Shown here: positions 1 through 49,462 of the stretch, piece by piece
Position numbering within the stretch: the first letter of the stretch is position 1
How the letters are laid out: each line of letters begins with the position of its first letter
Assembly: GCA_937904325.1 (NCBI GenBank)
Contig: CALGTK010000028.1
Coordinates: 1-49,462 of the forward strand
DNA: 49,462 bases
From: an uncultured Planctomyces sp.
GTDB lineage: Bacteria; Planctomycetota; Planctomycetia; Planctomycetales; Planctomycetaceae
Direction: 5' to 3'
Program-made: the position numbers and the translations under genes
Notes under the pieces: model-generated
Seen by the model: only the letters and a program-made list of their open reading frames with translations
The model's database searches: none
Told to the model about the DNA's origin: nothing

Positions 1-66
1 TACACTTCTGGTAGCCGCATGGAGAAGCGTAAGAACACTCAGCAGGTTATTAACACAGCTGATTGA
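1..66 (+). CDS. 3' end of an upstream gene (partial)
   Basis: Frame 1 is open from the first base to a TGA at 64-66 and would encode a polar C-terminus ending in QQVINTAD. The 5' part lies outside the window. A second frame is also open here until 129, so reading this as a gene end is tentative. No family can be named from 21 residues. Confidence 0.3.
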   Translation, partial: YTSGSRMEKRKNTQQVINTAD

Positions 67-126
67 TTCGGCCGTCAGACTCCTGAAGACTGAATTGCAA
101 CGTTCTCTCTCACGAGGTCCCACACC

Positions 127-657
127 GTGACTCATCAGCAACTCTGGGCCCCCTGGCGACTGGCTTACGTCCAGAACTCCGACCCGGAAAAAACACAGCC
201 GTCAAAACCTGGCTGCTTCATCTGCAGCTACCGCGATGACGACACGGCGAACGATCCGAAGAACCTCGTCGTCATGCGGGGCGAGCACTCGCTCGTCGTG
301 CTCAACCGATTTCCGTACAACAACGGCCACCTGCTGATCGCTCCTCGCGAGCACAAAGCTGACCTGCGTGACCTCAACGATGCTGAACTGCTCGAAACGA
401 ATCACCTTCTGCAGAAGATGCTCGGCCTGCTGGAGAAAACGATCTCACCTGACGGCTTCAATGTCGGACTGAATCTCGGCCGAGTCGCCGGTGCCGGCCT
501 GCCTGGACATCTCCATTGGCACATTGTTCCGCGCTGGAACGGCGATACAAACTTCATGCCGATCCTCGGCGAAGCTAAGGTCATCCCACAGGCACTCGAC
601 GCACTACTCGATCTACTGTCGAAAGAAATGTCAGCCGACCCGGAGAACGCGTCGTGA
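127..657 (+). CDS. HIT-family hydrolase (Ap4A-type)
   Basis: This 176-residue cytosolic protein belongs to the histidine triad superfamily, which hydrolyses or transfers nucleotidyl groups from dinucleoside polyphosphates and similar nucleotides. The triad reads H128-L-H130-W-H132 followed by IVPRW, and an N-terminal CFIC pair at 30-33 matches the zinc-binding cysteines of the Ap4A-phosphorylase-like branch. Length is normal for that branch. The GTG start is supported by a GAGG stretch about nine bases upstream. Its stop overlaps the GTG start of the next gene, so the two are translationally coupled. The exact substrate cannot be read from sequence. Confidence 0.9.
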   Translation: MTHQQLWAPWRLAYVQNSDPEKTQPSKPGCFICSYRDDDTANDPKNLVVMRGEHSLVVLNRFPYNNGHLLIAPREHKADLRDLNDAELLETNHLLQKMLGLLEKTISPDGFNVGLNLGRVAGAGLPGHLHWHIVPRWNGDTNFMPILGEAKVIPQALDALLDLLSKEMSADPENAS

Positions 658-1034
658 CGATTCGACCAACCGTCGCCGTCGTCGGAGCAAGTCGAGACCG
701 CGGCAAATTCGGCAACATTTCGGTCAGGGCTCATCTGCAGCAAGGCTATGAAGTCTTTCCCGTGAATCCTCACGCCGACGAAGTCGAAGGCCTGCCCGCT
801 TTCGAGTCACTCAGCGCTGTACCTGCCAACAACCTTGACCGCGTTTCTGTCTACCTGCCGCCGGATTTGACGCTCGATCTTCTGAACGAAATCGAGGACG
901 TCGAACCCACCGAAGTCTGGCTGAACCCGGGCAGTTCCGACGAAAACGTCCGATCACGTGCCGCGCAACTCGGCATCGAGATCATCGAAGCCTGCAGCAT
1001 TGTCGATCTTGGTGTTTCGCCGCATGCCGTCTGA
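654..1034 (+). CDS. CoA-binding protein (YccU type)
   Basis: A 126-residue Rossmann-fold protein of the small stand-alone CoA-binding family. The start has the typical VVGASRDRGKFGNIS motif, a glycine-rich nucleotide loop, followed by the VFPVNP segment and the VWLNPGSSDE segment seen in YccU-like proteins. It is thought to bind coenzyme A or a related nucleotide; no reaction is established for the family. The GTG start overlaps the HIT gene stop in a GTGA arrangement, so the two genes form an operon. Length is close to the family norm. Confidence 0.85.
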   Translation: MTIRPTVAVVGASRDRGKFGNISVRAHLQQGYEVFPVNPHADEVEGLPAFESLSAVPANNLDRVSVYLPPDLTLDLLNEIEDVEPTEVWLNPGSSDENVRSRAAQLGIEIIEACSIVDLGVSPHAV

Positions 1035-1600
1035 TCAACCCATCTGGCGCCTGCGTAAACTGCGGCGATTTGAATGGTGAGTCAGGGCGTGCGGCCTGCA
1101 GGACCACCGCCGCTCGCCGAATCCGTTTTTCCGGACAGGTCCAGGCAACCCATGTGTCGCTGATCGTCTGAGGATCCGTCATAGAATTCACCTCGCCAGA
1201 TTCTGAACGCTCCAGAATGACGGATCTCAATTTGAGTTAACGGCTTGCGTCGACAGAGATCTCGCAGCCAGCTCGGAAATATGTAGAGCTGACCGGCTCA
1301 TGTTTGGATGAAACTGACTCGCAACCACCGATCAACAAAGAATTTACGACGCACCAACAACACCACATGAGGGCAATACCTTTCCCACAATGTTCAGCTT
1401 GCGAATTTGCATCGTCGCCCCCACGATGGGTCTATACAAATGCGTAGGACAAGTCGGCAGTTACTGAACATTGTCACTGGGCAACACGCTGCACCCGACG
1501 AACAGGATGACGCGACAGATGTCATGGAGGGCTCACCGAGACCTTAGTTGGCGACTAGCGATTTCATAAACGCTCATCGCCAGATGGAAAGGCACCGGCT
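1035..1600. other. Intergenic region, 566 bases
   Basis: I see no convincing coding frame here. Apart from the inverted repeat at 1173-1226 there is only unremarkable sequence. A purine-rich GGAAAGG at 1586-1592 is the likely ribosome-binding site of the gene at 1601. Confidence 0.5.
1173..1226. repeat. 10-bp inverted repeat after the CoA-binding gene
   Basis: GATCCGTCAT at 1173-1182 is mirrored exactly by ATGACGGATC at 1217-1226 with a 34-base spacer. A short CTCAA/TTGAG palindrome follows. It lies about 140 bases after the stop of the CoA-binding gene. No T-run follows, so it is at best an imperfect terminator or an operator pair. Confidence 0.35.
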
Positions 1601-2278
1601 ATGAGCAGACGGCAACCGCGGGAACGAAAACACAGTCAGAAATCCAAAGGCCGCCAGGCATCAACGGGACGAGTCTCCGAAAGGCGCCGGGTCACCACCG
1701 GTCGACCAGTCGAAGCGTTCCGCCAGCGAGGCTCCGACACCAGCCAGCGAAGCAACCACTTCTACGCCCAGGACCAGTGGTACGAACCGACTGATTCCGA
1801 CGTCATCCAGCTCTACCGTCGCGATCCTGGTGCCGGTTACTTTCACCCGGTGACTCTGGAAGAAGTGGCAGACAGAATCGAGCAATTGCCAGCTAAGTAT
1901 CGGCAGAACATCGAGGTCATCGAGCTTGCCCGGATGACTCGTAAGCGATCTCTCTTTCCGTGCTACGGGCTGCAATGGGGCCCGAACGTTTACCTCTACC
2001 CGATCGAAGAGTCGCTCGTTGAGACATACACTCGTCCTCCGAGACCCGAGCAGATGATCGAGGCAAAGATGTATGGCGGAGTCTGGACTCAGGATGGAAA
2101 GCTGTGGACACTTTCCTGGACGGAGCACGCACTTCGCGACTTTTACCTGAACAACGTCCTGATCCACGAAATCGGCCACGTCAATGACACACGCAACCGC
2201 AACCAGAACGCGAGAGAACGCTACGCGGACTGGTTCGCCATCGAGTACGGCTACCGCGCATCCCGTGGCCGAAGATAG
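1601..2278 (+). CDS. Putative zinc metallopeptidase with HEIGH motif
   Basis: A 225-residue protein with a very basic, low-complexity N-terminus (residues 1-50, rich in R, K, S and Q) and a C-terminal zinc-peptidase-like motif: HEIGH at 189-193, followed by ERYADWFA at 206-213, which resembles the third-ligand helix of gluzincin or ImmA-type peptidases (E206 or D210 are candidates). There is no signal peptide, so it is probably cytosolic, perhaps nucleic-acid associated through the basic tail. ATG start with GGAAAGG nine bases upstream. I do not recognise a named family; the peptidase call rests on the motif alone. Confidence 0.6.
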   Translation: MSRRQPRERKHSQKSKGRQASTGRVSERRRVTTGRPVEAFRQRGSDTSQRSNHFYAQDQWYEPTDSDVIQLYRRDPGAGYFHPVTLEEVADRIEQLPAKYRQNIEVIELARMTRKRSLFPCYGLQWGPNVYLYPIEESLVETYTRPPRPEQMIEAKMYGGVWTQDGKLWTLSWTEHALRDFYLNNVLIHEIGHVNDTRNRNQNARERYADWFAIEYGYRASRGRR

Positions 2279-3593
2279 TTTTCTCCGACGCGTCGTTGCG
2301 ATCCAGTTCTGCGTATTAGTGTTTCTGAGTTACCAACAGCATTCAGCCGCAGCCGAACCGGATCTCCGTCTGCAGGTTCGAGCAGCGATCAAACAACTGG
2401 CGTCGCCCTCTCGCGCCGCCCGAGCCAAAGCTGAGCAAGTACTAACAAAGCTCGGCCCCGCCATCCTGCCGTTGCTCCCACCGCCGGATCTGCTCGAATC
2501 GGCATCGGTCCGCGTTGCCATCCGCCACGTCCGCATTCGCCTGGAACATAACGCCGCCGAACTGTCACTGCGTCCCTCGAAGGTCACTCTGGCAGGCGAC
2601 CTGTCGATCAAACAGATTGTCGAAGAAGTCCAGAATCAAACCGGCAATGTAATTTCGACAAGCCAACTATCCTCGGTACAGCTCGCCAAACGGAACACGG
2701 TGAACCTGGAAGACGACACGTTCTGGTCCGCCATCAGCGATCTCGAATCGGAAGATATTTCTGCAGGCTTCGACAAAGAGACTGGCCTGCTGACGCTTCA
2801 GCCAGGTACGTCGATCGATCCAGCATCGGTGACCGCGATCGATGGTTCGTTCCGCATCATCGCGGCACCGTTTCAGCCGCAAGGAACATTCAATGATTCA
2901 AACGCGTTGATCAGCACTCAGGTTCGAATTCTTTGCGAACCGCGTTTGCGCCCACTGTTTCTCCGCTACGAAACCAGCGACTTCCAGCTCTCACCAGACG
3001 GCGACAACCGAACCCTCGAACCATTCAACGCAGGAGCCAATATCGAAGTCCCGCTCGGCAACGGCGGTCGTGAGGCCACGCTCGCCCTGAGTTTCCTTTT
3101 GCCGAAACCACATGCAGAAAACGCGACTTTCAGCGGAACAGTAAACCTTCTAATCGCAGCGAGTGAACAGCCAATTTCATTCCGCAAACTTAACCGGGCA
3201 AAACGAGTTTCCCGTCGGCGAGGCGGCGTGACCGTGACCGTAAATGAAGTTGGCTTCGAAGGGCCGACACCAAAGTCTCACAACGCCCGAGTCCGACTGC
3301 AGATCAGCTACGACCTCGGAGCACACGCCTTCGAGTCTCACCAGACGTGGGTTTTCCACAACCGCGTCTATCTGGTCGATCCAAACGGAAAACACCACGG
3401 CCCCAACGGTGGCTTCACGACTCTGCACCAGGGGGATGGTTCCGTCGTCATCGAATACAGCTTCAAAGACCTGCCCACCGACCCCGCCAACTGGGACTTC
3501 GTCTACGTCGCCCCGACGCTGCTGACCAACGTCGAAATTCCTATCACTCTTCGAGGTATTCCGATTGTAAATCCGAACAGCGTCAAAGAATAA
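2265..3593 (+). CDS. Secreted protein of unknown function
   Basis: The open frame begins upstream inside the previous gene, but a GTG at 2265 gives MAEDSFLRRVVAIQFCVLVF, a good signal peptide with likely cleavage after SAAA, so I prefer that start; it overlaps the previous stop by 14 bases. The mature protein is about 410 residues. An early helical stretch (KQLASPSRAARAKAEQVLTK) resembles one HEAT-like or armadillo-like unit, followed by beta-rich sequence. No catalytic motif is visible. Similar secreted proteins are common in planctomycetes. Location is inferred to be periplasmic. Confidence 0.7.
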   Translation: MAEDSFLRRVVAIQFCVLVFLSYQQHSAAAEPDLRLQVRAAIKQLASPSRAARAKAEQVLTKLGPAILPLLPPPDLLESASVRVAIRHVRIRLEHNAAELSLRPSKVTLAGDLSIKQIVEEVQNQTGNVISTSQLSSVQLAKRNTVNLEDDTFWSAISDLESEDISAGFDKETGLLTLQPGTSIDPASVTAIDGSFRIIAAPFQPQGTFNDSNALISTQVRILCEPRLRPLFLRYETSDFQLSPDGDNRTLEPFNAGANIEVPLGNGGREATLALSFLLPKPHAENATFSGTVNLLIAASEQPISFRKLNRAKRVSRRRGGVTVTVNEVGFEGPTPKSHNARVRLQISYDLGAHAFESHQTWVFHNRVYLVDPNGKHHGPNGGFTTLHQGDGSVVIEYSFKDLPTDPANWDFVYVAPTLLTNVEIPITLRGIPIVNPNSVKE

Positions 3594-3649
3594 ACAAAAG
3601 ACTATTCTGATAAGTACGAACACTTTTTCGTGCCATCACAGCTAAACGG

Positions 3650-3916
3650 GTGACCGTAATACAATCAGCGATCGAACTTGTGTTTCGTGATACCACACGC
3701 AGCGACGACCTGCGTCAGAAACTACGTTCACCTGGCTGCAGCGTGGAATTCGTAGACACAGTCAGGCGACGACCCGAGGGTCAATTCAGGCAAGATGTCG
3801 CAGCATCAATTGATCACGTTGAACCGCTTATGGCGTGGCTTGACTGGCAGGATCACTCAACAGAATTATCGTTTGTTTACCTGCCACGCAACGGGTCAAT
3901 AGACATTCAACGATAG
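3650..3916 (+). CDS. Doubtful small ORF, 88 aa
   Basis: A GTG-started frame of 88 codons without a recognisable domain or clear ribosome-binding site. Directly after it, from about 3907 to a TGA at 4087-4089, a different frame is open and reads like protein (DLFRRPQKYKPSEVEFAIQQ and onward). The pair could be one gene broken by a frameshift, or two chance frames. The second frame ends inside the converging MoeB-like gene. Confidence 0.25.
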   Translation: MTVIQSAIELVFRDTTRSDDLRQKLRSPGCSVEFVDTVRRRPEGQFRQDVAASIDHVEPLMAWLDWQDHSTELSFVYLPRNGSIDIQR

Positions 3917-4083
3917 TTCTACGCCCAGTATTCTTACCAATTCTCGGAGTCATTGATCTGTTTCGTCGGCCTCAAAAATACAAACCATCGGAAGTCGAAT
4001 TCGCAATCCAGCAGGCTAGAGATACAATCGCCAACGGTCTCATAAATGATCCATGCTTCATGAAATCCGGATGGAAAGTTTGT

Positions 4084-4836
4084 TCATGAACAGCGGCAGA
4101 CTCGACAGTCAGGATTCCGTAGCACTCGCCGGTTCGCAAACTGCATGTCGCGAAGATCGAATGTCAGCAATGAACCAGCCAGTGATTCACCGAAGCCACC
4201 GAGCACTTTGACCGCTTCCATCGCTGCCATGCAGCCGACTGTTCCAGACACCGCTCCGAATACAGGAAACTCGCGACGCCACTCTGGCGGCTGCTCAGGA
4301 AACAGACAGGCGAGACACGGCGTCTGGCCGGGTATCACCGTCGTAATCTGAGCTTCCAGATCGTACATCGCGCATTCGATGATCGGTTTGTTCTGAAGCA
4401 CCGCCTGGCGATTCATCGCAAACCGTTCCTGAAACAGCGGCGCGCAGTCAACGACAAGGTCCGCCTGACTGACGAGTGACTCGGCATTCTCTTCCGAAAC
4501 ATTCTCGCCGACTGCGACGATGTCAAGTCGCGGGTTAAGTTCTTTGAGCCTTCGTTCTGCAGACTCAACACGCGGCTTTCCGAGCCAGTCGTGCGTCATC
4601 AGGAGCTGCCGATTGAGATCGCTGTGTTTCACGTTGCCGGCGTGTGCAAGCACGAGTTTGCCGACTCCGGCCGCCGCAAGTTCGTAAGCCACGACGCTAC
4701 CGAGGCCACCGACACGCGACACCAGAACTGAGGATCCTTTCAACTTCTCCTGGCCTGCTTCGCGAAAATCATCCACCCAGATTTGCCACTCGTACGTGGC
4801 CTTTTCTTCGTCGTTCAGTGGGAGCGGCTGAGGCAT
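4084..4836 (-). CDS. MoeB/HesA/ThiF-like E1 protein with altered active site
   Basis: A 250-residue relative of the E1-like enzymes that adenylate the C-terminal glycine of MoaD or ThiS. The overall fold aligns well: a VGGLGS nucleotide loop, DLNRQ with R76, two zinc CxxC pairs (C174/C177 and C244/C247), and the GTVGCMAAMEAVKVL helix. Yet key ATP-site residues differ from E. coli MoeB as I align it: YNRQ is YEWQ (arginine to tryptophan), the first loop glycine is R41, the DFD acidic pair is AHAG, the QPK lysine is R89, and the DCTD aspartate is P133. It may bind rather than adenylate its partner, or use a different chemistry. It is the last gene of the operon, after the MoaD-like carrier. Confidence 0.85.
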   Translation of the reverse strand: MPQPLPLNDEEKATYEWQIWVDDFREAGQEKLKGSSVLVSRVGGLGSVVAYELAAAGVGKLVLAHAGNVKHSDLNRQLLMTHDWLGKPRVESAERRLKELNPRLDIVAVGENVSEENAESLVSQADLVVDCAPLFQERFAMNRQAVLQNKPIIECAMYDLEAQITTVIPGQTPCLACLFPEQPPEWRREFPVFGAVSGTVGCMAAMEAVKVLGGFGESLAGSLLTFDLRDMQFANRRVLRNPDCRVCRCS

Positions 4837-4875
4837 AGCGATCTCATTTGTTTCCGTTTAGCCAGCAGAGTCGAA

Positions 4876-5154
4876 TTAACCACCGGAAATCGGTGCCAGC
4901 AGTGTTACTGTAACGCCGTCCCGCAATGCGTCTGAAGCATTCCAACGTACCTGATCATCGCCGACGAACGGGATAATCGTTGTTTGCGGAGCACCGTCGG
5001 CTGTCTTCAGCATGCGAGACAACTCGTCACCGTGCCGATCGGCGATTGCATTGACGAGATCGACCAGCGAACTGGAATCATCCAGTTCAAAATTTTCTCG
5101 TGCAGCGCCCGACGCTCGCTTCAGCTGAGCGGTGTATTCGACCGTAACGACCAT
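4876..5154 (-). CDS. MoaD/ThiS-family sulfur carrier
   Basis: A 92-residue beta-grasp protein with the exposed C-terminal Gly-Gly that marks sulfur carriers: it ends in LLAPISGG, preceded by DGVTVTLL. In MoaD the last glycine is adenylated by MoeB and converted to a thiocarboxylate that supplies sulfur for molybdopterin. ATG start with GAGG about a dozen bases upstream. It sits between the oxyanion ABC transporter genes and the E1-like gene, which argues for a role in molybdenum or tungsten cofactor chemistry rather than thiamine. No MoaE is in the window, so the downstream acceptor is unknown. Confidence 0.85.
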   Translation of the reverse strand: MVVTVEYTAQLKRASGAARENFELDDSSSLVDLVNAIADRHGDELSRMLKTADGAPQTTIIPFVGDDQVRWNASDALRDGVTVTLLAPISGG

Positions 5155-5232
5155 CCTTCGACCTCACTCATGCAATTTGTTCTGACGACGGCGTAGCGTG
5201 AATGAGCCGCTGAATTCTGTCAATCGGCAAGA

Positions 5233-5883
5233 TCACGACTCCGGTCGAACCTGCTGAATCTGCCCGTCCTCGATACGGAACAGGTAGTCGGCCAGTCGTT
5301 CGGCTTCGTCGCGATTATGCGTGACATGCAGAGTTGTCGTGCCAGTTTTCTTTTGAACGTCACTTAGTAATTCGCACATGCGAACTCGAGTGTCGTCGTC
5401 CAGCGCGCTCAACGGTTCATCCAGGCACAACACTTTTGGCTGAAAGGACAACGCGCGGCCCAGCGCAACTCGCTGCCGCTCTCCACCGCTGAGCCCTCGC
5501 GGCTTGCGATCGAGCAAGTGCTCAATCCCAAGCAATTCGGCAAGCTCTTCGACTCGCCGCTGACAGGCTAACTTTGGGGCCTTGCGAATCATCAGTGCAA
5601 AATCGAGGTGATCCCGCACGGTCATCGATGAAAACAACGCTCCGTCCTGTGGAACGTATCCCACTCCGCGAACGGCCGGGTTAAGCGTCGTGACATCCTG
5701 CTCGCCCAGCACAATTCGTCCAAGACTCACGCTGCGCAGCCCGAGCACGGTCTCAAGGATTGTCGTCTTACCAGATCCCGTCTTGCCCATCAGCACGCCG
5801 TACTTTCCACTCGGAACGGTCAACGACACGTTCTGAATGCGGAAATCTCCGGCTTGTACAGAAAGATTTTCGATCTGGATCAT
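5233..5883 (-). CDS. ABC transporter ATPase, molybdate/tungstate type
   Basis: A 216-residue ABC ATPase with Walker A GKTGSGKT, Q-loop in GYVPQDGALF, signature LSGGERQRVALGRAL, Walker B VLCLDEPLSALD and the switch histidine in LHVTHNRDEA. It lacks the C-terminal regulatory domain of long ModC proteins (about 350 residues), which fits the shorter Tup- or Wtp-like ATPases. It energises import through the adjacent permease at 5997-6941. The start ATG lies 113 bases after the permease stop and has no obvious ribosome-binding site. Confidence 0.9.
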   Translation of the reverse strand: MIQIENLSVQAGDFRIQNVSLTVPSGKYGVLMGKTGSGKTTILETVLGLRSVSLGRIVLGEQDVTTLNPAVRGVGYVPQDGALFSSMTVRDHLDFALMIRKAPKLACQRRVEELAELLGIEHLLDRKPRGLSGGERQRVALGRALSFQPKVLCLDEPLSALDDDTRVRMCELLSDVQKKTGTTTLHVTHNRDEAERLADYLFRIEDGQIQQVRPES

Positions 5884-5996
5884 GCTGGCAGGTCAGACTG
5901 TGCCTGACGGAGTTTTGGATTTTGGAAATTCACAGCAGACAAACAAAAACTTTACGGTCACGATTTCGTCAAGTACAACCTGACCGATAGATTGAA

Positions 5997-6941
5997 TCAC
6001 TTAATGGCTTGATGGTCCGAACCGATCATTCGAGTCAGGATAAGGACGACAACTGCGGCCATCACCATGATGAATGAAACCGCGACGGCGGCTTCAATAT
6101 CGCCAACGTTCATTTCTAGAAAGACACTTGTCGAGAGAACTTCTGTTTTCATTCGAGTCGCCCCGGAAAAGATCAGCAGCGGACCGAACTCGCCGAGCGA
6201 TCTTGCCCACGCGAGTGTGAAAGCCGTAAGAATTCCGCGCTCGGCTTCCGGCAGCAGGACCCAGCCAAACGCCTGAGCCCGGCTACAGCCAAGTGTCACC
6301 GCGACATCTTCACAGCGAGGGTTAATGTGGTCGAACGTCGCTTTCATTGTGCGAACGGCAAAAGCGCACGCGACGGAAAACTGCGCCAATACAACGGACG
6401 GAACCTGATAAACGACATCGCGAGCGATCCACCGGAAAGGTGGAAACTGAAACAGGATCAGCAAGCTCAGGCCGATGACAAGCGGCGGTAGAACGATGGG
6501 AATATCAAGTACCGCGTCGAGTAGTTGTTTGCCGCGAAACTCATGACGTGAGATTAGATACCCCATCGGGATCGCGATCATGACCGAGATGACCGCCGAC
6601 ATCGTGCAGGAGATTAAACTCAACCAGATCGAGTGCTGGATTCGTTTGTCCGCCAGCGCAGTCGCGATCGGATTGTGAGAAATCACACTGAACAGTGATC
6701 TTCCTTCGCTTGTAATTCCGTCGAAAGTCTTTTCCGTCATGTAAGCGGCGTCGGCGATCAGCATGCCGACGATAAGTACGACATAAGTCCCACCCATGAC
6801 CACGAACAACGCATAAAAGATCGCGTTGGAAACGCCAATCTGTGACGCGCTCGGCTCGCGACCGGGCGATACTGCGTGACCTTCTGCTGAAGATTCAGGA
6901 GATGATCCGGGACCTTCTGAGGTTGGCGGAGTGGAGTTCAC
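5997..6941 (-). CDS. ABC transporter permease, molybdate/tungstate type
   Basis: A 314-residue inner-membrane permease with about six hydrophobic segments and the EAA loop EDVAVTLGCSRAQAFGWVLL followed by PEAERGI, which docks on the ATPase. The first 35 residues form a polar, proline- and serine-rich cytoplasmic tail that is unusual for ModB/TupB. The GTG start overlaps the stop of the binding-protein gene by four bases (GTGA), so the two are translationally coupled. Motif and context indicate oxyanion import; molybdate versus tungstate cannot be decided from sequence. Confidence 0.88.
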   Translation of the reverse strand: MNSTPPTSEGPGSSPESSAEGHAVSPGREPSASQIGVSNAIFYALFVVMGGTYVVLIVGMLIADAAYMTEKTFDGITSEGRSLFSVISHNPIATALADKRIQHSIWLSLISCTMSAVISVMIAIPMGYLISRHEFRGKQLLDAVLDIPIVLPPLVIGLSLLILFQFPPFRWIARDVVYQVPSVVLAQFSVACAFAVRTMKATFDHINPRCEDVAVTLGCSRAQAFGWVLLPEAERGILTAFTLAWARSLGEFGPLLIFSGATRMKTEVLSTSVFLEMNVGDIEAAVAVSFIMVMAAVVVLILTRMIGSDHQAIK

Positions 6942-8704
6942 GTTGCGTTGATTTCGCTGGTTGCGGTGGCTTCGACTGCTGGTGTGTGTTCAGCAGGCGA
7001 CTGCTTTGAGGCATCGCCGCTTTCCTCCTGATCCACTCCAAGTCGAAACCGAAATCCGGCTTTCTCGAACGAGTCTTTTGCATCGGCCACCCGAGCAAAA
7101 AGCCGTCTCACGAGATGCTTATGAACGCTCGTCCGTGCAATGCTGAAAGGCTGAATGGCCAGGTTCAGCGGAGATTCGATCTTGATAATGTCGATGTCTT
7201 TTCGAGTCGCCACCGTGTCAGTGATGTAAGCAATCGTGGCGTCAGCGTGTCTCGAAATAACATCCGGAATCAAGAGTGCCGACGATGATTTTTCAACAAC
7301 GACTTCACCGTCAGTTTTCTGCTTCTCTTTAAGTTTTTCGTACAAGCCCTGTTCCACCAGCATCCGCCGCGTCAACGCTCCAATTGTGCATTGTTCCGGC
7401 TGGCCAATCGAGACCCGAATACCTGGCTTGATCAAGTCTGCCGGAGTCTTCACCCGGTCAGAACCCTTCGGGACGACGATAACGATCTCGGCATCCGATA
7501 CGTTGGCGTCGTCCTGAAACCACTCTTTGACATTATCGAGGTAGTACCTGTCGCAGGCCATGTAGACATCAGGAAAACCAAGAGCCGGGCTTTGGCCATC
7601 GATCGTTTTCATCCTGCCAGTGAGAATTCCGCAGCCGTCGTAGACGGTGTTGACGCTGACGCCCTCACGCTCGGAAAACTCGTCGACCACCTGAGCGACC
7701 GCACGACGATTAATCGCCCCGCAGTAAAAAGTGATCTCGGGATTGTCGACCCAGATGTCTCCATCGACTGGCCGCATGCCGTATTTCTTGAAAACCGGCA
7801 GGCCGCGATCACTCGCCGCTATATAGCGGGCAAACTTCAACGCTGCAGTCGGCTGCTTCGAAGATGTCAGCACGCAGATGCTGATCAGGTTAGGGTCGCC
7901 GTCCAGCTCATCGACCGGAATGCCAATCAGCTTCTCACCGTACTTCGGCATGGCCACCGTCGAGTCCCAGACGATGCCCGCGTCTGCCGTACCGATGACC
8001 ACGTCGTTCGCAACATCGTTGACCGTCGGCTTGAAGACGCCAATGTCTGTCACATGCTCTTCGAGTTTTGTCCACAGATCGCTGTCGTCAACCTGGTGAG
8101 GCTTCAACCGCTTGCGAACAGCTCTCCCAACGGCTGCCTGTTCGGGGCTTCCCAGAGAAACTCGGACGTCCTCTTTCAGCAGATCACGGATCGACTGAAT
8201 CTTCTTCGGGTTGTCTTTCGCAACAGCGATGACCGGTCTCATGTACGCGATGGTGAGCCGCTCGTCCGCGAGGCCTTCTTCGTGAGCCTTGTCTGTGTAA
8301 AAGTCGTCGGCAGCCAGATAGAGGTCTGACGTGCCGAACTTATTGACCTGAATCTGGTTGAGCAGTGTGTTCGACCCGCCATACTGCAGCTCGATGTGAA
8401 CGCCGTACTGTTCTTCGTATTCGGCGGCAACTTCCTCGACCGGTACGCGAATCCCGGCCGCACAGTGCAGAACCAGCGTCTGACCTTTCGGAGCCTGCCC
8501 CGGCCCACCACGCGAAAGCAGGAACGCCGAAACGCCGATAACAGCGACACCGCCCGCCAATAACGCCCACAGCGCGTTGACTCGGCCGGATCGGTTTGGA
8601 GTGTCACGGCGCAATTGATGAAATTTCGTAGTTGGCGAATTCACAATTCGTGTCTCACGGGGCCAAACAGAAGACCTTTGAGTGTAGGAATCTGTGATTC
8701 TCAT
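6938..8704 (-). CDS. Tandem two-domain oxyanion-binding protein (ModA/TupA-like)
   Basis: A membrane-anchored protein of about 588 residues with two complete periplasmic binding domains in one chain. A hydrophobic segment lies at about 43-63, then domain 1 at about 76-315 (starts LVLHCAAGIRVPVEEV, with QYGGSNTLLNQI) and domain 2 at about 323-560 (starts ITFYCGAINRRAVAQV, with YDGCGILTGRM). Both carry the ModA-like order: strand plus CAAG/CGAI loop, GGS/GCG loop, DLYLAADD/DVYMACDR, then RVSLGSPEQ/RVSIGQPEQ. The ORF extends to a TTG at 8734; I choose the ATG at 8704, though no strong ribosome-binding site supports either. One-domain proteins of about 250 residues are the norm. Two sites per transporter could raise capture or select two ligands. 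Confidence 0.85.
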   Translation of the reverse strand: MRITDSYTQRSSVWPRETRIVNSPTTKFHQLRRDTPNRSGRVNALWALLAGGVAVIGVSAFLLSRGGPGQAPKGQTLVLHCAAGIRVPVEEVAAEYEEQYGVHIELQYGGSNTLLNQIQVNKFGTSDLYLAADDFYTDKAHEEGLADERLTIAYMRPVIAVAKDNPKKIQSIRDLLKEDVRVSLGSPEQAAVGRAVRKRLKPHQVDDSDLWTKLEEHVTDIGVFKPTVNDVANDVVIGTADAGIVWDSTVAMPKYGEKLIGIPVDELDGDPNLISICVLTSSKQPTAALKFARYIAASDRGLPVFKKYGMRPVDGDIWVDNPEITFYCGAINRRAVAQVVDEFSEREGVSVNTVYDGCGILTGRMKTIDGQSPALGFPDVYMACDRYYLDNVKEWFQDDANVSDAEIVIVVPKGSDRVKTPADLIKPGIRVSIGQPEQCTIGALTRRMLVEQGLYEKLKEKQKTDGEVVVEKSSSALLIPDVISRHADATIAYITDTVATRKDIDIIKIESPLNLAIQPFSIARTSVHKHLVRRLFARVADAKDSFEKAGFRFRLGVDQEESGDASKQSPAEHTPAVEATATSEINAT

Positions 8705-8734
8705 CACAACGACGCGGCGAGAGTGGCCGAACAA

Positions 8735-9406
8735 TCAAGCAACCGCCGCCGTATCCAGCTTTCCGTCGCGAAGATGAATGACTCGATCAGCTGTCGCCGC
8801 GGCCTGAGCATCGTGCGTGACCAGCAGGACGGCTCCGCCCGACGCTGCAAACTTGCGGAGGTGTTTCAAGACTTCGGTCGCGTTCTCTGTATCGAGGTTT
8901 CCGGTCGGCTCGTCGGCCAGCAGCACCTTTGGCTCATTCAACAATGCACGAGCGAGAGCCGTGCGTTGCCGCTCGCCACTGCTGAGTTCTCCCGGCGTGT
9001 GTTCGAAGCGGTGCGAGAGACCAAACTGGTCGAGCAGCTCGCGAGCCCGTTGTTCAGCGTCTTTAGAACCCGTTGCGATGCTGGGGGCCAGCGCGTTATC
9101 CAGTACGGACAGGTATGGGACGAGATGAAACTGCTGAAAGACGAAGCCGATGTTATCCGCTCGGAATTTCGATCGAGCATCGGCCGTTAAGGCGTACGGG
9201 TCTTCGCCACCGATTTGAACGCTGCCCGATTCAGGCGTGAGCAAGCCCCCGGCAAGCAGTAACATCGTCGACTTGCCACAGCCGCTTGGTCCCTGAATGG
9301 CAACGAACTCGCCACCGTCAACTGACAGGCTGACGTCATCGACGGCGAGCACTTGCCCGCTCGCTCCCTGGTACGTCTTTCTGGCGTCCTGAATGTCGAC
9401 AAGCAT
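8735..9406 (-). CDS. ABC ATPase of the LolD/MacB type
   Basis: A 223-residue ATPase with Walker A GPSGCGKST, the Q-loop in FVFQQFHLVPYLSV (typical of LolD, MacB and FtsE relatives), signature LSSGERQRTALARALL, Walker B VLLADEPTGNLD and the switch histidine LLVTHDAQ. These ATPases drive FtsX-fold permeases that move lipoproteins, peptides or transmit mechanical signals rather than import solutes. Its partner is the FtsX-type permease encoded 127 bases upstream in the same run (9534-10889). The binding-protein gene follows almost directly. Confidence 0.9.
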   Translation of the reverse strand: MLVDIQDARKTYQGASGQVLAVDDVSLSVDGGEFVAIQGPSGCGKSTMLLLAGGLLTPESGSVQIGGEDPYALTADARSKFRADNIGFVFQQFHLVPYLSVLDNALAPSIATGSKDAEQRARELLDQFGLSHRFEHTPGELSSGERQRTALARALLNEPKVLLADEPTGNLDTENATEVLKHLRKFAASGGAVLLVTHDAQAAATADRVIHLRDGKLDTAAVA

Positions 9407-9533
9407 CAGTTTCTATACTCCGTCGGGCACGCGAGCGAATCACCGGCATACCAGAATTTAAAATATTGTTTTCAGTGCTCGATGGTATGCCTGCACTTCG
9501 CGTGTCATACCTGACGATTCCTGGCCGGGCTCA

Positions 9534-10889
9534 CTATTCGGCCTGCAGCACCAGGGCCGGGTCGCGACCGGCGGCCATCTGTGCCGGCAGCCAGCTCGCA
9601 ACTGCTGAGAAGATCGGAGCCAGCAATGGCGTCATCACAACGGTCATGAAGACGGTACTGGTTTCGAAAATTCGCTGCCATGTATCTCCGTAAGGTGGAA
9701 GACCTCCAAACTGAATTCCGATCAGCACACCAGTCGCCGCTCCAATGATTCCACCGATCAAACCAATCAGGCCGGCCTTGACTAAAAAGATCGCCAGCAC
9801 CTGCTTTGAACTCAGGCCAATGGCTCGCAGAATACCGATCTCGCTGTTGCGCTGCCGCACGTTGCCGAACGTCAGGAAGCCGATCCACAACGCGCAGCCG
9901 ATCAGCACGAGCGGAACGAGGATCTCCACAAGGCCGGCTCGTTGGTTTTGAATTTCGGTTCGCGACTGAGTTTCGCGAGCCAGCGCCGCTTGCCCCGCTT
10001 CCTGTTCGGCCGTCAAAGCACTTTCAGCGGCAACTTTGGCCTTGGCTCTGGACTCAGCTCGTGTCAGTGCCTGAGAGTGTTTCTCGATCACGTTTGTGCC
10101 GGGCAGAATCCCGGCGATTTCTTCTCGGATCTGACTGATACGATCGCCGGTGCAGCCGCACTCCAAAGCGAGAATCGCGTTAATGACATTCTCCATGCCA
10201 AGCATTTTCTGAGCTTCGGCCAGGTCGATCCAGACAGTCACGTCGTCGGACGACCCGCGTTCGGGGTGCAGTGTCTTAACCGTGAACTCGTTACCGAGCA
10301 GCGTGACTTTATCTTCCGTCTTCAGTCCAAGCTTCGAGTGAATCTGATAGCCGACGACCATCGTACCCGCCGGTACGGCGTCCAGCAGTGGCTTCTTCAG
10401 CCCACGGTGCATGATGGGAACTTCGCCGCGAGTTCCCTGCACGATGACATCGATCTCTTTCTCCGGCCACGCGACGCGTTTCGTCACACTCGGCAGAAGA
10501 TGATTGATCGTCACAATCTTTGAACTGGCCAGTTTGTCGACGTAGCTCTCGGGCATTGTCTCGGTCAATGTTCCGTTCAGATGCAGCTCCGAGAGGTCCT
10601 GATTCTCAGGCACAATCAATACGTTGAAACCGAGCTTGAGCATGTCCTTTCGAACCGAATCTTCCAGAGCCTTGCCGGCGACAGCAACATCTTCTTCACG
10701 CGTGGCGATGGCCGCTTCAATTTCAGACTGTTTTTCGGCCAGGATCGCTTCCGTTTGAATCTCGTCCGAACGAAGCAGCGTCTGAGCGCCGACCAGACAT
10801 GTAATCGCGACCGTCACCGACAACAGCGACAACACAACGTTTACCTTGCGATGTTTCATCTCTCGAAGAACGAGTCGCCAGACGCTCAT
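9534..10889 (-). CDS. FtsX-type ABC permease
   Basis: A 451-residue permease of the LolC/MacB architecture: one membrane helix near residues 18-38, a large extracytoplasmic domain, then three C-terminal helices with the conserved RQRNSEIGILRAIGLSSKQV coupling region. The periplasmic part is framed by long charged helices (about 50-80 and 280-315, rich in A, E, Q and R), which suggests a stalk. ATG start with AGAGGAAA a few bases upstream. Its ATPase follows at 8735-9406, and the secreted protein at 10971-12176 precedes it and may be its client or periplasmic partner. Confidence 0.88.
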   Translation of the reverse strand: MSVWRLVLREMKHRKVNVVLSLLSVTVAITCLVGAQTLLRSDEIQTEAILAEKQSEIEAAIATREEDVAVAGKALEDSVRKDMLKLGFNVLIVPENQDLSELHLNGTLTETMPESYVDKLASSKIVTINHLLPSVTKRVAWPEKEIDVIVQGTRGEVPIMHRGLKKPLLDAVPAGTMVVGYQIHSKLGLKTEDKVTLLGNEFTVKTLHPERGSSDDVTVWIDLAEAQKMLGMENVINAILALECGCTGDRISQIREEIAGILPGTNVIEKHSQALTRAESRAKAKVAAESALTAEQEAGQAALARETQSRTEIQNQRAGLVEILVPLVLIGCALWIGFLTFGNVRQRNSEIGILRAIGLSSKQVLAIFLVKAGLIGLIGGIIGAATGVLIGIQFGGLPPYGDTWQRIFETSTVFMTVVMTPLLAPIFSAVASWLPAQMAAGRDPALVLQAE

Positions 10890-10931
10890 GAGTTTTCCTC
10901 TGTTTTGATCGCGAAATCAGTCAGTATCTTA

Positions 10932-10957
10932 GCAGGGTGCGTCAAGACGCACCCTGC
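10932..10957. repeat. Perfect 12-bp hairpin between operon genes
   Basis: GCAGGGTGCGTC at 10932-10943 and its exact reverse complement at 10946-10957 are separated by AA. The GC-rich hairpin lies in the 81-base gap between the His-tailed protein gene and the FtsX-type permease. No T-run follows on the minus strand. It may be a REP-like dispersed repeat, an mRNA-stabilising element or a partial attenuator that lowers expression of the downstream genes. Confidence 0.7.
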
Positions 10958-10970
10958 GGCTTTGCGATTC

Positions 10971-12176
10971 TCAGGACGGCTTCGGTGCAAATACGACGGA
11001 CATGCCGACCACCAGAAGAGCCAATCCGCCGACAACGTAGATCGCCAGCTTACCGACACTGACTGCCGGTGCCTCTGTCATCTCCGTGGTACTTCCGGCT
11101 TGGGGTGTGGAAGCCGCCACCGACGTTTCGTCCGTCGCCTCTTTGCTGGATGTAACAGCGTCTGCGTGATCCGCGGCGTGTGAATGGTCATGCGAATGCC
11201 CGTCGTCCTCTTTTCCAAATCCGCTCAGGCCAGCCAGAGCCGGAAGAATCGTGTCCTTTTCAAGCGTTGGCACGACAAGTCTGTCCCAATCAACGCTCGT
11301 CAGAATGTCGACGCCTGGATTCTGAGCTTTGACGGTGCACTGACATGCTCCGGTGAGGAAGCGGCCGGCGTCTTCAATTGTTTCCGCATTGATGCCTTTT
11401 CCGATTAACGCGTACAGCGCTCGACCGCGTCCGAAGACCGGCAGCGCCATTGGCTCGTTGGCGAATTCCGGGTCGCGCAGATCGGGCTCGACCGTGAGTA
11501 ACATCTGCACAAACGCCTGTTCCTGAGCATCGTCTTTCGCCACGGTGATCATCGAAAACCGCAGCTTCAGATCATCAGGATTTACTGAGAGAAACCCGTC
11601 CTCAATATCCTGCTCGTCGATCTCCGGCAGTTTGAGTTCACCCTGCAGGCGTTTGAGTTCTCCCCGCATGATTTCTTCAGCCGCCGCGTCTTTGGCTGCG
11701 TCGCCCGACTTCAGTAGAACCCAGACGACCGAGTCGCCTTTCAGAATGGCGTCGGTAATTTTCTTTCGCAGCGGCGAGTCGAGCAGACTGGTGACGTTCT
11801 CCTCGTTGAATTCCTGCGAGACGACCTTCAGCGGCTTCCCAAACTTCGCCGGAGACCGCACCAGCATCCACGGCAGTGTTTTTGTCTCTTGCTGCTCCCA
11901 GAGCTCGACCAGAGCGGCATCGGGCGCCGCATCAAGATCGACCGTCCTCACCCAGGCGTTCGCCGTGTAAGAGGCGTCGATATTTTTCGGCTCGACTTTC
12001 GCTGCCAGTTCTTTCTGGGCATCCGACAGCGGCCCTTGATGAAAGACAATGACTTCGAAGCTGTCCGGTCGCCATTGCTCAAGCGCGTAGCGAAAGACGG
12101 GCACCGAGCAGGCCTGCGCACTGGCAGCGGCCATCAGCGCTGCCAGAACGCCCAACGTAATTATCGATCGAATCAT
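10971..12176 (-). CDS. Secreted, C-terminally anchored protein with His-rich tail
   Basis: About 401 residues. A signal peptide (MIRSIITLGVLAALMAAASA) is followed by QACSVPVFRYALEQWRPDSF, a motif I associate with a family of unknown function in planctomycetes. A CQC pair lies in the second half (FLTGACQCTVK), followed by a histidine/aspartate-rich stretch (EDDGHSHDHSHAADHADA) and a C-terminal membrane helix. I choose the second ATG because GGAGG lies nine bases before it and abuts the first. The His-rich and Cys-pair segments suggest metal binding, which is inference. It is the first gene of the eight-gene run, next to the LolD/FtsX-type transporter. Confidence 0.75.
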   Translation of the reverse strand: MIRSIITLGVLAALMAAASAQACSVPVFRYALEQWRPDSFEVIVFHQGPLSDAQKELAAKVEPKNIDASYTANAWVRTVDLDAAPDAALVELWEQQETKTLPWMLVRSPAKFGKPLKVVSQEFNEENVTSLLDSPLRKKITDAILKGDSVVWVLLKSGDAAKDAAAEEIMRGELKRLQGELKLPEIDEQDIEDGFLSVNPDDLKLRFSMITVAKDDAQEQAFVQMLLTVEPDLRDPEFANEPMALPVFGRGRALYALIGKGINAETIEDAGRFLTGACQCTVKAQNPGVDILTSVDWDRLVVPTLEKDTILPALAGLSGFGKEDDGHSHDHSHAADHADAVTSSKEATDETSVAASTPQAGSTTEMTEAPAVSVGKLAIYVVGGLALLVVGMSVVFAPKPS

Positions 12177-12371
12177 TCCGCACATCCTCCGTTATCGAAT
12201 TTCGAATATGCAACAGCATACCGCGACAACAGCCGGATGACACCGAACGCAGCTGTCGGTCGCTAAGTGGAATCGCCAAAAGACGCCGAGTGCGTATGAA
12301 CGATCCGAGCGTGTTCATATAGTGACAGGTCGATTTTCATCTGAAAGACAGTTGCTCGACGGGAGTTTGCA

Positions 12372-15300
12372 ATGCCACGGTTTGCTCGACTTCGCAGGAT
12401 TGTTTGTGCTCGACGCTGTTTCGCGGTGGCTGCCGCCGCAGTCGGACTGACCCTTCTGGTTTCACCAGACCTGCTGGCCGAAGACTGGCCGACTTACCGG
12501 CGCGACAATGACCGTTCCGGATCGACGCTGGAGAAAATCGGCGGACCGCTCCACCTTCAATGGACCTATTCGCCACCCGCTCTCCCGCGACGAGCCTGGT
12601 CAGAAGCCGGCGGTCGCACGATGGAGGGGCACATCATTAAAGATCGGGTCAGATATGACGACGCGTTCCAACCAGTCGTGGTGGGTCAACGCGTTTACTT
12701 TGGCTCAACCGCCGACGATCAGGTGCACTGCCTCGACCTGACCTCGGGCAAAACGTTGTGGTCATTTTTTACCGGAGCACCGGTTCGACTCGCACCGACC
12801 GTCTATAAAAAATCGATCTACTTCGGATCGGATGACGGATTCGCTTACTGCCTGGACGCGGTGTCCGGCAAACTGATCTGGAAGCTTCGAGCCGGTCCGG
12901 CGGACGAATGGTTCCTTGGCCGTGGCCAGATGGTCTCGCGCTGGCCGATCCGCACGGGAGTTCTCGTCGACAACGACGTCGCTTACTTCGGAGCCGGCAT
13001 CTTCCCGCACGAAGATGTTTACCTGCACGCTGTGGATGCAAAGACCGGCGAAGTCGTCTGGACGCGTGACGACATTAGCGAGAACGACGCTGCTCGAGAC
13101 GACCTGTCGCCACAGGGCTACCTGCTGGCCAGCAAGACGCAAATATTCGTTCCTTCGGGGCGATCCATGCCGGCAACGTTCGATCGCAAAGACGGAATAC
13201 TGCTTCACAAGAAAACTTATAGCTGGCGCAGCACGGCGGGCGGAGTCGTCGGTGGCACGCGAGCACTTCTGGCCGACGGGCAGATTTACTCCGGCGGCGC
13301 TCACCACCTGCTCGCCATCGCTCAGGACGATGGCGACGTCGGCTTCGGCTGGTTCGAAGGCCGACAGATGGTTGTCTCGGGCGACGAAGCAGCCATCGCA
13401 ACGGGAACGGCCATCGCCAGAATCGATCGCATGAAATACGCGGTGAACAGCCGCCGAACTCACAAGATCGAAATGGACCTCTACAGCCTGTCGAGATCAC
13501 TCCGCAGTGCGAAGGGTGACAAAGCGACGGAAATCCGAGCAAAGATGAAGGCTCTGCAGACCGAGCAAAAAGAACTGGCATCGGTCGGCGTAACTTGGCA
13601 GAAACCGAACGAGCACGACGCCTCACTTCTGATGACCGGCGACATGATCATCTCCGGCGGCAACGGCGAAGTGTTTGGCTATAATCTCGAAACCGGTGAA
13701 CAGACTCTGAAGCTGGCAGTCGACGGCGAAGCTCGCGGACTGATCTTTGCCAACGAAAACCTCGTCGTCAGTACAACGACCGGCCAGGTCTTCTGCTTTG
13801 GCGCGGGCGAACCAGGCGACACGGCGCTTGCCAAAGCAAAGAAATACCCGAATCCGTACGCGGAGGACGATGCTTCAAAACTGGTCAGCGATGCCGCCGA
13901 TCAGATCGTCAAGGAAACCGGCGTCACGCGAGGCTTCTGTCTGGTCGCCGGCAGCGAAGACGGACGCCTTGCTTATGAACTGGCCAAACGAACGGAGCTC
14001 AGCATTTACTGCATCGAGCCTGACGCTGAGAAAGTCCGAAAGTCTCGCGAACTGTTGAACAAAGCTGGTCTCTACGGAAGCCGCGTTGCCGTACATCAGG
14101 CAGAACTGTCCGCCATTCCTTACTCAAACTTCTTCGCCAACCTGATCGTTTCCGACACATATCTGCGAATGGGCGAGTTACCAGGTGATTCGCGATTGAT
14201 CATGCGGCATCTTAAACCGCTCGGCGGAGTCGCCTGGTTGTCGTCGCCGGTTCAATCGAAAGCCAGTCCCGTCGAAATCGACTGGCTGCACGAAGCTGGA
14301 CTGACAAAGGAAGAAGCTTCAGTCAAATCAGCAAAGTCCAGCACAACGCTTGCCCGCGGTGCACTGCCCGGAGCCGGTAACTGGTCACACCAGTACGGCA
14401 ACGTCGGCAATACAGCCGTCATCGACGAGAAGCGAGTGAAGGGCGATCTGGGAGTTCTGTGGTTCGGCGATCCCGGCCCGGGAGACATGGTCAACCGTCA
14501 CGAAGGAGCCGTCGGGCCGCTGTCAGTTAACGGCCGACTCTTCGTGCAGGGCGAAGCGACCATCTCCGCGTTCGACGCTTACAACGGTCTCTTCCTCTGG
14601 AAATACGAAAACGAAGAAGCCATCCGCAGTGGTGTGTTTCAGAATCAGAACCCCGGCAACCTCGCTACCAGTAACGATCACCTGTTCCACTTCATGAAGG
14701 ACGAATGCTTCCAACTGGACGCGGCCACCGGAAAGGTGGTCGCCGTTCATCGACTGCCGCCAGACATGGACAACGACACTCGAGAGTGGGGCTACGTAGC
14801 GTATATTAACGATCGATTGATCGGTACGGCGACTGTTCGAGCGGACGTCGAAGCCAAGTACCGGCGCCGAGGCCGCAAGACCACGGAATCAACCGATGGC
14901 ATTTTTGCGATCGACGTCAAAACCGGAAAGCACCTTTGGACGTACACGGGCGGCAGCATTTCACACCGCACGATCGCCCTCAGTGATGACGAAGTTTTCT
15001 TCATCGACAGCACGATTACCAGCGCCGAACGCGAGCGAATTCTCCGCGAAGATAAATCAGAAATCGAACAGCTTTCTGGCGAAGAACTGAAGATCGCCGA
15101 AGACCGCATGAAGAAACTGGACGCTCGCACGGCTGTCGCGATTGACGCTGAAAACGGCAAGAAGATCTGGGCCGTCGGAGTCGACGTCACCGACTGCAGC
15201 GAAATCGGTATCGGTGGCGGCAAGCTGACAATGATGTACCAGGACGGCGTCCTTGTCCTCTGCGGAGCCAACGCCAACGGGCACTACTGGAAACAGTTTA

Positions 15301-16346
15301 TATCAGGCGAGTTCAAGCGTCGCCGACTGGTCGCCCTCTCTGCCGAAGCTGGTTACACGATGTGGAAGAAGGACGCGAACTATCGGCACCGTCCGATCGT
15401 CGTTGGAAATCGAGTCATCGCCGAACCTTGGTCGTTCGAACTGAGCACAGGCGAGCAGCACACGAAGACTCACCCACTGACCGGCCAGGAAGTTCCGTGG
15501 AGCATGATTCGTCCTGGCCACCACTGTGGTATGCTCACCGGCTGCGAGAGCATGCTGATGTTCCGTTCGGGCTACACTGGCTTCTACAACCTGGACAACG
15601 ACGAGGGTACTCGCCACTTCGCCGGCCATCGCCTTGGCTGCTGGATCAACGCCATTCCCGCCAACGGCCTGGTCATGATTCCTGAAGCCAGCGCCGGTTG
15701 CGTCTGCCAGTTCTCAATCGCTTCAACGATCGTCCTCGAACCGCGACAGGCTCGCCGCCCCTGGACGATCATCAGCGCAACCGGTGCTCAGACTCCAGTC
15801 AAGAAAATGTCACTGAACCTTGGGGCGCCCGGCGACCGTCGAGCCGCCGACGGAACCTTATGGCTCGCCTATCCAAGACCGAATCCTCACAAGGTTACCA
15901 GTCTGGACCTGGCCTTCGACCTTAAACCCAAATTCACCGCCGGAGGCTTCACCAGCGTCAATGCCGCCGCCCAACCAGTCACCGGAGCCGCAACTCCCTG
16001 GCTCTACACTTCATGGGCTAGCGGATTGAGCGAAATAACGCTGCCACTTCGAGGCGAAAAAGATCGCCCGGCAACCTACGACCTCAAGCTGCACTTCGCT
16101 CAACTTCGAGAAGGCACGGCTAGATTCGACATCGAGATTAACGGCAAAGTCGTCCTCACCGACGTCGAAGTCAGCCGCGTACGAGGCTCCGAACCCGTCG
16201 CTCAGGTAAAAGCCATTCCCGGCATCGACGTCGAACGAGACCTCACGATGAAGCTTATTGCCAAAGTCTCCGACGACGCCAAAGCAAGAGTCGTCCTGAA
16301 CGCGATCGAGGTGCTGCGGAAGACTGAAGTCGCAAGTACTAAATAA
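12372..16346 (+). CDS. Secreted double PQQ-type propeller with inserted methyltransferase-like domain
   Basis: A 1324-residue secreted protein. A signal peptide (about 1-36) precedes EDWPTYRRDNDRSGST, the usual start of planctomycete PQQ-like propellers. Propeller blades (repeats such as LDLTSGKTLWSF, LDAVSGKLIWKL, VDAKTGEVVWTR) fill about 40-500. Residues about 512-626 are different: GFCLVAGSEDGRLAYELAKR, then YCIEPDAEKVRKSRELL and ANLIVSDTYL, the pattern of a SAM-methyltransferase-like Rossmann domain. A second propeller follows (about 665-1140), then a malectin-like beta-sandwich (about 1185-1320, LKLHFAQLREGTARFDIEIN). GGGAG seven bases before the ATG supports the start. A polysaccharide-related role is possible through the malectin-like end; no cofactor is proven. 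Confidence 0.88.
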   Translation: MPRFARLRRIVCARRCFAVAAAAVGLTLLVSPDLLAEDWPTYRRDNDRSGSTLEKIGGPLHLQWTYSPPALPRRAWSEAGGRTMEGHIIKDRVRYDDAFQPVVVGQRVYFGSTADDQVHCLDLTSGKTLWSFFTGAPVRLAPTVYKKSIYFGSDDGFAYCLDAVSGKLIWKLRAGPADEWFLGRGQMVSRWPIRTGVLVDNDVAYFGAGIFPHEDVYLHAVDAKTGEVVWTRDDISENDAARDDLSPQGYLLASKTQIFVPSGRSMPATFDRKDGILLHKKTYSWRSTAGGVVGGTRALLADGQIYSGGAHHLLAIAQDDGDVGFGWFEGRQMVVSGDEAAIATGTAIARIDRMKYAVNSRRTHKIEMDLYSLSRSLRSAKGDKATEIRAKMKALQTEQKELASVGVTWQKPNEHDASLLMTGDMIISGGNGEVFGYNLETGEQTLKLAVDGEARGLIFANENLVVSTTTGQVFCFGAGEPGDTALAKAKKYPNPYAEDDASKLVSDAADQIVKETGVTRGFCLVAGSEDGRLAYELAKRTELSIYCIEPDAEKVRKSRELLNKAGLYGSRVAVHQAELSAIPYSNFFANLIVSDTYLRMGELPGDSRLIMRHLKPLGGVAWLSSPVQSKASPVEIDWLHEAGLTKEEASVKSAKSSTTLARGALPGAGNWSHQYGNVGNTAVIDEKRVKGDLGVLWFGDPGPGDMVNRHEGAVGPLSVNGRLFVQGEATISAFDAYNGLFLWKYENEEAIRSGVFQNQNPGNLATSNDHLFHFMKDECFQLDAATGKVVAVHRLPPDMDNDTREWGYVAYINDRLIGTATVRADVEAKYRRRGRKTTESTDGIFAIDVKTGKHLWTYTGGSISHRTIALSDDEVFFIDSTITSAERERILREDKSEIEQLSGEELKIAEDRMKKLDARTAVAIDAENGKKIWAVGVDVTDCSEIGIGGGKLTMMYQDGVLVLCGANANGHYWKQFISGEFKRRRLVALSAEAGYTMWKKDANYRHRPIVVGNRVIAEPWSFELSTGEQHTKTHPLTGQEVPWSMIRPGHHCGMLTGCESMLMFRSGYTGFYNLDNDEGTRHFAGHRLGCWINAIPANGLVMIPEASAGCVCQFSIASTIVLEPRQARRPWTIISATGAQTPVKKMSLNLGAPGDRRAADGTLWLAYPRPNPHKVTSLDLAFDLKPKFTAGGFTSVNAAAQPVTGAATPWLYTSWASGLSEITLPLRGEKDRPATYDLKLHFAQLREGTARFDIEINGKVVLTDVEVSRVRGSEPVAQVKAIPGIDVERDLTMKLIAKVSDDAKARVVLNAIEVLRKTEVASTK

Positions 16347-16619
16347 GCGGCATTATTATTCGACGTACCCATCCCTGCCGTCTGTATTCGCACCAAACTG
16401 GATCATTTGCGATCGATATTATTAAGGGGATTGCCAGTCGATGCGATTAACTGATGTCACAGGACCAACCTCTTTGCTCCGCAGTCCCTAAGAGATCGAC
16501 AACGAACTGAATTTGATGGCTGTAATTCGCTGTGCTTCTCAACTTTCCACGCTAGTTGTTTGTCAGCCGCTAGAGTTGATTGGATTCAAATCGGGCGAGC
16601 ATGGTGGCAGGATTGAGGA
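16347..16619. other. Spacer between propeller gene and transposase remnant
   Basis: No gene or clear structure is visible in this stretch. It is AT-richer than the flanking genes, and together with 16620-17650 it forms a 1.3-kb zone without an intact gene that has taken an insertion. Confidence 0.4.
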
Positions 16620-17265
16620 TTTCGTCGACCACTGATTCGATCGCTTCACGAACACCTTTGGCCTGGTGACTCGACGGGTGATCTATCACGACGATGTCTC
16701 CGGGAGCCAGCGTGGGAACGAGATGCTGCCGCACCCATGCCAGAAAGATGCAACCGTTGATCGGACCATCAACAGTCAGGACATCAATAGTCACTGGTGT
16801 GGTGAAACTGGTGACACGTAAAGCTCCGACGAACGTTGTCGTTTCCCGGTGTGCGAAAGGGACTCCTTCGATCACGCGGGTTCCATGCGATTAACGGCCA
16901 TACGTCCGAGTCATATTGGCCTTTGAGCACGTTTCGTCGATGAAGCACGACAAGCTCAGAATCGGTGTTGTTTCCTGTTTCGACGTGTCTGGGCAACGTC
17001 TTCGCGTTCCTGTTCGGCGTCAATCAGCGTCTTTTCTGTCGAGTCAGTCTTAAAGCTCGACAAGCTTCACTGTGTATCTGCGGCGACAACGTTGCCTCCT
17101 GTTCAGACTCCAGCTTCAACTGAAGTTTGTGCAGATAGATGTTGGGCTCCTCAGCGATTTTTTCCGTAGGCTTTCCCGCAGCCGGTCACTCCATTTCTGC
17201 CACGTTGGACGACGGTTACGAATCGTATTCGGATGCAACAGCAGGTGCAGGATCACGCGGCACAT
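16620..17265 (-). pseudogene. Broken IS630-family transposase
   Basis: Reading the minus strand across frames recovers an IS630-type transposase: TWQKWSDRLRES, IAEEPNIYLHKLQLKLESEQ, CRALRLTRQ, TLIDAEQEREDVAQTRR, FIDETCSKANMTRTYGR (first catalytic D), [40 protein letters not shown] and [12 protein letters not shown] (second D). The reading frame shifts at least twice between 16940 and 17140 and a TAA interrupts it right after TRTYGR. The C-terminal segment with the third acidic residue is missing after VREAI; the frame runs into unrelated sequence to a stop near 16570. It is therefore inactive. I found no terminal inverted repeats or target duplication. Confidence 0.85.
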
Positions 17266-17650
17266 CGCTTACGCGTAATGCATCCTGGATAGTTAGGGGG
17301 ATTCGGGCGAACAGGAGCTTTAAGAAAATCTTGATACTTAGTATGTTTAATGCAAGTTACAGATTTTGTTAGATCGCACGAGAGGCTGTGTACAGAAGGA
17401 CCCACTTCCCGTCGGGTCGATGAGTGCCCACAGCATTCGACAAACCCTCAAATCCGATTGCTGTTAGGCAATCAAGAGGCTTTGGTTTGACAGCGCTGAC
17501 GGCCGTTGGGTATCTGCAGTTCAGCACCTGTCACGATGACTGACGCCGGCTGGTCGATGGCTGCACAGAGCCAGTGTCGGTCGATGAGATCACGTTCTGT
17601 GAGGTCACGTTTTTCAGGTAATGAGACTGGGAGCGAAGAGGAACATCCCT
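17266..17650. other. Upstream region of the wall-protein gene
   Basis: About 385 bases with no coding frame I trust. It holds the nested hairpin at 17441-17489 and, just before the next start, AAGAGGA as a clear ribosome-binding site. The promoter is probably here but I cannot place boxes with confidence. Confidence 0.45.
17441..17489 (+). promoter_or_regulatory. Nested three-part stem in the leader of the wall-protein gene
   Basis: Three complementary pairs nest: CAAACC 17441-17446 with GGTTTG 17484-17489, CTC 17447-17449 with GAG 17476-17478, and GATTGC 17456-17461 with GCAATC 17468-17473, closing a six-base loop. It lies about 160 bases before the ATG at 17651. It could be a leader RNA structure controlling a highly expressed envelope protein, or a terminator of older upstream sequence. 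Confidence 0.4.
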
Positions 17651-18808
17651 ATGAAAAAGCTACTTGTGGCTCTGGCGGTTTTCGCATCAGCGAATGCTCA
17701 AAGCCAGGCCGGTGATTGCTGCAAAGCTGCAGCAGCGTGTGCTCCCTGCCCGCAGGTTGCATGTCAGGTACAGCCAGCCTGTCAGCCAGTGGTTCAGTGG
17801 AAAGAAGTCGAACGAACAGTGCTCGTCCCGGAATGGGGTACCGAACAGCGAACAGTAACTCGGACAGAGTACAAACATGAAACATCTGAGCGTGAAATCA
17901 CGGTTAATAAATGGGTCCAGAAGCAGCACAAAGTCAGTCGTGAAGTGACTTACTACGAATGCCAGAAGAAGTGGAAAGAAGTCACTCACAAAGTTGCAAA
18001 GCAAAACTGGAAGGACGTCGAAACAAAGCTTTGGGTCAACGTTCCAACCCGTGAGACAAAGACCGGCACGCGAACAGTTCGTAAACCACACTGGAAAGAA
18101 GTTTCCCACGAGTACACCGTCATGGTGCCTGCGATGGAAACTCAAACTCAGAAGTACTGGGTCTCGGAAGTCGTTCCAGTGAAGAAGACTCGTAAAGTTT
18201 GCGAAGACAAAGGGCACTGGGAAGAAAAACAGGTTCAGGTCGCCGGTTGCAATCCTTGCCCCGTGACATGCATCCAGAAAGTTTGGGTACCAAACATCGT
18301 CCAAACCGAAGTGGAGTACACCACTCACGAGTGTCACAAAGCTGAAAAGACGCGAGAAGTTCAGGTGTGCGTCAGCAAGCCAGTCAAAAAAACCTGCAAA
18401 CGCAAGGTCTGTGAGTGGGTTGAAGAAGAGGAAAAGTACACCTACGAAGTTTGTGGCTTGAAGAAAGAAGAAAAGACCTGCACTCGCAAGGTTTGCGAAA
18501 CCACCTGGGAAGAAGTCACTAAGAAAGTGGAATACTTTGAGTGGGTTGCTAAGACTAAGACTGTGGAAGGCACCGTTTGCCGTTGGGAATGCGTTCCGAC
18601 TAAGAAGACGATCAAGGAAACTCGCTGCATTCCTGTCGAAGTGAATGCAGAAGTTGACGTGCAGGTTTGCCGAATGGTTGAAAAGACCATTGCAGAAAAA
18701 GTCTGCAGGCCAGCACCTGCTCCATGCAACGCTTGTCAGTCCGCTGCACCGTGCAGTGTCTGCAAGCCTGCTCCATGCAAATCGAACTGCAAAAGCTGCT
18801 GCTCTTAA
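17651..18808 (+). CDS. Cysteine-rich YTV-type cell-wall protein
   Basis: A 385-residue secreted protein with a signal peptide (MKKLLVALAVFASANA) and a mature chain built of imperfect repeats rich in Lys, Glu, Val, Thr and Cys, such as VVQWKEVERTVLVPEW, KKWKEVTHKVAKQNWKDVET, HWKEVSHEYTVMVPAMETQT, KKTCKRKVCEWVEEEE and KTCTRKVCETTWEEVTKKVE. The EYTV motif, regular KVC spacing and cysteine-rich ends (PCNACQ, CSVCKPAPCKSNCKSCCS) match planctomycete YTV proteins, which are reported as components of a disulfide-linked protein wall. I prefer the ATG at 17651 over one ten codons earlier: AAGAGGA lies about nine bases before it and it begins the signal peptide. Wall location is inferred from the family. 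Confidence 0.82.
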   Translation: MKKLLVALAVFASANAQSQAGDCCKAAAACAPCPQVACQVQPACQPVVQWKEVERTVLVPEWGTEQRTVTRTEYKHETSEREITVNKWVQKQHKVSREVTYYECQKKWKEVTHKVAKQNWKDVETKLWVNVPTRETKTGTRTVRKPHWKEVSHEYTVMVPAMETQTQKYWVSEVVPVKKTRKVCEDKGHWEEKQVQVAGCNPCPVTCIQKVWVPNIVQTEVEYTTHECHKAEKTREVQVCVSKPVKKTCKRKVCEWVEEEEKYTYEVCGLKKEEKTCTRKVCETTWEEVTKKVEYFEWVAKTKTVEGTVCRWECVPTKKTIKETRCIPVEVNAEVDVQVCRMVEKTIAEKVCRPAPAPCNACQSAAPCSVCKPAPCKSNCKSCCS

Positions 18809-18822
18809 GCTGATGACAGAAG

Positions 18823-18873
18823 TTGAAACCTTGACTGCCGCTTACTGTCAAACAGCGGCGGATAAGGTTTCAA
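18823..18873 (+). terminator. Two-part hairpin after the wall-protein gene
   Basis: TTGAAACCTT at 18823-18832 pairs with AAGGTTTCAA at 18864-18873, and inside it GCCGCT 18837-18842 pairs with AGCGGC 18854-18859. It begins 15 bases after the stop. There is no U-run, so it may act as an mRNA 3' stabiliser as much as a terminator. Confidence 0.5.
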
Positions 18874-18903
18874 ACTAAAGAATGTTTACAGCGCTGTAGC
18901 AAG

Positions 18904-18936
18904 ATGCCCGGCGGCGAATAATTCGTCGAGGGGCAT
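18904..18936 (+). terminator. Second hairpin downstream of the wall-protein gene
   Basis: ATGCCC 18904-18909 pairs with GGGCAT 18931-18936 and CGGCGAA 18912-18918 pairs with TTCGTCG 18922-18928 (one G-U pair, so the plus-strand RNA folds better than the minus). It follows the first hairpin by 30 bases and lies between two converging genes. Confidence 0.45.
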
Positions 18937-19030
18937 TGTCTGTGCACTGTGCCTTTAAAACAGGAAACTCAGTCAAACGCACTCACTCGCGGCCTCACGT
19001 TACAGTCGCAGGCTCTCTGCGTGATCCGTA

Positions 19031-19900
19031 CTACGAGGCACTGCGATCGACCGAAGCTCTGCCGCACGGTATCCGTGACTCCAGCCAGCTCAGCAGTTCA
19101 TCGAGCGTTTGCCTCCAATCTTCCTCGTTGAGCAGTTCATGATAATGCTCATTGAGAATTCGCAGGGTCCGGTCGGTCGAGCCTGTCTGAGCCAGCCACG
19201 GTTCCACAGCCAGCGGATCGACAATCAGGTCGTCACCAGCCTGCATGGCCAGAACAGGAACGACAACCGAAGCTGCCTGATCGTTGGCGTCTCGTAGAGC
19301 CTGTTTCATCTGAAAGAACCACGAAGCAGTGACGCTCTTTCGAAGCAAGGGATCGCTAGCGCGTTTCGCCAGTATTTCAGGATTTCTTGTTGTATGTTCC
19401 GGGGGCACTTTGCTCTGAAACCGCGTTGTTGGAGCGACAAACGACATCAGTCGACCAATTGCATACGTCAGAGGGTCAATCTTCACACGCAACCCCAGCA
19501 ATGGCGACATCGGCACAAGAGCTGCCAGACGTGAAGGACGCGTCTGAGCAAATCGAATGGAAACAAGACCGCCGAAACTGTGGCCAAGTACGGCAGTGCG
19601 TTCGGGATTCAATTCGAAATATTGCCAGATCGTGTCAAGGTCCAGCAGGTACTGCTCAAAGCGACGAATATGAACCGCAATACCATCTGACCGACCATGC
19701 CCGCGCAGGTCAGGAATAATGACATCCCAGCCCCTGGCGACGGCTTCTTCCGCTGCATGAAGGTAGCGGCCGCCGTGCTCGCTGGTTCCGTGAACAATGA
19801 CCAATGTGCGTCCGCAACGATCTGTTGGCTGGGAAACGCAGTTCCGCACAAAAAGGTTGGCGGAATCATTCGCTGCGATATTGAACTCGGTGCACTTCAT
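19031..19900 (-). CDS. Alpha/beta hydrolase, monoacylglycerol-lipase-like
   Basis: A 289-residue hydrolase of the lysophospholipase/monoglyceride-lipase group. It has the oxyanion region HGTSEHGGRY, the nucleophile elbow GHSFGG with S108, an acidic residue in GDDLIVDP (probably D224) and the catalytic histidine in YHELLNE (H254), in the right order. DLRGHGRSDG is typical of the group. No signal peptide, so cytosolic. The substrate is likely an acylglycerol or other carboxyl ester. It converges with the wall-protein gene and is not in an operon. Confidence 0.88.
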   Translation of the reverse strand: MKCTEFNIAANDSANLFVRNCVSQPTDRCGRTLVIVHGTSEHGGRYLHAAEEAVARGWDVIIPDLRGHGRSDGIAVHIRRFEQYLLDLDTIWQYFELNPERTAVLGHSFGGLVSIRFAQTRPSRLAALVPMSPLLGLRVKIDPLTYAIGRLMSFVAPTTRFQSKVPPEHTTRNPEILAKRASDPLLRKSVTASWFFQMKQALRDANDQAASVVVPVLAMQAGDDLIVDPLAVEPWLAQTGSTDRTLRILNEHYHELLNEEDWRQTLDELLSWLESRIPCGRASVDRSAS

Positions 19901-20111
19901 GGTTCGGTTCCCCGCTGTCGCTCGGACACTGAGGACGATGTTTCAACACTGTGCCGCCCGAACGTCTGTTGAATTGCCTGGTTCACATTCAGAGGACGCT
20001 CAGTCGATCCGGAAAGACTTCAATAATTGATTTTAACAATCTGCCAGTACAACCCTGTCGCTCGCCTTTGAAAAGCCGAACGAAAATCTATCCATTCTAC
20101 TGAATACGTCA

Positions 20112-23100
20112 TTACAGGGACTGTTCCTGAAGTGGAATTTGGTTTCTGAGGCGTCTGAATTGAATATCGATCCGGCTGTTGATCCCGTGGAGTTGTAGTT
20201 CACCCGCGTCTCGATCGATCTGATAGTGCACAATTCTGTCCTTAATCATAGCTGCGGACTCCACAAAATTTTCGCCAGTCATGCGGTCAATCACTCGCAC
20301 TTCAAGCGAACGCATGCTGCTTGATCGTTTTGGACTGACTCGCGAAAGACCAACCAGAAATGGCAGCGAGCATCGATCAGTTCTAACGAAGCTCCGTTGC
20401 TGCACTGGCGTTTTCCAGATGAGCTTTCCCGTCTGTCGAGAAATGGCGATCAGAAAACCACGATGAACATGGTTGACTGGGACGACCGAATCACTTGCCA
20501 GTGAATAAATCTTGCTTGTATGGCTTGCGATGTCAGACCGTTGAATGTTGACATAGATGTTTCGCTCATCAGAGAAGAGTCGCATCGATGATATGTATTC
20601 GATATCTGCCGGAGATAGCTTCATGTCGACAAGCGTCTTCGCCGAATCGACAGAAATTACTCGAAGCCGCGAATTAGAAGTCACCAAAGCCAACTCGTTT
20701 TGTGACGATCGCGCTGAGTTGAACCGGTCAAACAGTTCTTCATCAAGTTCCATCTTGTTTGTTAGAGGGTCCCAGATACGAACTCGCTTTCTGGATGAAC
20801 CTGTTTCCCGCGTCTGATGAAACAATTTTCTTCCGAATACGTGGTGTCGATAGCGGAAGTCGACACTCATTTGGCCTTTACGAATCACCTCGCCAGTCTG
20901 TGTCGAGAATACGGTGTAGCTCGACTGGTCCGCATGAAACATCACAAGCACCTGTTCGTCGCCAAACAATCCGGCTTCACGGTCCACTCTAATGCCGCTG
21001 GCGAGGTCAAGATCCGATCGGCGCCAAAGTACACGCCCCGTTGCCGGATCGATTCCGAAGAGGTGCTTGCGAGTCTGAAAAATACACACTGAAGGAGTGG
21101 CAGGACCAGGCTCGATCAGTTCCTGACCAGATTCAAGTGGAGGAAAACTCAGTTCCCAGTATGGGCGTGCATCGTGATACTCAAGTAAAGAAACCGATCG
21201 CATTCCAGCGCCGGTTCCCACAGGCATCAGATGTCCCACCGTTCGATATCCCGCAGCACCTGGCATTGTCACTCTGCCAGGCATTCTGATGCTGCCTCGT
21301 TCGGTCCCCGCAAGGCGATCGAGAATTCTCCACTCGCTCTGCAAACTGCTTGAATTACGAACGATATCGAATTCCGATTGTTGACCATAAATCACTCGCC
21401 GTGAATAGCTGCTCCACAAATCCGATGTCAGTGGATTCGACGCTCCCAACGTTTGCTGCCGGACTCTGACGCTCCTCACTTTCCAGTCGAGAGGGTGCAA
21501 ATCCTCAAAGACTTGCAGTGCGGATTCGTCACCAGAGAAGAGGCTTACAAACGCGGCACCTGTCAGAGAGTCGGGGGCACCTTCGCGGTTAGACTCACGG
21601 TCGAGGGGCTTCAGCACCGCGTAAACTGTTTGCAATCGGTCCTCAATGACAGCACGCAAATCCGCTGTTCGAAATTCCTTTTCAAACTGGTAAAGCGCAT
21701 TGCCAGCTTCAGAACTGAGCTTCAACTGGCTCCAGAGTGAAATTAGAAGTGCTTTCGCCACTGCGCGAACATTCAAGTCGGAGTGTGAGGCATTCTGAAG
21801 GATCAACAACTCCGCTTGCTGGACTTGTCCTGATTGAATCAATCGATCAGCAAGCCTGTTTCGAACTCGTCCAGTTTCTGCTGTTGCTGCGTACACGTTG
21901 AGAAAGCTACTCAAACTGTCGATCGTATCCAGGGACAGTGCGACTTGCAGATCCCGCTCGATTAAATCCTGGAGTTGCGACCGGGCTGGAAATGTCGAAG
22001 TCTGCAGACTTTGTTGAACGACATCCCTCGCGTAGACATCTGCGGCTACAAGGCAATCAGGAGAACCTCTCATTGGAATGAATGAGTCGAGCCCTGAGTC
22101 AATTGCCTGTCGGATCAACCCAACGGCCGCTACCGACGAGCCATTCTCGGTTTGCCACTGCGCCTGCTGAACGAGAGCGTAGGCTTGTTCCTTCGGTTGT
22201 TTCGAGAATTCGGCTAACTGCTCGATCATGTGGCGTCTTTGCGTTGCAGTCAGCGAAGACCGAGGCTCGTTTAATCGCCGATTGATTAACTCACGCAATA
22301 ACCACTTTGCGCGATCAACAGACTGTGAGTCCAGCTTCAGAGAATTGCCATCCGGTGATGCAATCATCTTCGCCAAACGATCTACCGCCGCATCTTCTCG
22401 ATTGGCCGCAACTTCAAGTTGAGCAACACGCAATTCGTCGACCGGTTGCTTGCTGTCTTTTTTTTTCAGCAACTCGTCGAGAAGCGATTGTGCTTCGGAA
22501 AAGGCGGTCAGATGCTGAGGCCCCACCGAAAAAACCAAGCCGTCATGAAACAAAAGATTGCCCGGCCGAACTTCGTTGGGAACTCTTTGATCGTCAAGAC
22601 CAAACAGCGAAAGGTTGTACTCACGAAGCCCGATCAACCTTCCGTCATCAGTACGGCGTGAACTCAGGTAGCGTTGATTTGAAAGTTCAGGAACGATGGA
22701 AGATGTCGTCCATTGGCCAGTTCCAAGGTCAACACTCGCGATGCCGCCTGACTTCAGTGGAAGAACATACTGATTTTCAATTCTGACGCCGCGGCCCGAT
22801 GGCAGGCCAGTCCGAGCGGTCCACAGAAGACTTCCGTCGGTCAGCGACAGACCTCGCATCCCATCATTCTGCACACTGGCGACAGTCTGATCTGTAATCG
22901 CAGCCAGGTAAGCATCTTTGTCGCGTTTAACTTTCCAGACTCGCTGCCCCGTATGCAGGTCCAGGCGATGAATATCCTCAGAATGTTGCGGAAGACAGAA
23001 AACGGAATGGCGATGAATAATCGGCGCGGAAGGAAACCCTCGAAATCCTCCACGCGAGGTCAAGGATGACCGCCTCGATCGACCGGGCAGGCCATCACGA

Positions 23101-24848
23101 CCGTATGAATAGATCCACTTCAATTCTCCCTGCGCGGCATCGACTGTGACGATGATTTCTGCGTCCGGCTGGCAGATAACCAGTCCGTTTGCGATTGTCG
23201 GCAGCGCCATCGGCAAATCTCGTGAACGCTGACTCGTTTCGAAACTTGGCTGTTGAACGAGGCCGATTTTCTGGATCCAGACGACGCGCCCCGTTGCGGC
23301 TTCGAGTTTTACGAGATTTAATTCTCGATCACGTCGCGATTCCGAAATCACAAAAAGCGAATCGTCGACCGGACGAGGAGCACCGAGAAAAAGCTGATCA
23401 GCCAATGGACCAGTATCGGCCGACCCGCCGACAGACCATGACGGCTTGACGATCTCGGCTGCGTCGTCATGGTCGTCCGCCCTGGCTGGAATATTCAGGC
23501 ACACAAGCCGGTTGGATGCTCGTATTGAAGATCCGCCGCCCGGGATGGCTACTTGTTCGAACTTGAGCCAGTCGATGGCGAAGACTCGTTTGCCATCTGT
23601 AGTCACGATGCCCTGGGCGGAATTTTCAGCCCAGGCTGTTTCGATCAATGACACCGAGCGGCCGGGAGTTGCCTGTCGTAACTCACTGACGAATTCCGGT
23701 ACTGAAAGTGTCGCATTGAACCGCCAGTTGAGGCGACCATTTTTTGGGTCACAGCTCCTGATGCCGTACAGATCGCGAACGATTAATTGCTGCTGCGTGA
23801 TGATGGGAAAGACTGACGCGCCGGTCTCAGCAAGTTCATCGTAAGAACGCTGCTGTTCCCAAATGGCCAGTTTATCGAAAGGTCGATTTCCGTAGAGTGG
23901 CTTGGTCCAGACGGGTGCGAGGTACGGGACGGAGCCGCAACTTTCGCCATTGTTCGTGGGGTTGCCAAATGGGTCACTTGCTGGCGAATCCATTACTGGG
24001 GTCGCAAAGTGTGGATGGTTTTTCGCGACAACTTCGATCGACTTTGCTGTGAAGCGGACGCTGCCAAATAATGCGACCGCTTCGGCAACCACCGTTCGAG
24101 CCTGGTCTTTGTCACCTGACAGGAACAGTGACGTCGCAGCTTTCTCGAACAGCCGAGGGTTTAGTCGATTTCGATGGATAGTCGAATGAATAATACGAAG
24201 CCATAGTTTCGCTGCCAGAGCAGCCTCGCCGCGATCGAGCAATCTTGTGGCGGCTTCGTCAGTAGCTTGAGCACCAGCCAGTGTCGGGAAACATCGTCGG
24301 GCAACTTCGAGATAAGCGGCCGACCGACCGGACGCTCGAGCAGCCTGCAGAGCGCTGCTGGCCGTTTCGGAATATTTCTTCTCGTAGAAGTTCAACTGGT
24401 CGCGAGTCAGCGACTCGAAAACCATCAGGGTTTCGCGGCGGACGCTGCGAAGCCGCCCGTTCGCCAGAACAAAACTATCTGACGGGGCACGATTCCAGTC
24501 CTGCGCTGGTGCCAGCAATTCCTGAGGATCACCTAATAGTGACTGCAACGCTTCGAAGGCCAGGCTTAGCTCATCATCTTTCAGATACTGACGAGCCCGC
24601 TCTAGCAGAATCGTGGCTCGACGTTCAAAGTAGACGACGTCGCGGAGGGCCATGATCTCGGCGGCCGACAAAACAGGCTCCTTCGCAACGTTTCCTGGTG
24701 CCTGCGGAGGAACGTTCACGTTGAGTTTGATATTTGGGGGCGTCTGTGCCACGACCGGCCGTGTCAGAACGAATGGCAGACAGCCAACAATAGCGCCTGC
24801 AATCAGCAGACTCGGCAATCGTTTGATTGTCAAACAGACAGCACGCAT
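20112..24848 (-). CDS. Very large secreted PQQ-type propeller/helical-repeat protein
   Basis: A 1578-residue protein with a signal peptide (to about residue 34, ending VVAQ). Residues about 60-290 are helical, TPR-like (YLKDDELSLAFEALQSLLGD). A PQQ-like propeller spans about 310-780 (KNGRLNWRFNATL, EAATGRVVWIQKIGL, DAAQGELKWIYSYG, DLHTGQRVWKVKR). A second helical region covers about 780-1130 and a second propeller about 1180-1540 (DPATGRVLWRRSDL, SRQTGKLIWKTPVQ). No conserved PQQ-ligating set is evident, so it is more likely a scaffold or sensor than a dehydrogenase. AAGGAG six bases before the ATG supports the start. The architecture recalls the 12372-16346 protein without its methyltransferase-like insert. 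Confidence 0.85.
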   Translation of the reverse strand: MRAVCLTIKRLPSLLIAGAIVGCLPFVLTRPVVAQTPPNIKLNVNVPPQAPGNVAKEPVLSAAEIMALRDVVYFERRATILLERARQYLKDDELSLAFEALQSLLGDPQELLAPAQDWNRAPSDSFVLANGRLRSVRRETLMVFESLTRDQLNFYEKKYSETASSALQAARASGRSAAYLEVARRCFPTLAGAQATDEAATRLLDRGEAALAAKLWLRIIHSTIHRNRLNPRLFEKAATSLFLSGDKDQARTVVAEAVALFGSVRFTAKSIEVVAKNHPHFATPVMDSPASDPFGNPTNNGESCGSVPYLAPVWTKPLYGNRPFDKLAIWEQQRSYDELAETGASVFPIITQQQLIVRDLYGIRSCDPKNGRLNWRFNATLSVPEFVSELRQATPGRSVSLIETAWAENSAQGIVTTDGKRVFAIDWLKFEQVAIPGGGSSIRASNRLVCLNIPARADDHDDAAEIVKPSWSVGGSADTGPLADQLFLGAPRPVDDSLFVISESRRDRELNLVKLEAATGRVVWIQKIGLVQQPSFETSQRSRDLPMALPTIANGLVICQPDAEIIVTVDAAQGELKWIYSYGRDGLPGRSRRSSLTSRGGFRGFPSAPIIHRHSVFCLPQHSEDIHRLDLHTGQRVWKVKRDKDAYLAAITDQTVASVQNDGMRGLSLTDGSLLWTARTGLPSGRGVRIENQYVLPLKSGGIASVDLGTGQWTTSSIVPELSNQRYLSSRRTDDGRLIGLREYNLSLFGLDDQRVPNEVRPGNLLFHDGLVFSVGPQHLTAFSEAQSLLDELLKKKDSKQPVDELRVAQLEVAANREDAAVDRLAKMIASPDGNSLKLDSQSVDRAKWLLRELINRRLNEPRSSLTATQRRHMIEQLAEFSKQPKEQAYALVQQAQWQTENGSSVAAVGLIRQAIDSGLDSFIPMRGSPDCLVAADVYARDVVQQSLQTSTFPARSQLQDLIERDLQVALSLDTIDSLSSFLNVYAATAETGRVRNRLADRLIQSGQVQQAELLILQNASHSDLNVRAVAKALLISLWSQLKLSSEAGNALYQFEKEFRTADLRAVIEDRLQTVYAVLKPLDRESNREGAPDSLTGAAFVSLFSGDESALQVFEDLHPLDWKVRSVRVRQQTLGASNPLTSDLWSSYSRRVIYGQQSEFDIVRNSSSLQSEWRILDRLAGTERGSIRMPGRVTMPGAAGYRTVGHLMPVGTGAGMRSVSLLEYHDARPYWELSFPPLESGQELIEPGPATPSVCIFQTRKHLFGIDPATGRVLWRRSDLDLASGIRVDREAGLFGDEQVLVMFHADQSSYTVFSTQTGEVIRKGQMSVDFRYRHHVFGRKLFHQTRETGSSRKRVRIWDPLTNKMELDEELFDRFNSARSSQNELALVTSNSRLRVISVDSAKTLVDMKLSPADIEYISSMRLFSDERNIYVNIQRSDIASHTSKIYSLASDSVVPVNHVHRGFLIAISRQTGKLIWKTPVQQRSFVRTDRCSLPFLVGLSRVSPKRSSSMRSLEVRVIDRMTGENFVESAAMIKDRIVHYQIDRDAGELQLHGINSRIDIQFRRLRNQIPLQEQSL

Positions 24849-25022
24849 CAGTGCTCCTTGAGCTGCATCTGACTGAACGGGACTTGGAAAACAGTACCGG
24901 TCGCGAGAACTGTACAGCAGAGTATACCAGATGCTTCGTGTCGCCAGGAGACCGACCAGAATCCGTGAAAGAATCGCGAGGCGATAATCCGGCCGTCGTC
25001 AAATAAACGTCCCGAGATGAGA

Positions 25023-26189
25023 TTACGTTTCCTCAGATCGAATCAGCACGTCCGGCCGTTGAATCGATACACCCTTGACATCCACTTTGACCACCGGCCA
25101 GTTTTCCATCGGTGTCAGAACATCAAAGCCCTTCTTGCTCACGAGGATCGTGTCAGCAGACATGGCCTGTTCGATCGAGGATTGCCAGAAGATTGGCATG
25201 CCTGCGGCGAGCTTTAACTGGCTTTGCGGGACAATGGGCGCTTCGCACAGTTCGTATCCCGTGACGCAGCCTTGATCGGCGAAGTGCCACTCTTCCGAAT
25301 GTTCGAACTTTTCATAGATGCGCTCGACCCGATTCCAGGTTTCATAGACTTCCCATTGATCCTGGGAAAAGAACATTCCGGTCGCTTGAACGAGCAACGT
25401 ATCCAGATGAGCTTTGCGAACTTCCTTCGGCGGCGCTCCGAAACTTACCGTACGAGCTGCTCCAACATGCAAGCCTTCGCGGCGGGCAATTACTGCAATC
25501 GTACAGAACTTTTCTACTTTGTCGTCACCGAAACTCCAGTGCCGATATCGCTGCCCCTGCCCGTCGGCAAGAATCTGAATCCGCTCCGGAATAATCTGAT
25601 GCCGGTATAGTCGATGGGCAAGTTGTCCCGCGATTTCCGCTTCCGAATCGCCTTGCTGAAATGAGCGAGCCGTCGCTTCAACCGCGTGAGCAACCTGGCT
25701 GCCCGAAACCCGCAACGATGTGCGTTCAGTCTTACTCAGCGGCAGTCTCATGCCGTCGAGATGCGGCGACGCGTCCTGGCAACGTTCGAACTGGAAATCG
25801 CACGCGACATTGCGACCACGGCAAAGATCGCCCATCAGCAATTGCATATCTTCCTGCCAGGTTCGCTCCTTGAGTTGAAAACCCAACCCATTGACTTCGC
25901 GGTCAAAGAGTCGACCGGAGTCGGTATTTCGAGTCAGTACGACGCGAGCATCCGGAGAAACGAACAAGGCCGCCGTTGTGTCAGAAAGACTTCCGCGAGT
26001 GCTGTTTCCACCGACCGTGGCCCAGGCGAAATTACCTGGTCTAGTCAGCAGCAGACCGTCGAAAGACTGCTCCTTCATAAACTGCGAAAGCAGATCGTGT
26101 CGTCTCAGGATTTCGGCGCCACGATCCGGGTCGATGATCTGAATTTCTCCAGATGACATGGAACCAGGAAGAAGTGACGCGATCGACAT
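25023..26189 (-). CDS. M24-fold protein lacking metal ligands
   Basis: A 388-residue protein with the creatinase/Xaa-Pro-peptidase two-domain layout: N-terminal domain (about 20-150, with DGLLLTRPGNFAWATVGGN) and a pita-bread-like C-terminal domain. At positions where M24 enzymes carry two Asp, a His and two Glu I see IAVIARREGLHVGAARTVSF, ADQGCVTGYE, AAGMPIFWQSSIEQ and MSADTILVSKKGFDVLT, with none of the five ligands in place. It is probably not a metallopeptidase; a metal-free hydrolase or binding role like that of creatinase is possible. No signal peptide. It is a single gene with 170-260-base gaps on both sides. Confidence 0.75.
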   Translation of the reverse strand: MSIASLLPGSMSSGEIQIIDPDRGAEILRRHDLLSQFMKEQSFDGLLLTRPGNFAWATVGGNSTRGSLSDTTAALFVSPDARVVLTRNTDSGRLFDREVNGLGFQLKERTWQEDMQLLMGDLCRGRNVACDFQFERCQDASPHLDGMRLPLSKTERTSLRVSGSQVAHAVEATARSFQQGDSEAEIAGQLAHRLYRHQIIPERIQILADGQGQRYRHWSFGDDKVEKFCTIAVIARREGLHVGAARTVSFGAPPKEVRKAHLDTLLVQATGMFFSQDQWEVYETWNRVERIYEKFEHSEEWHFADQGCVTGYELCEAPIVPQSQLKLAAGMPIFWQSSIEQAMSADTILVSKKGFDVLTPMENWPVVKVDVKGVSIQRPDVLIRSEET

Positions 26190-26456
26190 CGAAAGTTGCC
26201 TCGTGATTCTGCAAACTCAACTCGAAACTATGCGGGGCAGATTGGACGTCCGGGCTCGCAGTGAGTCACATTCGGAGTGATGATTGAATTGTCTCGGGTC
26301 CCGAAAAGAGCCTGGATTCCTGACAACTTTTCGGACATGCAGGATAGCAACTGCAAACCAGATTGGAACAGGATTCTCGCTGCCCGTATCCACGGTCTGT
26401 ACAGGATTAACCAGACAAAACGGAGTCAGATGACAGATCCGAACGCAACCTAATGT

Positions 26457-28601
26457 TCAGTTCCGTGCCAGAATCTCTTTCACTTTCTTAGCGGCTTCTG
26501 CGCGGGCTTTCTTCATCACACTTGCAAGCGTCACTGGTGCCCCGTCCTGGCGTTTGCTTTCGTCCGAAGCTTCCATGAAAGCGTAGATTTCGAGAGTCTC
26601 CTCTTCCGTGACCGGCACCTTCCGGGTCTTGAAGAATTTCACGATTTCGACAACCAGCGGTTTGTATCCGTCGTACTTGCCAACCGGGACGATTCCTTTT
26701 TCGCCGAACGCTGTGCCGCCGTATCCGCTCTTGCCGGATCTGATCCCACGGAAAGTTCCAATCCGTCCGTCGTTCCAGGTTCCGGTGACAAGTTCAAAAT
26801 CTTTTGAACTGGCCCGAGTCACCGATTCGCAACCGGTACCCATCACGGTAAACAACATTTCGACGCCGTGGATTCCGTACCAGAAAAGATCCGGATGTGT
26901 CTTTTCCAACGAGCAAGGCGAGTAAGTACTGCATCCGAGAATTTTTCCGATCGAACCGGCTCGCAACGCCTGCGGCCCGTCTGAAAAACGCAACGACGAA
27001 GAACAGAACAACGGTGTCTTAAAGTGGCGTCCGAGTTCAAACATCGCAACGGCGTCTGTCACGGAACCGGCGATTGGCTTATCGACAAATACCGGCAATC
27101 CAGCTTTTAACGCTGGAACGATCTGCTCCAGGTGAGGCCGTCCATCGTTGGTTTCAAGCAGGATGGCGTCGACCTGGCCAACAAGTTCATCCAGATCGTC
27201 CACGATTTTTACGTCAAGTTTCTTCATCTGTTCGATGTAACCCGGCACGCGACTCGTGCTGGATTCAATGTCGGGGCTGCCTTTCGGATAAACCGCGACC
27301 ATTCGAAAACCAGCAACATCCGCAGTCGCGTTCGGATCGTTCAACAGCTTCGTAAACGCGAGACAGTGCGAAGTGTCCAACCCGATCATTCCAATGCGGA
27401 CGACCCTCTTTTCCGCGTTTGCCACTTCTGTCGATTCCACCTTCGGAGTCACCGAGGTTTCGCGCGAGGATTTCTCTATCAAGGAAGCCGCAAGAGTCGC
27501 CAGGTTGCCTACTCCAGCAACGACCAGATGCGGTTCATCGGAGGCACCAGTAAGCGTACTTGATTTCCAAATTTTCGCAGTGCCGTCTCGACTTACTGAC
27601 GCGATCAGTTTGCCATCGCGCGACACAGCCACGTCAAATACCGGACCTTTATGAGACTCGATCGATTTGACAGTCTCGCCCGTTTTAACTTCCCAGACGT
27701 GAATTTCGTTCTTCCCAACGGCCCGTCCGCCGCTGGCCGACACAATGTGAGTACCTGACGGAAGAAACGTTGCTTTGTTGGTTGGTCGTGAATGGCCATC
27801 GTAGTCCTGCAGAATTTTTCCAGACTCGACCGAGTGCAACTTGACCCTCTCGTCGAATCCGGTCGAAGCTACCAGTTTTCCGTCTGGTGAGAACGCTACT
27901 CCCGTGGTCGCTCTGTCGTGCTTTCCAAATTCGTGAATGACGTCGCCGGAAGTTGCATCGATCAATCGAACATGCCCTGGCCGCGTCGGCCGCGTATCGT
28001 CTCCCGAAGCGACCGCAAGCTGCTTGCCGTTTGGTGAAAATGCAACGCCGGTGATTGGGTCTTCTTTTTCCGTATGTAGCACACGCGACTTACCGTTTGA
28101 AAGATTCCAGACACGAAGAGTCGCGTCTTCGCTGGCAGATGCGAGACTTTTTCCGTCCGACGAAACCGAAATTGCAGTGACGTATGCTCGATGCTCGGTC
28201 AGTTCCTGTTCGACGCTCCAGGACTTCGCATTCAGCACGGCGATCTTCCGAAATCCTCCGGCAAATACCCTGGTACCGTCCGGCGAAAATGAGAGGCAAC
28301 GGACGCGGCCAAGCTTGTGCTTCACGACACGGCTGGGGCCAGATGAGTCCGAGGGCGAAATCTGAATCGCGTCGTAAGTGCCCGTTACAACGTGCTTGCC
28401 GTCAGGACTGATGGCGACAGAAGCGACCCACTCGTCGAATGGGCCAAGAGTTGCTTGCGGTTCTGCAACCGGCTTTGCTGGCGTCAGCCTGGGCAATTGA
28501 GCACACGCCACCTGGCTCGAAATGAAGCATGCAGAAGCGGTTAGAAGGACAAACACAACTTTAAGTCGTAGAACCAGCATCACAGGAGTCTCCGGTTTCA
28601 T
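26457..28601 (-). CDS. Secreted WD40 - Gfo/Idh/MocA oxidoreductase fusion
   Basis: About 714 residues from the ATG at 28601, chosen because it gives a clean signal peptide (LKVVFVLLTASACFISSQVA); the open frame extends upstream to 28727 but that part looks non-coding. Residues about 45-365 form seven or so WD40 repeats (VTAISVSSDGKSLASASEDA, TGVAFSPDGKLVASTGFDER, FDVAVSRDGKLIASVSRDGT). From about 400 a Rossmann domain starts (RIGMIGLDTSHCLAF, DAILLETNDGRPHLEQIVPA), with DKPIAG in place of the usual EKP. Each half is common, the fusion less so. It may be a secreted sugar-oxidoreductase-like protein with a propeller for targeting; activity is unproven because the GxGxxG loop is altered. Confidence 0.82.
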   Translation of the reverse strand: MKPETPVMLVLRLKVVFVLLTASACFISSQVACAQLPRLTPAKPVAEPQATLGPFDEWVASVAISPDGKHVVTGTYDAIQISPSDSSGPSRVVKHKLGRVRCLSFSPDGTRVFAGGFRKIAVLNAKSWSVEQELTEHRAYVTAISVSSDGKSLASASEDATLRVWNLSNGKSRVLHTEKEDPITGVAFSPNGKQLAVASGDDTRPTRPGHVRLIDATSGDVIHEFGKHDRATTGVAFSPDGKLVASTGFDERVKLHSVESGKILQDYDGHSRPTNKATFLPSGTHIVSASGGRAVGKNEIHVWEVKTGETVKSIESHKGPVFDVAVSRDGKLIASVSRDGTAKIWKSSTLTGASDEPHLVVAGVGNLATLAASLIEKSSRETSVTPKVESTEVANAEKRVVRIGMIGLDTSHCLAFTKLLNDPNATADVAGFRMVAVYPKGSPDIESSTSRVPGYIEQMKKLDVKIVDDLDELVGQVDAILLETNDGRPHLEQIVPALKAGLPVFVDKPIAGSVTDAVAMFELGRHFKTPLFCSSSLRFSDGPQALRAGSIGKILGCSTYSPCSLEKTHPDLFWYGIHGVEMLFTVMGTGCESVTRASSKDFELVTGTWNDGRIGTFRGIRSGKSGYGGTAFGEKGIVPVGKYDGYKPLVVEIVKFFKTRKVPVTEEETLEIYAFMEASDESKRQDGAPVTLASVMKKARAEAAKKVKEILARN

Positions 28602-28723
28602 GGAGAAATGTTTGAAATCGAAAAGTGGCAGATACACATCGTGACAGAGTCGGCAGAGAATAGCATCCGCAAGCAGAGTAGTTGCCCAATGTGTATGGAT
28701 AATTGGCATTGCACAAAACTTCG

Positions 28724-30259
28724 TCACTCAGAGTCTCTGCTCGACATCGCTTTCTGTGGACTGCGTGATTCAACGGGTGACCCGTCAGCCATGCCCTGCG
28801 TCCAGAACCGAAGATTCGCCAGATTCTGCTCACCCTGTGCAAAGTAGATATCGGGCAACCGCTCAAAGTGACGTTTGAACGATGCCCTAGCCAGGTTCTC
28901 CCACCCACTTTGCGGAGTCACCAGTGAGGTACGCTCCAGCTCTTCGACAAGCGCCAGCGCAATCAACTGATGACCTGCGAATGACGGGTGGATATGGTCG
29001 ACGAGTATCGAACCGTCGAGAATTCCGTTTCGCGTTTCTGTCTCGAGGAGCTGGTGGACGTCCAGCAACGGCACACGGTTCCGGTCAGCGACTCGTGACA
29101 GAGCCTGTTCCAATCGAACGATGATTCTCAGCGGGCAAATGTCATGTTCGCGTGCAAGAAGAAACTCATCACGAGCTGCGTCGAAATTACCGATCAGCTC
29201 CAGCAGTCGACCTAATTCGAAATGAGTATCCGCGTAGTCAGCATCGATTGAGATTGCCTCTTGGAAAGAATCAACAGCCGCAGCCGGAAACGTTTTTAAA
29301 GTTGAGTTCGCCGCATCAATCGCGGTTTTCCATTCGGAAATCTCTTGATGCGTCATGTTCGATCGATGTTCAGACTTGAAAGGCGGACTGTCCGCAAGAT
29401 TTGACGGGGGGTGAATCAGGATGATCGGTACGTTGGCTCGTCGAGCCAGATTGATCATGCGTTCGAGATTGCTTTCAAAATGCTCGGCAACGCCTTGACG
29501 CCAGATTTCATCACGGTGGTATGCAGCGAGACCGTTTCTATAGTCAAGAAACGCGTCAACATCGGCACCAAGCTGATCTCGACTATCGGCTTCGGCCTGT
29601 GGATCTGTCAGCATCGTTTGCCGCATCAGTCGAAAGCTTCGTAGTTTCGACAATTCGTAAAACACGCCCGTCATCAGCGGTGAAAATTTCCGGATTTCAC
29701 CATACGATCGGTCTTCCAGAAATTCGTTGTGCCCTGTGCAGACGATGAACGCATCTGGCTGGTAGGCGAGACATTCCTGCAGGATCGGAGTCAGTCGATA
29801 ACTTGCATAGGAAATGCCGCCGCAATTGATCACATCCCAGCCATGATTCGGTTGTGCTTCCTGCAAAGCCAGTTGCAGCCAGGTTGTAAATGAGGTCTCT
29901 TTGGAGAAGGGGCGTCCTTTCACTGTCGACCCGCCGAGGCAGAAAATTCGTTTAGTGCGAGCCGGCTTTGATGCCGTAAATTCTTCAGCCGAAAAAAATT
30001 TCAGCCGAGATTTGGCAGTTAGAAACCTATCGCCGCTCGTGCTTTTTTCGAAGAGCTGCTGCTGGTTGCTGAATCCAATAAACGGATCGTCATCCAGCCG
30101 AGGTTCGCCGACCCCCAACAGGCAGCACGTAACTTCAACTACGACGAAGATTGAAAGCCCGCACACGATCGCCAGGCATCGGAGCAGCCAGACCCTGGCG
30201 GCTCGCCGTCGACCGGAAGACGAAGTCGGCTGCTCGTCGGCTGAAGTCAACACTCCCAT
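28724..30259 (-). CDS. Membrane-anchored SGNH/GDSL hydrolase-like protein with TPR
   Basis: A 511-residue protein with an N-terminal membrane helix (about 22-45) and an extracytoplasmic SGNH fold: the nucleophile block FCLGGSTVKG, block II glycine near VINCGGISYASY, block III CTGHNEF and the block V pair DHIHPSF. A TPR-like stretch is inserted (SFQEAISIDADYADTHFELGRLLELIGNFDAARDEF region). Such proteins hydrolyse or transfer acyl esters, for example on polysaccharides; the substrate is unknown. The ATG overlaps the stop of the phosphoesterase gene as TGATG, so translation is coupled. Confidence 0.82.
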   Translation of the reverse strand: MGVLTSADEQPTSSSGRRRAARVWLLRCLAIVCGLSIFVVVEVTCCLLGVGEPRLDDDPFIGFSNQQQLFEKSTSGDRFLTAKSRLKFFSAEEFTASKPARTKRIFCLGGSTVKGRPFSKETSFTTWLQLALQEAQPNHGWDVINCGGISYASYRLTPILQECLAYQPDAFIVCTGHNEFLEDRSYGEIRKFSPLMTGVFYELSKLRSFRLMRQTMLTDPQAEADSRDQLGADVDAFLDYRNGLAAYHRDEIWRQGVAEHFESNLERMINLARRANVPIILIHPPSNLADSPPFKSEHRSNMTHQEISEWKTAIDAANSTLKTFPAAAVDSFQEAISIDADYADTHFELGRLLELIGNFDAARDEFLLAREHDICPLRIIVRLEQALSRVADRNRVPLLDVHQLLETETRNGILDGSILVDHIHPSFAGHQLIALALVEELERTSLVTPQSGWENLARASFKRHFERLPDIYFAQGEQNLANLRFWTQGMADGSPVESRSPQKAMSSRDSE

Positions 30260-31839
30260 CACTTCGTGACTCGGACGATTCGCTGGCCCGAGTACGTTTT
30301 GCCAAAGACGTCTGACGCACGGACCTCAATCAGGTGACTGCCCGGAGCAATCCCTTCTGGCAGCATCGCTTCCCACAGGTGCGATGAGTTTCCCGGTGAC
30401 GGCAACTTCAACCAGGGCTTCTGTGTTACGGAAAGTTCAAAATCGTAAATACGTTTGTAGGTTGGATCCGGTCGCAATGTACTTGCCATCCTGACCCAGT
30501 CGCCTGACCCGATTCGCATTTCGATCACAGACGTCGGCAGCCCGTTGAACACGTTTGCTGTTATCATTGTTTCCGCAACATCCGCAATCGCGACAACTTC
30601 AGGAGCGTCAATCTGCATCTGATAATCAGCGGGACGACCAGCGGCTTTGTAGTCGAGTCGGTATTCGGCCCCGTCGAAAGAAATGATCGAGTAACCGTTG
30701 GGCGTTCCGTCCTTGCAGATTGTATGAGGGATGCCGCGTTCGTCCGGCGTGCCCGACCACCAGCTTCCGCTGACTGTAACGTTGACGATGTGATGATGAG
30801 GCTCCGGTCCCATCCAGCCATCCTCGCGGGTGATCATTCGATGCTGGTGATAATGCGTGTGACCGGAAACCGACATGCAGAATGGACGCTGCTCGATTAA
30901 TCGGTAAAGGCCCTGCCGGTCATGAACTTCGTCAAACGGAATGTGCATCAGCAGAACAACAAGCTGGTCTTCTGGAATTATCGCCAGATCATTTTTGACG
31001 AATTCAATTTGCTTAGCACCAAAGCCGCCGCGGTAACGTCCTTTCTCCTGACCTTCAGCGACGTACCATTCGATATCGTCCAGCACGATGAAGTGCACAG
31101 GGCCATGATCGAATGAGTAGTACGCTGGCCCGAAGTGACGCTCGAACGTTTCGTCGCTGATCGAGTCGTTTGGAGCGTCGTAGTTGATGTCATGATTTCC
31201 GACGACGTTGTACCAGGGAATGCCCAGCAGTGCGATTGATCGAGCCTGCGCTTCGAACAGCGAAAGATCATCAAATAGAATGTCACCGAGCGTGACTCCA
31301 AATGACGCATCAGTACCGACCAGTTCTTCGATGACGTCATGAGCAATGTAGTCAATCTCTTTCTGATCGCGCGGCTGCGGATCTCCGAACAGGATTGCGT
31401 TGAACTGCTCTGGCTCGGCCTGCGGGTACATTGCGAAGTCGATCGAATCGGGAAGGTCGCCGGTCGGGGCAACTCCCCGGTACTTGAGCGGAGGAGAACC
31501 TTTCGGTTTGTGGATGTAATAAAAACGCGGATTCTGATGCTCGCTGATCGGCGTTCGCCAGCCCGACGGCTTAATCACGAAGATGATCGTGTCATTATCG
31601 ACGCCGATCTCATATTTGCCATCGGAGTCGGTTTTGACAATGTCGACACCGTTGGACACTCGAACGTCGGCCAGCCCTTTTTCACCCGCGTCACGAACTC
31701 TGTTTTCATTCGCATCGTGGAAGACAACTCCGCGAGCTGGCGTCAACGGGTCGGCAGCATCGCGTGAAATCGTCACTGTGGCCAGTGAAGCTGCCGTGAT
31801 GATCAACGCGGTCAGGGTGCAGGCAAAGGTCTGTCGCAT
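30259..31839 (-). CDS. Secreted calcineurin-like phosphoesterase
   Basis: A 526-residue protein with a signal peptide (MRQTFACTLTALIITAASLA), an N-terminal SdrD-B-like beta domain (about 35-95, GVVFHDANENRVRDAGEKGL), a metallophosphoesterase core (GDPQ, TLGDILFDD, VVGNHD, LMHIPF, GHTHYH give the two-metal ligands in order) and a C-terminal beta domain (about 375-525). This three-part layout is a known family of secreted phosphoesterases in planctomycetes and Bacteroidetes. It likely removes phosphate from organic esters in the periplasm. It is coupled to the SGNH gene downstream and starts 57 bases after the dihydrouridine-synthase gene. Confidence 0.9.
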   Translation of the reverse strand: MRQTFACTLTALIITAASLATVTISRDAADPLTPARGVVFHDANENRVRDAGEKGLADVRVSNGVDIVKTDSDGKYEIGVDNDTIIFVIKPSGWRTPISEHQNPRFYYIHKPKGSPPLKYRGVAPTGDLPDSIDFAMYPQAEPEQFNAILFGDPQPRDQKEIDYIAHDVIEELVGTDASFGVTLGDILFDDLSLFEAQARSIALLGIPWYNVVGNHDINYDAPNDSISDETFERHFGPAYYSFDHGPVHFIVLDDIEWYVAEGQEKGRYRGGFGAKQIEFVKNDLAIIPEDQLVVLLMHIPFDEVHDRQGLYRLIEQRPFCMSVSGHTHYHQHRMITREDGWMGPEPHHHIVNVTVSGSWWSGTPDERGIPHTICKDGTPNGYSIISFDGAEYRLDYKAAGRPADYQMQIDAPEVVAIADVAETMITANVFNGLPTSVIEMRIGSGDWVRMASTLRPDPTYKRIYDFELSVTQKPWLKLPSPGNSSHLWEAMLPEGIAPGSHLIEVRASDVFGKTYSGQRIVRVTK

Positions 31840-31896
31840 GGTGCAATTTTTCCGAATTCGATGTTGATTATCTCAGTGTTGAATGTTCGCTGATCT

Positions 31897-32982
31897 CTAC
31901 CAATGTTCGATCGGCCCAGAGGGCACGGGGATGTGCATGTCGGGGAGTAATCCTGTCCGATTTTCTCCGACGGGTCCAGCTTCAACGATGACTGCGAGTG
32001 CAGCGTTGAATTCCTCGACTGTCTTCGCCTGTTGAAAATGATGCCTCAAAGCCGGCTTAACCCGCATCGACTTCAGATACCAGTGGCTCATCTTGCGAAA
32101 CCGAACAATCGCTCCTTCCGGCCCCCACTGGTCCTGCATATACGAAAACTGTCGAAGCAGAAGTTCCAGCCGATCATTGAAACTACCCGGTGACGACCAT
32201 TCACCAGTTTCTTCCCACTGACTGAGCTGCTTGAAAATCCAGGGATTCGCCAACGCTCCTCGACCAATGGAGACTCCGTCACACCCCGTTTCGCTTAGCA
32301 TTTTCTCGGCATCTGCGACTGTTCGAACGTCGCCGTTACCGATGACAGGAATTGACTCAGTTGCTTCAGCCACTTTTCGAATACCGCCTAGATCGACGCT
32401 CCCGCTGAATCCCTGCGCACGAGTCCGGCCGTGGATCGCGATCGCGACAACTCCGATTTTTTCGAACTCCCGAGCGAACGTCGGGGCGCTCAGTTGAGTG
32501 CTGTCCCACCCGAGTCTCATTTTGACGCTGACCGGAATCGAAACTGCCTCAACGATCTGCTGTACGAGCGCAACCGTGTCATCAGCATTGCACATCATGC
32601 CCGCCCCCGAACCACCGCCTGCGATCCTGGCAACGGGGCATCCCATATTGATATCGATCGAGTCGACTCCGCGCGTCACCAGAATCTGAGCGGCGTCGAT
32701 CATCATTTTCGCATCGCGTCCGAAGATCTGAACCGCAAACGGTCGATCTTCAGGGTGTGTCTCGATCATCTTCAGAGTTTTGGGGTTCTCATAGACGATT
32801 GCGTCGGCGCTCACGAGATCTGTCGTCGCCAGACCGATGCCACCGATCTGCCGGACGATGCGGCGGAACGAGAGGTTCGTGTACCCAGCCAGCGGAGACA
32901 GATGAAACCGCGACGTCAGTTGCAACGGTCCGTAAGAAATCGGTGGCGGAAACTCAGGACGTGGATGAGTGAACAATGGCAT
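31897..32982 (-). CDS. tRNA-dihydrouridine synthase (Dus family)
   Basis: A flavoenzyme that reduces specific uridines in tRNA to dihydrouridine with NADPH. The TIM-barrel begins SPLAGYTNLSFR; the catalytic cysteine is in DINMGCPVARI; FMN and phosphate contacts are in VQIFGRD, SVKMRLGWDS, IHGRTRAQGFSG, IGNGDV and SIGRGALANPW. The order and motifs fit DusB best. I choose the ATG at 32982 (361 residues) over an upstream TTG at 33033, which adds 17 poorly conserved residues. It follows speA with a 72-base gap on the same strand. Confidence 0.92.
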   Translation of the reverse strand: MPLFTHPRPEFPPPISYGPLQLTSRFHLSPLAGYTNLSFRRIVRQIGGIGLATTDLVSADAIVYENPKTLKMIETHPEDRPFAVQIFGRDAKMMIDAAQILVTRGVDSIDINMGCPVARIAGGGSGAGMMCNADDTVALVQQIVEAVSIPVSVKMRLGWDSTQLSAPTFAREFEKIGVVAIAIHGRTRAQGFSGSVDLGGIRKVAEATESIPVIGNGDVRTVADAEKMLSETGCDGVSIGRGALANPWIFKQLSQWEETGEWSSPGSFNDRLELLLRQFSYMQDQWGPEGAIVRFRKMSHWYLKSMRVKPALRHHFQQAKTVEEFNAALAVIVEAGPVGENRTGLLPDMHIPVPSGPIEHW

Positions 32983-33054
32983 GGCTATAACGGATACCCT
33001 GACAGTTCTCGTGAATTTTGATCGATGAGCCAACGTAACAGGTGAATCGCAGGT

Positions 33055-34974
33055 TTATTCGTCATCGGTCTGCAGATAAGTGTAGCTGTTGAGAGACTCT
33101 TCATAGAATTTCAGAAACGCATCGGCCTCCAGGTGCCCGATTTTTCCAGCCCGGACAGACTCGTCAACCGTGGCCTGTACACGGTCCACCAGATTTTTGA
33201 CATCGTACTGAACGTAGTCGAGCACGTCGTTGACTTTGTCGCCCGTAATAATGGCCGTCAGCGTAAACCCGCCACCTTCGGAAACGTCGACGTGTGCGAC
33301 GTTTGTATCGCCGAAGAGGTTGTGCAGATCGCCAAGAATCTCCTGGTACGCGCCCACCAGAAACGCGGCCAGGTAGTACGGTTCGTCATTGAGCACGTGC
33401 AGCGGTAACGTTTGATTGGCTTCGTCAGCGCCGACGAATCGGTCAATTTTTCCATCGCTGTCGCAAGTGATGTCGCCGAGTATGGCATTTCGAGTCGGAC
33501 GCTCGTTCAATCGATGGATCGGCATGATGGGGAAAAGCTGGTTAACGGCCCAACTGTCCGGCAGCGACTGAAACAGTGAAAAGTTGCAGAAGTAGATGTC
33601 TTGCATGATGCGGTCGAGCTGTGACAACTCTTCCGGTGGATCGTTCAACTGTTTCGCCAGGTCTTTGATTGAAGCACAGATTTCTCGAAACAGATCTTCG
33701 GCGAGGCTCCGCTGATTAAGCGGCAGATGCCCACCACTGAAAAGGCTGACTGCCATCTCAAGAGCCAGTTGCGCGTCGTGGAAGCTTTCAAGCAGATTAT
33801 CGACTCTCAAATGGTGGTATGTGTCCCACAATGTGCGAACGGGCTGCTCTGCATCATCGATCAGAGTCTTTGGCAGCTGAGTCCGAGCACCGGGGCCTGA
33901 AGCACCAAACGCGTTGAAAACGAGGACGCTGTTGTAAGCAGAAACTGCTCGACCACTTTCAGAAATGATATTTGGATGCGGCACGTTGGAGTCTTTACAA
34001 ACATTACCGATGTGAAAGACCACGTCATTCGCGTACTCCTGCAGAGAATAATTCATGCTGCAATCAGCGGTTGTCTGTGAACCTTCATAGTCAACACCCA
34101 GTCCACCTCCGACATCGAGATACTTCAAACCGGCGCCCTTACTGTAAAGGCCTGTGTAGACTCGAGCCGCTTCGATTAATGCGCTCTTCACCGAGCGGAT
34201 GTCCGAAATCTGGCTTCCCAGATGAAAATGCAACAGCCGGAAGCAGTCTTCCATATCCTTTGACCGGAGAGTGTCAAACGCGCGAAGAATCTCGCTGATT
34301 GTCAATCCAAACTTAGATCTGAAACCGCCGGACTCCTGCCACCGACCGGTTCCCTGTGCTGCAAGTTTGACTCGCATTCCGAGCGTAGGACGGATACTGA
34401 GTTCATCTGCGTATTTCAGGATCAATTCAAATTCCGCATAGTTCTCCACGACCGGTACAACGTTGTGTCCCATTTTCTGAGCGAGCAACGCCATTTTGAT
34501 GAACGCCGCGTCTTTAAACCCGTTGCAGACGACCGGCATTTCGGCGTCTGAAAGTGCTAACACCGCCAGTAGTTCCGGTTTGCTACCTGCCTCCAGACCG
34601 AATCCAAGCGATCTCCCATACTGGACGAGTCGCTCTACCACGTGGCGAGCCTGGTTGGTCTTAATCGGGTAGACACAACTGTATTTGCCCTCGTAATTGT
34701 GGTCGGCGATGGCTGTTGAAAATGCGCCGCGCAATTCCTGCAGGCGGTGTTCCAGAATTCCGTCGAATCGTAAGAGTACCGGTAACTCAACGCCTCGCAG
34801 ACGTAAGCCATCGACCAGTTCTTTCATATTGATCGACTGGTTTTGTTTCGCCTCTGGGTGCACTCGCACATCGCCCAAAGCATCGATCGAGAAGTAGCCC
34901 TTGCCCCAGCGCGGTACGTCGTACAGTTCGGTCGCTTCCTCAATTGACAAGGACGGCTTAGCTTCTTCGTTCAT
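33055..34974 (-). CDS. speA: Biosynthetic arginine decarboxylase
   Basis: A 639-residue PLP enzyme of the alanine-racemase-fold (group IV) decarboxylases, converting arginine to agmatine. The PLP lysine is K105 in VYPIKTNQARHVVERLVQYG; other signatures are HLGSQISDIR, YLDVGGGLGVDYEGS, SESGRAVSAYNSVLVFNAFG and SLFQSLPDSWAV. Length matches SpeA (about 630-660). The ATG has AAAGGGCG just upstream. It is divergent from the deoxyhypusine-synthase-like and agmatinase genes across a hairpin-rich spacer, which suggests shared control of a polyamine pathway. Confidence 0.96.
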   Translation of the reverse strand: MNEEAKPSLSIEEATELYDVPRWGKGYFSIDALGDVRVHPEAKQNQSINMKELVDGLRLRGVELPVLLRFDGILEHRLQELRGAFSTAIADHNYEGKYSCVYPIKTNQARHVVERLVQYGRSLGFGLEAGSKPELLAVLALSDAEMPVVCNGFKDAAFIKMALLAQKMGHNVVPVVENYAEFELILKYADELSIRPTLGMRVKLAAQGTGRWQESGGFRSKFGLTISEILRAFDTLRSKDMEDCFRLLHFHLGSQISDIRSVKSALIEAARVYTGLYSKGAGLKYLDVGGGLGVDYEGSQTTADCSMNYSLQEYANDVVFHIGNVCKDSNVPHPNIISESGRAVSAYNSVLVFNAFGASGPGARTQLPKTLIDDAEQPVRTLWDTYHHLRVDNLLESFHDAQLALEMAVSLFSGGHLPLNQRSLAEDLFREICASIKDLAKQLNDPPEELSQLDRIMQDIYFCNFSLFQSLPDSWAVNQLFPIMPIHRLNERPTRNAILGDITCDSDGKIDRFVGADEANQTLPLHVLNDEPYYLAAFLVGAYQEILGDLHNLFGDTNVAHVDVSEGGGFTLTAIITGDKVNDVLDYVQYDVKNLVDRVQATVDESVRAGKIGHLEADAFLKFYEESLNSYTYLQTDDE

Positions 34975-35135
34975 CGTCGCCCTTTGTCACGACTTGTCAT
35001 TGAATATGAACCCATGCTGCAGAACGGCGGTATCTCAAAAACAAACTCTCTGCGATTCTGACTCGCTCTTCAAAATTTAAAACAAGAGTCAGCAGTTAAT
35101 GTGACGCCGACACCGAATTTAGACCCACGGTAGCG

Positions 35136-35179
35136 CGTCGGCTCTAAAGCTCGCCAAAAGCAAAGCGTACGAGCCGACG
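35136..35179. repeat. 9-bp perfect inverted repeat
   Basis: CGTCGGCTC at 35136-35144 and GAGCCGACG at 35171-35179, with a 26-base loop. It abuts the next palindrome. It could be a structured RNA arm or a dispersed intergenic repeat. Confidence 0.6.
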
Positions 35180-35192
35180 TCGATAATCGACG
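35178..35192. promoter_or_regulatory. Operator-like palindrome CGTCGAT-A-ATCGACG
   Basis: A perfect 7-bp palindrome around a single base. Its compactness fits a helix-turn-helix dimer site better than an RNA hairpin. It lies about 204 bases upstream of the speA start, in the divergent spacer. Confidence 0.4.
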
Positions 35193-35227
35193 CGGACAGG
35201 CCGAGCAAGAACCAATAAAGCATGAAC

Positions 35228-35297
35228 GTGCCGGCCAGTCGACCCCTCACCTGGCCGGACACCCATCGCGGCAGCGATGTCCCTCAGCTTCTTTTTT
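35228..35297 (+). promoter_or_regulatory. Two mutually exclusive hairpins followed by a T-run
   Basis: CCGGCCAG 35231-35238 pairs with CTGGCCGG 35251-35258. The end of that arm also belongs to a second stem: GGAC 35257-35260 and ATCGC 35265-35269 pair with GCGAT 35274-35278 and GTCC 35279-35282. Six Ts follow at 35292-35297. This is the layout of an attenuator or intrinsic terminator of a short transcript, about 300 bases upstream of the deoxyhypusine-synthase-like gene. Confidence 0.4.
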
Positions 35298-35480
35298 ATC
35301 GCCTGAATCTTGTCCGGCTGCAGAAGAAATCGCGACTAATCCACGTCATCTGCAGTTCCATTGGCACCCGACGGAATGTTAACAGTCGTCTGCGGGATAC
35401 TGGCGGCAAATATCGACAGGAGCAACCCTGATGAAACTCACATCGACAGGTACTTGCCGAAATCTTGTATTTACGTTCCC

Positions 35481-35497
35481 TGACATTGTGAATGTCA
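35481..35497. promoter_or_regulatory. Operator-like palindrome TGACATT-GTG-AATGTCA
   Basis: A perfect 7-bp inverted repeat with a 3-base spacer, ending 103 bases before the ATG at 35601. This is a typical size for a dimeric regulator site in a promoter region. The regulator is unknown. Confidence 0.45.
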
Positions 35498-35548
35498 CAG
35501 AAGGGTTGCTCACAACTCAGTAAACTCAAACACTCGGTTAGAAAAATC

Positions 35549-35579
35549 GATCAATTATCGTGGACTTGGACAATTGATC
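35549..35579. promoter_or_regulatory. 8-bp inverted repeat just before the DHS-like gene
   Basis: GATCAATT at 35549-35556 and AATTGATC at 35572-35579, with a 15-base spacer. The right arm ends 21 bases before the ATG at 35601, so a bound protein or an mRNA stem here could affect translation or transcription of the polyamine genes. Confidence 0.4.
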
Positions 35580-35600
35580 TCAAACGAGCGACAGTCAAAC

Positions 35601-36764
35601 ATGCCGCGCCGACCGAATTTCATTCGAGTCGGCAGTATGCAACGCCGCCTCTCTTACGACCCTCAAGAGTTTCGAACACAAATCATGCATCATCGATCCC
35701 TTCACGATGGCCGCGCCGACGGACTCGAACCGTTGGAAAGCCTTTCACTGGAAAACGTCGCTTCGTTCGCCGACCTGCTGAGAGCCATGTCGAAGACTGC
35801 ATTCTCAGGACGAGAACTGGGGCAGGCTCTCGACGTGCTGCTCGGCATGTCGCGCGACGAAAACTGTCACGTCGTCTTGACGTTGTCCGGCGCCATGACC
35901 GTCGCGAAACAGGGCCGCATCATCTGCGACCTGATTGATCGAGGCATAGTCGATTCGGTAGTGACGACAGGTGCGTTGATGGCTCACGGGCTGACTGAAT
36001 CGATCGGCTGTGCTCACTACCGCCACGACCCGAGCAAGTCTGACGAGACGCTGTTCGAACAAGGCTACAACCGCATCTACGACACGCTGGAAATGGAGTC
36101 GAACCTTAAGCATGTCGAAGAGCTTGTCCGAAAAGTTTTGACGGAATTTCAACCGCAAGACGGAGTCTGGTCATCCGCTCGTTTGTGCCGAGCGCTTGGT
36201 GAAAGGCTCAGCGAGGATGCAGACGGTCCTGGAATTCTTCGCAGCGCCTATGAAAAGAACGTGCCAGTTTTTATTCCCGCTTTTACTGACAGCGAGATTG
36301 GTCTGGACGTTTCGACGTGGGCGATGGACGTTGCACTGGAAAAGTCCGGTCGCGAGTCGCTGACGCCTGACGAAGTTCTGGCAGCGACGCCAGCGTTCAA
36401 TCCGTTTCTTGATCTGCAGGAATACGCTCGGCGGATTGGCACGACAAAAGAACTGGGGATTCTGACGATCGGCGGCGGAGTCCCTCGAAACTGGGCGCAG
36501 CAGATCGCTCCGTACTATGACATTTCGAACGAACGCCTCGGCACAAAACTACCCGTGCCGCGATTCCGTTATGGAGTTCGCATTTGTCCCGAACCGGTTC
36601 ACTGGGGCGGACTTTCCGGCTGTACCTATTCCGAAGGCATTAGCTGGGGCAAGTTCGTGCCTGAGTCCGCAGGCGGGCAGTTCTCCGAAGTTCACGCAGA
36701 CGCCACCGTCGCTCTGCCGCTGCTGATTCGCGCACTGTTCGAGGAACTCGACCATGGCCACTAA
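35601..36764 (+). CDS. Deoxyhypusine-synthase-like protein
   Basis: A 387-residue NAD-dependent enzyme of the deoxyhypusine synthase family. The catalytic lysine is preserved: K351 in TYSEGISWGKFVPESAGG, followed by HADATVALPLLIRA. Other signatures are MSRDENCHVVLTLSGAMTVA, VVTTGALMAHGLTESIG and LTIGGGVPRNWAQQ. Bacteria have no eIF5A, the usual acceptor, so bacterial members are thought to transfer an aminobutyl group to a polyamine, as homospermidine synthase does. I choose ATG 35601 over an in-frame TTG at 35574. The stop overlaps the next start by 11 bases, tying it to agmatinase. Confidence 0.9.
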   Translation: MPRRPNFIRVGSMQRRLSYDPQEFRTQIMHHRSLHDGRADGLEPLESLSLENVASFADLLRAMSKTAFSGRELGQALDVLLGMSRDENCHVVLTLSGAMTVAKQGRIICDLIDRGIVDSVVTTGALMAHGLTESIGCAHYRHDPSKSDETLFEQGYNRIYDTLEMESNLKHVEELVRKVLTEFQPQDGVWSSARLCRALGERLSEDADGPGILRSAYEKNVPVFIPAFTDSEIGLDVSTWAMDVALEKSGRESLTPDEVLAATPAFNPFLDLQEYARRIGTTKELGILTIGGGVPRNWAQQIAPYYDISNERLGTKLPVPRFRYGVRICPEPVHWGGLSGCTYSEGISWGKFVPESAGGQFSEVHADATVALPLLIRALFEELDHGH

Positions 36765-37674
36765 TCAAACTGGCAGCATGGGAAATATCGACTTTCTTGA
36801 CTGTCCGGATGCGGGCATCAGCGATGCCGAAATCTGCATCGTGCCTTTGCCGTTTGAAGGCACAGTCAGCTACGGCTCTGGTACGGCGGCCGGGCCGGAT
36901 AGCATCATCGTCGCGAGTACTCAAGTGGAGCTTTGGGATGATGAACTCAACTATGACCTCGAGAGCCTTCGATACTTCACCGCTCCTGCAATCCGTCCAG
37001 AACCCAACGAAGCAGCCGATGCCTATTTGAAGCGGGTCGAAGTCGGCGTTCGAGAACTGTCTGGTAATGGACGGCTTGTGATAGGCATCGGAGGCGAACA
37101 CAGCCTCACTCCACCACTTGTCTATGCGGCTTACAGGAACAACAACGACTTGAACGGTCTGACTGTCGTACAGATCGACGCCCACGCCGATCTTCGCGAG
37201 ACATACGAAGGAACGCCGCAGTCACACGCCTGCGCGACGCGCCGCCTGACCGAACGTGGTGCAAGAGTCATCGCAATCGGCGTTCGAGCGATAAGCCAAC
37301 CGGAATGCGAGTACGGAAAATCAGTCAGTCTGGTCGAAATTTACCGTGCGCAGGCACTTGCCGAAAAATCCGGTGTGGAGCAAACGCTGCTTTCCCAGCT
37401 TCGCGAACTTCATGGCGACGTCTACCTGACGGTCGACATTGACGGCCTTGATCCATCGATGTGCCCCGGTACGGGAACTCCTGAACCCGGCGGTCTCGGC
37501 TGGTGGCAAACATTGCGAATTCTGCGTGCCATCCTTCTTGAGAACCGCTCACGCAATCTGATCGGCTGCGACCTCGTCGAAACCGTTCCGCAGCCGAACA
37601 CTCAAATCAATGAGTTCACCGCTGCGCGACTGCTCGCCAAAATGATTGCCTATGCAAAAGCACCGGTTGAATAG
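36754..37674 (+). CDS. speB: Agmatinase
   Basis: A 306-residue ureohydrolase converting agmatine to putrescine and urea. All manganese-binding motifs are present: GGEHSLTPP, DAHADLRETYEG and VDIDGLDPS, with the SHACATRRL segment typical of agmatinases. Length is standard. It overlaps the deoxyhypusine-synthase-like gene by 11 bases, so both are co-translated. With SpeA across the spacer it completes arginine to agmatine to putrescine. A related guanidino-acid hydrolase role cannot be fully excluded, but the context favours agmatine. Confidence 0.93.
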   Translation: MATNQTGSMGNIDFLDCPDAGISDAEICIVPLPFEGTVSYGSGTAAGPDSIIVASTQVELWDDELNYDLESLRYFTAPAIRPEPNEAADAYLKRVEVGVRELSGNGRLVIGIGGEHSLTPPLVYAAYRNNNDLNGLTVVQIDAHADLRETYEGTPQSHACATRRLTERGARVIAIGVRAISQPECEYGKSVSLVEIYRAQALAEKSGVEQTLLSQLRELHGDVYLTVDIDGLDPSMCPGTGTPEPGGLGWWQTLRILRAILLENRSRNLIGCDLVETVPQPNTQINEFTAARLLAKMIAYAKAPVE

Positions 37675-37778
37675 GCTCAAGCAAAGAAGTTCGAGAATCC
37701 AAAACTGACGCCAGACAGCAGACTTTCAGTTTTCTTTGCGAGTAGTCAACGTCCTCTGCGATTCAACCTTCGACACCA

Positions 37779-39194
37779 TCACCCGCGGCGGATCGCATCC
37801 ATCGGCATCATGCGAGTCGCCCAGAGTGCCGGGTAGAGGCCGCCGAGGACCCCAAGAATCGCTGCGAAGACAACGCTGAACGCGAGTAGTTCAGGGCTTG
37901 CCAGGAGGCGGATGTGTTCGGGCCATTGCCAGTTGATGATCTGCGTCAGCAGCCAGCCAGACGACGCACCGCAGAGGCCGCCTGCCACACCCAGGACGGC
38001 GCTTTCGTACGTGATCAACTTCATGACGTCGGATCGTGACCAGCCGTTCGCTTTCAGGATCCCGAATTCGATGATCCGTTCGGAAACGCTCATCAGCATC
38101 GTGTTGATGATGCTCAAAACGGCGATCGTTAAACCGATGCTCGTCATAATTGTGAGGAAGATGTCGAGGTCCGAGCTGAACTCATCGAAGCGTTCGGCCC
38201 AGTCTGCTGCCGATCGAATTTCGAGTGGGTCGAGTTCTTCGTCGTCTGTCGCGACGTCAGCCAACTCATTGTCTTCCATCGGGATGATTGACGGCTCCTC
38301 CGCTGCGATCTCTTCTTCGACGGCCGGTACCGTTTCGTTGTCTGGCTCGCCGAACCGCTTGATTGCGCGATCGGCGGAACGAACGAGATCGATCAAAGGA
38401 TTTCCTGACGACATGGTGGACTGTTTCGCGTTGCTCGGCCTGGACGAGGAGAGCCCGCTGCCAAACAGCAACGACGAAGGCTGCCACGAAGCCAGATCCC
38501 GTCCGCGAAACATCTCCTGCATCCATTCGACAAGCTTGTCGTTGGAAATCTCGCCGGTTGGTTCCACGTAGAACGAACAAACGACATTCGGATCAAACAG
38601 CGACATCTGCCGCACGATCGGTTGATCGACGATGATCGCCATATCGAGCAGCAGCGACCCGCAGTAGTAAATGCCGACGATTTCGAAGTCGGCACCATTG
38701 GCGGTGATACTGTCTCCAACGCCCACCTCGAACTCTTCCGCAATGTGGCGGCTGATCACCGTGCGCGACAGCCCGGAATCAGACTCGTTGAGATACCGAC
38801 CTTCAACAATTGCCTTGCCGTAGACACTGTGTTTCAGTTTTTGATGAGCGGCAATGTCGGCGCCGAACAGAAACCTCGGCGGACTGACAATGTTCTTGCC
38901 ATTGATCACGTTGACGCGAACCCAGATTTCGGCGCTCACAACATTGACGCCGGGCAGCTTTTCAATTTCGTCAGTCCATGCTTTCGGAATCCGCGAAAAC
39001 AGAGGGATCGGTGCCCCCTTCTGCATGACGAGAATGCCGGGGATCTGTCCGAATGTTTCATCGACCGTCGCGTCGATTCCTTCAGCGACCGAAAATAGAC
39101 CGACCATTCCAACGATCGCCACCGTCAGCCCGAGCAGGGACAACAGGGACCGAACCGGACGGCTGAGAAGATTTCGGATGGCGAATCGGAGCAT
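37779..39194 (-). CDS. Orphan FtsX-type permease with acidic insert
   Basis: A 471-residue MacB/LolC-type permease: membrane helix at about 13-35 (RSLLSLLGLTVAIVGMVGLF), an extracytoplasmic domain, and three C-terminal helices with the SERIIEFGILKANGWSRSDVM coupling region. Between them, about residues 280-325 are a strongly acidic, low-complexity insert (VEEEIAAEEP, DEELDPLEI) of a kind not usual in the family. No ATPase gene is adjacent; the only LolD-type ATPase in the window is 30 kb away. The ATG lies 199 bases from the divergent yidD gene. Confidence 0.85.
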   Translation of the reverse strand: MLRFAIRNLLSRPVRSLLSLLGLTVAIVGMVGLFSVAEGIDATVDETFGQIPGILVMQKGAPIPLFSRIPKAWTDEIEKLPGVNVVSAEIWVRVNVINGKNIVSPPRFLFGADIAAHQKLKHSVYGKAIVEGRYLNESDSGLSRTVISRHIAEEFEVGVGDSITANGADFEIVGIYYCGSLLLDMAIIVDQPIVRQMSLFDPNVVCSFYVEPTGEISNDKLVEWMQEMFRGRDLASWQPSSLLFGSGLSSSRPSNAKQSTMSSGNPLIDLVRSADRAIKRFGEPDNETVPAVEEEIAAEEPSIIPMEDNELADVATDDEELDPLEIRSAADWAERFDEFSSDLDIFLTIMTSIGLTIAVLSIINTMLMSVSERIIEFGILKANGWSRSDVMKLITYESAVLGVAGGLCGASSGWLLTQIINWQWPEHIRLLASPELLAFSVVFAAILGVLGGLYPALWATRMMPMDAIRRG

Positions 39195-39393
39195 GATGAA
39201 GGCTGGATCACTTTCGGAATTAGTTTTCGATGCATGTTACTGAAGACGTGATCGACAGGGAACGCGTGCATGATTCGACTGCTTGTCATGAGGTCATGCT
39301 CAGGTCGGCGGGAACAACTCGCGCGGGAAAATGTTGTGAGCACTGTCCGTCCGGAAAGTTGCTCTTTGGTGGCTTCCCGGTCATAAGCTGTGC

Positions 39394-39645
39394 ATGTCTG
39401 ATGGAATCTCAAATCTCCGGAAAGTGCTCGTCGACCTGCCCAGCCGCGTTCTCATCGGCATTGTGAGGCTGTATCAAATCTTTCTGAGTCCTCTGATCGG
39501 CCAACAATGTCGCTTTCATCCGACCTGCAGTCGCTACTTCATCCAGGCGGTGCAGAAGCATGGAGCGATCAAAGGCTCGCTGAAAGGGGCCGGGAGAATC
39601 TGTCGATGCCACCCGTTTAACCCCGGTGGTTACGACCCTCCATGA
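39394..39645 (+). CDS. yidD: Membrane protein insertion efficiency factor YidD
   Basis: An 83-residue protein with the YidD signature: [38 protein letters not shown] and [16 protein letters not shown]. It is a small peripheral inner-membrane protein that assists YidC-dependent insertion. It normally sits with rpmH, rnpA and yidC; here it stands alone, which is not rare in planctomycetes. Length is standard. Confidence 0.95.
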
Positions 39646-39669
39646 CTCTGCAGGCAATGGTGTGTCCGG

Positions 39670-40740
39670 CTACCGGCTGATGATGATTCCGATGAGTCGT
39701 TTCAGCTCCTCATCGTTGGCAAGGCGACCGGTCATCCCGATGTGAATGTCTCGATCTTCCGAATTCAATGCGGCGAGAACTTCACGATATCTCCGAAGTT
39801 CTGTTTCGTCGTCGCCTCGTGAATATGCCAGCCGAGCCGCACGCAGTCGCCGCTGCCAGGCTTCGAGATCTTTGTCGTCGCTGCCGAAGAATAGAACGAT
39901 CTCCTCGCGAGCGTCCGTCTTGCTAAGTTCTGAAACTGACGGCGGATCGATCTCAGCAAACAACATCGCCAACGAACTGAGAAACGACAGCCCCAGCACC
40001 GAGTACAACAACGCTGAACTTGAGGACTGCGGTTTCGCCTGTTTCTCTTTCCGGGTTGGATCGTCCTGCAGTGACAGTTCCGGCAGATGTCCGTCCGCTC
40101 CGAGTTCCACCAGCGGTCCACCCTGGTCGGTGATAAACCTCGCGACATTCTTCTGGCGTTTTGCGGACTTGCCCTTCTTCTTCGATTTCTTCTTACGACC
40201 GCCGGTTGCTACTGCTGATCCGTCAGTTGATTGATTGGCAGAATTCTCGGATTCACCATCAGAACTGACGTCTGCACTGGCTCCTTCCGCATTCGCCGAA
40301 TTTGATACCGGCTGAGGCACTGCAGAGGGACGTACCTTAACTGGCGACTTCGCAGTAGCAGGCTTAGGCGAATCAGTTTCCGGCGCAACGGTCTTCGATG
40401 ATTTCGGTGGCTCGTCGTCGAGCGACAATTCGTAGGTCAACTGGCACGACGTTCGGCGACCAAACTGCAGTCGCACATCGTTGGGCAGCCAGACCCATTT
40501 CTCGGCAGGGATGTTGGCACCGTCGACTTGAACTTCGGCGTCGGTCGGTCGGAAGATGGCGAAACGACCATTCTTTCGTAGAACGCTGGCCTGGTGATCC
40601 GGCAGTGAAGGATCGTCCAGCACGATCTGATTCTCATCTGCCCTGCCGATGTGGATCAGCTCTTCATCAACCTCGAAGACCTTGCCCCGATCAGGCCCGG
40701 TCGTCACGACGATGCGGCAGGTGTAAGTGGTCGCTTCCAC
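39670..40740 (-). CDS. FHA-domain membrane protein
   Basis: A 356-residue protein. Residues about 5-100 form a forkhead-associated domain (GRADENQIVLDDPSLPDHQASVLRKNGRF), which binds phosphothreonine peptides. A low-complexity Ser/Ala/Pro region (about 110-180) and a lysine-rich stretch (KKKSKKKGKSAKRQK) follow, then a membrane helix at about 245-265 and a C-terminal charged helix. The GTG start is used. It may read a Ser/Thr kinase signal at the membrane. It converges with yidD; the stops are 24 bases apart. Confidence 0.85.
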   Translation of the reverse strand: MEATTYTCRIVVTTGPDRGKVFEVDEELIHIGRADENQIVLDDPSLPDHQASVLRKNGRFAIFRPTDAEVQVDGANIPAEKWVWLPNDVRLQFGRRTSCQLTYELSLDDEPPKSSKTVAPETDSPKPATAKSPVKVRPSAVPQPVSNSANAEGASADVSSDGESENSANQSTDGSAVATGGRKKKSKKKGKSAKRQKNVARFITDQGGPLVELGADGHLPELSLQDDPTRKEKQAKPQSSSSALLYSVLGLSFLSSLAMLFAEIDPPSVSELSKTDAREEIVLFFGSDDKDLEAWQRRLRAARLAYSRGDDETELRRYREVLAALNSEDRDIHIGMTGRLANDEELKRLIGIIISR

Positions 40741-40990
40741 AAATCAGTATCCGACAAGAAACAGAATTGGCCGCTGAGCCTTCATTAAGACGCTGAGTTT
40801 TCATCAAGATCTGGAGTAACTCGATGCTTCTGCTTGGGAATCAAAATTATAACCGATCCTGCGCTGACGCGTCGGGTTTCCAGACTCAGGCAGTATTTCG
40901 TACAAACTCGAAGTCGGTTTCACCATTTCAATCGATTGGCGAAGCAATAACAACAGGCTTGTTCGCGTGAATTCAACGTTGCGAGATTCA

Positions 40991-41992
40991 TCACTCGGCA
41001 GCAGCAGGTTTTGTCAGGTTCCATTCGCGAACGTTCCGGTCGCCTGAGACTGTGAACGCAGTCTCGCCGGAAGATTCAACGACCAGGCTGTGAATCGGTC
41101 GCCCGGTGTCGATTGAGAATGACAGGTTGAGCTGATTCGACTCGACGCTCCACACGCGAATTCGGCCGTCCCAGCTTCCGGTCACGATTTGATTTTCGGA
41201 CCACACCAAAGCGGAAACCGCGTCCGACTGCGAGGCTCCTGTGACCGACTCACGCTTCTTCGCATCCCAGATGCGCAGCTCGCCGTTCCAGTCTGCCGAT
41301 ACCAGTTGCGTTGCGTCAGGTGACCAGGCCAGCGCGGCAATCTCCGTCTCGTGGTCGGCCGCTGTGCAGAGAACTTCGTCGTGTTTGAAGTTGTACCAGA
41401 TGATCCTTCCTTTACTGCCGGCCGAAACCAGCGTCTTCTGATCCTTACTGATCAGCATTGCCTTGACACCTGGGTGACCGGAATTCCGCAGCGTGGTTTC
41501 TGACGCATCGATCGTCACAATTCGCCCGTCGCTCAGACCCAGCAGCAATTGCTTGTCGGCAGGTTCCTGCCGAAATACGCAGGCCGTGACGGCAACCCGG
41601 GGGCTATTGATGGTGGATTCTTCGAGCTCCGGCTGCTGCCACGATCGCAACAGGCCAGAGCTGTCACCACAAAGCAGCAGCCCATCCGGAGACCAGTTCA
41701 GCATCGTTGCCGGGCTGTCAGTCACTTTTCCGACGACGTTCAAACGTCTGCCCGGCAGCCGCCACACGAGTACGTCCCCGTTCGCTGATGCAGCGGCCAG
41801 AGCATCGCCGCCATCCGAGATCGACAACTTCGTCAGAACCTCGGCGTCAGATTCCATGACCCGAACTGGTTCCGCCGGCGTCTCCGAGCCCTTTGGACCG
41901 AGGAATACGAACAGTCCAACAGCAACCAGCAGCACGACGACTGCCGCTGCGATCACAATGTTTGCCTTTCCGTTTCTTCCGTATCTGTACAC
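40991..41992 (-). CDS. Membrane-anchored WD40-repeat protein
   Basis: A 333-residue protein with one N-terminal membrane helix (about 12-32) and WD40 repeats for the rest (LSISDGGDALAAASANGDVL, LAWSPDATQLVSADWNGELR, LVWSENQIVTGSWDGRIR, LVVESSGETAFTVSGDRNV), enough for a propeller of six or seven blades. It likely serves as a protein-interaction platform on the outer face of the inner membrane. No catalytic motif. GTG start. Confidence 0.85.
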   Translation of the reverse strand: MYRYGRNGKANIVIAAAVVVLLVAVGLFVFLGPKGSETPAEPVRVMESDAEVLTKLSISDGGDALAAASANGDVLVWRLPGRRLNVVGKVTDSPATMLNWSPDGLLLCGDSSGLLRSWQQPELEESTINSPRVAVTACVFRQEPADKQLLLGLSDGRIVTIDASETTLRNSGHPGVKAMLISKDQKTLVSAGSKGRIIWYNFKHDEVLCTAADHETEIAALAWSPDATQLVSADWNGELRIWDAKKRESVTGASQSDAVSALVWSENQIVTGSWDGRIRVWSVESNQLNLSFSIDTGRPIHSLVVESSGETAFTVSGDRNVREWNLTKPAAAE

Positions 41993-42471
41993 AGACTTAT
42001 TTCTGTATCTGTTTTAGCTGAATCAATCCTGACCGGAAACAACGAGTTCCGCCTGAGCTGAACATCGTACGGCAGCGGGCCACGACTCTCCCATACGAGT
42101 CCTCCGATTCTGAGCGGCTTGCCGCCAGCCGTTTCCTTCTAAATCGTGTTTTTCCCCGGTACTCTGTGCCGCTCGCGGGGTGCTTCGACGGATCGGGACC
42201 CATCATCCCAGTCGGGATAAAACGGTCTCAGCCGCCGGTGCACCCTCTCTTTGTTTACGGGCCGCGTTTGTCAGGACCCGGTGATCTGCATGAAGCGTGG
42301 CCGCCTGAATAATCCATATCCAACAAGGAATTTCGTAATTTGAAGTGGCACGACGACAGAACTTCTTCCTTCGAAATTCCTTGTTAGATATGGGACACGG
42401 CTTAACAGAAATGCGTTGAGGCTTCACGCCCTGCGCTTCCATTTACAACTCGATCCATAAAGAGCCAAACT
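41993..42471. other. Intergenic region upstream of xylA
   Basis: A 479-base region between divergent genes. It holds the long inverted repeat at 42314-42393, and no credible coding frame. The 78 bases between that repeat and the xylA ATG have no strong ribosome-binding site, only AAGAG a few bases before the start. Confidence 0.55.
42314..42393. repeat. Near-perfect 22-bp inverted repeat with 36-base loop
   Basis: The left arm 42314-42335 and right arm 42372-42393 are reverse complements at 21 of 22 positions (the single mismatch is in the ATATCCAACA / TGTTAGATAT part). The 36-base loop has a further GAAGT/ACTTC pair. It lies 78 bases upstream of xylA. The arms are AT-richer than the surroundings. 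It may be a MITE-like insertion or a leader hairpin. Confidence 0.75.
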
Positions 42472-43782
42472 ATGTCGTACTTTCCTGAAGTTTCGAAGAT
42501 CGAATTTGAAGGCCAGGACAGCAGAAACCCTCTGGCCTACAAGTATTACAATGCTTCCGAAACGCTCTGTGGAAAGTCGATGGAAGAGCTGCTGCGGTTC
42601 AGTGTCTGCTACTGGCACACCTTCCGTGGTACCGGAGTTGATCCGTTTGGTGCTCCGACGATGGATCGTCCGTGGGAAGACGGAACCGACTCGGTCGACA
42701 TGGCTCTGAAGCGAGTCGACGTCGCTTTTGAATTCATCGAAAAGCTCGGTGCTCCGTTTTACTGCTGGCACGATCGTGACGTCGCTCCGGAAGGCTCCAG
42801 CCTCAAAGAGACGAACGAAATCCTGGACAAGGTCGCCGCCAAGTTGAAGGCCGAGCAGGAACGAACCGGCATCAAGCTGCTGTGGGGTACGGCCAACATG
42901 TTCTCTAATCCGCGGTTCATGCACGGAGCTGCGACCAGTTGCAACGCCGACGTATTTGCCTACGGAGCCGCTCAGGTGAAGAAGGCGATTGAAGTCACGC
43001 ACGAACTCGGCGGCGAAAACTACGTTTTCTGGGGCGGCCGTGAGGGTTACCACAATCTCTTCAACACCGACATGAAACGCGAACTCGATCACCTCGCCAG
43101 CTTCATGCACATGGCTCATGAGCACGCCAGGTCGATCGGCTTCACAGGTCAGTTCCTCTTCGAACCAAAACCGAAAGAGCCGACCAAACATCAGTACGAC
43201 TTCGACGCCGCCGCCTGTCTGAACTTCATCCGTTCATACGGTCTGGAAGACGTCGTGAAGCTGAACATCGAAACCAACCACGCCACGCTGGCTGGACACA
43301 CGATGATGCACGAACTGGAGTACTCATCGATGCAGGGCTATCTGGGTAGCATCGACGCCAACACCGGGGACCTGCTGCTGGGCTGGGACACCGACCAGTT
43401 TCCGACCGACATCTACCTGACCACGCAGTGCATGCTGGTCATCCTGAAGCAGGGCGGCCTGGCACCTGGCGGCATCAACTTCGACGCGAAAGTCCGTCGG
43501 GAAAGCTTCGAGCCGATTGACCTCTTCTATGCCCACATCGGCGGTATGGACACATTTGCTCGTGGAGCCAAAATCGCCGCGAAGATCATCGAAGAAGGCC
43601 GCCTGGCCGAAATCGTCACCAATCGCTACAGCTCGTGGGACAGCGGTATCGGAGCAAAGATTGAAGCCGGAGAAGTCAGCTTCGCCGACCTGGAAACCTA
43701 CATGCTCGCAAAGGGCGAAGCCGACCCCAGCGGCAGCGGCCGCCAGGAGCTGATCGAAAACCTGATCAACGAGTACATCTGA
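42472..43782 (+). CDS. xylA: Xylose isomerase
   Basis: A 436-residue enzyme converting D-xylose to D-xylulose (and glucose to fructose). It is the longer class II type, matched by length and by the N-terminus ([20 protein letters not shown]). Signatures include [13 protein letters not shown] with the catalytic histidine, [47 protein letters not shown] and [12 protein letters not shown] for the metal sites. No xylulokinase or sugar transporter is nearby, so it is not in a classical xylose operon. Confidence 0.97.
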
Positions 43783-44047
43783 AAAGGACACACAATACGA
43801 GTAGTAAACAGCTTTGCCAAACAGTAATTGTTTGTAGACGACGAGCTGCAGGATGAGGTTTACGGCGAGGATTTTCGTAGCCGTATGTACGGCAAGATCA
43901 GGGACGAACATGCTGCCGGTGAAGAAGTTAGAGCGTCATATAGGCGGCACCTGGCAAGTGATTTGCAGAATTTTTATTGATAACCGCCTCGTATCCCACC
44001 GCAAGCCTGATGCCCATGCCAGGCAGTCAGCTGAGAATAATACGGCC
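43783..44047. other. Spacer between xylA and the attC-like site
   Basis: There is a small hairpin CAAACA/TGTTTG at 43818-43834 that may end the xylA transcript. A 66-codon frame at 43853-44053 has no recognisable content and runs into the attC-like site; I do not call it. Confidence 0.4.
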
Positions 44048-44151
44048 AGCTAACAAATGCATGCACCGGAGTTGCCGGCCATGCCGAATTTAAAAGCAAC
44101 GTCGCTGTTGGTAACACCAGTGATGCCGGACGTGATCTAGCTCAGTTAAGC
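44048..44151 (+). other. attC-like integron recombination site 1
   Basis: AGCTAAC at 44048-44054 and GTTAAGC at 44145-44151 fit the two outer core sites (the second matches GTTRRRY). Next to the left core, GCATGCACCGGAGTTG pairs imperfectly with the segment 44110-44127 near the right end, as attC inner sites do. The AACAAATGCATGCACCGGAG stretch resembles planctomycete attC sites as I recall them. The gap between inner and outer core on the right side is longer than normal, so the site is probably decayed. Confidence 0.45.
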
Positions 44152-44172
44152 AACCGTGAAGGAACGAAACCT

Positions 44173-44709
44173 GTGAAAGCAATCTGGTCTGCGACAATCC
44201 TTGGTATCCTTCTTGCGCCGTCAACGACGTGGGCCCGGAAGGTAGAAGATTGGTCTTACGATCGTCTTTTCAAGGAAGCTGACCTCGTCGTCATCGCCCA
44301 TGCCCTGGGCTTTGCTGCTTCCAAGCAAGAATGGCCGGGAAAAGTTTTTGAGAAAGATTGTTTCGAGGGTGTTGAGACAATCTTTCATGCAAGCTCCGTA
44401 CTCAAAGGTGAAGATTCACGATGCATTCATCTGGTTCATTTTAAGTACACGGATCATACCCGTCCCTACAACGACGGGCCGAGTCTTGTGTCATTTTTCA
44501 TGAAACCCATCTCAATCGACGTGATGCAACAGCATCGAGAAGAGGACGAGCAGCGAGAACTAAAACAGAAACGCCAGAGTGTGACGAGCAAACCCGAATA
44601 CTTACTATTTCTTAAAAAACGCAAAGATGGACTTTACGAGGCGGTGTCAGGCCAGATGGATCCAGGTTTGTCTGTCCGTGCGTTGTTTGAACTTCGATCA
44701 CTGAGATGA
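44173..44709 (+). CDS. Small secreted protein in a probable gene cassette
   Basis: A 178-residue protein with a signal peptide (MKAIWSATILGILLAPSTTW, cleavage near WA-RK). The mature part has no catalytic motif I recognise; short stretches such as EADLVVIAHALG and PEYLLFLKKRKDGLYEAVSG suggest a compact beta-rich domain. GTG start with AAGGAA upstream. It begins 21 bases after one attC-like site and ends 51 bases before another, with no other gene between, the layout of an integron cassette. Many cassette genes encode small secreted proteins of unknown function. Confidence 0.75.
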   Translation: MKAIWSATILGILLAPSTTWARKVEDWSYDRLFKEADLVVIAHALGFAASKQEWPGKVFEKDCFEGVETIFHASSVLKGEDSRCIHLVHFKYTDHTRPYNDGPSLVSFFMKPISIDVMQQHREEDEQRELKQKRQSVTSKPEYLLFLKKRKDGLYEAVSGQMDPGLSVRALFELRSLR

Positions 44710-44760
44710 AAGTGGAACTGACCAAGGTCGTGATCTGATGCCTCAGAATGGAAACATGAC

Positions 44761-44851
44761 CAGATAAACAGCCGCTCGACCGGAGCCGCGGGCCGCGTGG
44801 TTTTTGCAAGCAATGTTGTACGCCACGACCCTGTAAACGGTGACGTTATGT
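44761..44851 (+). other. attC-like integron recombination site 2
   Basis: The left end has ATAAAC at 44764-44769 and the right end GTTATGT at 44845-44851, near matches to outer core sites. Between them CGACCGGAGCCGCGGGCC is followed by TGGTTTTTGCAAG and by ACGCCACGACCCTG, so GGGCCGCGTGG can pair with CCACGACCC with a bulge, and the site ends GGTGACGTTATG. This is the arrangement of planctomycete-type attC sites as I recall it. It follows the small secreted gene by 51 bases. Core sequences are imperfect. Confidence 0.5.
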
Positions 44852-45491
44852 GCCTCCGCTGAATCGCGTTTACTTTGAGAGCGATCCAGAGAATCTGCCA
44901 CCCTGCATCGCCACCTGCCCAGTAAAATGAGAGGGCAGCCTGAGCTGACAACCCGACGGGGCCGATCATTAAACGTGGCCAGATCAAATTTGACTCGATC
45001 GCTGCGGCTTCTTCGCTGTCAACTCGGTGAGGGACGCCTTGAATGGCTCCGGGGTCTGGCTTAATCATGCTCGCATGATCCCGAGAGATCCCCCGCACGA
45101 TCTCTTTTGCGACGACCTGATTCTACCGCAGGTATCCGCGGTCAATAGCCGTTCCAGTTTGGTCTAACGGAGAACACAGGAGCCGCCCGTAAAGCATTCC
45201 TGGCTGTCCCGGTACTATCATCTTTGCGGATTGCAATGTTGGTCGCAGAACTCGAATGCCATGACAGTCCCGCTCAGACAGAGTGCCCCATCCGCTTTGT
45301 GTCTCAGACGCAAGCTGCTGTCCCAGCAATCTGCAAAGTGTAACGGTGCGTCCGGTAGACAGCGTGGTTCTCGCTACGCTCTGATCGTTCTCGACTCAAT
45401 GTGACTCGAGTGGCACAGCCGGTATGGTTGTCTGTTGTCGCCTTCGCAGGCAACGATCCGAAACTGGTTCAACTTCGTATGTGAGCGAAAA
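44852..45491. other. Long non-coding stretch before the M1 peptidase
   Basis: About 640 bases. A minus-strand frame at 44634-45098 is open for 154 codons but overlaps the cassette gene and attC-like site and lacks any domain, so I do not call it. A near-palindrome ATCATGC-TC-GCATGAT lies at 45064-45079. The region could hold remains of decayed cassettes. Confidence 0.45.
45064..45079. promoter_or_regulatory. 16-bp near-palindrome
   Basis: ATCATGC and GCATGAT flank a TC spacer. It is symmetric enough for a regulator site but lies about 410 bases upstream of the next start, so its target is unclear. Confidence 0.3.
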
Positions 45492-48131
45492 ATGAAGTAC
45501 TTTGCGCCGTTGGTATTCTGTCGTAAATCGTCGTGCCATCTCTGTCCGGTTCCAATCGTTTGTCCTGGCATTCTGTTCCTTCTGCTTAGCTGTATGGCGA
45601 CCCTGGTAGCTGCCGACGAGCCGTTCCGTACGGCCGCGAGCCGCCGAATCGATGTGCATCACATTCGTCTGGACATCGAACTTGATCTACCGAAGAAGCA
45701 CTTACGAGGTCGCGCAACCATAAACTTCTCGCCACTACCTGCTTTCTTTGAAACAGGGAGAGAGCCGGTCATTGAACTGGATGCTCACGCTCTGGATGTT
45801 TCAGCAGTTCGACTTGCCAGGGACGGTGGCCAGGCAACTGCGGTCGACTTCGCAGTCGGCGACGACGAACTTTTCATCACTGCTCCGGAAGGCATGGTCG
45901 AGACCGGCCGGAAGTACTTCGTCGAGATTGATTACTCAGTCACCGATCCTGAAACAGGCCTTCACTTCTTCGGACCGACGAAACAGGCTCCGAATGTTCC
46001 ATTGATGGTTTGGAGCCAGGGCGAACCCCAGGCAAATCATCACTGGTTTCCGTGCATCGACAATTCCAACGAGCGGCAATCGACGGAGTTGAATGTTCGC
46101 GTTTCGGGCGGCGTTGAAGTTCTTTCGAACGGAAAGCTGATCTCGAGAAGGAATTCGGCTCAAGGTCACACGACGTTTCACTGGAAGCAGGAGAAAGAAC
46201 ACGTCGCGTACCTGGTGACGCTGGTCGCCGGCAAGTTCAACGTGGCGACCGAAGAATGGCGAGGCAAGCCGGTTACTTACTACGTTCCTGAAAACCGTAA
46301 GGCCGATATCGAGCGAACATTCGGTCGCACAAAGCCGATGCTCGATTTCTTCAGTAAACGGTTTGGCATCGAGTATCCCTGGAGCAAATACGCCCAGGTC
46401 GTCGTCGAGCAGTTCACATTCGGTGGCATGGAGAACACGAGTGCGACGACACTTTACCATCGAGCATTGCATGACAAACGTGCCATCGTCGACAGCACTC
46501 CGGACTGGTTGATCGCACATGAACTGGCTCATCAGTGGTGGGGCGACCTGGTCACTTGCAAAGACTGGTCGCACTTGTGGCTCAACGAAGGCTTCGCGAC
46601 ATACAGCGAGTCGCTGTGGGCAGAACACGCTTTCGGTCGCGACGAACGAGACTGGCACATGCTGGAAGACAGCCGCGCTGCAAGGTCGGGATCGACGCAG
46701 ACTCGTCCGATCGTTGACCGGCACTATCCCAACCCGGGATCGATGTTCGACAACCGAGTTTACCCCAAAGGAGCATGGGTTCTACATATGCTGAGGACTC
46801 GGTTGGGCGACGAAGATTTTTTCCGAGGACTGCAGCGTTACGGCACAGTCATGTCATATCAAACTGCAGAAACGTCTGACCTGCGAAAGACCTTCGAGCG
46901 ACTCTACGGACTTTCTCTGGAACGGTTCTTTCACGACTGGACCGAACGGCCCGGCAACCCAAAGCTGCTCGTCGAAACAGAATGGCAGCCACAGTCAAAG
47001 AGGCTGAAGGTCCACGTGAAACAGACTCAGAAAGAAGATATCTTTGAGATTCCAATCCGCATCGATGTCCAGTTGAAGGGCTCCGAGAAGTCGCAACACG
47101 CCGTCAACCGCCTGATGAATGAACGCGAATTCACCGAATACGTCGCCCTGACTGGGCCACTCGAAACTGTCGAGGTTGATCCAGAATTCGCGGTGCTTGC
47201 CCAGATCGAACAAAAACAATCACTCGCCTTGTGGGAAAGTCAGCTTAAGAAACAAACGGTTGGAACCGTTCCTTCAAGAGTTCGCGCGGCCGAGCACTTC
47301 GCAACTGTTCGTACAGACAAAAGCCGCCAGCTACTTGCCGGCGCGTTGGCCAACGATAGCTTCTACGGAGTTCGCACCGAAGCGGCCAAATCGCTCGGTA
47401 AACTCAAAGGCGACATCGCTTGCGATGCGCTGCTTACTGGCCTGTCGCAGAGCAACGCCAAAGTTCGTCGAGCGTGTGCAACGGCACTCGGGAACTTTGA
47501 ACATGACTCCAACGTAAAGGACGCTTTACGAGTAAAAAATTCTGAAGGCGACATCAGTTACTTTGTGGAATCATCCGTTCTGTCATCGTTTTCGAAGGTT
47601 CTTGACGAACCGCCCGTAGACCTTCTGATCGCGGCTTTAGAAAAGCCTTCACACCGGGAAACGATTCGTCTGACGGCTTTGCAGCAACTTGGAAAATCAT
47701 CCGATCCAGAAGTTCAGGCCGTGTTGCTCGATTGGACAAAGCCAGGCAAACCGCCTCTCTGCAGACCCGAAGCCTGTCGGCAACTCGTCGAGTTCGCCAA
47801 TCACAACCTGCTTCCTGAAGCGGCAACCGATCGGATCGTTAAACACCTGCTCGATCTGCTGGATACATCCGGCCCTCGAATGCGTGGCTCCATCGCCGCT
47901 GCCTTGGGTAGTCTCGGCAACCGAGCCACCTCAGCCAGAACACGGCTTCAGGAACTGACTAAAGCCGAACCCAACGACTGGACTCGAACCAGCATCAAAG
48001 CCGCGATTGACCGGATCTCCACGCCAGCTTCGGACACCGCAGCTCTGAAGAAACTGCAAAAGGAAATTGATGAAGCTCGCACCCAGACTCGAAGTCTCGA
48101 AGAGCGACTGTACCGGCTGGAAACCCCTTAA
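45492..48131 (+). CDS. Secreted M1 aminopeptidase with HEAT-repeat tail
   Basis: About 879 residues from the ATG at 45492, which places a hydrophobic signal segment (GILFLLLSCMATLVAA) near the start; the open frame reaches 45435. The N-terminal beta domain precedes the M1 catalytic domain: substrate motif GGMEN, zinc site H343-E344-L-A-H347 and E366 in LNEGFATYSE. It removes N-terminal residues from peptides in the periplasm. The C-terminal part, about 590-830, is HEAT-like (GVRTEAAKSLGKLKGDIACDA, KVRRACATALGNFEHD, RMRGSIAAALGSLGN), ending in a short coiled coil. M1 enzymes usually end in a helical domain; repeats of this HEAT type are a planctomycete-style variant. Confidence 0.93.
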   Translation: MKYFAPLVFCRKSSCHLCPVPIVCPGILFLLLSCMATLVAADEPFRTAASRRIDVHHIRLDIELDLPKKHLRGRATINFSPLPAFFETGREPVIELDAHALDVSAVRLARDGGQATAVDFAVGDDELFITAPEGMVETGRKYFVEIDYSVTDPETGLHFFGPTKQAPNVPLMVWSQGEPQANHHWFPCIDNSNERQSTELNVRVSGGVEVLSNGKLISRRNSAQGHTTFHWKQEKEHVAYLVTLVAGKFNVATEEWRGKPVTYYVPENRKADIERTFGRTKPMLDFFSKRFGIEYPWSKYAQVVVEQFTFGGMENTSATTLYHRALHDKRAIVDSTPDWLIAHELAHQWWGDLVTCKDWSHLWLNEGFATYSESLWAEHAFGRDERDWHMLEDSRAARSGSTQTRPIVDRHYPNPGSMFDNRVYPKGAWVLHMLRTRLGDEDFFRGLQRYGTVMSYQTAETSDLRKTFERLYGLSLERFFHDWTERPGNPKLLVETEWQPQSKRLKVHVKQTQKEDIFEIPIRIDVQLKGSEKSQHAVNRLMNEREFTEYVALTGPLETVEVDPEFAVLAQIEQKQSLALWESQLKKQTVGTVPSRVRAAEHFATVRTDKSRQLLAGALANDSFYGVRTEAAKSLGKLKGDIACDALLTGLSQSNAKVRRACATALGNFEHDSNVKDALRVKNSEGDISYFVESSVLSSFSKVLDEPPVDLLIAALEKPSHRETIRLTALQQLGKSSDPEVQAVLLDWTKPGKPPLCRPEACRQLVEFANHNLLPEAATDRIVKHLLDLLDTSGPRMRGSIAAALGSLGNRATSARTRLQELTKAEPNDWTRTSIKAAIDRISTPASDTAALKKLQKEIDEARTQTRSLEERLYRLETP

Positions 48132-48198
48132 GGCAGAGTACTCGTGCCAACTGATCCAGCTTGACACTGGTTACACGTCGCGTGGCTGATGTTCTGGA

Positions 48199-49320
48199 CT
48201 AAGTCTGTACAAGGCCAGACAGCCAGGCGGCACACGTTCCGCAGACGACGATCGGGATCCATGCGGCCAGTTCGATATCGACGACGTTCAAGCGGCCCAT
48301 GTGAATACTGAACTGCGTGAAGAGGAACAACATTCCAAGCACCGTCGTGCAGGCAGCGATGTTGAGTAGTAAACTGTGACTTTCACGACGAAGCGTCAGC
48401 GGAATTGCAATCAGCACTGAACTTAGAATTAGAAACGGTCGTCCGAGCCGTTCGTGCAAATGTACTGACTGGCTTCTGATTGTGACCATTCCGTAGGCCG
48501 GATTTCGAATGCGATGGATTAATTGTGAAGTAGACAAGTACTTGAAGCTGCGCGTGCGATTGTGAAGCTGATCGATCGTAACATCGGTCACGACAAACAT
48601 ATCGCCGCTTGATGGAGCTTTAAGAATTCTTCGTCCGCCTTCGGCTGTCAGCGTTAGTTCATCAAATGCGGGCTTTGGCTCTCGAAGTAGCCAACCGGCT
48701 GGCCTGGACTTGCTTGCCGGAATTTGAATGGCCTCTTTGGTTTTCAGTGTTGTTGGTTCAATAACCTGCAAGGGAACCGGCAGTAGAAACCTCGCGTTGA
48801 AGACTTTTCGCTCAGCAATCCGAAGCCGGTCGCCTGAGATTTCAATGTTCGTCACGTAGTCCCGCGCCGGCTGAACGTCGTGCGTGGCTGCACCATCGTC
48901 GCCGCGGTTGGCCTGAAGCCTTTCGGCAATGTTGGGGATGATGACTTCCTGATTTACGGCCAGACTAAGCTCAATCGTCAATGTTCCGACGATAATCGGA
49001 ATCGCCAGTCGCCAGGTTGGAACTCCGGCCGATAACACTGGATAGATCTCACGAGACCTTTGCAGCAACGCAAAGACGCCCACGACAGCCAGGACAGTCA
49101 GAATTGGCCCGACCATGTCGAAGAACGGAAACACCTGAAAGAAATAGTGCGTTGCCATTTTCAGCAGGACGGTGGCAGTTGTTTCTTTGGCTGCTCCGGA
49201 CTGAAATTCGTCAGCATTCGAAAACGCATCGAAGACGACGTATAAGCCGTACGTCGCGACAAATCCGATGGCAAAAACATGCCAGAATCGTTTCAGAAGA
49301 TGTCGGTCAAAAAGTGTCAC
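48199..49320 (-). CDS. LptF/LptG-family permease
   Basis: A 373-residue member of the YjgP/YjgQ family, the membrane subunits of the LptB2FG exporter that lifts lipopolysaccharide out of the inner membrane. Hydrophobic segments lie near 15-35, 58-80, 100-120 and in the C-terminal third (295-370), with a periplasmic beta-jellyroll between. FDRHLLKRFWHVFAIGFVAT is the usual N-terminus. GTG start; its partner is not in the window. Presence fits a diderm planctomycete making LPS. Confidence 0.88.
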   Translation of the reverse strand: MTLFDRHLLKRFWHVFAIGFVATYGLYVVFDAFSNADEFQSGAAKETTATVLLKMATHYFFQVFPFFDMVGPILTVLAVVGVFALLQRSREIYPVLSAGVPTWRLAIPIIVGTLTIELSLAVNQEVIIPNIAERLQANRGDDGAATHDVQPARDYVTNIEISGDRLRIAERKVFNARFLLPVPLQVIEPTTLKTKEAIQIPASKSRPAGWLLREPKPAFDELTLTAEGGRRILKAPSSGDMFVVTDVTIDQLHNRTRSFKYLSTSQLIHRIRNPAYGMVTIRSQSVHLHERLGRPFLILSSVLIAIPLTLRRESHSLLLNIAACTTVLGMLFLFTQFSIHMGRLNVVDIELAAWIPIVVCGTCAAWLSGLVQT

Positions 49321-49462
49321 GGACGGCCTTGCTCGTTTTTTGAAACGCCGGATCTGCGCGCAGCAATCCCGTTGTCAGCGAATGCTGAAAAGTGAATTAC
49401 AGGCCGAACGCCCAAAATTGGTCAATACCAACTCGTGGATGATGTGTAGTCGAATTTCAAAA
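49321..49462. other. Window end without a gene
   Basis: The last 142 bases lie upstream of the LptF/LptG-like gene and show no coding frame. They probably contain its promoter. Confidence 0.4.

Follow-up and report, generated by a model that had tools for sequence, protein, structure and literature searches.

The closest described relatives of the receptor presented here are the ModA proteins (TIGR01256; E. coli structures 1amf and 1wod, C. difficile structure 4kd5), whose genes, as at our locus, adjoin those of a ModB-type permease and an ATPase. In P. aeruginosa ModA, the oxyanion receives a hydrogen bond from Thr60 and a contact from Ala79 (PMC9171197), and in an A. baumannii ModA a redox-sensitive disulfide lowers the affinity for molybdate (PMC11734730). 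Receptor domains in series are known from GlnPQ of Lactococcus lactis, in which tandem domains with distinct specificities (PMC8025302) apparently serve one ABC importer. Pocket cysteines that link a periplasmic binding protein to a soft species are known from the arsenite sensor AioX, which binds arsenite through cysteine in its pocket (PMC5908839). The open-access literature searched yielded no description of a fused tandem ModA. The locus described below resembles each of these systems in part. It differs from ModA in having two domains on a membrane-anchored chain, the second with cysteines at the positions equivalent to Ser39 and Ala58; from GlnPQ, where receptor domains for amino acids are part of the permease chain, in that the domains here are of the ModA type and the permease is a separate ORF; and from AioX, ArxX and ArrX, which are PhnD-related and go with a sensor kinase, in that its best matches are ModA and its neighbours a permease and an ATPase.

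In the window (the whole 49,462-nucleotide planctomycete stretch that was analysed), the receptor is encoded on the minus strand at 6938-8734, giving 598 amino acids from a TTG codon. Residues 1-48 are poorly conserved, conservation setting in only around residue 49, which leaves the choice of start codon uncertain; the start used in the initial annotation, 8704, corresponds to Met11. A single hydrophobic helix, the predicted membrane anchor, lies N-terminal to both domains (residues 55-73, 8516-8572, minus strand; hydropathy 2.27 over 19 residues). It is followed by a ModA-like domain 1 (d1, residues 85-324, 7763-8482, minus strand), which keeps the anion-binding serine as S121, and by domain 2 (d2, residues 325-565, 7040-7762, minus strand), with the ModA fold and a pair of cysteines at pocket positions. 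The Pfam model SBP_bac_11 matches twice in tandem, both times above its cut-off (d1 156.6 bits, d2 76.4 bits), in agreement with the earlier reading of two complete substrate-binding domains on one anchored chain. The two domains align with 29% identity (E 7e-17); a comparison of their profiles gives a probability of 99.9%. With the ModA model TIGR01256 the whole tandem scored 113.9 bits against a curated cut-off of 62.5; d1 alone reached 81.4 bits and d2 alone 37.4, below the cut-off. Phosphonate-bd gave only 30.7 bits, SBP_bac_11 227.7. Structure prediction, which the initial annotation had proposed as a check on both halves, returned a ModA fold for the second: the AlphaFold model of d2 alone (12 rows) had a pLDDT of 78.9 and best matched ModA 4kd5 (Z 19.7, rmsd 3.4 over 218 residues), followed by other ModA chains, with VIA-align Z of 17-20 and Foldseek E of about 1e-11 to 1e-10 against ModA structures. 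This model is weakest in lobe 1 around the cysteine loops (block-mean pLDDT 55-72). The model of the whole tandem (6 rows) was poor (pLDDT 49.9), so that the ModA fold of d1 rests on its sequence match.

The fusion is not confined to this locus and is probably old. A sequencing error or a hidden gene boundary, raised in the initial annotation as a possible source of the double domain, is ruled out by the recurrence of the uninterrupted fusion across many genera and families. Relatives in the same genus carry the same fusion at 82-94% identity and, in an even draw of 392 Planctomycetota genomes, about 49 had both domains in one frame or part of a tandem at a contig edge, spread over some fifteen families. 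The domain distances of d1 correlate with those of d2 (Mantel r 0.78, a value reached in none of 2000 permutations), as would be expected if a single ancient fusion had been passed down whole. In the tree, d2 forms one clade (SH-aLRT 100, pocket columns removed), apart from d1 and from the single-domain relatives, which cluster with d1. At least one of these single-domain relatives, L055, falls within a supported d1 group and has therefore probably lost d2, as judged from the tree. Another, at L059 2932-3790 (plus strand), is split over two frames, probably by a frameshift. One contig scan returned only five close relatives. The viral contig scans yielded no relatives, the phages gave no match, and no plasmid match covered 80% of the query, the best being annotated single ModA genes.

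The single permease and single ATPase reported downstream were confirmed. The permease (5997-6941, minus strand, 314 aa) is of the ModB/WtpB type with an extra N-terminal hydrophobic peak, and the importer-type ATPase (5233-5883, minus strand, 216 aa) best matches positions 1-212 of the 347 of WtpC and thus has no C-terminal part. In ModC and WtpC proteins, the C-terminal part carries a regulatory domain. Further downstream lie genes for a MoaD/ThiS-like protein (4876-5154, minus strand) and a MoeB/ThiF-like adenylyltransferase (4084-4836, minus strand). No Rfam family reached its gathering score in the window. The tandem is the sole match above cut-off to the ModA model in its genome, which also encodes four clear molybdopterin oxidoreductases; the most probable role of d1 is therefore to hand molybdate to the permease, the substrate of d1 being assigned by family only.

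The residues of the pocket set the two domains apart. In a domain alignment of 37 d1 and 37 d2 sequences, which included E. coli ModA from MG1655, the position of Ser39, oxyanion-binding in ModA, is Ser or Thr in all 37 d1 (here Ser121, codon 8372-8374, minus strand) and Cys in all 37 d2 (Cys368 of a GCG motif, codon 7631-7633, minus strand). The position of Ala58 is Ala or Gly in 37/37 d1 and again Cys in 37/37 d2 (Cys394 of an ACD motif, codon 7553-7555, minus strand). From their place in the fold rather than from an alignment, we take Thr60 and Ala79 of P. aeruginosa ModA to be the equivalents of these two residues. A third cysteine, Cys449 (QCTIG motif, codon 7388-7390, minus strand), is aligned with Val123 of E. 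coli ModA and is less constant among d2 domains (Cys in 22/37, Ser in 13/37). At ModA Ser12, d2 is hydrophobic (Val, Met or Ile), and at Val152 it has mostly Ser, Gly or Ala; the equivalent of Tyr170 is Tyr in all 37 d2 (here Tyr503, codon 7226-7228, minus strand). It should be said that d1, too, is mostly without Ser12, where 29/37 have Gly, and without Tyr170, where 31/37 have Trp. With a similar mean identity (44% for d2, 46% for d1), 20 columns are invariant in d2 and only 7 in d1; d2 is therefore not a decaying copy. Its two invariant cysteines, at positions that in ModA belong to the first shell of the pocket, suggest that d2 binds something other than molybdate or acts as a chemical switch.

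A parallel arrangement exists in other planctomycete families (loci L090-L102), where two ModA-like receptors stand beside one ModB and one ATPase, either as separate genes or, in L094, L095 and L102, fused in the opposite order. In one of the two receptors, position 58 is His in all of the sequences aligned (11/11). These systems share with the tandem two ModA-like receptors per importer and a residue of metal-ligand type at position 58, and differ from it in belonging to a separate clade, in having His instead of Cys and in the order of the fused domains. The tree does not place the His clade as sister to d2, so residues of metal-ligand type may have appeared here on two separate occasions. 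MoaD and MoeB were not found adjoining the L090-L102 loci.

The genes upstream of the receptor encode a LolD/MacB-type ATPase (8735-9406, minus strand), a permease with an FtsX domain (LolC/E, MacB-like; 9534-10889, minus strand) and an orphan protein that we call u404 (10971-12185, minus strand). By eye, u404 has a signal peptide and a C-terminal helix. Its Cys26 and a CxC motif are invariant, it also contains a His-rich stretch, and it gave no PDB match, no convincing Pfam match and no NCBIfam match. One or more of the three proteins u404, FtsX and LolD are encoded near 24 of 36 tandem loci versus none of 9 single-domain loci. Genome-wide in the 392-genome draw, with three ambiguous genomes left out and the class lists compiled by hand, u404 was present in 40/49 tandem genomes, 9/12 two-gene genomes and 2/328 others, that is in 49 of the 61 two-domain or two-gene genomes versus 2 of the remaining 328; nine of the 49 tandem genomes had no u404. 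Within the family of the window's organism, a count made by hand gave u404 in 31/32 tandem genomes versus 0/23 others (Fisher p 1e-14, a value that, like the counts of the wider draw, ignores shared ancestry). The u404 gene is often unlinked to the tandem, sometimes lying on another contig or megabases away, and is often encoded with an FtsX/LolD-type transporter. Use of the molybdenum cofactor was considered as the cause of this association and rejected: MoaA and molybdopterin oxidoreductases were each present in 41/42 genomes of both classes. Both classes thus make the cofactor, and molybdenum use by itself does not account for the association between tandem and u404.

Our tentative best explanation, to which we give somewhat less than an even chance, is that delivery falls to d1 and that d2 has a ModA fold rebuilt around a putative dithiol for a thiophilic ligand, acting in conjunction with u404, FtsX and LolD. 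In this scheme, d1 would supply the ModB-type importer with molybdate or a similar oxyanion. Rather than being a second oxyanion scoop, d2 would capture a soft metal ion or a metalloid with its pocket dithiol and might work with the u404/FtsX/LolD module, either to give the importer an additional specificity or to gate it as a sensor. The invariant pair of cysteines, the many invariant columns and single clade of d2, its modelled ModA fold, the His at position 58 in the parallel clade, the co-occurrence of u404 with the flat cofactor control and, by analogy, the precedent of AioX argue for this scheme; its thiophilic pocket we likewise hold to be possible but short of probable. The low confidence of the d2 model around the cysteine loops, the nine tandem genomes with no u404 and the changes at Ser12 and Tyr170 in d1 itself weigh against it. 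If d2 does bind a thiophilic ligand, a few substitutions at known contact positions have converted the ModA fold from recognising oxyanions to recognising soft metals, and a molybdenum importer found in many planctomycetes receives a second input. The orphan u404 then gains its first functional partner and offers a handle on an uncharacterised planctomycete system. A more specific form, in which d2 would define a class of dithiolate ModA-fold receptors for a soft metal or metalloid such as copper(I) and would couple molybdenum uptake to a hitherto undescribed periplasmic metal-handling module of u404, FtsX and LolD, is speculative and in our judgement unlikely.

The main rival to a thiophilic ligand is that d2 is a redox switch, in which a disulfide between the pocket cysteines would close or open the pocket and tune uptake to the oxidation state. 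The redox-sensitive disulfide of A. baumannii ModA is a precedent, the two invariant cysteines lie in two pocket loops of d2, and the invariant CxC of u404 would suit such a role. Yet the A. baumannii cysteines, as estimated from residue numbers, occupy other places than the cysteines of d2, and position 58 of the partner clade is His instead of Cys, a finding more in keeping with metal binding than with a disulfide. We regard a switch as rather unlikely. The initial annotation had proposed that both domains may bind oxyanions with differing preferences, or may pass a ligand between them, in front of one importer; the tandem domains of GlnPQ, with their distinct specificities, share an importer in this manner. 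That d1 and d2 have different ligands is plausible, both domains are related to ModA structures, and d2 keeps Tyr170 throughout. The claim that d2 is an oxyanion receptor does not sit well with the pocket, in which Ser39 and a second pocket residue are replaced by Cys in 37/37 d2 and two further ligand positions, Ser12 and Val152, have also changed. Moreover, the same genome encodes a separate TupA-like (tungstate receptor) protein, recognised by eye (L003 1441-2352, minus strand), so that tungstate needs no second domain; two oxyanion receptors on one chain are improbable in our view. Finally, the single-domain relatives adjoin the same permease type, d2 is therefore not needed for the basic arrangement and could in principle have a purely structural or docking function in the receptor and bind no ligand, but pocket-loop residues are among the invariants of d2, which is not expected of a spacer and makes this very improbable.

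Beyond u404, the window also encodes very large PQQ-type beta-propeller proteins, one of 1324 aa at 12372-16346 (plus strand) and one of 1578 aa at 20112-24848 (minus strand). Relatives of the former recur near the tandem receptor at many loci.
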